Origin: a virus
IMG/VR virus record: IMGVR_UViG_3300042402_001533
Coordinates: 1 to 33,378 of that record
Strand: one strand, 5' to 3'
DNA length: 33,378 nt
Shown here: positions 1 through 33,378 of the stretch, piece by piece
Layout: each line of letters opens with the position of its first letter
Numbering within the stretch: position 1 is the first letter of the stretch
Notes under the pieces: model-generated
Databases searched by the model: none
Told to the model about the DNA's origin: nothing
The model's input: only the letters and a program-made list of their open reading frames with translations
Made by a program: the position numbers and the translations under genes

Positions 1-1
1 G

Positions 2-277
2 GCCACGGCATTTGTAGAATTTGAAGATAGAGCAGCGTCAGCAGGAGATGCGAATATGCCGTATACTTTAGCAGATGCAACAACAGAGGTTCAAACAGAA
101 GCATTTTTGGCGGATCCAATAGGGGCTATATTGGATATAGATTTTGAAAAAGTTTTAAACCCTTCAGAATGGGGTAAAGATATGACAGATGATCAAAGAG
201 AAAAAGCGCAGGAAGTAGTGATACCAGTTATCATAGCATCAAATATTATTGCCGCAGCAATGACAAGGAGGATATAA
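2..277 (+). CDS. C-terminal part of an unrecognised phage protein (5' partial)
   Basis: The frame is open from base 2 and ends at TAA 275-277, so the true start lies upstream; an internal ATG at 56 has no ribosome site and is probably not the start. About 91 residues are visible. They are acidic in the middle (EWGKDMTDDQREKAQE) and end in a hydrophobic Ile/Ala stretch followed by TRRI. It overlaps the next ATG by one base (TAATG), so the two are co-translated. Its place just before holin and lysin candidates suggests the end of a structural or tail gene, but no family is recognised. Confidence 0.6.
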   Translation, partial: ATAFVEFEDRAASAGDANMPYTLADATTEVQTEAFLADPIGAILDIDFEKVLNPSEWGKDMTDDQREKAQEVVIPVIIASNIIAAAMTRRI

Positions 278-471
278 TGAAAATAATCAAGGCTATATTT
301 AAATATATTTGGGAAGTTATCAAAGAAAGCATTGCTCAGGTATTTACCCTACTAGGCTTCTTTATTGCATGGCTAACCCTTACGGGTTCAGCCCAGCAGG
401 TTGTTGGGGTGGCTACGATAGCTGCCACTGCAATATGGCTATTAACAATCCCATTGAGAAAAGAAGACTAG
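277..471 (+). CDS. Small two-helix membrane protein, holin candidate
   Basis: This 64-residue protein has a basic amphipathic N-terminus (MKIIKAIFKYIWEVIKES) and two hydrophobic segments at about residues 19-36 and 41-57, ending in a charged tail (RKED). A strong AGGAGG site lies just upstream and the ATG overlaps the previous stop. Size, two membrane spans and position three genes ahead of a CHAP endolysin fit a holin or other lysis-cassette membrane protein. The family is not recognised with certainty, so the role is inferred from context. Confidence 0.7.
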   Translation: MKIIKAIFKYIWEVIKESIAQVFTLLGFFIAWLTLTGSAQQVVGVATIAATAIWLLTIPLRKED

Positions 472-473
472 GG

Positions 474-485
474 TATAATAGAGAC
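474..485 (+). promoter_or_regulatory. Leaderless-type promoter for the lipoprotein gene
   Basis: A perfect -10 hexamer TATAAT at 474-479 ends only 6 nt before the ATG at 486, placing the expected transcription start on or next to the start codon. No convincing -35 hexamer is seen at the right distance. Confidence 0.6.
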
Positions 486-689
486 ATGAAGAAATTAATT
501 GCTATTGCCCTATCTGGGCTATTAATGCTACTATTATCAGGATGCTCGGTTCCGCAGGATAGATATAGATATCCATGTCAAGACCCAGCAAACTGGAAGA
601 ATGCAGAATGCAATCCACCAATTTGTGAATCTTCTGGCACATGCACAAAAGATTTAGTAGAAGGTTATGAGGAAGTTCAAAATGGCTAG
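486..689 (+). CDS. Small lipoprotein
   Basis: The 67-residue product has a short lipoprotein signal (MKKLIAIALSGLLMLLLSGC) with a lipobox LLSG-Cys, so Cys20 would be lipidated and the mature protein held on the outer face of the membrane. The mature part has further Cys residues (YPC, ECNPPIC, GTC) that may form disulfides. Start chosen at ATG 486, not at the longer frame opening at 309, because the signal peptide begins here and a -10 box sits directly upstream. A phage lipoprotein next to lysis genes could act in lysis or superinfection exclusion; this is inference. Confidence 0.75.
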   Translation: MKKLIAIALSGLLMLLLSGCSVPQDRYRYPCQDPANWKNAECNPPICESSGTCTKDLVEGYEEVQNG

Positions 690-1092
690 AGTTCGTAGAA
701 ACCCTTCAGAGTTAGATGCTTTATTAAAATTTGTTTTAGGTATAACTCTTGGAAGTATTTTATTTTTAACATCGACAGGCATCCTATATGGATTGCTATT
801 TGTTCAGCAACCATTAACTGGTCAATCTGAAAACGACAAGATGTTCTTTAACGTTTTGGGTAGCGTAGCAACCTTTATTACTGGAACTCTTGCTGGTCTT
901 TTAATTGGTCAATCTGGTGCTAAAGATGTTATGTCAGCACAGTTAGCAAACAAAGAGATGGATGCCAAAAATACACAGGCAGACAAAAAATTAGAAGCAG
1001 AGATTGATGCTACAGCAGCACGTCTTGCAGCAAAGCCATCTGGTGCAATGCCAGAAGAACAGCCAATTGATACCGATTGGGATAAAGAATGA
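682..1092 (+). CDS. Two-span membrane protein with cytoplasmic coiled tail, holin candidate
   Basis: ATG 682 is preferred over ATG 667 because GAGGAAG at 669-675 is well spaced for it; it overlaps the end of the lipoprotein gene. The 136-residue protein has membrane segments at about residues 15-42 and 55-75, then a charged Ala/Lys/Glu-rich tail that probably forms a coiled coil. Arrangement, size and position two genes before the endolysin suggest a holin or pinholin partner. Several small membrane proteins here compete for that role. Confidence 0.72.
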   Translation: MARVRRNPSELDALLKFVLGITLGSILFLTSTGILYGLLFVQQPLTGQSENDKMFFNVLGSVATFITGTLAGLLIGQSGAKDVMSAQLANKEMDAKNTQADKKLEAEIDATAARLAAKPSGAMPEEQPIDTDWDKE

Positions 1093-1250
1093 ACCACGAC
1101 CACCCTGTAATGACAGCAGGTTCTGGAATCACTGAGATGGAAACTATGTGGTTCTTAATGATAGTTATGTTTGGTTGGAATCTTTGGATGGCTTGGCAGC
1201 ACAACAGATTAAGTAAAAAAGTTGACTGCTCTTGTAAGGAGAATAAGTAA
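1089..1250 (+). CDS. Small single-span membrane protein
   Basis: A 53-residue protein with one Met/Trp-rich hydrophobic segment (about residues 20-36), an N-terminal MNHDHP and a short tail with CSCKENK. It starts by an ATGA overlap with the previous gene and its stop overlaps the endolysin ATG (TAATG at 1248-1252), so it is translationally coupled on both sides. Another lysis-cassette membrane protein by context; no family recognised. Confidence 0.65.
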   Translation: MNHDHPVMTAGSGITEMETMWFLMIVMFGWNLWMAWQHNRLSKKVDCSCKENK

Positions 1251-1840
1251 TGGCAGACCAAGGAACAGCAGCACGTTTAATTGAAGTTGCAACAGCAGAA
1301 ATTGGAACTATTGAAGGTCCAAAAGATAACGAAACAAAGTACGGAGCATTTACAAAAGCTAACTTCCAACCATGGTGCGGAAGTTTTGTTAATTGGTGCG
1401 GGAACGAAAGTGGCGTAAAGATTCCTAATACTGTTTATACACCAGGCGGAGCAGCAGCATTTAAGAAAGCTGGAGCATGGATTGATGTTGACATCGCAGA
1501 TCCAGAGCCAGGAGACATAGCCTATTTTGATTTTCCCTCAGACGGTGTCGATAGAATTTCTCACGTTGGAATTGTTGTTAAAGACAATGAAGACGGAACA
1601 GTTTGGTGCATTGAAGGAAACACTTCTTCAAATAAAAAGGGAAGCCAAAGAAATGGCGGAGAAGTTTGCAAGCAACTTCGTGCTTATAAGAAAAATAAAG
1701 CTGGTGTAATGATTTCAATTGTAGGATTTGGAAGACCAAAGTTTGGTGGCGCAGCAAAAACAGCGGCCAAGCCAGCAGCCAAGCCAACAGCAAAAGCGGC
1801 AGCGTCTAAGTCACAGAAGTGTCCTGCCTGCGGTAAGTAA
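1250..1840 (+). CDS. Endolysin with CHAP domain
   Basis: A 196-residue peptidoglycan hydrolase. The N-terminal two thirds matches the CHAP (papain-like amidase/endopeptidase) pattern: Cys43 in PWCGSF, His105 in ISHVGIV and Glu122/Asn124 in WCIEGNTS form the expected catalytic set. Residues 165-190 are an Ala/Lys/Pro linker, and the protein ends with CPACGK (Cys191, Cys194), half of a zinc knuckle or a wall-binding tag. There is no signal peptide, so export would need a holin; membrane genes lie immediately upstream. AAGGAG precedes the ATG. CHAP enzymes cut stem peptides or cross-bridges; the exact bond is unknown here. Confidence 0.9.
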   Translation: MADQGTAARLIEVATAEIGTIEGPKDNETKYGAFTKANFQPWCGSFVNWCGNESGVKIPNTVYTPGGAAAFKKAGAWIDVDIADPEPGDIAYFDFPSDGVDRISHVGIVVKDNEDGTVWCIEGNTSSNKKGSQRNGGEVCKQLRAYKKNKAGVMISIVGFGRPKFGGAAKTAAKPAAKPTAKAAASKSQKCPACGK

Positions 1841-1984
1841 ATGAATACTTATGTTATTAAGCTAGAAGTAGAAGCTCAAATAGAAGCTTTTAGCGAAGAT
1901 GACGCAAAAGATTACATCAATGATATCTTTGGTGTTGATGATGAAGTTAAAAACGTTAAAATATTAAGCGTTAAGGAGAAATGA
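1841..1984 (+). CDS. Small acidic protein of unknown function
   Basis: The ATG follows directly on the endolysin stop. The 47 residues (MNTYVIKLEVEAQIEAFSED and on) alternate hydrophobic and charged residues as a beta-alpha-beta mini-fold would. It resembles in style the 64-residue protein at 24908 (YKVEMLIQVLAKDEPTAL), so the two may be distant relatives. It ends TGATG, overlapping the next start. Confidence 0.6.
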   Translation: MNTYVIKLEVEAQIEAFSEDDAKDYINDIFGVDDEVKNVKILSVKEK

Positions 1985-3135
1985 TGGCAAAAGAAGGATA
2001 CAAACCAACCTCTGGAATGCAGTCTGCAGCACGTCGTGCTATTAAATTAAAAGAGCAGGGTAAGGCAAAAGGTGCTGGAACAATGGTTGGATGGACTCGT
2101 GCAGGACAACTATCTCGTGGAGAAACTTTAAGTCTATCAACAGTTAAGCGCATGTATTCATATTTTTCTCGTCATGAAGTAGATAAAAAAGGAAAAGATT
2201 GGGATAATGCAGAAAACCCATCAAATGGAAAGATCATGTGGTTAGCATGGGGCGGGGATGCAGGATTCTCTTGGTCTCGTAAGATAGTAGAAAGAGAGAA
2301 GAATATGAAGAAATCATTAACAACAAACGAATTAGTAGAAGAAATTAAAGATATTTTGGACGATGTAGTTAACCCAGCAGATACAGTGGTTGAGATTCCA
2401 GATGACGAAAATATTGCTAAAGCATTACGGGCGGAAATTACTAAAGAACAGCTTGGAATGGTAATTGAGCATCTTATGGAAGCAATTGAAGGAATGATTG
2501 AGGTTCCAGAAGAAGAATCTGATTCGCCTGAAATGGAAGATTCATATGGAATGTACGATACACGCCCAATTGAAAAATATGAGGACATGGAAGAAAAAGC
2601 AAAAGATAAATTTAAAGATGTAATTAAGCCTAGAAAAGGTGAGCCATCAAACAAAGAACTATATGCAAGAATTGTTTCTGAAGCTAAAAGAAAATTTGAT
2701 ACCTACCCTTCAGCCTATGCAAATGGTTGGGTTGTACAAGAATATAAGCGCCGTGGTGGGAAATATAATGTAAGCAAGTCAGAAGGCCAGGACGATGGCT
2801 TTGAAGAATCAGAAATTGAAGATAACTTTGAAAAGAAATATCAGGGTTGTGGTTGTGAGACATGCAAGAGATTAGATGTATCCTGTGAGAACTGCCCTGT
2901 GTGCCAAAAAAACGAAATGAATAAGTCTGAGATCTATAAGTCAGATAATGAGCAGGAAGATGCTTGGGACAACGATATGCAAAAATGTTGGACTGGATAC
3001 AGACAAGATGGAATGAAAGAAAAGGGTGGCCGAATGGTACCAAATTGCGTTCCAGTAGAAAAAGCAGAAGATTTGACAGAGGCAGATATGGTAACAAAGT
3101 CATTCTGGGCTGGATCTTTTAACTTTAAAAAATAG
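1984..3135 (+). CDS. Mosaic phage protein with three recurrent phage modules
   Basis: The start is ATG 1984, because AAGGAG (1973-1978) is too close to ATG 1981. The 383 residues contain (a) an N-terminal module, residues 52-94, with STVKRMYSYFSRHEVDKKG and WLAWGGDAG; (b) a Glu-rich helical middle; (c) a DUF5872-like motif YPSAYANGWVVQEYKRRGG at 241-259; (d) a Cys cluster (Cys289, 291, 294, 301, 304, 307), probably binding metal; (e) a C-terminal WTGYRQDGMKEKGGRMVPNC at 336-355. I recall pieces a, c and e from separate virion-associated proteins of other phages. A structural or scaffold-like role is likely but not proven. Confidence 0.8.
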   Translation: MAKEGYKPTSGMQSAARRAIKLKEQGKAKGAGTMVGWTRAGQLSRGETLSLSTVKRMYSYFSRHEVDKKGKDWDNAENPSNGKIMWLAWGGDAGFSWSRKIVEREKNMKKSLTTNELVEEIKDILDDVVNPADTVVEIPDDENIAKALRAEITKEQLGMVIEHLMEAIEGMIEVPEEESDSPEMEDSYGMYDTRPIEKYEDMEEKAKDKFKDVIKPRKGEPSNKELYARIVSEAKRKFDTYPSAYANGWVVQEYKRRGGKYNVSKSEGQDDGFEESEIEDNFEKKYQGCGCETCKRLDVSCENCPVCQKNEMNKSEIYKSDNEQEDAWDNDMQKCWTGYRQDGMKEKGGRMVPNCVPVEKAEDLTEADMVTKSFWAGSFNFKK

Positions 3136-3147
3136 CATAAAAATCAA

Positions 3148-3197
3148 TTGACACAGCCGTAGTTATTCCTGTATAATAATACATAGGGATGCTACGG
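3148..3197 (+). promoter_or_regulatory. Strong promoter with inverted repeat ahead of the WhiB operon
   Basis: TTGACA at 3148-3153, an 18-nt spacer and TATAAT at 3172-3177 form a near-consensus housekeeping promoter. An inverted repeat brackets it: CCGTAG at 3157-3162 inside the spacer and CTACGG at 3192-3197 after the expected start, with partial matches continuing inwards. It could be an operator or an mRNA hairpin. Confidence 0.75.
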
Positions 3198-3215
3198 TTT
3201 AGTGTTTAGGAAAAT

Positions 3216-3446
3216 ATGTTAAATTTAAACCTCCGTGGTGCAGAAATATTTATAAATAGATCAAAGACAAAAACGCAGGAAGCTTTTTGGAACAATTATG
3301 AACTCATAATCTGGAAAAAAAATGCCAATGGATTTACTCATAAAAATGGCATGTTTAGAAATGAATGGGGATTGGCAGAAAAAATATCTGTCAATGAACA
3401 AGGGATCTGGAAGTTACCTAAAAAATATGTCAAATATTTTAAATGA
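3216..3446 (+). CDS. Conserved-looking phage protein of unknown function
   Basis: A 76-residue basic, Trp-rich protein (EAFWNNYELIIWKKNANGF, EQGIWKLPKKYVKYFK). AGGAAA lies just before the ATG and a strong promoter upstream. It overlaps the WhiB start by 20 nt. The pattern resembles small actinophage proteins, but no function is known to me. Confidence 0.65.
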   Translation: MLNLNLRGAEIFINRSKTKTQEAFWNNYELIIWKKNANGFTHKNGMFRNEWGLAEKISVNEQGIWKLPKKYVKYFK

Positions 3447-3738
3447 TTTAGGCATAGATGAAGATGACTTTGACTGGTGGCATCTAGCAGTATGTCGTGG
3501 AATGGATACTAATTTATTTTATGATAAATATGAATCCGATCCTAATATTGCAAAGAGCATAGACGAAGCCTGCTTGAGCTGTCCAGTAATTAAAATGTGC
3601 CATGAATCTGGCACACAAAACTCTGAGTATGGTATCTGGGGTGGAGTTTACCTAAATGCTGGTGCAACAGATAGAACTAGGAACTTACATAAAACTGTAG
3701 AAATATGGAAAAGGTTAAGGAGTAAAGGTGTTCATTGA
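3427..3738 (+). CDS. whiB: WhiB-family transcription regulator
   Basis: Four Cys ligands for a [4Fe-4S] cluster are present: Cys23 (AVCRG), then ACLSCPVIKMC giving Cys49, Cys52 and Cys58. The family turn GIWGG follows at residues 69-73, then a basic tail (KRLRSKGVH) for DNA contact. ATG 3427 gives a typical 103-residue WhiB-like protein; longer in-frame starts add unrelated sequence. Known WhiB proteins bind region 4 of the primary sigma factor and redirect it at promoters, and phage versions (such as WhiB of TM4) interfere with the host. It lies second in an operon behind a promoter with an inverted repeat. It is a candidate partner for the TGTCAG promoters at 14861-24243; that link is inference. 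Confidence 0.93.
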   Translation: MSNILNDLGIDEDDFDWWHLAVCRGMDTNLFYDKYESDPNIAKSIDEACLSCPVIKMCHESGTQNSEYGIWGGVYLNAGATDRTRNLHKTVEIWKRLRSKGVH

Positions 3739-4045
3739 TAAGTCTAAGGACCACTTTAAACACGGAATTAACCAATGGACTGGTGATCCAAATAAGCCAG
3801 TATTTTATAACAATGAGATGGCACAAAAGGTAAAACAAATTAAAGTGCCAGTAACGGGATTACAAATGGATATATCAAAGTATCCAGATTTCTTGGCTAT
3901 TATGCTGTATGAAGATAACTTTATACTTTTTGACGGGGTTAAAAAGGAAATGGTTATTGATTATGTTGGCAGAGTCAAGAAGGTAATTGAGTCATACGGA
4001 GTAAGATGCGAACTAATTGGAGTCCCAAGTGAAAGAGTATTATGA
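3728..4045 (+). CDS. Unknown protein, WhiB operon
   Basis: GTG start at 3728, supported by AAGGAG at 3717-3722; it overlaps the WhiB end by 11 nt. 105 residues, soluble, mixed alpha/beta (DISKYPDFLAIMLYEDNFILF), no Cys pairs apart from a single Cys near the end. Translationally coupled to WhiB and possibly regulated with it. Not recognised. Confidence 0.65.
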   Translation: MFIDKSKDHFKHGINQWTGDPNKPVFYNNEMAQKVKQIKVPVTGLQMDISKYPDFLAIMLYEDNFILFDGVKKEMVIDYVGRVKKVIESYGVRCELIGVPSERVL

Positions 4046-4226
4046 CAGAGTGACTATAGTTTATATACATGAGGAATCTGTATATGGAACAGTTGAAAAA
4101 ATGGGAGCGTTTGCTTCAAAAGTAAAGTACCAAAAGGATGGCATAGAGTATGTTGTCCTATTAGAAAATGACGAATTCGCTATTTTAGAGGAAATCGTAT
4201 TTCAGCATTTTGAGGAAGAAAACTAA
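4029..4226 (+). CDS. Small conserved-type phage protein
   Basis: GTG 4029 is chosen because GGAG at 4019-4022 sits 6 nt upstream; the frame could also open at TTG 4017. The 65 residues (VTIVYIHEESVYGTVEKMGA, DGIEYVVLLENDEF) look like a small beta barrel. It overlaps the previous gene and its TAATG overlaps the next ATG. Function unknown. Confidence 0.62.
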   Translation: MKEYYDRVTIVYIHEESVYGTVEKMGAFASKVKYQKDGIEYVVLLENDEFAILEEIVFQHFEEEN

Positions 4227-4462
4227 TGGAAAAAATTCTATGTTATTCGTGCAATAAGAGTAAGAATCAACTGAATGCTAAGCGTTCAGCTTTGCTACCA
4301 ATTAACTTGCTTATGTGCGAGACATGCATAACATCTAAATTTGAGCCACGCTGGGTTATTATAGTGGCAGGCAGATCAAATGGTGCAGACCATGTTAGGG
4401 ATTTTGTGCTAAAAAAGCGATATGTTGGCAATGAAATATCAGCGTCTGAATTATTAGTTTAA
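4226..4462 (+). CDS. Zinc-ribbon protein of unknown function
   Basis: 78 residues with two CxxC knuckles (CYSC near the N-terminus, CETC near residue 32), expected to bind one zinc ion, followed by a basic region EPRWVIIVAGRSNGADHVRDF and a C-terminal KKRYVGNEISASELLV. I recall similar proteins in actinobacteriophages next to WhiB-type genes; their role is not known. Last gene of the WhiB operon. Confidence 0.72.
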   Translation: MEKILCYSCNKSKNQLNAKRSALLPINLLMCETCITSKFEPRWVIIVAGRSNGADHVRDFVLKKRYVGNEISASELLV

Positions 4463-4476
4463 CATTCATATTCCTG

Positions 4477-4492
4477 TATAATAGACTATATA
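4477..4492 (+). promoter_or_regulatory. Near-leaderless promoter
   Basis: TATAAT at 4477-4482 ends 10 nt before the ATG at 4493, so the mRNA leader would be only a few bases and there is no ribosome-binding site. No clear -35 element. Confidence 0.55.
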
Positions 4493-4813
4493 ATGCCTAT
4501 TGATACAACTACTATTATTATTTCAATTTCTGCTGCAATTTTAGGCGGATTTGGAACTGCAATTGTTAATGCGATATCCCAAGCAAAAAGGGAACAAACT
4601 AGAAAATTAGAAAGATATCAGGATCAGCTTAAACTAGAATTAAAAGATTTAAAGATTCAGCTCTATCAATTAGAAAAAGATCTTACTGAATGGAAAGATA
4701 AGTATTATTCTGCCATTCAGCAATTAATAGAAGTACGGGCGGAACTGGAAGAAACCTTAGTTAAATTGTCTATTATTCATATTGAGCATGAGCATGACAA
4801 TGAAGAAGAGTAG
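4493..4813 (+). CDS. Membrane-anchored coiled-coil protein
   Basis: 106 residues: an N-terminal hydrophobic segment (about residues 5-28, TTIIISISAAILGGFGTAIV) followed by a long Lys/Glu/Leu-rich coiled coil to about residue 95 and an acidic tail (EHEHDNEEE). One span with a cytoplasmic coil resembles phage spanin-like or membrane-remodelling proteins; no family is recognised. Confidence 0.7.
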   Translation: MPIDTTTIIISISAAILGGFGTAIVNAISQAKREQTRKLERYQDQLKLELKDLKIQLYQLEKDLTEWKDKYYSAIQQLIEVRAELEETLVKLSIIHIEHEHDNEEE

Positions 4814-4833
4814 ACCTTCGAATTTATATTTAG

Positions 4834-4845
4834 TATACTAATAGT
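4834..4845 (+). promoter_or_regulatory. Leaderless-type promoter for the proteasome-like gene
   Basis: TATACT at 4834-4839 ends 6 nt before ATG 4846. A weak -35 match, TAGACC at 4811-4816, is 17 nt upstream. Confidence 0.6.
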
Positions 4846-5400
4846 ATGACTTGTATTGTGGCTATAGCTCAGAATGGAACTGTCTATATGGGTTCCGACC
4901 ATGCCGCCTCAGATGATAAAAGCGGATGGGTCATGTCAAGAAAAGAGCCTAAAGTTTTTAAAGTTGGGCAATATGGAATAGCTTTTACTGATAGCTTTCG
5001 CATGGGACAGATTCTTCAATACAACTGGACTCCACCAAAATATACTCCAACCAAAACCAATTCTGGGCTAGATAAGTTTATGCGTACAAAGTTTGTAGAC
5101 TCAGTTAAAGTTGCTTTTAAAGAGCATGGGTTCGGAGACATTGGCGGAACAGATGAAGATACAGGGGGCATATTTATAGTAGGGCTAGAAGGCAGAATAT
5201 TTGTAGTAGACGAAGACTTTCATGTAGGTGAAAATGTAGTTAATTATATGGCGGAAGGCTCAGGTGGAATGTTTGCACTAGGAGCATTACATGCGACAAA
5301 GAACCAAAAGAATCCTAAAATGAGATTAAAACTAGCTTTAGAGGCAGCATCAGAATTTTCAATGAGCGTAGCCCCACCCTTTACATACATTCAGGTTTAG
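4846..5400 (+). CDS. Proteasome/HslV-like Ntn-hydrolase
   Basis: The 184-residue protein starts MTCIVAIAQNGTVYMGSDHA, matching HslV and proteasome beta subunits, which use an N-terminal Thr exposed by Met removal. Thr2 would be the nucleophile, Asp18 (GSD) and Lys36 (EPKVF) sit at the positions of the catalytic Asp and Lys, and GSGG at 138-141 matches the conserved SGG turn. Such enzymes form ring proteases fed by an ATPase (HslU, Mpa/ARC). No phage ATPase is seen nearby, so it might borrow the host's, act alone, or cleave a virion protein. It has its own leaderless promoter. The Ntn-hydrolase fold call is good; the substrate is unknown. Confidence 0.83.
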   Translation: MTCIVAIAQNGTVYMGSDHAASDDKSGWVMSRKEPKVFKVGQYGIAFTDSFRMGQILQYNWTPPKYTPTKTNSGLDKFMRTKFVDSVKVAFKEHGFGDIGGTDEDTGGIFIVGLEGRIFVVDEDFHVGENVVNYMAEGSGGMFALGALHATKNQKNPKMRLKLALEAASEFSMSVAPPFTYIQV

Positions 5401-5414
5401 AGTATAATTAGATT
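5380..5414 (+). promoter_or_regulatory. Leaderless promoter
   Basis: TTTACA at 5380-5385, a 17-nt spacer and TATAAT at 5403-5408; the hexamer ends 6 nt before ATG 5415. Full housekeeping geometry with transcription starting at the start codon. Confidence 0.75.
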
Positions 5415-5726
5415 ATGAAGTGGCTTACTAGAATAGTTACAGTCTTCCTAGGCTTCGCATCAATTGGTGCGGTCAAGCAATTTTTTGACAAGTATACAGT
5501 GCTTGTTTTTGACAATGAAGATATTGGCGGGACCCAAGAATCTGAGGCTATGGATCTACGGGGTACCCCAACACACGCATGCATATGTGGCTCAGCAGTT
5601 TGGAACATAAAAGCCGTATTTGATAATTATGAAATAGCAACATACTTTTTAGACATGGAGTGTGCAGAATGCGGTAGTCTAGCAACTGCCCCAACTCCCC
5701 TTGATAGAGAAGGAATGGAAAATTGA
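5415..5726 (+). CDS. Membrane-anchored zinc-ribbon protein
   Basis: 103 residues: an N-terminal hydrophobic segment (TRIVTVFLGFASIGAV), then a domain with CICG and CAECG knuckles (THACICGSAVW, LDMECAECGSLATAPTPLD). I recall this knuckle pattern from actinophage proteins of unknown role. It overlaps the next gene by 4 nt. Confidence 0.7.
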   Translation: MKWLTRIVTVFLGFASIGAVKQFFDKYTVLVFDNEDIGGTQESEAMDLRGTPTHACICGSAVWNIKAVFDNYEIATYFLDMECAECGSLATAPTPLDREGMEN

Positions 5727-5890
5727 GAAAATCAGAGCGATTAAGACTTCTAGAAATGGAATTATTACGCACACAATTTCAGATTGAATACTTGACAACT
5801 GCGGTAAATATGCTTTTGCAGGACGCTAAAGTCAAGGCACCAGAGATGGACGCTGGTAAGTGGTATAAAGCTAAGCTAGACAACAAGTAA
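5723..5890 (+). CDS. Small helical protein, TTG start
   Basis: 55 residues from TTG 5723, with AAGGA 8 nt upstream and a 4-nt overlap with the previous gene. The N-terminal two thirds is a leucine-rich helix (SERLRLLEMELLRTQFQIEY) likely to dimerise; the end reads DAGKWYKAKLDNK. It is a plausible actinophage microprotein of unknown function. Confidence 0.62.
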   Translation: MRKSERLRLLEMELLRTQFQIEYLTTAVNMLLQDAKVKAPEMDAGKWYKAKLDNK

Positions 5891-5893
5891 CTA

Positions 5894-5929
5894 TTGACGG
5901 ATACTTGTTCTTTTAGTAGAATAGAACAC
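5894..5929 (+). promoter_or_regulatory. Leaderless promoter for the subtilase gene
   Basis: TTGACG 5894-5899, 17-nt spacer, TAGAAT 5917-5922, then 7 nt to ATG 5930. Confidence 0.78.
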
Positions 5930-7087
5930 ATGAACAAAAAAATAATCACGGCATTAATTGCCTTAACACTTATCGTACCTGCCACATCAAATGCGGCAAA
6001 CCTGTCTAATAAGACACTAACACCGACTGTTGCAATTTTAGATACAGCATTGGACTCATCGCTTCCCATTTTTAATGGCCGAATTGCAAAAGAAGTTTGT
6101 ATACTAGAATGGAACTCTTGCCCAAACGGTAAATCATTTATGGAGGGCCCAGGATCTGCAGGGCTTCCTTCAAGTATAATTGCAAAGAATGGCTTTAATC
6201 ATGGCACACAAATGTCATCAATTTTCATTGCTAATAGTCCAAATGTTAACATAGTGTTTGTTAGAATTATTGGAAACACACCATCTGGAGAAAGACAATT
6301 AGCTAACGAGATTACAGTAGTAAATGCACTTGACTGGGTGTATAAGAATAAAGATGTTTTGAATATTCAGGCAGTTACAATGGCAATGGGACACCATAAC
6401 CTAGGTCATGGAACAAGCTATTGCCCAAATACTCCAGCAACACAACTACGTTTAAAGAACTTTGTTTCTATTGGTCTTCCTGTATTTATTGCTGCTGGAA
6501 ATGCTGGCGATTTAAAGAGAATCGACTGGCCTTCATGTATTGATGATTCAATTTCAGTTGGCGCAGCAACAGCTCAGGACGAGTTAGCAATCTACAGCAA
6601 TTATGATGAAAACAAAATTGATTTTATTGCTCTAGGAAATACGGTTGCTTCTCAGCCAGTAACAGGCAAGCAGATTGGCGTACGAGGAACATCTGCTTCA
6701 ACACAAATTGCAGCAGCAAACTGGTTGGCAGTTAAAAATGTTCGGCCAGGAATTTCTTACCAAGATCTATATGCACTTATGCGAAACAGTGCTATTCCAG
6801 CAAAAAGTACTAGCACAATCATTGCTAAGTTAATTAGTTATGACTCTGCAGTTAAATTTTTAAATGCTGAAGAAGCACGAAAGTCTGCAGAAGAAGCAGC
6901 AAAAGCAGCAGCACTGGCTGCAGCAAAAGCCGCTGCTATTGAATCTTTGATGAAAAAGCAGGAGCAAGAAATTATGCAAATACTAGAAAGATACAATGCT
7001 TCTGTATTAGAATTAACTAAAGCAAAAGATTCTTCTATCACAGCACTAAAGGCAACAATTGCAGCGGAGGTACTGAAGCTTGGCTAA
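5930..7087 (+). CDS. Secreted subtilisin-like serine protease (S8 family)
   Basis: The 385-residue protein begins with a Sec signal peptide (MNKKIITALIALTLIVPATS, cleavage likely near NAA). The subtilase triad is in order: Asp38 in VAILDTALD, His91 in FNHGTQMSSI, the oxyanion Asn191 in IAAGNAGD, and Ser255 in RGTSAST. Residues 315-375 form an Ala/Glu/Lys coiled coil (EEAAKAAALAAAKAAA) that could anchor or oligomerise it. The start is ATG 5930, not TTG 5894, because TTG lies inside the -35 box. It would act outside the cell, cutting surface or exported proteins. Phage-encoded secreted subtilases are unusual; it may alter receptors or release nutrients. The function is inferred. Confidence 0.88.
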   Translation: MNKKIITALIALTLIVPATSNAANLSNKTLTPTVAILDTALDSSLPIFNGRIAKEVCILEWNSCPNGKSFMEGPGSAGLPSSIIAKNGFNHGTQMSSIFIANSPNVNIVFVRIIGNTPSGERQLANEITVVNALDWVYKNKDVLNIQAVTMAMGHHNLGHGTSYCPNTPATQLRLKNFVSIGLPVFIAAGNAGDLKRIDWPSCIDDSISVGAATAQDELAIYSNYDENKIDFIALGNTVASQPVTGKQIGVRGTSASTQIAAANWLAVKNVRPGISYQDLYALMRNSAIPAKSTSTIIAKLISYDSAVKFLNAEEARKSAEEAAKAAALAAAKAAAIESLMKKQEQEIMQILERYNASVLELTKAKDSSITALKATIAAEVLKLG

Positions 7088-7322
7088 TATGACAGTGCTT
7101 GAAGGAATTGTTGAAGAGGTCGCACAAGAATTATATCAGAAGCTTTGGAATGCAATTCCAGCTGAAGAACAAACTGAAGATTCATCTAGAGCAATTGGAT
7201 TAAACTCAAGAGAGACTACTCTTTTTGTAATTCAAAACTTTATGAATAAGTTTAATGCAGCAGCAGAAGAGCTAAAGGATCAAGAAGAGGTCTTGACACC
7301 TGAAGTACATATAGTAAAATAA
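7080..7322 (+). CDS. Small acidic helical protein
   Basis: TTG 7080 is chosen because GGAGG at 7066-7070 lies 9 nt upstream, while ATG 7089 would be 18 nt away; it overlaps the subtilase end by 8 nt. 80 residues, mostly helical and acidic (GIVEEVAQELYQKLWNAIPA, FVIQNFMNKFNAAAEELKD). Not recognised. Its end contains the promoter of the next gene. Confidence 0.6.
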   Translation: MANMTVLEGIVEEVAQELYQKLWNAIPAEEQTEDSSRAIGLNSRETTLFVIQNFMNKFNAAAEELKDQEEVLTPEVHIVK

Positions 7323-7326
7323 GACT
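7293..7326 (+). promoter_or_regulatory. Leaderless promoter for the dimer glycosylase
   Basis: TTGACA 7293-7298, 16-nt spacer, TAAAAT 7315-7320, 6 nt to ATG 7327. It lies inside the previous reading frame. Confidence 0.72.
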
Positions 7327-7797
7327 ATGCAAACATTCTTACCAGAGGCGGACTTTCAAGATACTGCAAAGCACCTTGATCGTAAAAGATTAATTAAGCA
7401 AAGTGTTGAAAACTTACAGATTCTAAAATCTCTTTCAGGGATGTATGAGTCTGGAGCTTGGAAAAATCATCCAGCAGTCAAAATGTGGCGGGGACACGAA
7501 GATTGGTTGTTCCTGTACAATGAAGCCATCATTAGAGATATAATCCTACGTGGGTATAAGAATACAACTCACGCTCTCTTTGATGAGATTTATGAAGAGA
7601 ACTTCTTGGGATTAGAGTCAGATAAACCTTGGTGGCTAGGAGATCACAAGGTTCATTACACTCACAAGGGAAGATTGTATGAAAAGGATCCAGAATTTTA
7701 TTGGTTTTACCAAGAGTTTGCGGACTACCGTGAATTAGGGTATACTTGTTGCGAATCATGTAGTTACTTTTGGCCAACTCATGTGGAGGACAAGTGA
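7327..7797 (+). CDS. Pyrimidine-dimer DNA glycosylase (Pyr_excise family)
   Basis: 156 residues matching the Pyr_excise/T4 endonuclease V-like family as found in actinobacteria: MQTFLPEADFQDTAKHLDRK at the start, KQSVENLQIL, and NHPAVKMWRGHE in the centre. Such enzymes remove UV-induced pyrimidine dimers and nick the DNA backbone at the lesion, useful to a phage in sunlit water. The C-terminus has CCESC, which could bind metal. It overlaps thioredoxin by 4 nt. Confidence 0.82.
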   Translation: MQTFLPEADFQDTAKHLDRKRLIKQSVENLQILKSLSGMYESGAWKNHPAVKMWRGHEDWLFLYNEAIIRDIILRGYKNTTHALFDEIYEENFLGLESDKPWWLGDHKVHYTHKGRLYEKDPEFYWFYQEFADYRELGYTCCESCSYFWPTHVEDK

Positions 7798-8096
7798 ATA
7801 TAACCGATAATGATTTTGAGAAAACAATTAAAGAAAACGATCTTGTACTTGTAGATTTTTGGGCGGATTGGTGTGGACCATGTAAAAAGGTTTCTCCCAT
7901 TCTAGATGAAATCTCAGAGGAGTTTGGATTAACTGTAGCTAAGCTAGACGTTGATGCAAATCCTTTAAAATCAGCAGAATATCAAGTTGGATCAATTCCA
8001 ACAATGATTCTGTTTGAAAATGGAGTTCCAATGAAAACCATAATTGGAGCAAAACCAAAGCATCTGATGCTTAAAGAACTTGAAGAATGGTTATAA
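7794..8096 (+). CDS. trxA: Thioredoxin
   Basis: GTG 7794 after GGAGGA (7785-7790) gives a 100-residue protein of normal thioredoxin length; the frame opens further upstream but that part is not thioredoxin. The active site WCGPC has Cys27 and Cys30, the cis-proline is in GSIPT (Pro69), and DFWADW is typical. It would reduce protein disulfides in the cytoplasm. Class II ribonucleotide reductases such as the one at 27698 take electrons from thioredoxin, so the pair may work together. Confidence 0.95.
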   Translation: MNITDNDFEKTIKENDLVLVDFWADWCGPCKKVSPILDEISEEFGLTVAKLDVDANPLKSAEYQVGSIPTMILFENGVPMKTIIGAKPKHLMLKELEEWL

Positions 8097-8111
8097 TATT
8101 CTGTGATCACA
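8092..8111 (+). promoter_or_regulatory. -10 box followed by TGTGATCACA palindrome
   Basis: TATAAT at 8092-8097 overlaps the thioredoxin stop and is followed at once by the perfect 10-bp palindrome TGTGATCACA (8102-8111), which would sit on the transcription start. It looks like an operator for the exported surface-protein gene; the palindrome is shorter than the TGTGA-N6-TCACA sites further right. Confidence 0.5.
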
Positions 8112-8144
8112 ATAGACACAGAGAAATTAAGGAGAATAAATTAA

Positions 8145-9317
8145 ATGAACTCATTTAAGAAAATCGCTCTAGCCATGGTTGCAGCCATGACTTTGGGCAC
8201 AATCGTAGCAACACCTGCAAGTGCTGCTGTAATGACAGTTGCTGTAGATCTTGCTGGAACGGCTAATACAACCGCTTCTGCAATTGCTACACCTGCATCA
8301 TTACCAGTCCCTGCAGACAATTCAATTGACGCTGCTGATGCGCTTAAGTTCGTAGCAACAGTTGACACTGGAACATCAGTTTCAGTAGTTGCAACAAACG
8401 CAACAATTGTGTCTGCATTACACACATCTGCTGCACCAGTAGGGGCATCGTCAGGAACATCATCTTTGACAATTGCAACTGGTACAGGAACAACTGCAAC
8501 ATTCTGGGTCTACACAAAGACAACAGCAATTGGAACAGTTACAGTTACAAATCAAGGAACAACATTTACATATTATGTACAGGGACAAGCTGGTAAGATT
8601 AATAATCTAACGGTTTCCGCTCCATCAGCAGGCGCTGCTGGTACAAAGCAGGATATTCTAGTTACAGCTACAGACGTATTTGGAAACAAGGTTTCTGGTA
8701 AGTCACTTACTGCAACAGTATTTGCTGCAACAGCAGTCATGGATACAGCAACAGCAACAACTGGTGCTACTCTTTCAGATTTTGGAGTTGCAACATTTAA
8801 GGCAACACTTCCAGCAATTGGAAATCGTTCACTTATTATGTTTGCTCCAACAACTGCTGGCGATGCATCAACCGCTGATGTGGTTGGTCTAACTGTTCGC
8901 ACACTTGCACCATTTGCAGAAATTGCAGTTCGTGATCTAGTATCAGAGCTTGCCGCACAAACTGCTGCTAAGGATGCAGCGATTGCTGCTAAGGATGCTG
9001 CAGATAAGGCTCTTGCTGATGCAAAGGTTGCTGCAGATAAGGCTCTTGCTGATGCAAAGGTTGCTGCAGATAAGGCTTTGGCTGATGCAAAGGCCGCTGC
9101 AGATGCTGCCCTTATTGCAGCAGTTAAGGTAGAGACAGATAAGGCTGCTGCTGCTAAGCTGGCATCAGATGCTGCTCTTGCTGCTAAGGATGCACAGATT
9201 GCTAAGATGACAGCAGATAATGCTGCTGCTCTCGCTGCTTTGAAGAAGTCGTTCAACGCACTTGCTACAAAGTGGAACAAGAAGAACCCAAAGGCTAAGG
9301 TTACCTTAGTTAAGTAA
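8145..9317 (+). CDS. Exported Ala-rich coiled-coil surface protein with Ig-like domain
   Basis: AAGGAG (8129-8134) precedes ATG 8145. The 390-residue protein has a signal peptide (MNSFKKIALAMVAAMTLGTI, cleavage after TPASA), Thr/Ala-rich beta segments, then a region typical of bacterial Ig-like folds (LVTATDVFGNKVSGKSLTA), then from about residue 265 a long Ala/Lys/Asp coiled coil including three exact 11-residue repeats (AADKALADAKV). The end is basic (KKNPKAKVTLVK). It lacks a sortase motif or membrane anchor. The style is that of abundant surface proteins of planktonic actinobacteria, so it may be host-derived and used to coat or mask the cell. Function unproven. Confidence 0.8.
   Translation: MNSFKKIALAMVAAMTLGTIVATPASAAVMTVAVDLAGTANTTASAIATPASLPVPADNSIDAADALKFVATVDTGTSVSVVATNATIVSALHTSAAPVGASSGTSSLTIATGTGTTATFWVYTKTTAIGTVTVTNQGTTFTYYVQGQAGKINNLTVSAPSAGAAGTKQDILVTATDVFGNKVSGKSLTATVFAATAVMDTATATTGATLSDFGVATFKATLPAIGNRSLIMFAPTTAGDASTADVVGLTVRTLAPFAEIAVRDLVSELAAQTAAKDAAIAAKDAADKALADAKVAADKALADAKVAADKALADAKAAADAALIAAVKVETDKAAAAKLASDAALAAKDAQIAKMTADNAAALAALKKSFNALATKWNKKNPKAKVTLVK
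8997..9095 (+). repeat. Three tandem 33-bp repeats in the coiled coil
   Basis: Units at 8997-9029, 9030-9062 and 9063-9095 encode the 11-residue repeat AADKALADAK plus Val or Ala. The first two are identical; the third differs by a few bases. An 11-residue period suits a right-handed coiled coil and offers a substrate for copy-number change. Confidence 0.85.
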
Positions 9318-9329
9318 TTAAATTACGGT

Positions 9330-9352
9330 GGGGCGGGATAAACTCCCGCCCC
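9330..9352 (+). terminator. Stem-loop terminator after the surface-protein gene
   Basis: A perfect 9-bp stem GGGGCGGGA/TCCCGCCCC with loop TAAAC lies 13 nt after the stop and is followed by ATTTACTT. The T-run is weak but the stem is very stable. The same stem recurs at 19442-19464. Confidence 0.6.
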
Positions 9353-9371
9353 ATTTACTTAAGAAGGAATT

Positions 9372-9515
9372 ATGGGAAAACATTTAGATAAAATTCAAAA
9401 GGCTTTAGAGCAAAGAATTGCTGCAACACCTAACGGGGCTGGTTACAAAAAGCCTGGAAGTATGAATAAAAAGAAGACTGGCTATAGAGGACAAAAGGCC
9501 AAAGGTCCTAAATAA
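9372..9515 (+). CDS. Small basic protein
   Basis: 47 residues, Lys/Gly-rich (GAGYKKPGSMNKKKTGYRGQ), with AAGGA before the ATG. The charge suggests binding to nucleic acid or ribosomes, but no family is recognised. Confidence 0.55.
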   Translation: MGKHLDKIQKALEQRIAATPNGAGYKKPGSMNKKKTGYRGQKAKGPK

Positions 9516-9518
9516 TTA

Positions 9519-9641
9519 ATGATAGATATTGATAGATGTGAGATGCCTGGTTGTGCAAATGAAGCAACTAGGATAACCACCAGTCAGACTAAATACATAA
9601 ATATATGTGATAAGTGCTGGCACGACAAATACAAGTCTTAA
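9519..9641 (+). CDS. Zinc-finger microprotein
   Basis: 40 residues with CEMPGC and CDKC pairs, 18 residues apart, forming a likely zinc site (MIDIDRCEMPGCANEATRIT; CDKCWHDKYKS). It starts 3 nt after the previous stop. No function known. Confidence 0.6.
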   Translation: MIDIDRCEMPGCANEATRITTSQTKYINICDKCWHDKYKS

Positions 9642-9650
9642 ACAGGTAAA

Positions 9651-9690
9651 TGCTATAATAGATACATAGATGGCATTCTAGACCCATCTA
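9651..9690 (+). promoter_or_regulatory. Extended -10 promoter with leader hairpin and 3-codon ORF
   Basis: TGCTATAAT (TG at 9651-9652, hexamer 9654-9659) is an extended -10. The transcript would begin near 9666 and soon contain ATG GCA TTC TAG (9670-9681, peptide MAF) inside a hairpin TAGATGG/CCATCTA. The main gene starts at 9717 with its own AGGAG site. It may be a leader control element. Confidence 0.5.
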
Positions 9691-9716
9691 AATAACAAAC
9701 CTATAGGAGAAATAAA

Positions 9717-9911
9717 ATGGACGGAATTAACACAGACGGATTCGCCAACACAGGCGAGCAATCAGGTTCAAACTCAATTGATGCAAAGTACGCACCAAAC
9801 CCAGCTTCAGCATTCCCAGCAAAGGACATGTCACAGCAAGGTCCAGCAGGAACCACAAACAAGATGGTTCATACTGCAGCAGAGACATCAGCATTCGGCA
9901 CAGGTAAGTAA
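9717..9911 (+). CDS. Small Gly/Ser/Asn-rich protein
   Basis: 64 residues of low complexity (NTDGFANTGEQSGSNSIDAK), no Cys, no membrane segment, probably disordered. AGGAG precedes the ATG and the gene has a dedicated promoter, which suggests strong expression. It could be a minor virion or decoration component; not recognised. Confidence 0.6.
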   Translation: MDGINTDGFANTGEQSGSNSIDAKYAPNPASAFPAKDMSQQGPAGTTNKMVHTAAETSAFGTGK

Positions 9912-9913
9912 TT

Positions 9914-10072
9914 ATGTGCGCTATGTGTGGATGCGGTTCAGAAGCATTCATGGGTGTAGAAATGCCTAATCAAAATGTATACGATGTAGGCGCAACTGGA
10001 CTTGTTTCAAATCCAGAAATGTTTGGCACAGAAAGCGAAACATGGAATAGAGAAATGGATTTAAACGCTTAA
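9914..10072 (+). CDS. Small Cys-rich N-terminus protein
   Basis: 52 residues starting MCAMCGCGSEAFMGVEMP; the first eight residues hold three Cys able to bind a metal, the rest is acidic and polar. It starts 2 nt after the previous stop and its stop overlaps the next ATG. Unknown function. Confidence 0.58.
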   Translation: MCAMCGCGSEAFMGVEMPNQNVYDVGATGLVSNPEMFGTESETWNREMDLNA

Positions 10073-10275
10073 TGTCAGATATTAATGGAACAGGAATGGA
10101 AGCTCCTCCCAACCCTACACCATCAGGTGCAGTAACAAGTAGAGAAGCAACACGAAAGAACCCAAAGCAAGGATTTAGATCAGGTATTAAAGTAGATACA
10201 AACAAGCATGGTATTCGTAGAGAAACAAGCTTGGCACCAAAACCTCCAAAGAAAAATGGACGGAAGAAAGTATAA
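10072..10275 (+). CDS. Small basic, probably disordered protein
   Basis: 67 residues, Pro/Lys/Arg-rich with a basic tail (APKPPKKNGRKKV). Linked to the previous gene by TAATG. Might bind nucleic acid; not recognised. A terminator follows 20 nt after the stop. Confidence 0.58.
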   Translation: MSDINGTGMEAPPNPTPSGAVTSREATRKNPKQGFRSGIKVDTNKHGIRRETSLAPKPPKKNGRKKV

Positions 10276-10294
10276 TTGATTATCTTAATGACAG

Positions 10295-10318
10295 CCCACA
10301 TTTAATTATGTGGGTTTT
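10295..10318 (+). terminator. Intrinsic terminator
   Basis: Stem CCCACAT/ATGTGGG (10295-10301, 10308-10314) with loop TTAATT followed by TTTT. It closes the 9717-10275 operon. Confidence 0.8.
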
Positions 10319-10336
10319 CATTATTTAAGGAGACAT

Positions 10337-10519
10337 ATGTCAAGATACATGGATAAAGATTGGTTATATCAACAGTATGTAGTTCAAGAAAGATCGGTGG
10401 GGGAGATATCAGAAGACCTAAAGGTGCCAAGAGAGAAGATAGTCCTATGGCTAGATGAACATAAGATCTATCGTAACTGGAAAAGACCAAATATAAAACC
10501 AATTAAGAAAAGTGCTTGA
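10337..10519 (+). CDS. Small helix-turn-helix protein
   Basis: ATG 10337 follows AAGGAGA; the longer frame from 10313 runs through the terminator. The 60 residues (DKDWLYQQYVVQERSVGEIS, EDLKVPREKIVLWLDEHKIY) match the HTH of phage and homing-endonuclease associated DNA-binding proteins, with a basic C-terminal tail (KRPNIKPIKKSA). It could be a regulator of the phage's own promoters. Confidence 0.7.
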   Translation: MSRYMDKDWLYQQYVVQERSVGEISEDLKVPREKIVLWLDEHKIYRNWKRPNIKPIKKSA

Positions 10520-10550
10520 CGTAGCCAATAACATTTAGTATCATTAAGAT
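10516..10550 (+). promoter_or_regulatory. Leaderless promoter for GroES
   Basis: TTGACG 10516-10521, 17-nt spacer, TATCAT 10539-10544, 6 nt to ATG 10551. Confidence 0.75.
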
Positions 10551-10850
10551 ATGATTAAACCACTAGGAAATATTTTACTTGTTAAAAAGATTGAAAGTGC
10601 AGAAAAGACTACAAAAACAGGGTTAGTGATTTCAGCAGCATTTACAGATACGGGCCCAACCCAAGGCACAGTAATTGCCATTGGAAATGGTGAGGCTAAC
10701 TATAAGGGAGATGTCATCCCAATTAATGATATTGATGTGGGAGATATAGTATTTTTCTCAGATCACGCAGGAACAGACATTGAAGACGAAGACGGAACAA
10801 AGTATATTCTTGTAAATTGCAAGAATGTTTTAGCTATTAAGGAGCAGTAA
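10551..10850 (+). CDS. groES: GroES-like co-chaperonin (Cpn10)
   Basis: 99 residues with the Cpn10 pattern: an N-terminal IKPLGNILLVKKIE, a mobile-loop region (AEKTTKTGLVISAAF), VIAIGNGEANYKGDVIPIND, VGDIVFFSDHAGTDIEDEDG and a C-terminal YILVNCKNVLAI. Phage versions (such as T4 gp31) cap the host GroEL to fold capsid proteins. No GroEL is in the window, so the host partner is assumed. It has its own leaderless promoter and overlaps the SSB ATG by one base. Confidence 0.92.
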   Translation: MIKPLGNILLVKKIESAEKTTKTGLVISAAFTDTGPTQGTVIAIGNGEANYKGDVIPINDIDVGDIVFFSDHAGTDIEDEDGTKYILVNCKNVLAIKEQ

Positions 10851-11245
10851 TGTCAAATCCAACAGTAACAATTGTGGGTAGAATTGGACAAGACCCAGAG
10901 GCGGTAGGCTCAAATGGACTACGTTTGCGAGTGGCAACAAATGATCGTGTTAAGAACGATTCAACTGGTGAATGGGAAGACAAGAACACCTCATGGTGGA
11001 CTGTAAAGGCCTGGAAGCGCCTTGCAGAGCAGTCTAAGGACGTTTTAAAGAAGGGTCAGGAAGTAATCATTGTAGGCAAGGTCTATGAAGAAAACTGGAC
11101 TGATAGAGAAGGCACAAAGCGTACCTCTTATGAGATCAATGCTGAATCAATTGCAGTAACTACATTCAGCTTATCTAAGTCATCAAGCACACCAAGCGAC
11201 GATCAGTTCCCATCATATAAGAAGTTTGCAGAAGTTCCATTCTAA
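10850..11245 (+). CDS. ssb: Single-stranded DNA-binding protein
   Basis: 131 residues. The OB fold is recognisable from VTIVGRIGQDPEAVGSNGLR, a DKNTSWWTVKAWKRLAE strand, KKGQEVIIVGKVYEENW and TSYEINAESIAVT. After a Ser-rich linker it ends in EVPF, resembling the acidic-hydrophobic tip by which bacterial SSB recruits partners. It would coat phage single-stranded DNA during replication and repair. Coupled to GroES by TAATG. Confidence 0.93.
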   Translation: MSNPTVTIVGRIGQDPEAVGSNGLRLRVATNDRVKNDSTGEWEDKNTSWWTVKAWKRLAEQSKDVLKKGQEVIIVGKVYEENWTDREGTKRTSYEINAESIAVTTFSLSKSSSTPSDDQFPSYKKFAEVPF

Positions 11246-11274
11246 ATGAATAAGACAGGGGAGGTACCATTATA

Positions 11275-11508
11275 ATGTGGTCATATGTATTAGCAGCCAT
11301 CGGAGTTACTGGTATCTTCTTTGTTGGACGCAAGACAATATGGGGCTGGTTAATCCTATGTCTCAATGAGGTGCTATGGATTATTTATGCTATAACAACT
11401 AAACAATACGGATTTATATTTGCAGCAATAGCCTATGGCATTGTGTATGTTAAATCCTATCTCTTATGGAGACGGGAAGCGGAAAAGGTGTCCAGTAAAG
11501 ATGAATAA
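11275..11508 (+). CDS. Three-span small membrane protein
   Basis: 77 residues, almost wholly hydrophobic: segments near residues 2-17, 22-42 and 46-66, then a basic end (LLWRREAEKVSSKDE). GGGAGG lies 10 nt before the ATG. The arrangement resembles a fragment of PnuC-like or other small phage membrane proteins, without a firm match. Confidence 0.68.
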   Translation: MWSYVLAAIGVTGIFFVGRKTIWGWLILCLNEVLWIIYAITTKQYGFIFAAIAYGIVYVKSYLLWRREAEKVSSKDE

Positions 11509-11665
11509 GTACATATTTGTTTGCAAAGCTTGTGGTACAAAAATGACCTTTGAAACACATGTTTCAATGGGCTCATCCATAGGATGCGTTTGTGGCGGGT
11601 CAGCACGATGGATTGGATCTACAATTGAGCCAAGCATGTACGAGAATCAGGTGGACTTTGAGTAA
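11501..11665 (+). CDS. Zinc-ribbon microprotein
   Basis: 54 residues from ATG 11501 (overlapping the membrane gene by 8 nt): MNKYIFVCKACGTKMTF and GCVCGGSARW provide CxxC and CxC knuckles, as in rubredoxin-like or regulatory zinc ribbons. Function unknown. Confidence 0.65.
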   Translation: MNKYIFVCKACGTKMTFETHVSMGSSIGCVCGGSARWIGSTIEPSMYENQVDFE

Positions 11666-11801
11666 GAAACTAACTATCCTTATACTATCATTCGTAGGCA
11701 TAGGGGCTATTATCTACAACTATCTCATGCAGTTTAAAGACATGAGATTTAATTCATTTTATGATGATGATGAAAATGATGACTCATTTGATCGCAATTA
11801 G
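11658..11801 (+). CDS. One-span membrane microprotein, TTG start
   Basis: 47 residues: MSKKLTILILSFVGIGAIIY is a signal-anchor, followed by an acidic tail (YDDDENDDSFDRN). TTG 11658 is preceded by AGGTGG and overlaps the previous gene by 8 nt. Confidence 0.58.
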   Translation: MSKKLTILILSFVGIGAIIYNYLMQFKDMRFNSFYDDDENDDSFDRN

Positions 11802-11834
11802 TGAAGCGAAAAAGTGCGGCGGGAGAGAGAAGAC

Positions 11835-11978
11835 ATGTTCAAAAACTTTCTAAATGGCATCATATGCAGATTTAAGGGCCATATCCTGACACAGGCAGGA
11901 ACCTGCCCATTTACTGGATCAACTTATGATCTATGTACCAGATGTTTAATAATGATTCCAATTCAGGAGGCGGTTTAA
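11835..11978 (+). CDS. Small Cys-containing phage protein
   Basis: 47 residues after GGGAGAG: MFKNFLNGIICRFKGHILTQ, then CPFTGSTYDLCTRC with three further Cys, consistent with a zinc site. Similar CPFTG..C..C microproteins occur in actinophages as far as I recall. A competing 24-residue frame from GTG 11802 is judged less likely. Confidence 0.58.
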   Translation: MFKNFLNGIICRFKGHILTQAGTCPFTGSTYDLCTRCLIMIPIQEAV

Positions 11979-11980
11979 AG

Positions 11981-12133
11981 ATGAGCGAATATTTAATTCC
12001 TTCAGAGATTGAACTAACTGATGATGAAATTGCCATGCTGAGAAGCCATGGTATAACTGTATGGGAGGCAGATAAGATGTCTAAAGAAGAGCTTGAGTCT
12101 GCCTACAACTGGGCAATTGAGAATGGATACTAA
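11981..12133 (+). CDS. Small acidic helical protein
   Basis: 50 residues; AGGAGG at 11966-11971 lies 9 nt before the ATG. The sequence (IELTDDEIAMLRSHGITVWE; SKEELESAYNWAIENGY) suggests two helices with an SH-G-I turn, but no known family. Confidence 0.6.
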   Translation: MSEYLIPSEIELTDDEIAMLRSHGITVWEADKMSKEELESAYNWAIENGY

Positions 12134-12134
12134 A

Positions 12135-12404
12135 ATGATTGATAGACTAGTTAACCTACTATTTTGGTGGACACCACTAAGACAGGCTATATTTGCAGAG
12201 GTTCATTTCTATGACCACATAGATGAAGTTATGAATGAGCCTACAACTAACCTTACCTGGGAAGAGGGCGGGAAGTGGTATGGATATACCTACAATGAGA
12301 TGCATAAGATCTATCTATTTGATGATACAGGACATGAGAGCATGACTGATCTATGGGACTACCTATGGAATAGAGATATGGAGATGGGGCTAGGATACAA
12401 ATGA
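12135..12404 (+). CDS. Trp/Tyr-rich phage protein
   Basis: 89 residues from ATG 12135, next to the previous stop. It is aromatic-rich and acidic (NLLFWWTPLRQAIFAEVHFY; EEGGKWYGYTYNEMHKIYLF). Its end overlaps the next ATG by 4 nt (ATGA). Unknown function. Confidence 0.62.
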   Translation: MIDRLVNLLFWWTPLRQAIFAEVHFYDHIDEVMNEPTTNLTWEEGGKWYGYTYNEMHKIYLFDDTGHESMTDLWDYLWNRDMEMGLGYK

Positions 12405-12487
12405 AGCCATTTCTGATCATGCTCCTAGGGCTATTTATATTCCTCAACTACATGGCTTGGCTACAACAGCAAAACATGGGTCAATGA
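12401..12487 (+). CDS. Single-span membrane peptide
   Basis: 28 residues, MKPFLIMLLGLFIFLNYMAW then LQQQNMGQ: a signal anchor only. ATGA overlaps on both sides support translation as part of the operon, although it is very short. Confidence 0.5.
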   Translation: MKPFLIMLLGLFIFLNYMAWLQQQNMGQ

Positions 12488-12696
12488 CCCAAAGTGGGGC
12501 GGGAAGCCAAGAGATGACCTATACCTATGGATGGAAATGTATATGCAAATCAGAAATGGAGATGCATATATCTAAACTAAGATCTATACCTGAATGTCTA
12601 CAATGTGGAGAGCTAATGTTTATGATGTACTCCATAGATCCAGATGGAGCTGTATGGATGAACAAGGCATTACTGCTTGATGAGCAAGAGATATAG
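12484..12696 (+). CDS. Zinc-ribbon microprotein
   Basis: 70 residues from ATG 12484 (overlapping the previous stop): WKCICKSEMEMHI and CLQCGELMF form CxC and CxxC knuckles about 21 residues apart. Last gene of the rightward accessory block. Function unknown. Confidence 0.62.
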   Translation: MTQSGAGSQEMTYTYGWKCICKSEMEMHISKLRSIPECLQCGELMFMMYSIDPDGAVWMNKALLLDEQEI

Positions 12697-12939
12697 CCTA
12701 GAATTTAATCAAGATAAGCTCCATACTCCTATATCCCCCCGCCCATAAACATGTCTTAAAACCCCCTTAGAAGCCCATTTTGACTGCATAGATATAAGGA
12801 TCTATGAAATAAATTACTATTAATTAGTGTCAGGTTACTATCTATTTATCGACATAGAGATATATGTGTAATTGGGCAGCCTTTCCACATATCCCCACTT
12901 AATCCCATTTTGCTCCACATGTCCCCACATGCCTACATA

Positions 12940-12968
12940 TTTCAGGGATTTTGTCAATACCCTCGTAA
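12940..12968 (+). repeat. Tripartite-element copy J1 (first two parts)
   Basis: TTTCAGGGA 12940-12948, 15 nt, CGTAA 12964-12968. The third part (TTGGGGGC 27 nt further on) is absent; TTGGGCAG occurs later at 13025. Confidence 0.7.
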
Positions 12969-13087
12969 ATATGCATATGTGCCCCCAATTTGTCAATAGA
13001 AATGTCGACAATTTGTGACAAAATTTGGGCAGATTCTGCATACATTCTGATTAATTTAATATACATTCTCTATGTTTCTATATAGAT

Positions 13088-13097
13088 TTGTCGACAA
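13088..13097. promoter_or_regulatory. TTGTCGACAA palindrome
   Basis: Perfect 10-bp palindrome; a second exact copy is at 19335-19344 and an 8-bp core copy at 13003-13010. All three are next to tripartite elements, so a shared protein-binding site is possible. Confidence 0.5.
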
Positions 13098-13108
13098 TTT
13101 GCTACAAC

Positions 13109-13137
13109 TTTCAGGGATTTTTTTACATATGTCGTAA
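13109..13137 (+). repeat. Tripartite-element copy J2 (first two parts)
   Basis: TTTCAGGGA 13109-13117 and CGTAA 13133-13137 with the same 15-nt gap; TTGGGCAG follows at 13215. Confidence 0.7.
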
Positions 13138-13229
13138 AAGGGAAAACCTGCCCTCATACCCACACATTTTGGACATGCAAAAAATCCACAAGATATAATT
13201 ATCCTGTGGATCATTTGGGCAGTATGTGA

Positions 13230-13517
13230 TTATTTAGGCAAAGATAGATTGTTGAATTGATACTTCTTTGTTATGCTTTGTATGGATTGATTGATTTCAT
13301 TAGCAAGGAATAGTCCTTCTGATGTCCGCCCGTTTTCCCAATCGTTGCTATGTCGCTGGGCTTGGTATCTAATTGTTTTAACCATTAACTCAACAATGCG
13401 GTCAATGGTGTGGTATGGCTGGTCTGCTAGATAATGTGCAATGATTGATGAATTAAAGTAATGGTCGTCTGTTGCATTTGCTATCTGTTCTGCTAATTTG
13501 ATTTCTGGAGTTTTCAT
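13230..13517 (-). CDS. Small helical protein at the end of the leftward cluster
   Basis: 95 residues, helical, with HYFNSSIIAHYLADQPYHTI and QRHSNDWENGRTSEGLFLAN. AAAGGCGG precedes the ATG, and the gene has its own housekeeping-type promoter. Unknown function. Confidence 0.65.
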   Translation of the reverse strand: MKTPEIKLAEQIANATDDHYFNSSIIAHYLADQPYHTIDRIVELMVKTIRYQAQRHSNDWENGRTSEGLFLANEINQSIQSITKKYQFNNLSLPK

Positions 13518-13540
13518 AGTTCCGCCTTTCGTCTGTAGAT

Positions 13541-13569
13541 TCTATCACAATAGGGAAGGGGTGGCAAGC
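13541..13569 (-). promoter_or_regulatory. Promoter of the 13230-13517 gene
   Basis: On the minus strand TTGCCA, a 17-nt spacer and TAGAAT preceded by TGA (extended -10). It lacks the TGTCAG box of its neighbours, so it may be expressed at another time. Confidence 0.6.
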
Positions 13570-13589
13570 ACGTACTCAGCCACCCCTTC
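13555..13589 (-). terminator. Strong stem-loop after the Lsr2-like gene
   Basis: Perfect 11-bp stem GAAGGGGTGGC/GCCACCCCTTC with a 13-nt loop, directly downstream of the Lsr2-like gene. There is no real T-run, so it may be an mRNA end-stabilising or roadblock hairpin. It overlaps the -35 of the next promoter. Confidence 0.55.
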
Positions 13590-13601
13590 GATCTATGGTT
13601 G

Positions 13602-13751
13602 TTACTTGGCCTTGTTGACCTTTGGCTCTGCAGTAAATGTTACGCCCTTAGCTACTGCCTCTTGTAGTGCTACCTTGGCTGCTCCTGAGAAACGGCCACG
13701 AGCTCCTACTGTAATGCCCTGCTGCTTTAGATATTCACGCTTTGTTGTCAT
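13602..13751 (-). CDS. Lsr2-C-terminal-like DNA-binding microprotein
   Basis: 49 residues: MTTKREYLKQQGITVGARGR then FSGAAKVALQEAVAKGVTF. The pattern of an N-terminal helix followed by GxRGR and a second helix matches the C-terminal AT-rich-DNA-binding domain of Lsr2, where the RGR loop enters the minor groove. It lacks the Lsr2 dimer domain. Phage copies could counter host xenogeneic silencing or silence phage genes. A housekeeping promoter with a 22-bp palindrome lies directly upstream, suggesting autoregulation. Confidence 0.68.
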   Translation of the reverse strand: MTTKREYLKQQGITVGARGRFSGAAKVALQEAVAKGVTFTAEPKVNKAK

Positions 13752-13785
13752 TTGTTATCCCCTTTCAAGAGATTGATTTGTATTT

Positions 13786-13817
13786 ATTATATCAACTATT
13801 TACGAATTTGTAAATAG
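13786..13817 (-). promoter_or_regulatory. Promoter with operator-like palindrome (Lsr2-like gene)
   Basis: On the minus strand TTTACA (13809-13814), 17-nt spacer, TGATATAAT (hexamer 13786-13791). The inverted repeat CTATTTAC-N6-GTAAATAG (13796-13817) covers the -35 and most of the spacer, so a bound dimer would block RNA polymerase. Confidence 0.75.
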
Positions 13818-13863
13818 GTTCCAGCCGATATTTAATTGTGTTCGTAAGATGATTTTTCCGCCC

Positions 13864-13998
13864 CTACGAAATTTGTTCTACCCTATCTCTAATTAGTTTA
13901 CTAATGATATTATGGGCTTCAATGTTCTCAGTCTCGCTGCCACCCCACAATAGCTTTTGGGCCTTGTTTAATTGATCATTGATGTACTCGTCACTCAT
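13864..13998 (-). CDS. Small helical protein
   Basis: 44 residues (MSDEYINDQLNKAQKLLWGG; NIISKLIRDRVEQIS), overlapping the previous gene's end by 8 nt. A single predicted helical hairpin; unknown function. Confidence 0.58.
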   Translation of the reverse strand: MSDEYINDQLNKAQKLLWGGSETENIEAHNIISKLIRDRVEQIS

Positions 13999-14302
13999 CT
14001 TCATCTTCTTCCTCCTCTTCCATATCAGGGTCTACGATGTAGTCCCGATTCATCATCCATTCAAGAACTTCTTCTTGGTGTTGCTCTGCGCCCCACTCTA
14101 AGGAGAATCCCTGGCCTGCCTCTACAGCCTCACACAGGTGGCCCCACATGTCGTCCATGGTTACCTTTGCCTTGTAGTTGTCATCCTTTAAGATGTTGTC
14201 GATTGTAGACCAGGTCCACAGCCATACCATGGAGAGCCCAAGGTCGGTGGAATCCAAGATCTCTAGGCAAGCATTTAACTTATCTTTATCTTCAGGTTTC
14301 AT
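13991..14302 (-). CDS. Acidic Trp-rich phage protein
   Basis: 103 residues with a helical body (LGLSMVWLWTWSTIDNILKD, MWGHLCEAVEAGQGFSLEWG) and a strongly acidic tail (MEEEEEDEDE). The tail is DNA-mimic-like in charge but short. Starts within one base of the upstream gene's end. Unknown function. Confidence 0.65.
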   Translation of the reverse strand: MKPEDKDKLNACLEILDSTDLGLSMVWLWTWSTIDNILKDDNYKAKVTMDDMWGHLCEAVEAGQGFSLEWGAEQHQEEVLEWMMNRDYIVDPDMEEEEEDEDE

Positions 14303-14544
14303 TACTCTCCTCCTACTACATTGATTGGGTCAAATTCAAACACTTCTTCTTCCTTCGCATATAGTTCTTGCTCTTCATCATTTAGATATACATCTACTGG
14401 TTCAATTACATTGTCTTGCTCTATTAGATTCCATTTATCTGTAGTTAGTTTGTCAGCAAGGTCATATGCCTCATATGAATCCTTTGCTTCCAACTCTACC
14501 CAATACATCATCATCTTTTCACCTAGCACTCTAAATGTTGGCAT
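14302..14544 (-). CDS. Small protein of unknown function (DpnD/PcfM-like style)
   Basis: 80 residues: a beta strand and helix start (MPTFRVLGEKMMMYWVELEA, KDSYEAYDLADKLTTDKW) then an acidic end (EEVFEFDPINVVGGE). The 'strand, AKDSYEAYDLA helix' start recalls small DpnD/PcfM-like or DUF-type phage proteins; the match is weak. Translationally coupled at both ends. Confidence 0.62.
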   Translation of the reverse strand: MPTFRVLGEKMMMYWVELEAKDSYEAYDLADKLTTDKWNLIEQDNVIEPVDVYLNDEEQELYAKEEEVFEFDPINVVGGE

Positions 14545-14834
14545 TACAGGTGACCGTCCTTTCTATTCTCTGTGCGAATTCCAATCGCAAATGATAGGTC
14601 GTATGTTAGTTTATATAGAGCAGTCAAGGAGTCAAGGAAGCCTTCACAGTATTTGCGTTCCATGGAATCCATTGCCGAGCCTGACTCTTCTTCAATTTCT
14701 TGGGCCTTCTCTAATTCTTTTTCCCAAATAAGCATAAGGTTCTTTAGTTCCCCATGCATGATGTCTAATCCGTCAATATCATAATTGACCATGCGTTGCA
14801 AATGGGGCGGGAGCCCAATGTCTTCATTATTCAT
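14544..14834 (-). CDS. Helical phage protein
   Basis: 96 residues, mainly helical (HGELKNLMLIWEKELEKAQE; MERKYCEGFLDSLTALYKLT). First gene of the 13864-14834 operon, with a TGTCAG-type promoter and AAAGG site upstream. Unknown function. Confidence 0.66.
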   Translation of the reverse strand: MNNEDIGLPPHLQRMVNYDIDGLDIMHGELKNLMLIWEKELEKAQEIEEESGSAMDSMERKYCEGFLDSLTALYKLTYDLSFAIGIRTENRKDGHL

Positions 14835-15015
14835 TGTTATACCTTTCGTTAGAAGAGTTCATTATATCAGTCGCCACTGACAATAAATGCTTGGTAGCAT
14901 AAATTTGTCCCTCAATATCTACTACATGAATAGATGCTGGATTTTCTTCAAGGTCTTGTTCAAGACTAATTAGATGAAGCTTCATATATTCTAGGAAGTA
15001 AGATGATTTAGTCAA
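14827..15015 (-). CDS. Small helical protein, TTG start
   Basis: 62 residues (SSYFLEYMKLHLISLEQDLE; GQIYATKHLLSVATDIMNSS). TTG 15015 is preceded by GGAGGG and overlaps the upstream gene by 8 nt. The promoter of the next gene is embedded in it. Unknown function. Confidence 0.6.
   Translation of the reverse strand: MTKSSYFLEYMKLHLISLEQDLEENPASIHVVDIEGQIYATKHLLSVATDIMNSSNERYNNE
14861..14884 (-). promoter_or_regulatory. TGTCAG-type promoter P1
   Basis: Minus strand: ATTGTCAG box, then 10 nt, then TATAAT (14861-14866) preceded by TGA. Drives 14834. It lies inside the gene at 14827-15015. Confidence 0.75.
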
Positions 15016-15163
15016 AATAACCCTCCGCCCATAGTCCCTTTAAGAATTCATCTGCCTTGTCTAATCCAGCATGAATCTTTATTTGTGTACTTGGGACGGA
15101 CTTCTTAGAAAGCACAACAGCCCTAATCATTTCATCTAAATCATCTACTGTATAACCTAGCAT
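15008..15163 (-). CDS. Small mixed protein
   Basis: 51 residues (MLGYTVDDLDEMIRAVVLSK; DKADEFLKGLWAEGYFD); overlaps both neighbours by a few bases, as expected for a coupled operon. Unknown function. Confidence 0.58.
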   Translation of the reverse strand: MLGYTVDDLDEMIRAVVLSKKSVPSTQIKIHAGLDKADEFLKGLWAEGYFD

Positions 15164-15303
15164 TCAATTGCCTCCATATATTTAATCATAGTATTAAGTG
15201 TTATATGAATGTGACAATCACAATCATCTGATGTATCTCTGTCGTCAAAATGGATTAAGTTGTCATCATAGATATAATCAATTAGTTCTTGGGTGGTAAT
15301 CAT
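15157..15303 (-). CDS. Small acidic protein with Cys/His motif
   Basis: 48 residues; the centre DDCDCHIH could bind a metal, the rest is acidic and helical. ATGA overlap with the upstream gene. Unknown function. Confidence 0.58.
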   Translation of the reverse strand: MITTQELIDYIYDDNLIHFDDRDTSDDCDCHIHITLNTMIKYMEAIEC

Positions 15304-15512
15304 AGTAAGAATTCATCTCCTTCAATATACCCGTAGTATTCATTATATGATTGTTTTAAGTTATCAGGAGCAAATTGCATAAATCTCCATTCTGCATATG
15401 CTGAGCCTTCATCTAAATTAGCATTGTTCCATTGCTCAAAGAGATGTTGCTCAATATCTACTTGAATTGCTCCAAGAATGTGCTCTCCAACTGTATCTGT
15501 AAATGCTTCCAT
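15300..15512 (-). CDS. Acidic phage protein, first gene of its operon
   Basis: 70 residues (HILGAIQVDIEQHLFEQWNN; AYAEWRFMQFAPDNLKQSYN). Preceded by AAAGGA and the TGTCAG-type promoter P2. Unknown function. Confidence 0.64.
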   Translation of the reverse strand: MEAFTDTVGEHILGAIQVDIEQHLFEQWNNANLDEGSAYAEWRFMQFAPDNLKQSYNEYYGYIEGDEFLL

Positions 15513-15535
15513 TTTATTCCTTTCGTTATGTGATT

Positions 15536-15559
15536 ATTATATATTAAGGGACTGACAAA
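15536..15559 (-). promoter_or_regulatory. TGTCAG-type promoter P2
   Basis: Minus strand: TTTGTCAG box, 10 nt, TATAAT (15536-15541). Drives the 15512-14827 operon. Confidence 0.78.
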
Positions 15560-15575
15560 TGGAATAGATTTCCTA

Positions 15576-15591
15576 TGTGATCCCGCCCACA
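15576..15591. promoter_or_regulatory. CRP/GlxR-like site, one mismatch
   Basis: TGTGA-TCCCGC-CCACA: the left half-site is perfect, the right has one change. It lies upstream of P2. Confidence 0.4.
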
Positions 15592-15612
15592 TTGCAGCAA
15601 AGCTGCTAAATT

Positions 15613-15671
15613 TTCAGGGGTTTTTATATTGATCTCGTAAGAAGATTATGGTACCCTCCTTCTTTGAGGGC
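15613..15671 (+). repeat. Tripartite-element copy I (complete)
   Basis: TTTCAGGGG 15613, CGTAA 15637, TTGAGGGC 15664; gaps of 15 and 22 nt as in copies A, B, D and F. A CCCTC/GAGGG hairpin is formed around the third part. Confidence 0.78.
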
Positions 15672-15678
15672 ATATAAA

Positions 15679-15707
15679 AAATCCCCCAGATCTTACCTGG
15701 AGGATTT
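15679..15707 (-). terminator. Intrinsic terminator of the 17378-15794 operon
   Basis: Read leftward: AAATCCTCCAG, loop GTAAGAT, CTGGGGGATTT with one G-U pair, followed by a T-run (bases 15676-15681). Confidence 0.8.
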
Positions 15708-15721
15708 AATATAAGGCTGCT

Positions 15722-15785
15722 AGGTACCAACGAAAGTAAAAACCTGCTTTATTTAACCCCTGGCCGAATGACTATAGAGGCACCT
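15722..15785. other. Unassigned 64-nt segment with complementary ends
   Basis: AGGTACC (15722) and GGCACCT (ending 15785) can pair as a 7-bp stem with one G-U, enclosing 50 nt; it lies between a stop codon and a terminator, so it is in a 3' leader. It does not form a tRNA cloverleaf by eye. Low confidence. Confidence 0.25.
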
Positions 15786-15793
15786 TTACTTAT

Positions 15794-16195
15794 TTAAACT
15801 AATGCTGGTGAATGCTTCTTAACAAAACTATCAAGAGACATATCAAACATTGGTGTGTCTAACATTCCACGGACCTTGTACTCTGTCGACTCTGACCATG
15901 GCGCCTCCTCATGAAGGCTAAACGTTTGCGTGCTCCAATCAATTAATGGAATTTTATGTTCGTTATCAGAAATTGAATTGACTGAAAGGCCCCAGCCTGT
16001 TTCTGATTTCCAATCATCCCCAACCAATTGTGAAATACAAATTCGTGTTGCATATGATTCATCTGCCCAGCGTGCCCGTGCTTTGTCTACAGCATCCGCT
16101 AGTTTTGCTAGCATGTTATGTCCTGCCCAGTGCCCGTACAGTACAATTGTTTCACCGTTTGACTGTCTGAATGCAAAGTTTGCTCTGTCTCCCAT
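15794..16195 (-). CDS. Conserved actinophage protein (MGDRANF family)
   Basis: 133 residues beginning MGDRANFAFRQSNGETIVLY and containing GHWAGHNMLAKLADAV, GDDWKSETGWGLSVNSISDN. I recognise this as a family repeated in actinobacteriophage early regions; no function is known. It is coupled to the upstream gene by TAATG. Confidence 0.78.
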   Translation of the reverse strand: MGDRANFAFRQSNGETIVLYGHWAGHNMLAKLADAVDKARARWADESYATRICISQLVGDDWKSETGWGLSVNSISDNEHKIPLIDWSTQTFSLHEEAPWSESTEYKVRGMLDTPMFDMSLDSFVKKHSPALV

Positions 16196-16404
16196 TATAG
16201 TTCCGCCTCTTCTAATGTAGGTACTTCTTCGGTCTTATTTAATTCTATCATTTCATATGCGACTTTGTCTAGAGCCGCCTCAAACTTATTCTTATGGTGA
16301 CCACAGAAATATAGTTCACCTTCAACTAGTTTAATTAACCACATAGCTTGTGCAGAATCTCCGCATTTATCGCAAGCAATCCATTTATTTAAATCTTCAG
16401 TCAT
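16195..16404 (-). CDS. DUF7455-like zinc protein
   Basis: 69 residues: CDKCGDSAQAMW, EGELYFCGHHKNKFEAAL. The CxxC ... FCGHH pattern matches the small DUF7455 family of actinobacteria and their phages, likely zinc-bound. Function unknown. Confidence 0.75.
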   Translation of the reverse strand: MTEDLNKWIACDKCGDSAQAMWLIKLVEGELYFCGHHKNKFEAALDKVAYEMIELNKTEEVPTLEEAEL

Positions 16405-16550
16405 AGGTTTCCGCCTTCAATCATGTCTGCTAGTTTATCTAATAACCACGAATCGATATCCATGATGTCAATCTCACGCAACTTCTCTGTGATTTCCTCA
16501 CGAGCCCAGCGTGCCCCATCATTGAATCCATCTTGGTATGTGTCGCCCAT
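16401..16550 (-). CDS. Small helical phage protein
   Basis: 49 residues from ATG 16550, which follows AGGAGAG (the longer frame to 16592 lacks such a site). MGDTYQDGFNDGARWAREEI is typical of short phage proteins. ATGA overlap with the next gene. Unknown function. Confidence 0.62.
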   Translation of the reverse strand: MGDTYQDGFNDGARWAREEITEKLREIDIMDIDSWLLDKLADMIEGGNL

Positions 16551-16551
16551 T

Positions 16552-16764
16552 TTAATCTCTCCTATATCCTGTTGGTTCTGAATCGCTTTCATGAATTAGT
16601 TCTAAGTTATGCTTTTCACGAAGTCGTGTTACTTTCTCAATACTACCAGTTCCAATGTTGAATGTCAACGACTCCATTGCCTCTGGATCTAAACCAATTA
16701 ACTCTGCATCCCAGATGGCCCTCGCAAAGGCCACCTGGTTTGGAGCGGTAAGTTCAAAGTACAT
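16552..16764 (-). CDS. Conserved actinophage protein (MYFELTAP family)
   Basis: 70 residues, MYFELTAPNQVAFARAIWDA, GLDPEAMESLTFNIGTGSIE; the start and the TFNIGTGS motif recur in actinophage early genes as I recall. Function unknown. Confidence 0.7.
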   Translation of the reverse strand: MYFELTAPNQVAFARAIWDAELIGLDPEAMESLTFNIGTGSIEKVTRLREKHNLELIHESDSEPTGYRRD

Positions 16765-17381
16765 TAGCCTACCTCAACTCTATCTACAGTTGATGATAGA
16801 TATGTAATTGGTTCATCATATGATACTGTGTCAAAGTCTGTTTCATGAATTGCATTGATAGCAGACTCCTCGTCACGGGCATTGACTGTAACTGAATACT
16901 CAACTGTTACTGTCAACTCAAATTCATTTGTTAGTTCAAAACCGCAGATGCTTGCAATCTCTTCGGCTTGATATTCTGTAATAGAATCATCATCAAGGCC
17001 CTCTAAGGTGAAGATCTTCATATCATCACGCAACTTATTTAATGTTCCTGCAGTTGCGTAGTCACGTTGTGTGACACGTTGAATCTGCTCTTCAAGTTGC
17101 TGAATGCGTGCTTTGTTTTGTACTAACTGTGACTCAAGAAACTCTCGTGTCATGTAGTGGTTATCTGTTGTTGTTTCCATTTTTTCCTCTTTCGTTTGGT
17201 TAGTTGTTGGTAGTGTAGCATGCTCCACTGACAATAATGTGGTCTTACGGCCACAAGGACATGTTAGCTCTGTCACACCAGATGGGAACCCAAACCCATC
17301 TGATGATGTTAGTTCGATTAAAGAATCACATTCATTTGGGTCACAAACAAATGTATATTTAGATGAGACTAGGTCTGTCAT
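16764..17381 (-). CDS. Zinc-ribbon protein fused in frame to a coiled-coil protein
   Basis: The 205-residue frame has two parts. Residues 1-67: a Cys-containing domain (FVCDPNECDSLIELTSSDGF; TCPCGRKTTLLSVEHA), probably zinc-binding. Residues 68-205: METTTDNHYMTREFLESQLV, a coiled coil, then a beta-rich end (FELTVTVEYSVTVNARDEES). An ATG at 17180 opens the second part with its own AGAGGAAA site and a full TGTCAG-type promoter (17212-17235), so a shorter 138-residue protein is probably made as well. Unknown function. Confidence 0.75.
   Translation of the reverse strand: MTDLVSSKYTFVCDPNECDSLIELTSSDGFGFPSGVTELTCPCGRKTTLLSVEHATLPTTNQTKEEKMETTTDNHYMTREFLESQLVQNKARIQQLEEQIQRVTQRDYATAGTLNKLRDDMKIFTLEGLDDDSITEYQAEEIASICGFELTNEFELTVTVEYSVTVNARDEESAINAIHETDFDTVSYDEPITYLSSTVDRVEVG
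17212..17235 (-). promoter_or_regulatory. TGTCAG-type promoter P3, inside a gene
   Basis: Minus strand: ATTGTCAG, 10 nt, TACACT (17212-17217) with TG one base upstream. It would start transcription for the internal ATG at 17180. Confidence 0.68.
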
Positions 17382-18031
17382 GATTCATACCCACACTTCT
17401 GGCATGTCTCTACACCCTTTTCATCATCATAGATTAAACAATCAGTCTCATCACATTCACGACATATATTGTCATACTCTGATTCTGATATAACTACACC
17501 ACGAAGAATTTCTAGTTCCCCACCCCAGCCTGTTTCTTCCTCATATGATAAAGTAAATAGTAAGTCAGGGTATTGTGCAGACAGTTTAGTTAATGCACCC
17601 ATTGGGCGAGACCAAGCGGTATTAAAGTTGTAGTGAACGACATGGTTATCACCATTAGCGGTATCCTCGACTGTAGTATCAGGATAAGTATTATCTACAG
17701 ATACGGCTACATCCCATTTAGTTCCCCACTCACGGATATTAAAGTTATACCAATCATTAGTAAGACACTTCATTGCTTCTTGAATTGGGAGGGAATGGTC
17801 AGGCTGAGAAAGATATACTTCTTCAGTAATTCCTGCATCTACATAATTATAGATATTATGAAATGCAAAGATAGGCTCTGCATATAGAGTATTCTTCTTC
17901 ATGAATGTATTCTTACTTACATCCCATGAATCATGTAGTTGAGTAAATGGCTTATTTAATTGAGCCATCATTTTCTTTACAGAATCAGGATTACCTTCTA
18001 CAGTTAATCCGTTATATACCCAGTTTGGCAT
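17378..18031 (-). CDS. YubB/Api92-like (DUF1281-type) protein with C-terminal zinc ribbon
   Basis: 217 residues from ATG 18031 (AAAGGA upstream). MPNWVYNGLTVEGNPDSVKK and the later TWSRPMGALTKLSAQYP-type motif and GWGGELEI match the DUF1281/YubB ferredoxin-like family of plasmids and phages. The C-terminus adds a zinc ribbon (CRECDETDCLIYDDEKGVETCQKCG). Such proteins are thought to interact with host replication or transcription, but the role is not settled. Confidence 0.78.
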   Translation of the reverse strand: MPNWVYNGLTVEGNPDSVKKMMAQLNKPFTQLHDSWDVSKNTFMKKNTLYAEPIFAFHNIYNYVDAGITEEVYLSQPDHSLPIQEAMKCLTNDWYNFNIREWGTKWDVAVSVDNTYPDTTVEDTANGDNHVVHYNFNTAWSRPMGALTKLSAQYPDLLFTLSYEEETGWGGELEILRGVVISESEYDNICRECDETDCLIYDDEKGVETCQKCGYES

Positions 18032-18062
18032 ATTTATATCCTTTCGTTGGTGATATGTCAGA

Positions 18063-18092
18063 ATTATAGCGGATGCCACTGACAAATGTCAA
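18063..18092 (-). promoter_or_regulatory. TGTCAG-type promoter P4, with an added TTGACA
   Basis: Minus strand: TTTGTCAG, 10 nt, TATAAT (18063-18068). It also has TTGACA (18087-18092) 18 nt upstream of the -10, so it could work with or without the TGTCAG factor. Confidence 0.8.
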
Positions 18093-18097
18093 CGGAT

Positions 18098-18156
18098 TTT
18101 CAGGGGTTTTTTAAAATCTTTCGTAACAAGATTTCCCCGCCTTCAATATTGGGGGC
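18098..18156 (+). repeat. Tripartite-element copy A (complete)
   Basis: TTTCAGGGG 18098, CGTAA 18122, TTGGGGGC 18149; gaps 15 and 22 nt. A 9-bp hairpin GCGCTGCAT/ATGCAGCGC (18155-18176) follows at once. Confidence 0.8.
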
Positions 18157-18210
18157 GCTGCATTATTATGCAGCGCTTTGCATATTTACAACTAGCAGCT
18201 AGATCGCAAT

Positions 18211-18245
18211 AAAAAATGTGAGCAGTTTTAAATCATGCTCAGGAT
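18211..18245. terminator. Bidirectional stem-loop terminator after the DUF932 gene
   Basis: TGAGCA (18219-18224) pairs with TGCTCA (18236-18241). Leftward it is followed by a run of six T, rightward by GGATTTTT. A near-copy of the whole element is at 19769-19793. Confidence 0.72.
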
Positions 18246-18254
18246 TTTTATTTA

Positions 18255-19259
18255 TTAAAACGCAGAAACTAATTTCTTAATTTTATTTTTTTCTGCGGTA
18301 AGAACAGGGTCAAATCCTGATGCACCCGCAATAAGTGATTCAGAATTTCCTCGTGATGTGCGATAGTAATCTAGACGTTCAGTAAGCGCATTAAATGCAC
18401 CCCACTTTGTTCCCTTGATTGTCGCATTGGTTGGTGAGTTATGATACAAATCATCAAGCAACACGACTTTGTTTTCCCACTTCTTCAATGCACCCTTAGA
18501 ATCCTTTTCAGGCTTTGGGTAGATTGTCTGAATCAACTTTGAGAATTCTGCATCAGTAATTGATTGATTGAACATTGCTTGTGCTTCCTTCTCAAATTCA
18601 TCAAAGTATCCGAGAGCAAGACCGAGAGTCTCACGGGCAACTTGAATTCGTCCTTCAACTGATTGTGTATGACGAATCTTGAAAGATTGCTTTGCATTAC
18701 GCATTGCAAGGTTAAGAGTGTTTTGGCATACAACACGAACAGGAGTAACAGCAGCCTGAACAGCAACTGACCCGTCATGAGATGTCCAAACAATTAAATA
18801 AAGTTTTGTCTCGTCATTTGCACCTTGTGGGTCAAGCACCATTGTGCGGGGAATGTCCACAGTACCAAAAACAACTTTACCGCTACGCAATGAGCCAGCA
18901 GATTCCCAAAAGCAATTTGGGTCTGCATCATGAATTGCATCAGCAAATGCAAACAATTCTTCATTCTGCACTGGCTTGTAACGCTTACCAACAGTAGCAA
19001 GAACATCAGTTCCGCCGTTGAATGGATTGTCACGCAGTACAAGAGATGCGGTAGAAACATCATTCCATGATTCTGGAATGTGCTCAGTGATTGGAGATAG
19101 ACGAACATTCCAATTAGACAACTTTGCTTCATCAAGCATTGTTTGTGTTGTAACTTCTTCATCTTGATTAAAGATGCGATTTGCTAATCCATGCCATGCT
19201 GGTTTTCCACGCAGAGCAAAAGCAACTTCGCCGTTTTCAGTTTCTAGATTATGAGCCAT
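18255..19259 (-). CDS. DUF932 phage/plasmid-like protein
   Basis: 334 residues. MAHNLETENGEVAFALRGKP, PAWHGLANRIFNQDEEVTTQ, NEELFAFADAIHDADPNCFW, VTPVRVVCQNTLNLAMRNAK are typical of the DUF932 (TIGR03299) family, widespread on phages and plasmids of actinobacteria. Its function is unknown; suggestions include DNA binding or recombination-related roles. It has a single-gene transcription unit: promoter P5 upstream and a bidirectional terminator downstream. Confidence 0.9.
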   Translation of the reverse strand: MAHNLETENGEVAFALRGKPAWHGLANRIFNQDEEVTTQTMLDEAKLSNWNVRLSPITEHIPESWNDVSTASLVLRDNPFNGGTDVLATVGKRYKPVQNEELFAFADAIHDADPNCFWESAGSLRSGKVVFGTVDIPRTMVLDPQGANDETKLYLIVWTSHDGSVAVQAAVTPVRVVCQNTLNLAMRNAKQSFKIRHTQSVEGRIQVARETLGLALGYFDEFEKEAQAMFNQSITDAEFSKLIQTIYPKPEKDSKGALKKWENKVVLLDDLYHNSPTNATIKGTKWGAFNALTERLDYYRTSRGNSESLIAGASGFDPVLTAEKNKIKKLVSAF

Positions 19260-19291
19260 AATTTATTTCCTTTCGATTGGTTAATAAACTG

Positions 19292-19315
19292 AGTATAACA
19301 TAGGGGTCTGACATT
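19292..19315 (-). promoter_or_regulatory. TGTCAG-type promoter P5
   Basis: Minus strand: AATGTCAG, 10 nt, TATACT (19292-19297) with TG one base upstream. Drives the DUF932 gene. Confidence 0.75.
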
Positions 19316-19350
19316 AACAAGATTAGGCAGTCATTTGTCGACAATTATTG

Positions 19351-19366
19351 TGTGATCAATCTCACA
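19351..19366. promoter_or_regulatory. CRP/GlxR-type palindrome
   Basis: TGTGA-TCAATC-TCACA, exact consensus half-sites, next to the TTGTCGACAA palindrome (19335-19344) and 4 nt before tripartite copy B. Confidence 0.65.
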
Positions 19367-19369
19367 TTT

Positions 19370-19428
19370 TTTCAGGGGATTGTGGATAACCTTCTTAAAC
19401 CTGTGGATAACCCCGCAGTATTGGGGGC
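19370..19428 (+). repeat. Tripartite-element copy B with two DnaA-box-like sites
   Basis: TTTCAGGGG 19370, CTTAA 19394, TTGGGGGC 19421; gaps 15 and 22 nt. TGTGGATAA (the complement of the DnaA box TTATCCACA) occurs at 19381-19389 and 19402-19410, 21 nt apart. Confidence 0.78.
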
Positions 19429-19441
19429 AGCTTAGGAAGAT

Positions 19442-19464
19442 GGGGCGGGACAAGATCCCGCCCC
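19442..19464 (-). terminator. Stem-loop after the 19470 gene
   Basis: Perfect 9-bp stem GGGGCGGGA/TCCCGCCCC just downstream of the stop codon; identical stem to 9330-9352. No T-run. Confidence 0.5.
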
Positions 19465-19469
19465 AAGCC

Positions 19470-19733
19470 TTATGCTATGTGCAACTCTTTAGAAGTCAGT
19501 TGCTTTGTTTTGCTATTTACCTTATTAACGATGTCCTCGTTAATAAACATTGCAGTTGTCTTCTTTTTCTTTAGCGTATCAACAACGTATGCATTTACTT
19601 TGCCATTAAAGCGGCGAATGTTAGAGAATACTAATTCAGTTAAGTATTCTTTATCTACACCCTGTTCAGAATAGATTGTTAAATCGTTTGCTTTGTTTGC
19701 GTCATAGATTTCTATTCTAAAACGATTACGCAT
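19470..19733 (-). CDS. Conserved-type actinophage protein
   Basis: 87 residues (MRNRFRIEIYDANKANDLTI; VFSNIRRFNGKVNAYVVDTL; KTTAMFINEDIVNKVN). I recognise a recurring actinophage family of unknown function. AAAGGAAAT precedes the ATG; the leader carries a UUCG hairpin. Confidence 0.72.
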   Translation of the reverse strand: MRNRFRIEIYDANKANDLTIYSEQGVDKEYLTELVFSNIRRFNGKVNAYVVDTLKKKKTTAMFINEDIVNKVNSKTKQLTSKELHIA

Positions 19734-19754
19734 TTTATTTCCTTTGTTAGTAGG

Positions 19755-19793
19755 GACACCCGAAGGTGTGAGCAGTTTTAGTTGTCATGCTCA
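19755..19793 (-). other. Leader/terminator hairpin pair with UUCG tetraloop
   Basis: Leftward: TGAGCA...TGCTCA (19769-19793) followed by ACACC-TTCG-GGTGT (19756-19769), sharing one base. The UUCG-capped hairpin is very stable. It could terminate the gene at 19815 and sit in the leader of 19470. Confidence 0.55.
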
Positions 19794-19814
19794 GGACATT
19801 TTCCTTATTAGGAA

Positions 19815-20237
19815 TTATAGATAACGAGCAACCGCATTGTATGTGGAAGTATTTACTACTTCCTCATCTGTCATCTTGAGAATACGAATTGCGTTTTCGA
19901 TTTCTTGCTTTTGCTCTAGGTATGTGTGACGACCCATCTGCTCAAAGTCACGCTCAGGCTCTGCTGGCAGTTCTGATTGTGTAACTGTCAAATCAAAGTC
20001 AATGTTGAGAGTGTTATTCCAAGCACGATAGTTGGTACGGAAGTTTTCTGCCTTCTTGATGTTAGAAACGGCATAGGCAGTAATTTCCTTCTGCCACTTT
20101 TCCATAGCCTTCTTGTACTTTGCTTCGTTTGTTTCTTGATTAGCATAGTTGGCGTTAAGTTCTACTAACTTTGCCTCAAGTGCCTTGATTACCTTTGGTG
20201 TTGCGATTTTTACTGAGATTGCTTTTCCTCTAGCCAT
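19815..20237 (-). CDS. Helical phage protein
   Basis: 140 residues, mostly helical and charged (KVIKALEAKLVELNANYANQ; RTNYRAWNNTLNIDFDLTVT; YLEQKQEIENAIRILKMTDE). The motif around NFRTNYRAWNN recurs in actinophages as I recall. Preceded by AGAGGAAA and promoter P6. Unknown function. Confidence 0.7.
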   Translation of the reverse strand: MARGKAISVKIATPKVIKALEAKLVELNANYANQETNEAKYKKAMEKWQKEITAYAVSNIKKAENFRTNYRAWNNTLNIDFDLTVTQSELPAEPERDFEQMGRHTYLEQKQEIENAIRILKMTDEEVVNTSTYNAVARYL

Positions 20238-20273
20238 TTGTTTCCTCTTTCGTTAGTTGGTTTGGTTAATTGT

Positions 20274-20311
20274 ATTATAGCGGAGGGGTCTGACATTTCT
20301 GCGACCCCTCC
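20274..20311 (-). promoter_or_regulatory. TGTCAG-type promoter P6 within a hairpin
   Basis: Minus strand: AATGTCAG, 10 nt, TATAAT (20274-20279). GGAGGGGTC/GACCCCTCC (arms 20282-20290 and 20303-20311) form a 9-bp stem whose loop contains the TGTCA core, so transcription from upstream would fold it. Confidence 0.75.
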
Positions 20312-20317
20312 ACTTCC

Positions 20318-20494
20318 TTATACTAGGGCTTCGTTGCTAACTGTTGTCCAACGAGTTTCCTTTGTTGGCATTTCCAGTAGCACACGCACCGAGCCAGATG
20401 CGTTAGGAATAATCTCCTTGATTACTCCAGTTTTCTTTGACTTAAGAGTGGTGAATAAATCGCCAACCTTGTAAGTGTATCCATTTACTGTCAT
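20318..20494 (-). CDS. Small beta-barrel-like protein
   Basis: 58 residues: GYTYKVGDLFTTLKSKKTGV, NASGSVRVLLEMPTKETRWT. The pattern of short strands with 'KVGDLF' resembles SH3-like KOW/Tudor folds. AAAGGAAG before the ATG, own promoter P7. Unknown role. Confidence 0.62.
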   Translation of the reverse strand: MTVNGYTYKVGDLFTTLKSKKTGVIKEIIPNASGSVRVLLEMPTKETRWTTVSNEALV

Positions 20495-20520
20495 TTTGCT
20501 TCCTTTCTGTTTAGGGTGTT

Positions 20521-20544
20521 ATTGTATCATTAGGGTCTGACATT
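20521..20544 (-). promoter_or_regulatory. TGTCAG-type promoter P7
   Basis: Minus strand: AATGTCAG, 10 nt, TACAAT (20521-20526) preceded by TGA. Confidence 0.75.
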
Positions 20545-20560
20545 TATCAAGCCCCTGGGG

Positions 20561-20576
20561 TGTGATAAGCATCACA
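20561..20576. promoter_or_regulatory. CRP/GlxR-type palindrome overlapping a stop codon
   Basis: TGTGA-TAAGCA-TCACA; it includes the stop of the gene at 20572 and lies upstream of P7. Confidence 0.6.
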
Positions 20577-20712
20577 AGTATTCTGTTAGGTCGCCGTCCA
20601 TAATTTCATACAGCTCTAGACCTTCTGAGTCTGCAATAGCCTCCCATAGATCCATTTCGTTAAAGTCTCCATCAGGGTGTCTTTCGGATAAGATAGAATA
20701 AAGATTGTCCAT
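20572..20712 (-). CDS. Small acidic protein
   Basis: 46 residues (MDNLYSILSERHPDGDFNEM; DSEGLELYEIMDGDLTEYL), strongly acidic. Start overlaps the previous stop. Unknown function. Confidence 0.6.
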   Translation of the reverse strand: MDNLYSILSERHPDGDFNEMDLWEAIADSEGLELYEIMDGDLTEYL

Positions 20713-20981
20713 TAGTATTCCTCCTCTGGTAGCCAAGCGTTTAAGTGGTGTGCATCAACAATTGCGGATGCGGGTGCAGTAACCTGTCCACGCCATAACA
20801 CGCCTTCAGGTAAAGCAATTTCACGATTGTAGTCCTCATCATAGAAAGCATCAATTGCTTCTATGCAAGGCTCAACCATAGAAAGCGGAACGGGTGGATA
20901 GTGATTACCTTGCAAGTGATAACCAAGAGCAACCTCTAAATCTAATTCATTAGATAAATCTAGCGCAGTGTTGTATCCCAT
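20712..20981 (-). CDS. Conserved-type actinophage protein
   Basis: 89 residues: MGYNTALDLSNELDLEVALG, NHYPPVPLSMVEPCIEAIDA, LPEGVLWRGQVTAPASAIVD, HHLNAWLPEEEY. I recall this family from actinophage early regions; no function. Adjacent to the upstream gene. Confidence 0.7.
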   Translation of the reverse strand: MGYNTALDLSNELDLEVALGYHLQGNHYPPVPLSMVEPCIEAIDAFYDEDYNREIALPEGVLWRGQVTAPASAIVDAHHLNAWLPEEEY

Positions 20982-21188
20982 TTATTCTGCCACCTTTACG
21001 ATAGCCCAAGAGCCACCTTTGTTGATGTTTTCCAATACTGGACCGATTGCTGGAAGTACGAATTCACGAAGTGCAGACTCTAGCATTAGGACCTGTGAAG
21101 TTTTGTCTAATTGTAAAAGACGGGCACCTGTTGGATTTGTTTCGTCTACTTCTGTGACGAATTTAAGTGTGTGTTCGATTGCTACCAT
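20982..21188 (-). CDS. Small phage protein
   Basis: 68 residues: MVAIEHTLKFVTEVDETNPT, GARLLQLDKTSQVLMLESAL, FVLPAIGPVLENINKGGSWA. Driven by P8, AAAGGTAAT before the ATG. Unknown function. Confidence 0.65.
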   Translation of the reverse strand: MVAIEHTLKFVTEVDETNPTGARLLQLDKTSQVLMLESALREFVLPAIGPVLENINKGGSWAIVKVAE

Positions 21189-21221
21189 TTGTTTATTACC
21201 TTTCGTTTGGTTGATAGTGGA

Positions 21222-21245
21222 ATTGTAGCATGGTCCACTGACAAA
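21222..21245 (-). promoter_or_regulatory. TGTCAG-type promoter P8
   Basis: Minus strand: TTTGTCAG, 10 nt, TACAAT (21222-21227) with TG one base upstream. The box touches the arm of the hairpin at 21243-21275. Confidence 0.75.
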
Positions 21246-21275
21246 TAGATAAACACGCCCAATGTTTATCTATTT
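21243..21275. repeat. 13-bp perfect inverted repeat upstream of P8
   Basis: AAATAGATAAACA / TGTTTATCTATTT with a 7-nt loop (CGCCCAA). It could end the upstream transcript or be an operator touching the TGTCAG box. Confidence 0.65.
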
Positions 21276-21280
21276 TATTT

Positions 21281-21296
21281 TGTGATAAACCTCACA
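21281..21296. promoter_or_regulatory. CRP/GlxR-type palindrome
   Basis: TGTGA-TAAACC-TCACA, 2 nt before tripartite copy D. Confidence 0.62.
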
Positions 21297-21297
21297 A

Positions 21298-21356
21298 TTT
21301 CAGGGGTATTTTGGTACTTGACTTAAACTATGTTTTGCCCCCACGAATTTGGGGGC
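21298..21356 (+). repeat. Tripartite-element copy D (complete)
   Basis: TTTCAGGGG 21298, CTTAA 21322, TTGGGGGC 21349. A GCCCCC/GGGGGC hairpin with 8-nt loop is formed at the third part. Confidence 0.8.
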
Positions 21357-21479
21357 AGCTGCATACTTATGCATCATTCTGCATGTTTATTTTTATGTTT
21401 GATCTTGCGTGTGTATTTTTTTTTATTGCGTACAGGTTGCGCCGCATTACTGCGACGCAATTCCTGTATGCGTTTTACT

Positions 21480-21671
21480 TTATCTCGAAGTAAAGTTTGG
21501 AACATTGTACCCACACGCTTCATGAAATCGCTTTACATCAAATCGGTCATTATCTTTCGCAAACATTTCAGCAAAATCATTTACAATTTTAGAAAATAAA
21601 GCGGGGTGCGATTTATCGCTTGCATACTTTAGAATTTCTGCGGTTGCTACATAGTCTTTTCGTGTCATCAT
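21480..21671 (-). CDS. Conserved-type phage protein (MTRKDY family)
   Basis: 63 residues: MMTRKDYVATAEILKYASDK, FAEMFAKDNDRFDVKRFHEA, CGYNVPNFTSR. A similar short protein occurs widely in phages of many hosts. ATGA overlap with the upstream gene. A long imperfect stem-loop lies downstream (about 21428-21474). Unknown function. Confidence 0.72.
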   Translation of the reverse strand: MMTRKDYVATAEILKYASDKSHPALFSKIVNDFAEMFAKDNDRFDVKRFHEACGYNVPNFTSR

Positions 21672-21871
21672 TTAATTGTTACCTTTCCCATGCGGTCAAT
21701 TACTTTTGTGTACATTTTGCCTGTTGGCATTGATAGGTTAATAGTTGAGTATTCGTTAGCAAATCCAACATCAGTAAATTTAGCAAATGCGGTAAATGCT
21801 TCCAATGCATCATCATAGTCGCCACTCCAGCGAACAGAATTTCCGTCATAGGATAAAGTAATCTTATACAT
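21668..21871 (-). CDS. Small beta-rich protein
   Basis: 67 residues from ATG 21871 (GGAG upstream): MYKITLSYDGNSVRWSGDYD, DALEAFTAFAKFTDVGFANE. Looks like a beta-alpha-beta unit; unknown function. Confidence 0.62.
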   Translation of the reverse strand: MYKITLSYDGNSVRWSGDYDDALEAFTAFAKFTDVGFANEYSTINLSMPTGKMYTKVIDRMGKVTIK

Positions 21872-21872
21872 C

Positions 21873-22025
21873 TTAGTAATCTCCAATTTCGTCAGTTACG
21901 CAATCGCATGGCTCTACATCATAGGAGTTTTCATCTCCCCAAAAAATTGCACCAAAACCCATGCAATCATCACACACAATGACGGAGATAGTTCCCTCAT
22001 CTAATACATCTAAGAAGTTTCCCAT
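21873..22025 (-). CDS. Small Cys-pair protein
   Basis: 50 residues with CDDC and CDC pairs (IVCDDCMGFGAIFWGDENSY; EPCDCVTDE), likely one zinc. First gene of the operon; own promoter P9, AAAGGAAAA upstream. Unknown function. Confidence 0.62.
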   Translation of the reverse strand: MGNFLDVLDEGTISVIVCDDCMGFGAIFWGDENSYDVEPCDCVTDEIGDY

Positions 22026-22058
22026 TTATAGTTTTCCTTTCGTTTGTTTGTTTAAGTT

Positions 22059-22082
22059 ATTGTATCAGTTAGCACTGACAAA
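22059..22082 (-). promoter_or_regulatory. TGTCAG-type promoter P9
   Basis: Minus strand: TTTGTCAG, 10 nt, TACAAT (22059-22064) preceded by TGA. A weak CRP-like site is at 22086-22101. Confidence 0.75.
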
Positions 22083-22151
22083 TTGTGTGAGGATTCTTAC
22101 TTACGACATTGGGCGAGGACTTCCCCTAAACTGCCCCTGTTTCGATCCCCG

Positions 22152-22358
22152 TTAAATCTTTACTGCCAAATAACGATAAGTATCTTTGAGGTTTAGCGGT
22201 GCTGAATAATGAGGTCGCACCTGTACTTTATAAGTATCGCAATCTGCATACCAGACATCATCAGACTTTTCTGCGTCAATGATTTCTCCAGTTAAAGACT
22301 TTGAGCGATAGGTTTTTCCTACAAGTAGGCTTTCGATTGTATAGACATTTGCTGACAT
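22152..22358 (-). CDS. Conserved-type actinophage protein
   Basis: 68 residues: MSANVYTIESLLVGKTYRSK, VWYADCDTYKVQVRPHYSAP, DTYRYLAVKI. Recurrent actinophage family, unknown role. Own promoter P10 and AAAGGCGG upstream. Confidence 0.7.
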   Translation of the reverse strand: MSANVYTIESLLVGKTYRSKSLTGEIIDAEKSDDVWYADCDTYKVQVRPHYSAPLNLKDTYRYLAVKI

Positions 22359-22388
22359 GGTGTCCGCCTTTCGTTTGTTGATAAGAGT

Positions 22389-22412
22389 ATTGTACCAAAA
22401 CCCACTGACATA
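22389..22412 (-). promoter_or_regulatory. TGTCAG-type promoter P10
   Basis: Minus strand: TATGTCAG, 10 nt, TACAAT (22389-22394). A 7-bp hairpin AATTACT/AGTAATT lies just upstream. Confidence 0.72.
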
Positions 22413-22458
22413 AACTAATTACTAGCCAGTAATTCCAAATATTGAGACGCTCAAGTCA

Positions 22459-22474
22459 TGTGATAAATCTCACA
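22459..22474. promoter_or_regulatory. CRP/GlxR-type palindrome
   Basis: TGTGA-TAAATC-TCACA, 4 nt before tripartite copy F. Confidence 0.62.
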
Positions 22475-22477
22475 AAA

Positions 22478-22536
22478 TTTCAGGGGTTTTCCACAGGTCT
22501 ACTTAAGTTATCCACAGCCCCCACATCTTTGGGGGC
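22478..22536 (+). repeat. Tripartite-element copy F with DnaA-box-like sites
   Basis: TTTCAGGGG 22478, CTTAA 22502, TTGGGGGC 22529. TTTTCCACA (22487) and the exact DnaA box TTATCCACA (22508) are 21 nt apart, the same spacing as in copy B but in the other orientation. Confidence 0.78.
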
Positions 22537-22573
22537 AGCTGCCGACTTTGTCAAGTCCACACGCCACTTTTAT

Positions 22574-22720
22574 TTAATTATCTTGCAAAGTTTCTAAAAT
22601 AATTTTCACATCTTTTTCGTTAAGCAAAACTTGAGATGCACCCCAAAGATACGCAAGCCAATTATCGCCATGCTTTTCTTTCGCAAGAGATGCGACATCT
22701 TTTAACAAATCTGTATTCAT
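22574..22720 (-). CDS. Small helical protein
   Basis: 48 residues: MNTDLLKDVASLAKEKHGDN, WLAYLWGASQVLLNEKDVKI. Overlaps the upstream gene by ATGA. Unknown function. Confidence 0.6.
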   Translation of the reverse strand: MNTDLLKDVASLAKEKHGDNWLAYLWGASQVLLNEKDVKIILETLQDN

Positions 22721-22887
22721 TTATTTACCTCCAACTTATACATAAAATTCCACGCCTCACGGCATAACACAATGCTTTCGCAATTATCGCAACAGATAAC
22801 ACCATGCTGATTTAATTCTAAATCATACATGTCAATAGATGCAGATGCGTTACCGCATACTGATTTTACAGATACATAAGTGCTCAT
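22717..22887 (-). CDS. Small Cys-rich protein
   Basis: 56 residues from ATG 22887: MSTYVSVKSVCGNASASIDM, then VICCDNCESIVLC. The CCDNC and last Cys look zinc-binding. ATGA overlap on both sides; the longer frame to 22923 lies in the next gene. Unknown function. Confidence 0.62.
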   Translation of the reverse strand: MSTYVSVKSVCGNASASIDMYDLELNQHGVICCDNCESIVLCREAWNFMYKLEVNK

Positions 22888-23030
22888 AGATAAAGTCCTT
22901 CCGTTGAGCGGTCTAATTCCCAATACATCTTTTCTTCTTGCCAGTCAAAGTAGTGACTATCGCATAGATTAGATGGGTTTACAGAATAACAATTTATTCC
23001 GTTTTCAATAGCGTGACAAGTATCGCACAT
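22884..23030 (-). CDS. Small Cys-rich protein
   Basis: 48 residues: MCDTCHAIENGINCYSVNPS, NLCDSHYFDWQEEKMYWELD. CxxC plus two more Cys; probable zinc microdomain. AAAGGAAAA before the ATG and promoter P11. First gene of its operon. Confidence 0.6.
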   Translation of the reverse strand: MCDTCHAIENGINCYSVNPSNLCDSHYFDWQEEKMYWELDRSTEGLYL

Positions 23031-23057
23031 AAAGTTTTCCTTTCGTTGATTAACGAA

Positions 23058-23081
23058 AGCCTATCACAATACACCGACAAA
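23058..23081 (-). promoter_or_regulatory. Degenerate TGTCAG-type promoter P11
   Basis: Minus strand: TTTGTCGG, 10 nt, TAGGCT (23058-23063). One box base and two -10 bases differ from consensus; perhaps weaker. Confidence 0.5.
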
Positions 23082-23096
23082 TCCTAATCCATTTGG

Positions 23097-23112
23097 TGTG
23101 AGTTTCGTCACA
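23097..23112. promoter_or_regulatory. CRP/GlxR-type palindrome
   Basis: TGTGA-GTTTCG-TCACA, 3 nt before tripartite copy G. Confidence 0.6.
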
Positions 23113-23114
23113 AA

Positions 23115-23180
23115 TTTCAAGGGTGTTTATCCACAATGTCTTAATCACCCCTGTGGATAACGCCCACAAAAGATGGGGGC
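23115..23180 (+). repeat. Tripartite-element copy G (expanded) with two DnaA boxes
   Basis: TTTCAAGGG 23115, CTTAA 23140 (one nt longer gap), ATGGGGGC 23173 (six nt longer gap). TTATCCACA at 23127-23135 and TGTGGATAA at 23152-23160 face each other. Downstream GTCTCC/GGAGAC forms a further hairpin. Confidence 0.7.
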
Positions 23181-23211
23181 GGTCTCCCTGAATTGTCAAG
23201 GAGACACGCCG

Positions 23212-23394
23212 CTATTCTTCTAGACTATCTTGATAATCTAAAAGGCCTTGATGGTACATAACAGGATCACAATTAAAAAGAATTTCAGAGGCGGTGAAAG
23301 TAGCGTATCCAATCTTTACGGGTGAATAGCATTCATCTAACATAGCGTCGTAGCTTTCTTTTATCTCTAATTCTTTCTCGAAATCTGTTTTCAT
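23212..23394 (-). CDS. Small acidic phage protein
   Basis: 60 residues: MKTDFEKELEIKESYDAMLD, KIGYATFTASEILFNCDPVM, YHQGLLDYQDSLEE. Similar proteins recur in actinophages as I recall. Coupled by ATGA to the upstream peptide. Unknown function. Confidence 0.66.
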   Translation of the reverse strand: MKTDFEKELEIKESYDAMLDECYSPVKIGYATFTASEILFNCDPVMYHQGLLDYQDSLEE

Positions 23395-23465
23395 TTATTT
23401 ACCTCTTTAGTAGCGATTAAATACGCTAAGCCAAAACCTACCATGGCACACAATAGGACTACCAT
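23391..23465 (-). CDS. 24-residue membrane peptide
   Basis: MVVLLCAMVGFGLAYLIATK followed by EVNK: a single membrane segment. GAGG upstream and overlaps with both neighbours support translation; very short, so tentative. Confidence 0.48.
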   Translation of the reverse strand: MVVLLCAMVGFGLAYLIATKEVNK

Positions 23466-23614
23466 TTATCTAACCTCATTCTATAAATCTTATAAACAAC
23501 AGTAATAAAAACGGCGGTGGCAATAGTATGCCAAGGTAGATAGATAGCCCCTAAGAAACTATCTAACTCCATGCCATAGTCATTAATACGAAACACTAAT
23601 CCGCTAATACTCAT
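23459..23614 (-). CDS. Small membrane protein
   Basis: 51 residues with one hydrophobic helix (LPWHTIATAVFITVVYKIY) and a basic end (RMRLDKW). Coupled on both sides. Unknown function. Confidence 0.55.
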   Translation of the reverse strand: MSISGLVFRINDYGMELDSFLGAIYLPWHTIATAVFITVVYKIYRMRLDKW

Positions 23615-23799
23615 TACTTATCTCCAAACATGTTAAAGACCTCATCTAGTTGTTCATCTGTTAGGTGGTCAATCTGTATAGCCTTAACAAATCCGAACAC
23701 ATCTTCTTCTTCTGCCATTAGTTGCTCGTACATCTCTTCTTCTTGTAGGTGTGCATACATGTCGCTTACATCTGCCTGAATTGTATCCCATTTAGTCAT
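23614..23799 (-). CDS. Small acidic helical protein
   Basis: 61 residues: SDMYAHLQEEEMYEQLMAEE, QIDHLTDEQLDEVFNMFGDK. Acidic helices; starts 3 nt after the upstream gene. Unknown function. Confidence 0.62.
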   Translation of the reverse strand: MTKWDTIQADVSDMYAHLQEEEMYEQLMAEEEDVFGFVKAIQIDHLTDEQLDEVFNMFGDK

Positions 23800-23802
23800 T
23801 TA

Positions 23803-23970
23803 TTATTCTCCTACCTTGATAGACATTACATTAGCGGTGAACTTCTTAACCTTGCCTAATTCGCTAGCGTTAAGAGATTGGATTAGGTGGTCAATCGCTT
23901 TAGGGTCATGCGCCACATTGTCAATAGAGATTAGTTTAGAGCCTTGCCAAATTGAGTAAGTGATAGTCAT
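23803..23970 (-). CDS. Small phage protein
   Basis: 55 residues from ATG 23970, after AAAGAAGAA and P12 (the longer frame reaches into the promoter): MTITYSIWQGSKLISIDNVA, HLIQSLNASELGKVKKFTAN. Unknown function. Confidence 0.62.
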   Translation of the reverse strand: MTITYSIWQGSKLISIDNVAHDPKAIDHLIQSLNASELGKVKKFTANVMSIKVGE

Positions 23971-24006
23971 TGTCTGTTCTTCTTTCGTTAGTAGGTTATA
24001 GTAGGA

Positions 24007-24030
24007 ATTGTAGCGGATAGGGCTGACAAA
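24007..24030 (-). promoter_or_regulatory. TGTCAG-type promoter P12
   Basis: Minus strand: TTTGTCAG, 10 nt, TACAAT (24007-24012). Starts the five-gene 23970-23212 operon. Confidence 0.75.
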
Positions 24031-24046
24031 TGGTAGCGACACGCTC

Positions 24047-24184
24047 TTAGTTAGAGTGTGATTTAGAACACCATGTCTGGTGTATTGCTAGGTATCTGCA
24101 CTCTGAGCAGATAGCGTCTCCTAGTCTTGCTAGTAGTTGCTCTCTAGTTTCTAGAGAGTTTCTGTTTTCATGTATTGAGTTCAT
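24047..24184 (-). CDS. Zinc microprotein, first gene of the leftward cluster
   Basis: 45 residues: NRNSLETREQLLARLGDAIC, SECRYLAIHQTWCSKSHSN. CxxC, Cys and His form a plausible zinc site. GAAAGGAG lies 8 nt before the ATG and promoter P13 beyond it. Unknown function. Confidence 0.6.
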   Translation of the reverse strand: MNSIHENRNSLETREQLLARLGDAICSECRYLAIHQTWCSKSHSN

Positions 24185-24219
24185 TTAGAACTCCTTTCTT
24201 TTATTTATCTAATACCTTT

Positions 24220-24243
24220 ACTCTACATGGGGGGTCTGACAAA
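24220..24243 (-). promoter_or_regulatory. TGTCAG-type promoter P13
   Basis: Minus strand: TTTGTCAG, 10 nt, TAGAGT (24220-24225). Rightmost member of the set. Confidence 0.65.
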
Positions 24244-24299
24244 AATCTAATCGAAATTCGGACATTAAGGACATTTATAAAAATAATCGCAAAAAAGCA

Positions 24300-24315
24300 T
24301 GTGATAAGGGTCACT
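24300..24315. promoter_or_regulatory. CRP/GlxR-like site, one mismatch
   Basis: TGTGA-TAAGGG-TCACT upstream of P13, followed by ATGGGGGC. Confidence 0.45.
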
Positions 24316-24407
24316 TATGGGGGCACTAACTAGACAATTCGGACATTTTTAATGTGTGTATCATACATAATAAAATCCTATTAACATTTTCTAAAATGTG
24401 AAAGCTA

Positions 24408-24437
24408 TTGACCTGCAAAAATATCTCATGTTACAAT
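24408..24437 (+). promoter_or_regulatory. Rightward promoter at the divergent junction
   Basis: TTGACC 24408-24413, 18-nt spacer, TACAAT 24432-24437 with TG at -14. It faces right, opposite P13, and makes 24244-24653 a divergent control region. Confidence 0.65.
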
Positions 24438-24472
24438 TGGAAAGGTTTCGGGGGTTACACTAAGAACTCAAT

Positions 24473-24526
24473 ATGCCAGATGTAATGCATAGCGATCTTG
24501 GTAAACTTTCTTCTACTTTCCTTTAA
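24473..24526 (+). CDS. Possible 17-residue peptide
   Basis: ATG 24473 opens MPDVMHSDLGKLSSTFL, ending CTT TAA just before an A/G tract. It lies 36 nt after a good promoter but has no clear ribosome site. It may be a leader peptide, a gene remnant or chance. Confidence 0.3.
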   Translation: MPDVMHSDLGKLSSTFL

Positions 24527-24529
24527 GTT

Positions 24530-24552
24530 AAAAAAAAGGGGGGTAGGGGGGG
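24530..24552 (+). repeat. Polypurine tract A8-G6-TA-G7
   Basis: Eight A, six G, TA, seven G in an AT-rich gene-free stretch (24527-24653 holds nothing else recognised). Could be a slippage-prone spot, a G-quadruplex half, or a processing site. Confidence 0.7.
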
Positions 24553-24653
24553 TTTGCTAAAAATCTAATTTCCAGATGAAGTATTAAAAAAAATATTATA
24601 TTAACATTATATAAATCTAATATCCTAGTTGACTAAAATATATAGGGGGAATT

Positions 24654-24893
24654 ATGAGAAAGCTTTATATAGATCAAATAGCTAGACGGATCACAGATAG
24701 AAAATATTCTACGAAAACGTATTATAGTTCAGATATTGATCAAGCAACGGCGGCAATGCAATGGTTCATAGATTACCTTGATGTAGAATTACAAAGATGC
24801 GATAATGTAGAAGATGGCAAATGTGACATTGAATGGAAGCATGAAGATTGTGAAAGAATTTCAAGAATAATTAAAGACTTGAAAACTAGTTGA
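24654..24893 (+). CDS. Small basic/acidic helical protein
   Basis: 79 residues: MRKLYIDQIARRITDRKYST, DQATAAMQWFIDYLDVELQR, CERISRIIKDLKTS. AGGGGGA before the ATG. Unknown function. Confidence 0.65.
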   Translation: MRKLYIDQIARRITDRKYSTKTYYSSDIDQATAAMQWFIDYLDVELQRCDNVEDGKCDIEWKHEDCERISRIIKDLKTS

Positions 24894-24907
24894 CTAGGAT
24901 ATAAATA

Positions 24908-25102
24908 ATGGCTACAAAAAAAGCGGGAAAAGAAGTAGAAAACACCACTTGCTACACATATAAAGTTGAAATGTTAATTCAAGTCCTTGCTAAGGATGAA
25001 CCAACAGCTTTGGATCAATTAGAAAAATCTGGTGGCTATGTTACAGATAGACAAGTTACTCTAATGGATTCTGTTGCTTTATATAATGGAGAAAAGGGAT
25101 AA
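24908..25102 (+). CDS. Small protein resembling the one at 1841
   Basis: 64 residues: a basic start (MATKKAGKEVENTTCYTYKV) then EMLIQVLAKDEPTALDQLEK. Strand-helix-strand style like the 1841 gene. It has no clear ribosome site. A terminator follows. Confidence 0.58.
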   Translation: MATKKAGKEVENTTCYTYKVEMLIQVLAKDEPTALDQLEKSGGYVTDRQVTLMDSVALYNGEKG

Positions 25103-25154
25103 CTTTTTATCTCCCGCCCTTTTAAGGGTGGATGTATACCGAAGGTAACAAATA

Positions 25155-25192
25155 ACCCTGTTAGGGCCTTAAAACCCTCTCAGGGTATTTTT
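25155..25192 (+). terminator. Intrinsic terminator
   Basis: ACCCTG/CAGGGT outer stem with inner AGGG/CCCT, then ATTTTT. Ends the 24654-25102 unit. Confidence 0.8.
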
Positions 25193-25302
25193 ATGGGGTA
25201 TTACAGGAAATGGGTAAGATGTGGAAATGGGGTCTCTTCTCGCCGAAGCACTTTTTTCGCACTAATTGCACTATATGACCGATATGTCCTATATTATATG
25301 CA

Positions 25303-25400
25303 TATATAGCAAGAAACCCAATCAGAGGCGGATCCGATTGGGTTCTCATATCTTGCGATATATGTGCGTAGGAACATGTGGGATGCTACAACTACGCACA
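25303..25400 (-). ncRNA. Probable structured small RNA (two abutting hairpins)
   Basis: Read leftward, hairpin B (TGTGCGTAG/CTACGCACA, 9 bp, 20-nt loop, 25363-25400) is followed without a gap by hairpin A (12-bp outer stem TCTTGC.../...GCAAGA with one mismatch, plus AACCCAATC/GATTGGGTT 9-bp inner stem, 25303-25362). A minus promoter TTGACT (25429-25434), 17-nt spacer, TACAAT (25406-25411) predicts a start at about 25400, exactly the first base of hairpin B. The 12-nt apical loop of A holds the self-complementary GGATCC. No reading frame is seen. A plus-strand promoter (TTGCAC-18-TATATT) is a weaker alternative. No known RNA family is recognised. Confidence 0.62.
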
Positions 25401-25405
25401 ATTCA

Positions 25406-25434
25406 ATTGTAAAATAGCTTTTATTCTAAGTCAA
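25406..25434 (-). promoter_or_regulatory. Promoter of the structured RNA
   Basis: Minus strand TTGACT, 17-nt spacer, TACAAT. It begins 7 nt after the stop of the gene at 25441. Confidence 0.68.
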
Positions 25435-25440
25435 CTGTTT

Positions 25441-25665
25441 TTAGAATAAAGTTTGCTGCCCGTCTTCTTCTGTTGGAGCAGAGTATGATGGGGCGGGTCC
25501 AAGAAGGTACCCTTCCTCATGATATGAAACCATCTTAGATACATCCTCTGGCCCAACTAGTTTATTTGCAATAATTGTCAATAGGTCATATATACGGTGA
25601 AGCATAATATAGTTAACCATTGGTAGGTTATCTTCTAATGCTGATGATTTTTCTTCATTTTTCAT
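25441..25665 (-). CDS. Conserved-type phage protein
   Basis: 74 residues: LPMVNYIMLHRIYDLLTIIA, KMVSYHEEGYLLGPAPSYSA, ending QQTLF. The MLHRIYD motif recurs in actinophages as I recall. The C-terminal QQTLF resembles a sliding-clamp binding motif (QxxLF), a possible link to replication; not proven. Confidence 0.68.
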   Translation of the reverse strand: MKNEEKSSALEDNLPMVNYIMLHRIYDLLTIIANKLVGPEDVSKMVSYHEEGYLLGPAPSYSAPTEEDGQQTLF

Positions 25666-25762
25666 CTGGTCTACCTAAGTCTTCCCAAAATTTTTCCCGC
25701 CCCATATTATCAATAGGAATAATTGGGGTGCTGTTGCATTGGCAGTCTTTATCACATGTCAT
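25655..25762 (-). CDS. Cys-rich microprotein
   Basis: 35 residues: MTCDKDCQCNSTPIIPIDNM, GREKFWEDLGRPDEK. Three Cys near the start. It overlaps both neighbours by about 11 nt. Tentative. Confidence 0.52.
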   Translation of the reverse strand: MTCDKDCQCNSTPIIPIDNMGREKFWEDLGRPDEK

Positions 25763-25973
25763 CTTGGACCTTCTTCATAGTCTTTATAATCTCATCATAA
25801 AAACCAAATCCTATAAACTTTTTATATTCACAAGATAGGCAATACAAGTATACCTCGTCTTCATTTGTCTGATTAGGAAGAAGAAGACCTTGATCTAGTG
25901 GGCAAACCAGTCTAGGAACAAGGCCTTCTTCAGAAAGTGCTATGTATTGAGATACTTGCTGTATCCTACGCAT
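25752..25973 (-). CDS. Zinc-binding phage protein
   Basis: 73 residues: LVPRLVCPLDQGLLLPNQTN, YLYCLSCEYKKFIGFGFYDE. One Cys plus CLSC pair; recurring actinophage family (VCPMDQG ... YCLxCxYK) as I recall, unknown function. AGGAG lies before its ATG. Confidence 0.7.
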   Translation of the reverse strand: MRRIQQVSQYIALSEEGLVPRLVCPLDQGLLLPNQTNEDEVYLYCLSCEYKKFIGFGFYDEIIKTMKKVQDDM

Positions 25974-25979
25974 TTTCTC

Positions 25980-26531
25980 CTACTTCAAGGTAGTTGGGAA
26001 TTTAGTATAAAATTCCTTCGCTCTTGGGGTTAAACCCTTCCAAGCTGACCAATTTGTACCGCCCTTGGTCATATAGTACGTTATCTCTGCGTTTATTACT
26101 GGATCAAATAATAGTACATTTGATCTCAGGTCAAATTTTTCTTTACGAGCAACACCAAGGTTTCCCAACATGTTGATCTGAAAAATTCCATAGGAACTGT
26201 CTCCAGTATTCCTGTTGCCATTATATGCTAGTGGGCGTCCATTGGACTCCGTCTTTGCAATGGCCCAAGCCGTTTTAAGGGCTTTGCCTTCAAAACCTAC
26301 TGCTGACAGTAGTTCTTTCAGTTCAATGTCTGAAAGCATTTCCGAAGGCTTATAAACAGTATTGCTGTACTTCTCTAAGGTTTCTTGCTTAAGTTGTACT
26401 TCTGTCTTTGGTTCTACTTTTAAAGCTTGAGCGGGGATCACTGTATTGTTTGTAAATAGGAATAATGTTATCATTACTACTACAGTCGTACTGTGAGCAA
26501 AATCGCTTAGCTTTTGCTTTATATTCTCCAT
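25980..26531 (-). CDS. Membrane-anchored lysozyme/transglycosylase-like protein
   Basis: 183 residues from ATG 26531, since AGGAGG is 8 nt away from it but only 2 nt from the ATG at 26537. An N-terminal hydrophobic segment (TTVVVMITLFLFTNNTVIPA) is a signal or anchor. Then a lysozyme-like fold: AWAIAKTESNGRPLAYNGNR with a candidate catalytic Glu in KTESNG, and SSYGIFQINM typical of SLT/goose-type lysozymes. The rest (SNVLLFDPVINAEITYYMTK) fits the family. It would cleave peptidoglycan glycan strands from outside; role in entry, lysis or superinfection immunity is unknown. Confidence 0.8.
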   Translation of the reverse strand: MENIKQKLSDFAHSTTVVVMITLFLFTNNTVIPAQALKVEPKTEVQLKQETLEKYSNTVYKPSEMLSDIELKELLSAVGFEGKALKTAWAIAKTESNGRPLAYNGNRNTGDSSYGIFQINMLGNLGVARKEKFDLRSNVLLFDPVINAEITYYMTKGGTNWSAWKGLTPRAKEFYTKFPTTLK

Positions 26532-26556
26532 TGGCATTTCCTCCTTTAGAGATAAC

Positions 26557-26594
26557 GAACTATAATCTTAACATTGTCAGTAAGTTACTGTCAA
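26557..26594 (-). promoter_or_regulatory. Minus promoter with operator-like inverted repeat at divergent junction
   Basis: Leftward TTGACA (26589-26594) and TAAGAT with an 18-nt spacer drive the lysozyme-like gene. TTGTCAGTAA-G-TTACTGTCAA (26574-26594) is a palindrome with one mismatched pair overlapping that promoter. The rightward glycosyltransferase start is 22 nt beyond. Confidence 0.6.
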
Positions 26595-26616
26595 GTCAGT
26601 TGACCAGAAAGATATT

Positions 26617-27609
26617 ATGGATATTTCATTTTCTACGCCAATAAGTAACCTAAAAACTTCAAATGGTTACGGTCATGCTGCGTCTAGAATAGTAGATTCA
26701 TTAAAAAGATTAGGTCATAATGTACCATTTCAAGACGCAAGGGCGGATGTTCAATTAAATTTTTCTCAGCCTGTTTACTATAAGTTACACAGAAATCAAT
26801 ATCAAATTAGTTATACTCCATGGGAGTCAACAGTTGTCCCAAAAGAATGGTTTGAGTATTTAGACGCATGTAATGAAATATGGACAACTTCAGATTGGTG
26901 CAAAGAAGTTTTTGAAGCAAATGGAATTAAAGATGTTAAAGTTTTTCCACATGGCATTGATCCAATATGGAGACCAAAGAAAAGAAAACTAGAACATGGT
27001 AGACCAATAAAGTTTTTGCATGTTGGTGAGCCAGCACCAAGAAAAGCGGGACAAATGGTGGTAGACGCATTTACAGCTTTGTATGGAAATAATCCCTTTT
27101 ACTCTTTAACCATAAAGGCATATAAAAGCAATACTACCCGTATATATAATAATTATATGGATAAAAACATAATCGGTGTTCCAGATGAAAAGTTTAGTAA
27201 TATAAAAATAATTACAGAAGATATGTCAGAAGAAGAACTGGTAAAACTTTATCATGACCATGATGTTTTAGTTTATCCAAGTTATGGTGAAGGATTTGGA
27301 TTTATTCCATTTCAAGCACTTGCCACTGGTATGCCAGTAATTTGTACAGATGGTTGGGCACATTATGATAAGTATCTTGGTCCACTAAAATTAAAATCAG
27401 ATTTAGTTAAATCACCTTGGCCAGTTCATGAGGGCAAAGTCTTTGAACCAGAGTATCAACATCTACTTGAGCTTATGAGAGATGTTTCAATCAACTACAA
27501 TGGATATGCTGGATATTACTTCGCCCAGTCAACTAAACTTCATGAAGAATATAATTGGGATCGGTTGACTAATAAGGCCTTTGAACATATTTTTAAAAAG
27601 TTTTCTTAA
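26617..27609 (+). CDS. Glycosyltransferase (GT-B fold, GT4-like)
   Basis: 330 residues. The N-terminal half has a nucleotide-sugar/acceptor-type fold (MDISFSTPISNLKTSNGYGH, YTPWESTVVPKEWFEYLDAC); the C-terminal half has FLHVGEPAPRKAGQMVVDAF and the donor-site region YPSYGEGFGFIPFQALATGM with PVICTDGWAHYDKYL, matching family GT4. It transfers a sugar to an unknown acceptor, such as a virion protein, DNA base or cell-surface polymer. It sits alone before the reductase gene. Confidence 0.85.
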   Translation: MDISFSTPISNLKTSNGYGHAASRIVDSLKRLGHNVPFQDARADVQLNFSQPVYYKLHRNQYQISYTPWESTVVPKEWFEYLDACNEIWTTSDWCKEVFEANGIKDVKVFPHGIDPIWRPKKRKLEHGRPIKFLHVGEPAPRKAGQMVVDAFTALYGNNPFYSLTIKAYKSNTTRIYNNYMDKNIIGVPDEKFSNIKIITEDMSEEELVKLYHDHDVLVYPSYGEGFGFIPFQALATGMPVICTDGWAHYDKYLGPLKLKSDLVKSPWPVHEGKVFEPEYQHLLELMRDVSINYNGYAGYYFAQSTKLHEEYNWDRLTNKAFEHIFKKFS

Positions 27610-27621
27610 GGTCTTCCCCAC

Positions 27622-27627
27622 TATAAT
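27622..27627 (+). promoter_or_regulatory. -10 box for the ribonucleotide reductase gene
   Basis: TATAAT 13 nt after the glycosyltransferase stop; the leader would be about 64 nt. No clear -35. No cobalamin riboswitch seen in so short a leader. Confidence 0.55.
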
Positions 27628-27697
27628 AAAGTTTGATACACTTAGACTTCATTCAAATTTAATCAATCCGTTAGGCGGAAGAAAAGGTGTCACTAAA

Positions 27698-29632
27698 ATG
27701 TCAAGAACTATTGAAAACCCGTACGAAAACTTTATTGCTTTGTCTCGCTATGCAAGATGGATGCCAGAGCAAAATCGTCGTGAAACATGGGGTGAGACAG
27801 TAGATCGTTATTTTGACTATATGTTAGGACATCTAGATAAGAGCTATAGTTATAAGCCAGATGCAAAAATTGTTGAAGAACTTCGTAATGCTGTATTTAA
27901 TCGTAATGTTATGCCATCAATGCGATCAGTAATGACTGCAGGTGCTGCATTAGATAGAGATCATGTTGCAGGGTATAACTGTTCATTTGTTCCAGTAGAT
28001 AATCCAAGATCATTTGATGAAACAATGTATATCTTGATGTGTGGAACAGGTGTTGGATTCTCTGTTGAGTATAAGTATGTTAATAAGCTTCCTGCCGTCC
28101 CAGATTCATTAGAAAAGTCAAACACAGTTGTTATTGTTGAAGATTCAAAGCAGGGCTGGGCAAAAGCATACCGTGAACTACTTGCATTGCTGTGGTCAGG
28201 ACAGATTCCAGCAATTGATGTTAGCAAGTTGCGACCAGCAGGCGCAAGACTAAAGACTATGGGCGGAAGATCATCAGGGCCACAACCGCTAGTTAATCTT
28301 TTTGATTTTACAATTGCAAAGTTTAAGTCTGCAACAGGACGTCAGCTAAAGCCAATTGAGGCACATGACATTATGTGTAAGATTGGAGAGATTGTAGTTG
28401 TTGGCGGAGTTCGCAGATCAGCAATGATTTCTCTTTCAAATATCAATGACATTGAAATGGCCCAAGCCAAGTCAGGCAACTGGTGGGAAAATAACTCACA
28501 GCGTGCTTTATCAAATAACTCTGTTGCATATTCTCGCAAACCAGAGATGGAGCAGTTTATTGCAGAATGGAAATCTTTATATGATTCAAAATCAGGAGAG
28601 CGTGGAATCTACAATGTTGCAGCAGCACAAGCACAAGCAGCAAAGTACGGACGCAGAGACCCAGAGATTCACTATGGAACAAACCCATGTTCAGAAATTA
28701 TTCTACGTCCTTATCAGTTTTGTAATCTTTCAGAAGTCGTATTACGTGAAAAGGACACTATTGAAGATGTTAAAAATAAGGTTCGCCTTGCAACAATTCT
28801 TGGAACGTGGCAGTCAACATTAACCGACTTTAAGTACCTTCGTAAAATCTGGAAGGACAATACAGAAGAGGAACGCTTACTAGGAGTATCTTTAACTGGA
28901 CAATTTGGACACAAGTTCTTTTCTGGTAAAGAAGATATTAATAAGCTAGAAAAGGTTTTAGTAAGCCTTCGTGAATCAGCAAGAGATGTAAACAAGTCTG
29001 AAGCCAATAAAATTGGAATTCAGGAGTCTGCTGCAATCACATGCGTAAAACCTTCAGGAACTGTTTCACAACTTGTAGGAGTTTCTTCAGGAATGCACCC
29101 ATGGCATTCAGATTATTATATTCGCACAGTTCGTGGTGACAAGAAGGATCCAATTTCTACATTTTTAAAGGAAGTCGGAATCCCTGTAGAAGATGATGTA
29201 ATGAAGCCAAACGATACATATGTATTTTCATTTCCAGTAAAAGCTCCAGAAGGTGCAATTGTTAGAAATGATTTAACAGCACTTGATCATTTAAACACAT
29301 GGCTAGTTTATCAACGTGCATGGTGTGAGCACAAGCCATCAATTACAGTTTCTGTAAAAGAAGATGAATGGATGGAAGTTGGTGCTTGGGTATATAAGCA
29401 TTTTGATGAGGTGTCTGGAATTTCATTTTTGCCCCATTCAGATCATACATATAAGCAGGCTCCATATCAGGAAGTAGATAAACAAGAATATTTAGATTTG
29501 CTTTCAAAGATGCCAAAGGATATTCGATGGGAAGATTTATCTTTCTACGAGACAGAGGACGGAACTAGCGGCTCACAAACCCTAGCCTGTACTTCTGATG
29601 GAAATTGCGAAATTGTAGATATTTCAGCTTAG
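27698..29632 (+). CDS. nrdJ: Adenosylcobalamin-dependent (class II) ribonucleotide reductase, RTPR type
   Basis: 644 residues from ATG 27698 (MSRTIENPYENFIALSRYAR); the longer frame from 27581 runs through promoter DNA. YNCSFVPVDNPRSFDE, CGTGVGFSVEYKYVNKLP, NPCSEIILRPYQFCNLSE and AAITCVKPSGTVSQLVG are hallmarks of monomeric ribonucleoside-triphosphate reductase; active-site Cys are in NCSF and NPCSE. The end LACTSDGNCEIVDISA provides the C-terminal Cys pair that relays electrons from thioredoxin. It converts NTPs to dNTPs with B12, making the phage independent of oxygen. Moderately shorter than typical RTPR. The phage thioredoxin at 7794 may serve it. No intein seen. Confidence 0.94.
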   Translation: MSRTIENPYENFIALSRYARWMPEQNRRETWGETVDRYFDYMLGHLDKSYSYKPDAKIVEELRNAVFNRNVMPSMRSVMTAGAALDRDHVAGYNCSFVPVDNPRSFDETMYILMCGTGVGFSVEYKYVNKLPAVPDSLEKSNTVVIVEDSKQGWAKAYRELLALLWSGQIPAIDVSKLRPAGARLKTMGGRSSGPQPLVNLFDFTIAKFKSATGRQLKPIEAHDIMCKIGEIVVVGGVRRSAMISLSNINDIEMAQAKSGNWWENNSQRALSNNSVAYSRKPEMEQFIAEWKSLYDSKSGERGIYNVAAAQAQAAKYGRRDPEIHYGTNPCSEIILRPYQFCNLSEVVLREKDTIEDVKNKVRLATILGTWQSTLTDFKYLRKIWKDNTEEERLLGVSLTGQFGHKFFSGKEDINKLEKVLVSLRESARDVNKSEANKIGIQESAAITCVKPSGTVSQLVGVSSGMHPWHSDYYIRTVRGDKKDPISTFLKEVGIPVEDDVMKPNDTYVFSFPVKAPEGAIVRNDLTALDHLNTWLVYQRAWCEHKPSITVSVKEDEWMEVGAWVYKHFDEVSGISFLPHSDHTYKQAPYQEVDKQEYLDLLSKMPKDIRWEDLSFYETEDGTSGSQTLACTSDGNCEIVDISA

Positions 29633-29641
29633 TGGTAGAAT
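29613..29641 (+). promoter_or_regulatory. Possible promoter for the holin-like gene
   Basis: TTGTAG, 17-nt spacer, TAGAAT (29636-29641). The leader contains two small hairpins (GGGC-ACAAC-GCCC). Confidence 0.45.
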
Positions 29642-29704
29642 AATAGTATTGGGGGAAATACCCTCAAAATTCTGGGCACAACGCCCAAAATTGGAGATGA
29701 TCAA

Positions 29705-29932
29705 ATGAACAGAGATCTAAACAAGGACGGAAAGGTTACAATGACAGAGGAAATTTTAGCAGCGCTAGGAACATATGCGAGAGCATTTCTTTCAGCCGCA
29801 ATTGCTTTGTACATGACTGGAAATACGAATCCAAGGGATTTGTTAATGGGTGGCGTTGCCGCTGTTGCTCCAGTAATTTTAAAGGCTCTTAGCCCAAGTA
29901 ACAAAGAATATGGCTTTAAGTCAGATAAGTAA
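29705..29932 (+). CDS. Holin-like membrane protein with EF-hand loop
   Basis: 75 residues, GGAG 8 nt before the ATG. Residues 4-15 (DLNKDGKVTMTE) form a complete EF-hand calcium loop. The rest has two hydrophobic helices (LGTYARAFLSAAIALYMTG and LLMGGVAAVAPVILKAL), typical of r1t-like phage holins. As holin it would permeabilise the membrane late in infection. A single gene with a strong terminator behind it. Confidence 0.75.
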   Translation: MNRDLNKDGKVTMTEEILAALGTYARAFLSAAIALYMTGNTNPRDLLMGGVAAVAPVILKALSPSNKEYGFKSDK

Positions 29933-29962
29933 TTAATACAATTTAATATACGATTAGGATGG

Positions 29963-29992
29963 CTCCTATGCTAAAATAAGCATAGGAGTTTT
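29963..29992 (+). terminator. Intrinsic terminator
   Basis: Perfect 10-bp stem CTCCTATGCT/AGCATAGGAG with 6-nt loop and TTTT tail, between the holin-like gene and the tail operon. Confidence 0.9.
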
Positions 29993-30013
29993 CCTATTTA
30001 GGAGTACTAGTAA

Positions 30014-30361
30014 ATGGCAGGACAAAAAAATTGGGAAGTAGATCAAAATGCTACTTTCTCGTTTATCGTTGAATACAAAGATCCAGAAGGTGATCCTATA
30101 GATCTCACTGGAGCTTCCGCTAAAATGCAGGTCCGTGATACAAAAGGCGGAAGTAAGTTAGCATTTACACTAACTTCACCAAGCGGCGGAATAACGATTG
30201 ATCCTACTAATGGCCAGCTCACAATTAGAATGACACCTACCCAAACAAACAAATTGTTTTTTCCAAAATCCTCATACGATATCATGCTTACAGACTCAAA
30301 CTCTAATAAGGTAAAGATACTTGAAGGATTTATGACATTATCAAGGTCGGTGACAATATAA
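30014..30361 (+). CDS. Virion/baseplate-type beta protein
   Basis: 115 residues: NATFSFIVEYKDPEGDPIDL, TGASAKMQVRDTKGGSKLAF, GGITIDPTNGQLTIRMTPTQ, YDIMLTDSNSNKVKILEGFM. The 'polynomial strand' pattern (IDLTGA..QVRD, GxITI, ML TD) is common in small phage tail/baseplate proteins that precede fibres. TTAGGAG before the ATG. Function by family and context. Confidence 0.75.
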   Translation: MAGQKNWEVDQNATFSFIVEYKDPEGDPIDLTGASAKMQVRDTKGGSKLAFTLTSPSGGITIDPTNGQLTIRMTPTQTNKLFFPKSSYDIMLTDSNSNKVKILEGFMTLSRSVTI

Positions 30362-30816
30362 TGGTAGATTTAGTAACTTCTATATCATCTAGAAATCAAG
30401 TTGCAGTAACAGTTCCTGGCCCACAAGGCCCAAGAGGAAAAACAATATTAAATGGTTCTGGGGTACCAGCAAATAACCTGGGGCTACAAAATGATTATTA
30501 CTACGATACGGTATCAAAGATATTTTATGGCCCAAAGCCATCTGATGTAACATGGTCTGGCGCAGTAACGGTTACTTTGGGCGCTGGTGCTGCTGGAAAT
30601 TACGCACACACAGTAACATGGGAAGTCGGGTCCGTAACAGGCCCAGTAAGTGAAGTTTATTCAAAAGTAATAGCACACAATCTAGGTTTCTATCCTAACG
30701 TAACAATTAAGGATAGTGCAGGAAATGTATTGGAAACGGGTATAGATTATAATAGTCTTAACCAAATAACGCTGACAATGGCTCAACCATTTTCAGGGAC
30801 AGCGTACCTGTCGTAA
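30361..30816 (+). CDS. Small tail fibre protein with short collagen-like motif
   Basis: 151 residues: GPQGPRGKTI is a minimal collagen-like stretch; the middle describes a linker; the C-terminus (KVIAHNLGFYPNVTIKDSAG, QITLTMAQPFSGTAYLS) resembles phage receptor-binding tip folds. Coupled to the upstream gene by one base. Confidence 0.7.
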   Translation: MVDLVTSISSRNQVAVTVPGPQGPRGKTILNGSGVPANNLGLQNDYYYDTVSKIFYGPKPSDVTWSGAVTVTLGAGAAGNYAHTVTWEVGSVTGPVSEVYSKVIAHNLGFYPNVTIKDSAGNVLETGIDYNSLNQITLTMAQPFSGTAYLS

Positions 30817-30828
30817 GGAGATAAAAAA

Positions 30829-32208
30829 ATGGCAAGAAAATATATGGTAGCAATTGATCTCAATAAAAATGAGTTATCAAATGCAAGAATTCAGAATTTA
30901 TCAACGGCTCCTGCGTCACCAGTTGTCGGACAAATTTATTTTGACACAGTTTTAGGATTTTTAAGATCATGGAACGGTAGCGCATGGATTAACACAAGCA
31001 CTGGAGCACAGGGAACCACTGGAACACAGGGTGAAACTGGAGCTCAAGGAACTACTGGTGCACAGGGAACTACTGGTGCACAGGGAACTACTGGTGCACA
31101 GGGTGAAACTGGAGCCCAAGGAACTACTGGTGCACAAGGTACAACTGGAGCCCAAGGAGAAACTGGTGCACAAGGTACAACTGGCGCACAGGGAACCACT
31201 GGAGCCCAAGGAGAAACTGGAGCCCAAGGTACAACTGGAACTCAGGGAACTACTGGTGCACAGGGAGAAACTGGCGCACAAGGAGAAACTGGCGCACAAG
31301 GAACAACTGGAGCCCAAGGAGAAACTGGAGCCCAAGGAGAAACTGGAGCCCAAGGTACAACTGGAGCACAGGGAACTACTGGTACTCAAGGTATTCAAGG
31401 ACAAAACGCTGGAATTCTAAGCGTCGGTTCAGGTCTGTCATTAAATGGCGGAACAGGTGAACTAACAGTTGATACAACAACAATTGCAACAAAAGCTTAT
31501 GTAGATGCAACTGCAACTGGATTAGATGTTAAAGCATCAGTTCGTGTAGCAACTACTGCACCATTAACATTAGCTTCAGCACTTGAAAATGGAGATACTC
31601 TTGACGGAGTAACTCTTGCAACTGGTGACCGTGTACTTGTTAAGAATCAATCAACTGGTTCTGAAAACGGTATTTACGTTGTTAAGGCCTCTGGAGCGCC
31701 AGATCGTGCAGAAGATGCAAATCTAAGCGCAGAAGTTACAGCAGGAATGTTCACATTTGTATCAGAAGGTACTACAAATGGAAATACTGGCTGGGTTCTT
31801 ACAACAGATGACGTAATAACATTAGGAACAACACCACTTGTATTTTCGCAGTTCTCAGGAGCTGGAACATATACAGCAGGTGGTGGTTTAACGCTAACTG
31901 GAACAACATTTGCGGTTGGTGCTGGAACAGGTATTACTGTAAATGCTGATGATGTAGCAATTGATACATCAGTTGTAGTACGAAAGTATGCAACTACTAT
32001 CACACCAGCTGAACCATTTAGCGCAACAACTTTTCCAATAACTCATAATCTAGGAACATCAGATATTGAAGTTACTGTTTATGAAGTTGCAACAGGTGCT
32101 AAGGTTGAAACAGATACTACAATATCAGGTAATACAAATGTGGTAACAATCGGATTTGCAGTAGCTCCTATTGATGGAGAAACATACAGAGTAGTAGTAC
32201 AGGCATAA
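30829..32208 (+). CDS. Collagen-like tail fibre protein
   Basis: 459 residues. The N-terminus ([20 protein letters not shown]) matches the anchor of the next gene. Then more than 40 Gly-X-Y triplets, mostly GAQ, GTT and GET with no proline, likely a trimeric triple helix. The C-terminal part has [40 protein letters not shown] and a tip similar to the previous gene ([18 protein letters not shown]). Trimeric fibres bind host receptors. Confidence 0.85.
31006..31398 (+). repeat. Collagen-like 9-bp/18-bp repeat array
   Basis: Repeats of GGAnCnCArGGn-type codons encode [12 protein letters not shown] and GTQGTT units. Both alternate frames on both strands stay open across the array, an artefact of the period. 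Confidence 0.85.
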
Positions 32209-32212
32209 AAAC

Positions 32213-32512
32213 ATGGCTAAAAAGTTCTTAACTCCTATCACGTTGGTTAATATGGATTCCGACCCAGTTAATCCAACAATAGGACAAATGTATTTTAATA
32301 CACAGGAAAGAACTATTAAGGCTTATAACGGAGAAGTTTGGTATGAGGTGGCTGGTCCAAAAGCAATTTTGGACCATACACACTACACAGACGGTGGTAT
32401 TAGAACTGTCGATTATGGAAACTATGCATCAAATAATGACTACATGGTTTCCATAAACGGCGGTGGATCAACAACAGTATTTAATGATTCAATAGACGGG
32501 GGAACAGCATAA
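32213..32512 (+). CDS. Small fibre-anchor protein
   Basis: 99 residues: FLTPITLVNMDSDPVNPTIG, QMYFNTQERTIKAYNGEVWY, then a Gly/Asp-rich end. The start shares the anchor motif 'GQxYFNT...YNGxxW' with the preceding gene, so it may attach to the same site. TAATG links it to the next gene. Confidence 0.7.
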   Translation: MAKKFLTPITLVNMDSDPVNPTIGQMYFNTQERTIKAYNGEVWYEVAGPKAILDHTHYTDGGIRTVDYGNYASNNDYMVSINGGGSTTVFNDSIDGGTA

Positions 32513-33378
32513 TGGCAATTAGAATTCAATTAAGAAGAGACACCGCAAGTAACTGGACAACAAATAATCCACTACTATATCCAGGTGAAATGGGAATAGA
32601 AACAGATACAGGTAAATTTAAAATTGGTCCTGCAGTAACTGCCCCGACTGTTGGAACAGCATGGAACAGTATTTCATCATATTCTAACGTTACCCCAGCA
32701 GGATTAGCGACATCTCTTGGAGACTATGTAGAAACATCAAGCGTAGGAATCAAGGGCGGACTAGTAGAAATGGATGCAAGCGGAAATGCATTAATTCTAG
32801 GTCCAGGATTCATCGTAGAAGGTGAAACAGACAATACAAATGAGACAACAGTAGTATTTACAAATCCTACAGCAGACAGAACAATTACATTCCCAGATGC
32901 TACTGGTACAGTAGTATTGGCAGATTCAACAAATACACTAACAAATAAGACTCTAACAAGTCCAACAATTTCTGGCTTGTATTTATCTGATGCAAGCATC
33001 GTATTTGAAGGCGCAGTTGCAGATTCATATGAGACTACACTTGTAGCAGGAGAGCCTACAGAAGATAGAACAATTACGTTGCCAGATGCAACAGATACAT
33101 TAGTTGGTCGTGCAACAACAGATACTTTAACTAATAAAACCCTAACATCTCCAGTAATTTCAGGATTGACTATATCTGATGCGTCAATTGTTGTAGAGGG
33201 AGCTACAGCAAATAATTTTGAGACTACTCTTGCTTTCACGGATCCAACAGAAGATAGAACTATCACTTTCCCAGACGCTAGCGGAACCGTAGCCTTCGCT
33301 TCAGAGATAACAAATTTCATAACAGCATCAAGCACAGATACATTAACTAATAAAACTTTAACAAGCCCAGTAGTATCA
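32512..33378 (+). CDS. Large tail fibre protein, 3' partial
   Basis: At least 289 residues, open to the end of the window. MAIRIQLRRDTASNWTTNNP, LLYPGEMGIETDTGKFKIG resemble the N-terminal domain of tropism determinants. Then three repeated blocks carrying 'DRTITFPDATGTV' and 'TLTNKTLTSP', a signature of repetitive phage fibres. Adsorption role likely. Confidence 0.78.
   Translation, partial: MAIRIQLRRDTASNWTTNNPLLYPGEMGIETDTGKFKIGPAVTAPTVGTAWNSISSYSNVTPAGLATSLGDYVETSSVGIKGGLVEMDASGNALILGPGFIVEGETDNTNETTVVFTNPTADRTITFPDATGTVVLADSTNTLTNKTLTSPTISGLYLSDASIVFEGAVADSYETTLVAGEPTEDRTITLPDATDTLVGRATTDTLTNKTLTSPVISGLTISDASIVVEGATANNFETTLAFTDPTEDRTITFPDASGTVAFASEITNFITASSTDTLTNKTLTSPVVS

Follow-up and report, generated by a model that had tools for sequence, protein, structure and literature searches.

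A small structured RNA of about 95 nt, with three hairpins in the order P1 (5'), P2 (small and variable) and P3, is predicted on the minus strand of the window, the whole 33,378-nucleotide stretch of viral DNA analysed here. The RNA is well supported as a family that forms part of the core genome of a large clade of probable actinophages. Our best guess, to which we assign a probability of roughly 0.5, is that it acts in trans as an abundant phage RNA, with the P3 octaloop as its point of contact with a host RNA or protein that does not vary. The features of the window that bear on this are as follows.

25304..25399, minus strand: small RNA, matched by the covariance model at 25399-25304 with 78.3 bits; predicted +1 at 25399 and 3' end near 25304
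25406..25434, minus strand: sigma-70-type promoter TTGACT-17-TACAAT, from its sequence and from its spacing and rarity in relatives
25364..25399, minus strand: hairpin P1, GUGCGUAG..CUACGCAC, with a two-nucleotide pyrimidine bulge and an inner helix AGCAU/AUGUU
25348..25361, minus strand: hairpin P2, AUAUCGCAAGAUAU, from covariation; its tetraloop is variable across the family
25313..25345, minus strand: terminator-like hairpin P3, GAACCCAAUC-GGAUCCGCCUCU-GAUUGGGUUUC, from covariation
25326..25333, minus strand: invariant octaloop AUCCGCCU, the same in 129 of 130 distinct sequences
25302..25316, minus strand: U-rich tail 3' of P3, the likely transcription end, from its sequence; relatives are also U-rich here
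25441..25665, minus strand: gene upstream of the RNA, 74 aa, with a PHROG match (phrog_12271, function not assigned)
25752..25973, minus strand: small upstream gene, 73 aa, zinc-ribbon-like (CxxD..CxxC), without a PHROG match
25980..26537, minus strand: upstream lysozyme-like/transglycosylase gene (Pfam SLT_3, SLT), the synteny anchor

An earlier, sequence-only reading of this region had proposed an undescribed small RNA of two hairpins with its own promoter, and as a whole it was partly supported. The minus-strand promoter, with the -35 element TTGACT at 25434-25429, a spacer of 17 nt and the -10 element TACAAT at 25411-25406, and the start at 25399, where the first stem (GUGCGUAG/CUACGCAC) begins, were confirmed by sequence and are kept in most relatives. 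The window RNA folds at -42 kcal/mol compared to -23.3 +/- 3.2 for shuffles (z -5.85), which together with covariation in relatives indicates that the hairpins are real. The region had also been said to hold no frame, and no ORF of at least 60 aa was found over it among the window ORFs. The number of hairpins had to be revised, since covariation across the family gives three; the two-hairpin picture is the minimum free energy fold of the window's single sequence, in which a longer outer helix that is not common to the family swallows P2. P3 has the features of an intrinsic terminator, a G+C stem (CCC/GGG in nearly all members) followed by a U-rich tract, and the window's own tail, UUUCUUGCUAU, is a weak one.

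To describe the family, viral contigs were scanned with a DNA pattern for the P3 stem in which the loop was left free. Among the matches listed, 97 of 105 twelve-nucleotide loops were exactly GGATCCGCCTCT. An independent set of 130 loci was then picked solely by similarity of the SLT (lysozyme-like) protein, and a covariance model built from 31 members found the RNA in 109 of them, each time 3' of the SLT gene and in the same orientation. In the remaining 21 the contig ran at most 1.6 kb beyond the SLT gene (at most 0.81 kb in 18). All 22 long related contigs (57-116 kb) carry the RNA, once on its own strand; one long contig has two same-strand copies, one at each contig end, which fits the expectation for a redundant end. 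The proteins closest to the window's glycosyltransferase (52% identity) and ribonucleotide reductase (66%) belong to Streptomyces phages of about 130 kb in the Stanwilliamsviridae, and these phages and the window have in common a gene order in which an SLT/endolysin gene is followed by glycosyltransferase and reductase genes on the opposite strand. Since both the nearest proteins and the gene order match Streptomyces phages, an actinobacterial host is likely, and the viruses of this clade probably infect actinobacteria.

Covariation was measured in 65 non-redundant sequences, and loops were counted in 130 distinct sequences. Standard pairs filled 95.6% of pair cells, and both-side changes were seen in 25 of 28 pairs: 10 of 11 in P1 (97.6% of cells paired), 5 of 5 in P2 and 10 of 12 in P3. 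The covariation score was 0.607, compared to 0.219 for shuffled and 0.04-0.10 for slid pairings, figures that are somewhat inflated because the alignment was fitted to the covariance model. The pairs that close the P3 loop, which are absent from the model, covary too (outer G-U, A-U or G-C; inner G-C or A-U). Thus the stems change with compensation in related phages, the opposite of the uncompensated breakage that the sequence-only reading had named as counting against it, and the three-hairpin family is well supported by these sequences. Within P1, the bulge (G-U-Y-G opposite C-C) is near-invariant and the apical loop is variable among relatives.

The pair cells contained 175 G-U and 12 A-C, and this excess points to selection on RNA of the minus strand, the promoter strand. 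The same asymmetry argues against a DNA element, such as an origin, cruciform, recombination or packaging site, a reading prompted by a single copy per genome in a similar place and by inverted repeats, which are present on both strands. A promoter at a near-constant distance from P1, and a bulge and hairpins conserved as RNA features, also speak against it, and we consider it the least probable explanation. A second short conserved element was observed at 25240-25285 of the window on the minus strand, with a consensus of about ATAGTGCGAAAAAAGTGCGYCGGCGGTAGAAGAACC and direct repeats AGTGC. At least 28 of 65 relatives have such an element in the orientation of the RNA, at a distance of 15-3150 nt on its 3' side. 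An operator, an origin or a packaging site are possible roles.

A promoter scan of the window by itself was not significant (13 found, 11.2 expected); unlike that scan, conservation of the promoter in relatives is the significant part. The consensus is TTGACW-17-TAYAMT, and in most members the RNA starts at the first base of P1. The spacing of the best promoter was exactly 17 nt in 55 of the 65 non-redundant members, and most members scored 10-11 of 12, compared to 7-9 for shuffled sequence. In six relatives of 104-116 kb, TTGAC[AT]-17-TA[CT]A[AC]T occurred at 1-6 sites per genome that always included the RNA promoter, which in one of them was the only strict match in the genome. About a quarter of the non-redundant set has a missing or unrecognisable promoter (L447, L464, L471, L445, L458, L468, L450 and others), and in many of these P1 starts about 15 nt or less from the upstream stop codon. 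In such members the RNA would have to derive from operon mRNA, and several may have switched from a stand-alone RNA to one derived from a 3' UTR.

These promoterless members leave room for a role in cis, in which P3 terminates and stabilises the mRNA of the SLT lysis-gene operon and the members of the family are structured 3' UTRs that have often gained an internal promoter. In the window, the SLT operon ends with a gene whose stop is at 25441, and the RNA comes just after it on the minus strand. An SLT gene lies near the RNA, on the same strand and with the RNA downstream, in 62 of the 65 non-redundant loci, and P3 is terminator-like. However, a terminator needs neither an invariant octaloop nor a covarying, bulged 5' hairpin, and the near-consensus promoter of most members would make the RNA alone. 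In addition, the gene immediately upstream changes between relatives while the RNA stays, which points to the RNA as an independent unit. We regard this cis role as improbable. The genes 3' of the RNA also differ among relatives and sometimes include antisense tRNA genes. In many relatives (L154, L155, L163, L189 and others), the gene 3' of the RNA has TATAAT only a few nt before its ATG; these genes look leaderless, with a promoter that abuts the terminator of the RNA.

The octaloop AUCCGCCU departs from identity in one distinct sequence, L032, which has a short deletion. The closing-pair classes around it are GG..CU, AG..CU, GG..CC, GA..UU and UA..UA. The sequence-only reading had noted GGATCC in an apical loop, which is indeed present in the loop of P3, and had suggested a kissing dimer through it, as in packaging or dimerising RNAs. 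GGAUCC is kept in 102 of 130 distinct sequences, including the window (classes GG..CU and GG..CC), which is the evidence for loops that kiss to form dimers or rings for genome packaging or virion assembly. However, 27 of the 130 distinct sequences, all from intact members, have lost the palindrome (AGAUCC in 22, GAAUCC in 3 and UAAUCC in 2), and the non-palindromic AUCCGCCU stays fixed, so a self-complementary apical loop is not conserved. As the outer loop letters are covarying pairs, the palindrome is a by-product of the commonest closing pairs beside AUCC. The P1 apical loop is too variable to serve the P3 loop as a fixed partner, no adjoining packaging ATPase was seen, and the search for packaging-RNA features found none. 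These results make a dimerising or packaging RNA very improbable.

In phi29, the packaging RNA (pRNA) has two loops that complement each other for ring formation. The RNA described here resembles it in being phage-encoded, small and structured, with its own promoter. It differs from pRNA in having three hairpins in a row and no three-way junction, a palindrome that is not conserved, no conserved loop-loop complementarity and no Rfam match. Two complementary loops of the phi29 type were not found, the P1 apical loop being variable and the P3 octaloop invariant, and the phages here are far larger (relatives above 100 kb).

A loop that is invariant in otherwise diverged viruses suggests a partner that does not vary. 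In 22 related phage contigs the octaloop complement AGGCGGAT showed no enrichment (about 45 occurrences other than in the RNA, compared to 62 for the reversed control), nor did it as RGGCGGRT in six related genomes. No 8-mer complement of the octaloop was found in sampled actinobacterial rRNA, and the phage tRNAs offered no convincing target. With no site from these searches of phage genomes and sampled rRNA, the partners left to consider are an mRNA or other stable RNA of the host, or a protein. We rejected the idea that the loop mimics the 16S 3' end (GGAUCACCUCC), because the common leading letters covary and only AUCCGCCU is fixed.

The RNA could instead be a scaffold or decoy in which one conserved protein reads the P1 pyrimidine bulge and the octaloop and no target is paired. 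Candidates are a host RNA-binding protein, a ribosomal protein, RNA polymerase or, among phage proteins, one such as the zinc-ribbon protein encoded nearby. Both conserved spots, the G-U-Y-G bulge and the octaloop, are unpaired, and the lack of a conserved complementary site in the 22 contigs, six genomes and sampled actinobacterial rRNA is consistent with this. A relative of the zinc-ribbon-like gene lies near the RNA in 57 of 65 loci, but this link may be ordinary synteny and the partner is conjectural. C-rich loops are also typical of base-pairing small RNAs in Gram-positive bacteria, which counts against a reading by protein only. We consider a protein-binding scaffold possible, with the odds clearly against it. 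Base pairing with, or titration of, a host component thus ranks first, the protein-only scaffold second and the cis 3'-end role third.

The 6C RNA of Actinobacteria has two loops with runs of six C. Like this and other C-rich-loop RNAs of Gram-positive bacteria, the RNA described here is small and structured, with a C-rich hairpin loop that could pair with a G-rich target RNA. The two differ in that ours is phage-encoded, has three hairpins and has no Rfam match; two stem-loops with at least six C each were not found, the single conserved loop being AUCCGCCU.

The sequence-only reading had placed the RNA in no known family, and this held: a scan of the window with Rfam 15 (4227 families) gave 0 matches at the curated gathering threshold, and a permissive scan gave chance matches only (best E 0.81). 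There was no DNA-level match among the isolated phages in the collection, and nine Streptomyces Stanwilliamsviridae records gave no match or weak, chance-level ones only. A pattern scan of 84,980 bacterial species returned 11 chance-like matches in which the rest of the RNA was absent. The covariance model found no homolog in 296 Actinomycetota genomes; its one weak match was a terminator-like palindrome with a truncated loop. No description of this RNA was found in the open-access literature, so that an earlier one is possible beyond it, and the eight papers that contain the loop sequence all have titles on subjects other than phage RNA.

Between the SLT operon and the glycosyltransferase, Streptomyces Stanwilliamsviridae have a structured intergenic region of another kind (L358:4680-4880, Karimac; also L359, L360, L361 and L365). 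One of its hairpin loops can pair with a stretch further downstream, and changes in one are matched by changes in the other (CTCCACCT/AGGTGGAG, TGCGACC/GGTCGCA, TGCACC/GGTGCA, GGGTCC/GGACCC), which suggests an intramolecular kissing interaction or pseudoknot. In Streptomyces phage EGole (L360:781-875) part of this region is covered by a tRNA-Arg annotation, which may be mistaken.

To our knowledge, few small RNAs encoded by phages have been studied well, and most of those belong to temperate phages of enterobacteria. The stable RNAs C and D of T4 (species 1 and 2) are, like ours, short phage RNAs without an assigned function. They differ in their setting, the tRNA cluster of an enterobacterial phage, the comparison being by Rfam scan. 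Regulation by base pairing is seen in phage small RNAs such as DicF and c4 antisense RNA, some of which are terminator-shaped (PMC12197685); that review does not mention actinophages. Those RNAs have known targets, and the RNA described here lacks an Rfam match. It has the marks of a phage small non-coding RNA, being structured, non-coding and conserved, with its own promoter except in about a quarter of members. With Rfam negative and no paper found, this family of predicted phage small RNAs appears to be new.

In the preferred explanation, a near-consensus, host-type promoter would start the RNA at the P1 base in most members, and host RNA polymerase would make it in quantity. P1 and P2, with the terminal P3, may protect the RNA, and the P1 bulge may bind protein. 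P3, which resembles an intrinsic terminator, displays the octaloop AUCCGCCU, which would act in trans, most likely by base pairing with a hardly varying host RNA (AGGCGGAU-like target), or alternatively by titration of a conserved host factor. Host expression would thereby be redirected or defence blunted. The promoter, start, fold, strand, end, octaloop invariance and near-invariance of the bulge are supported by sequence, and we infer the abundant expression and the trans role. More specifically, and with somewhat less confidence than the general reading, the octaloop may bind a single component that all hosts conserve, either a stable RNA or part of the expression machinery, as an RNA-made device for host takeover or counter-defence fixed across an environmental actinophage clade. 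The strong covariation, the precise strand and start and an eight-nucleotide likely functional site make the RNA directly testable. It appears to belong to the core of a large phage clade, and this hints that these phages act on their hosts partly through a conserved step based on RNA.
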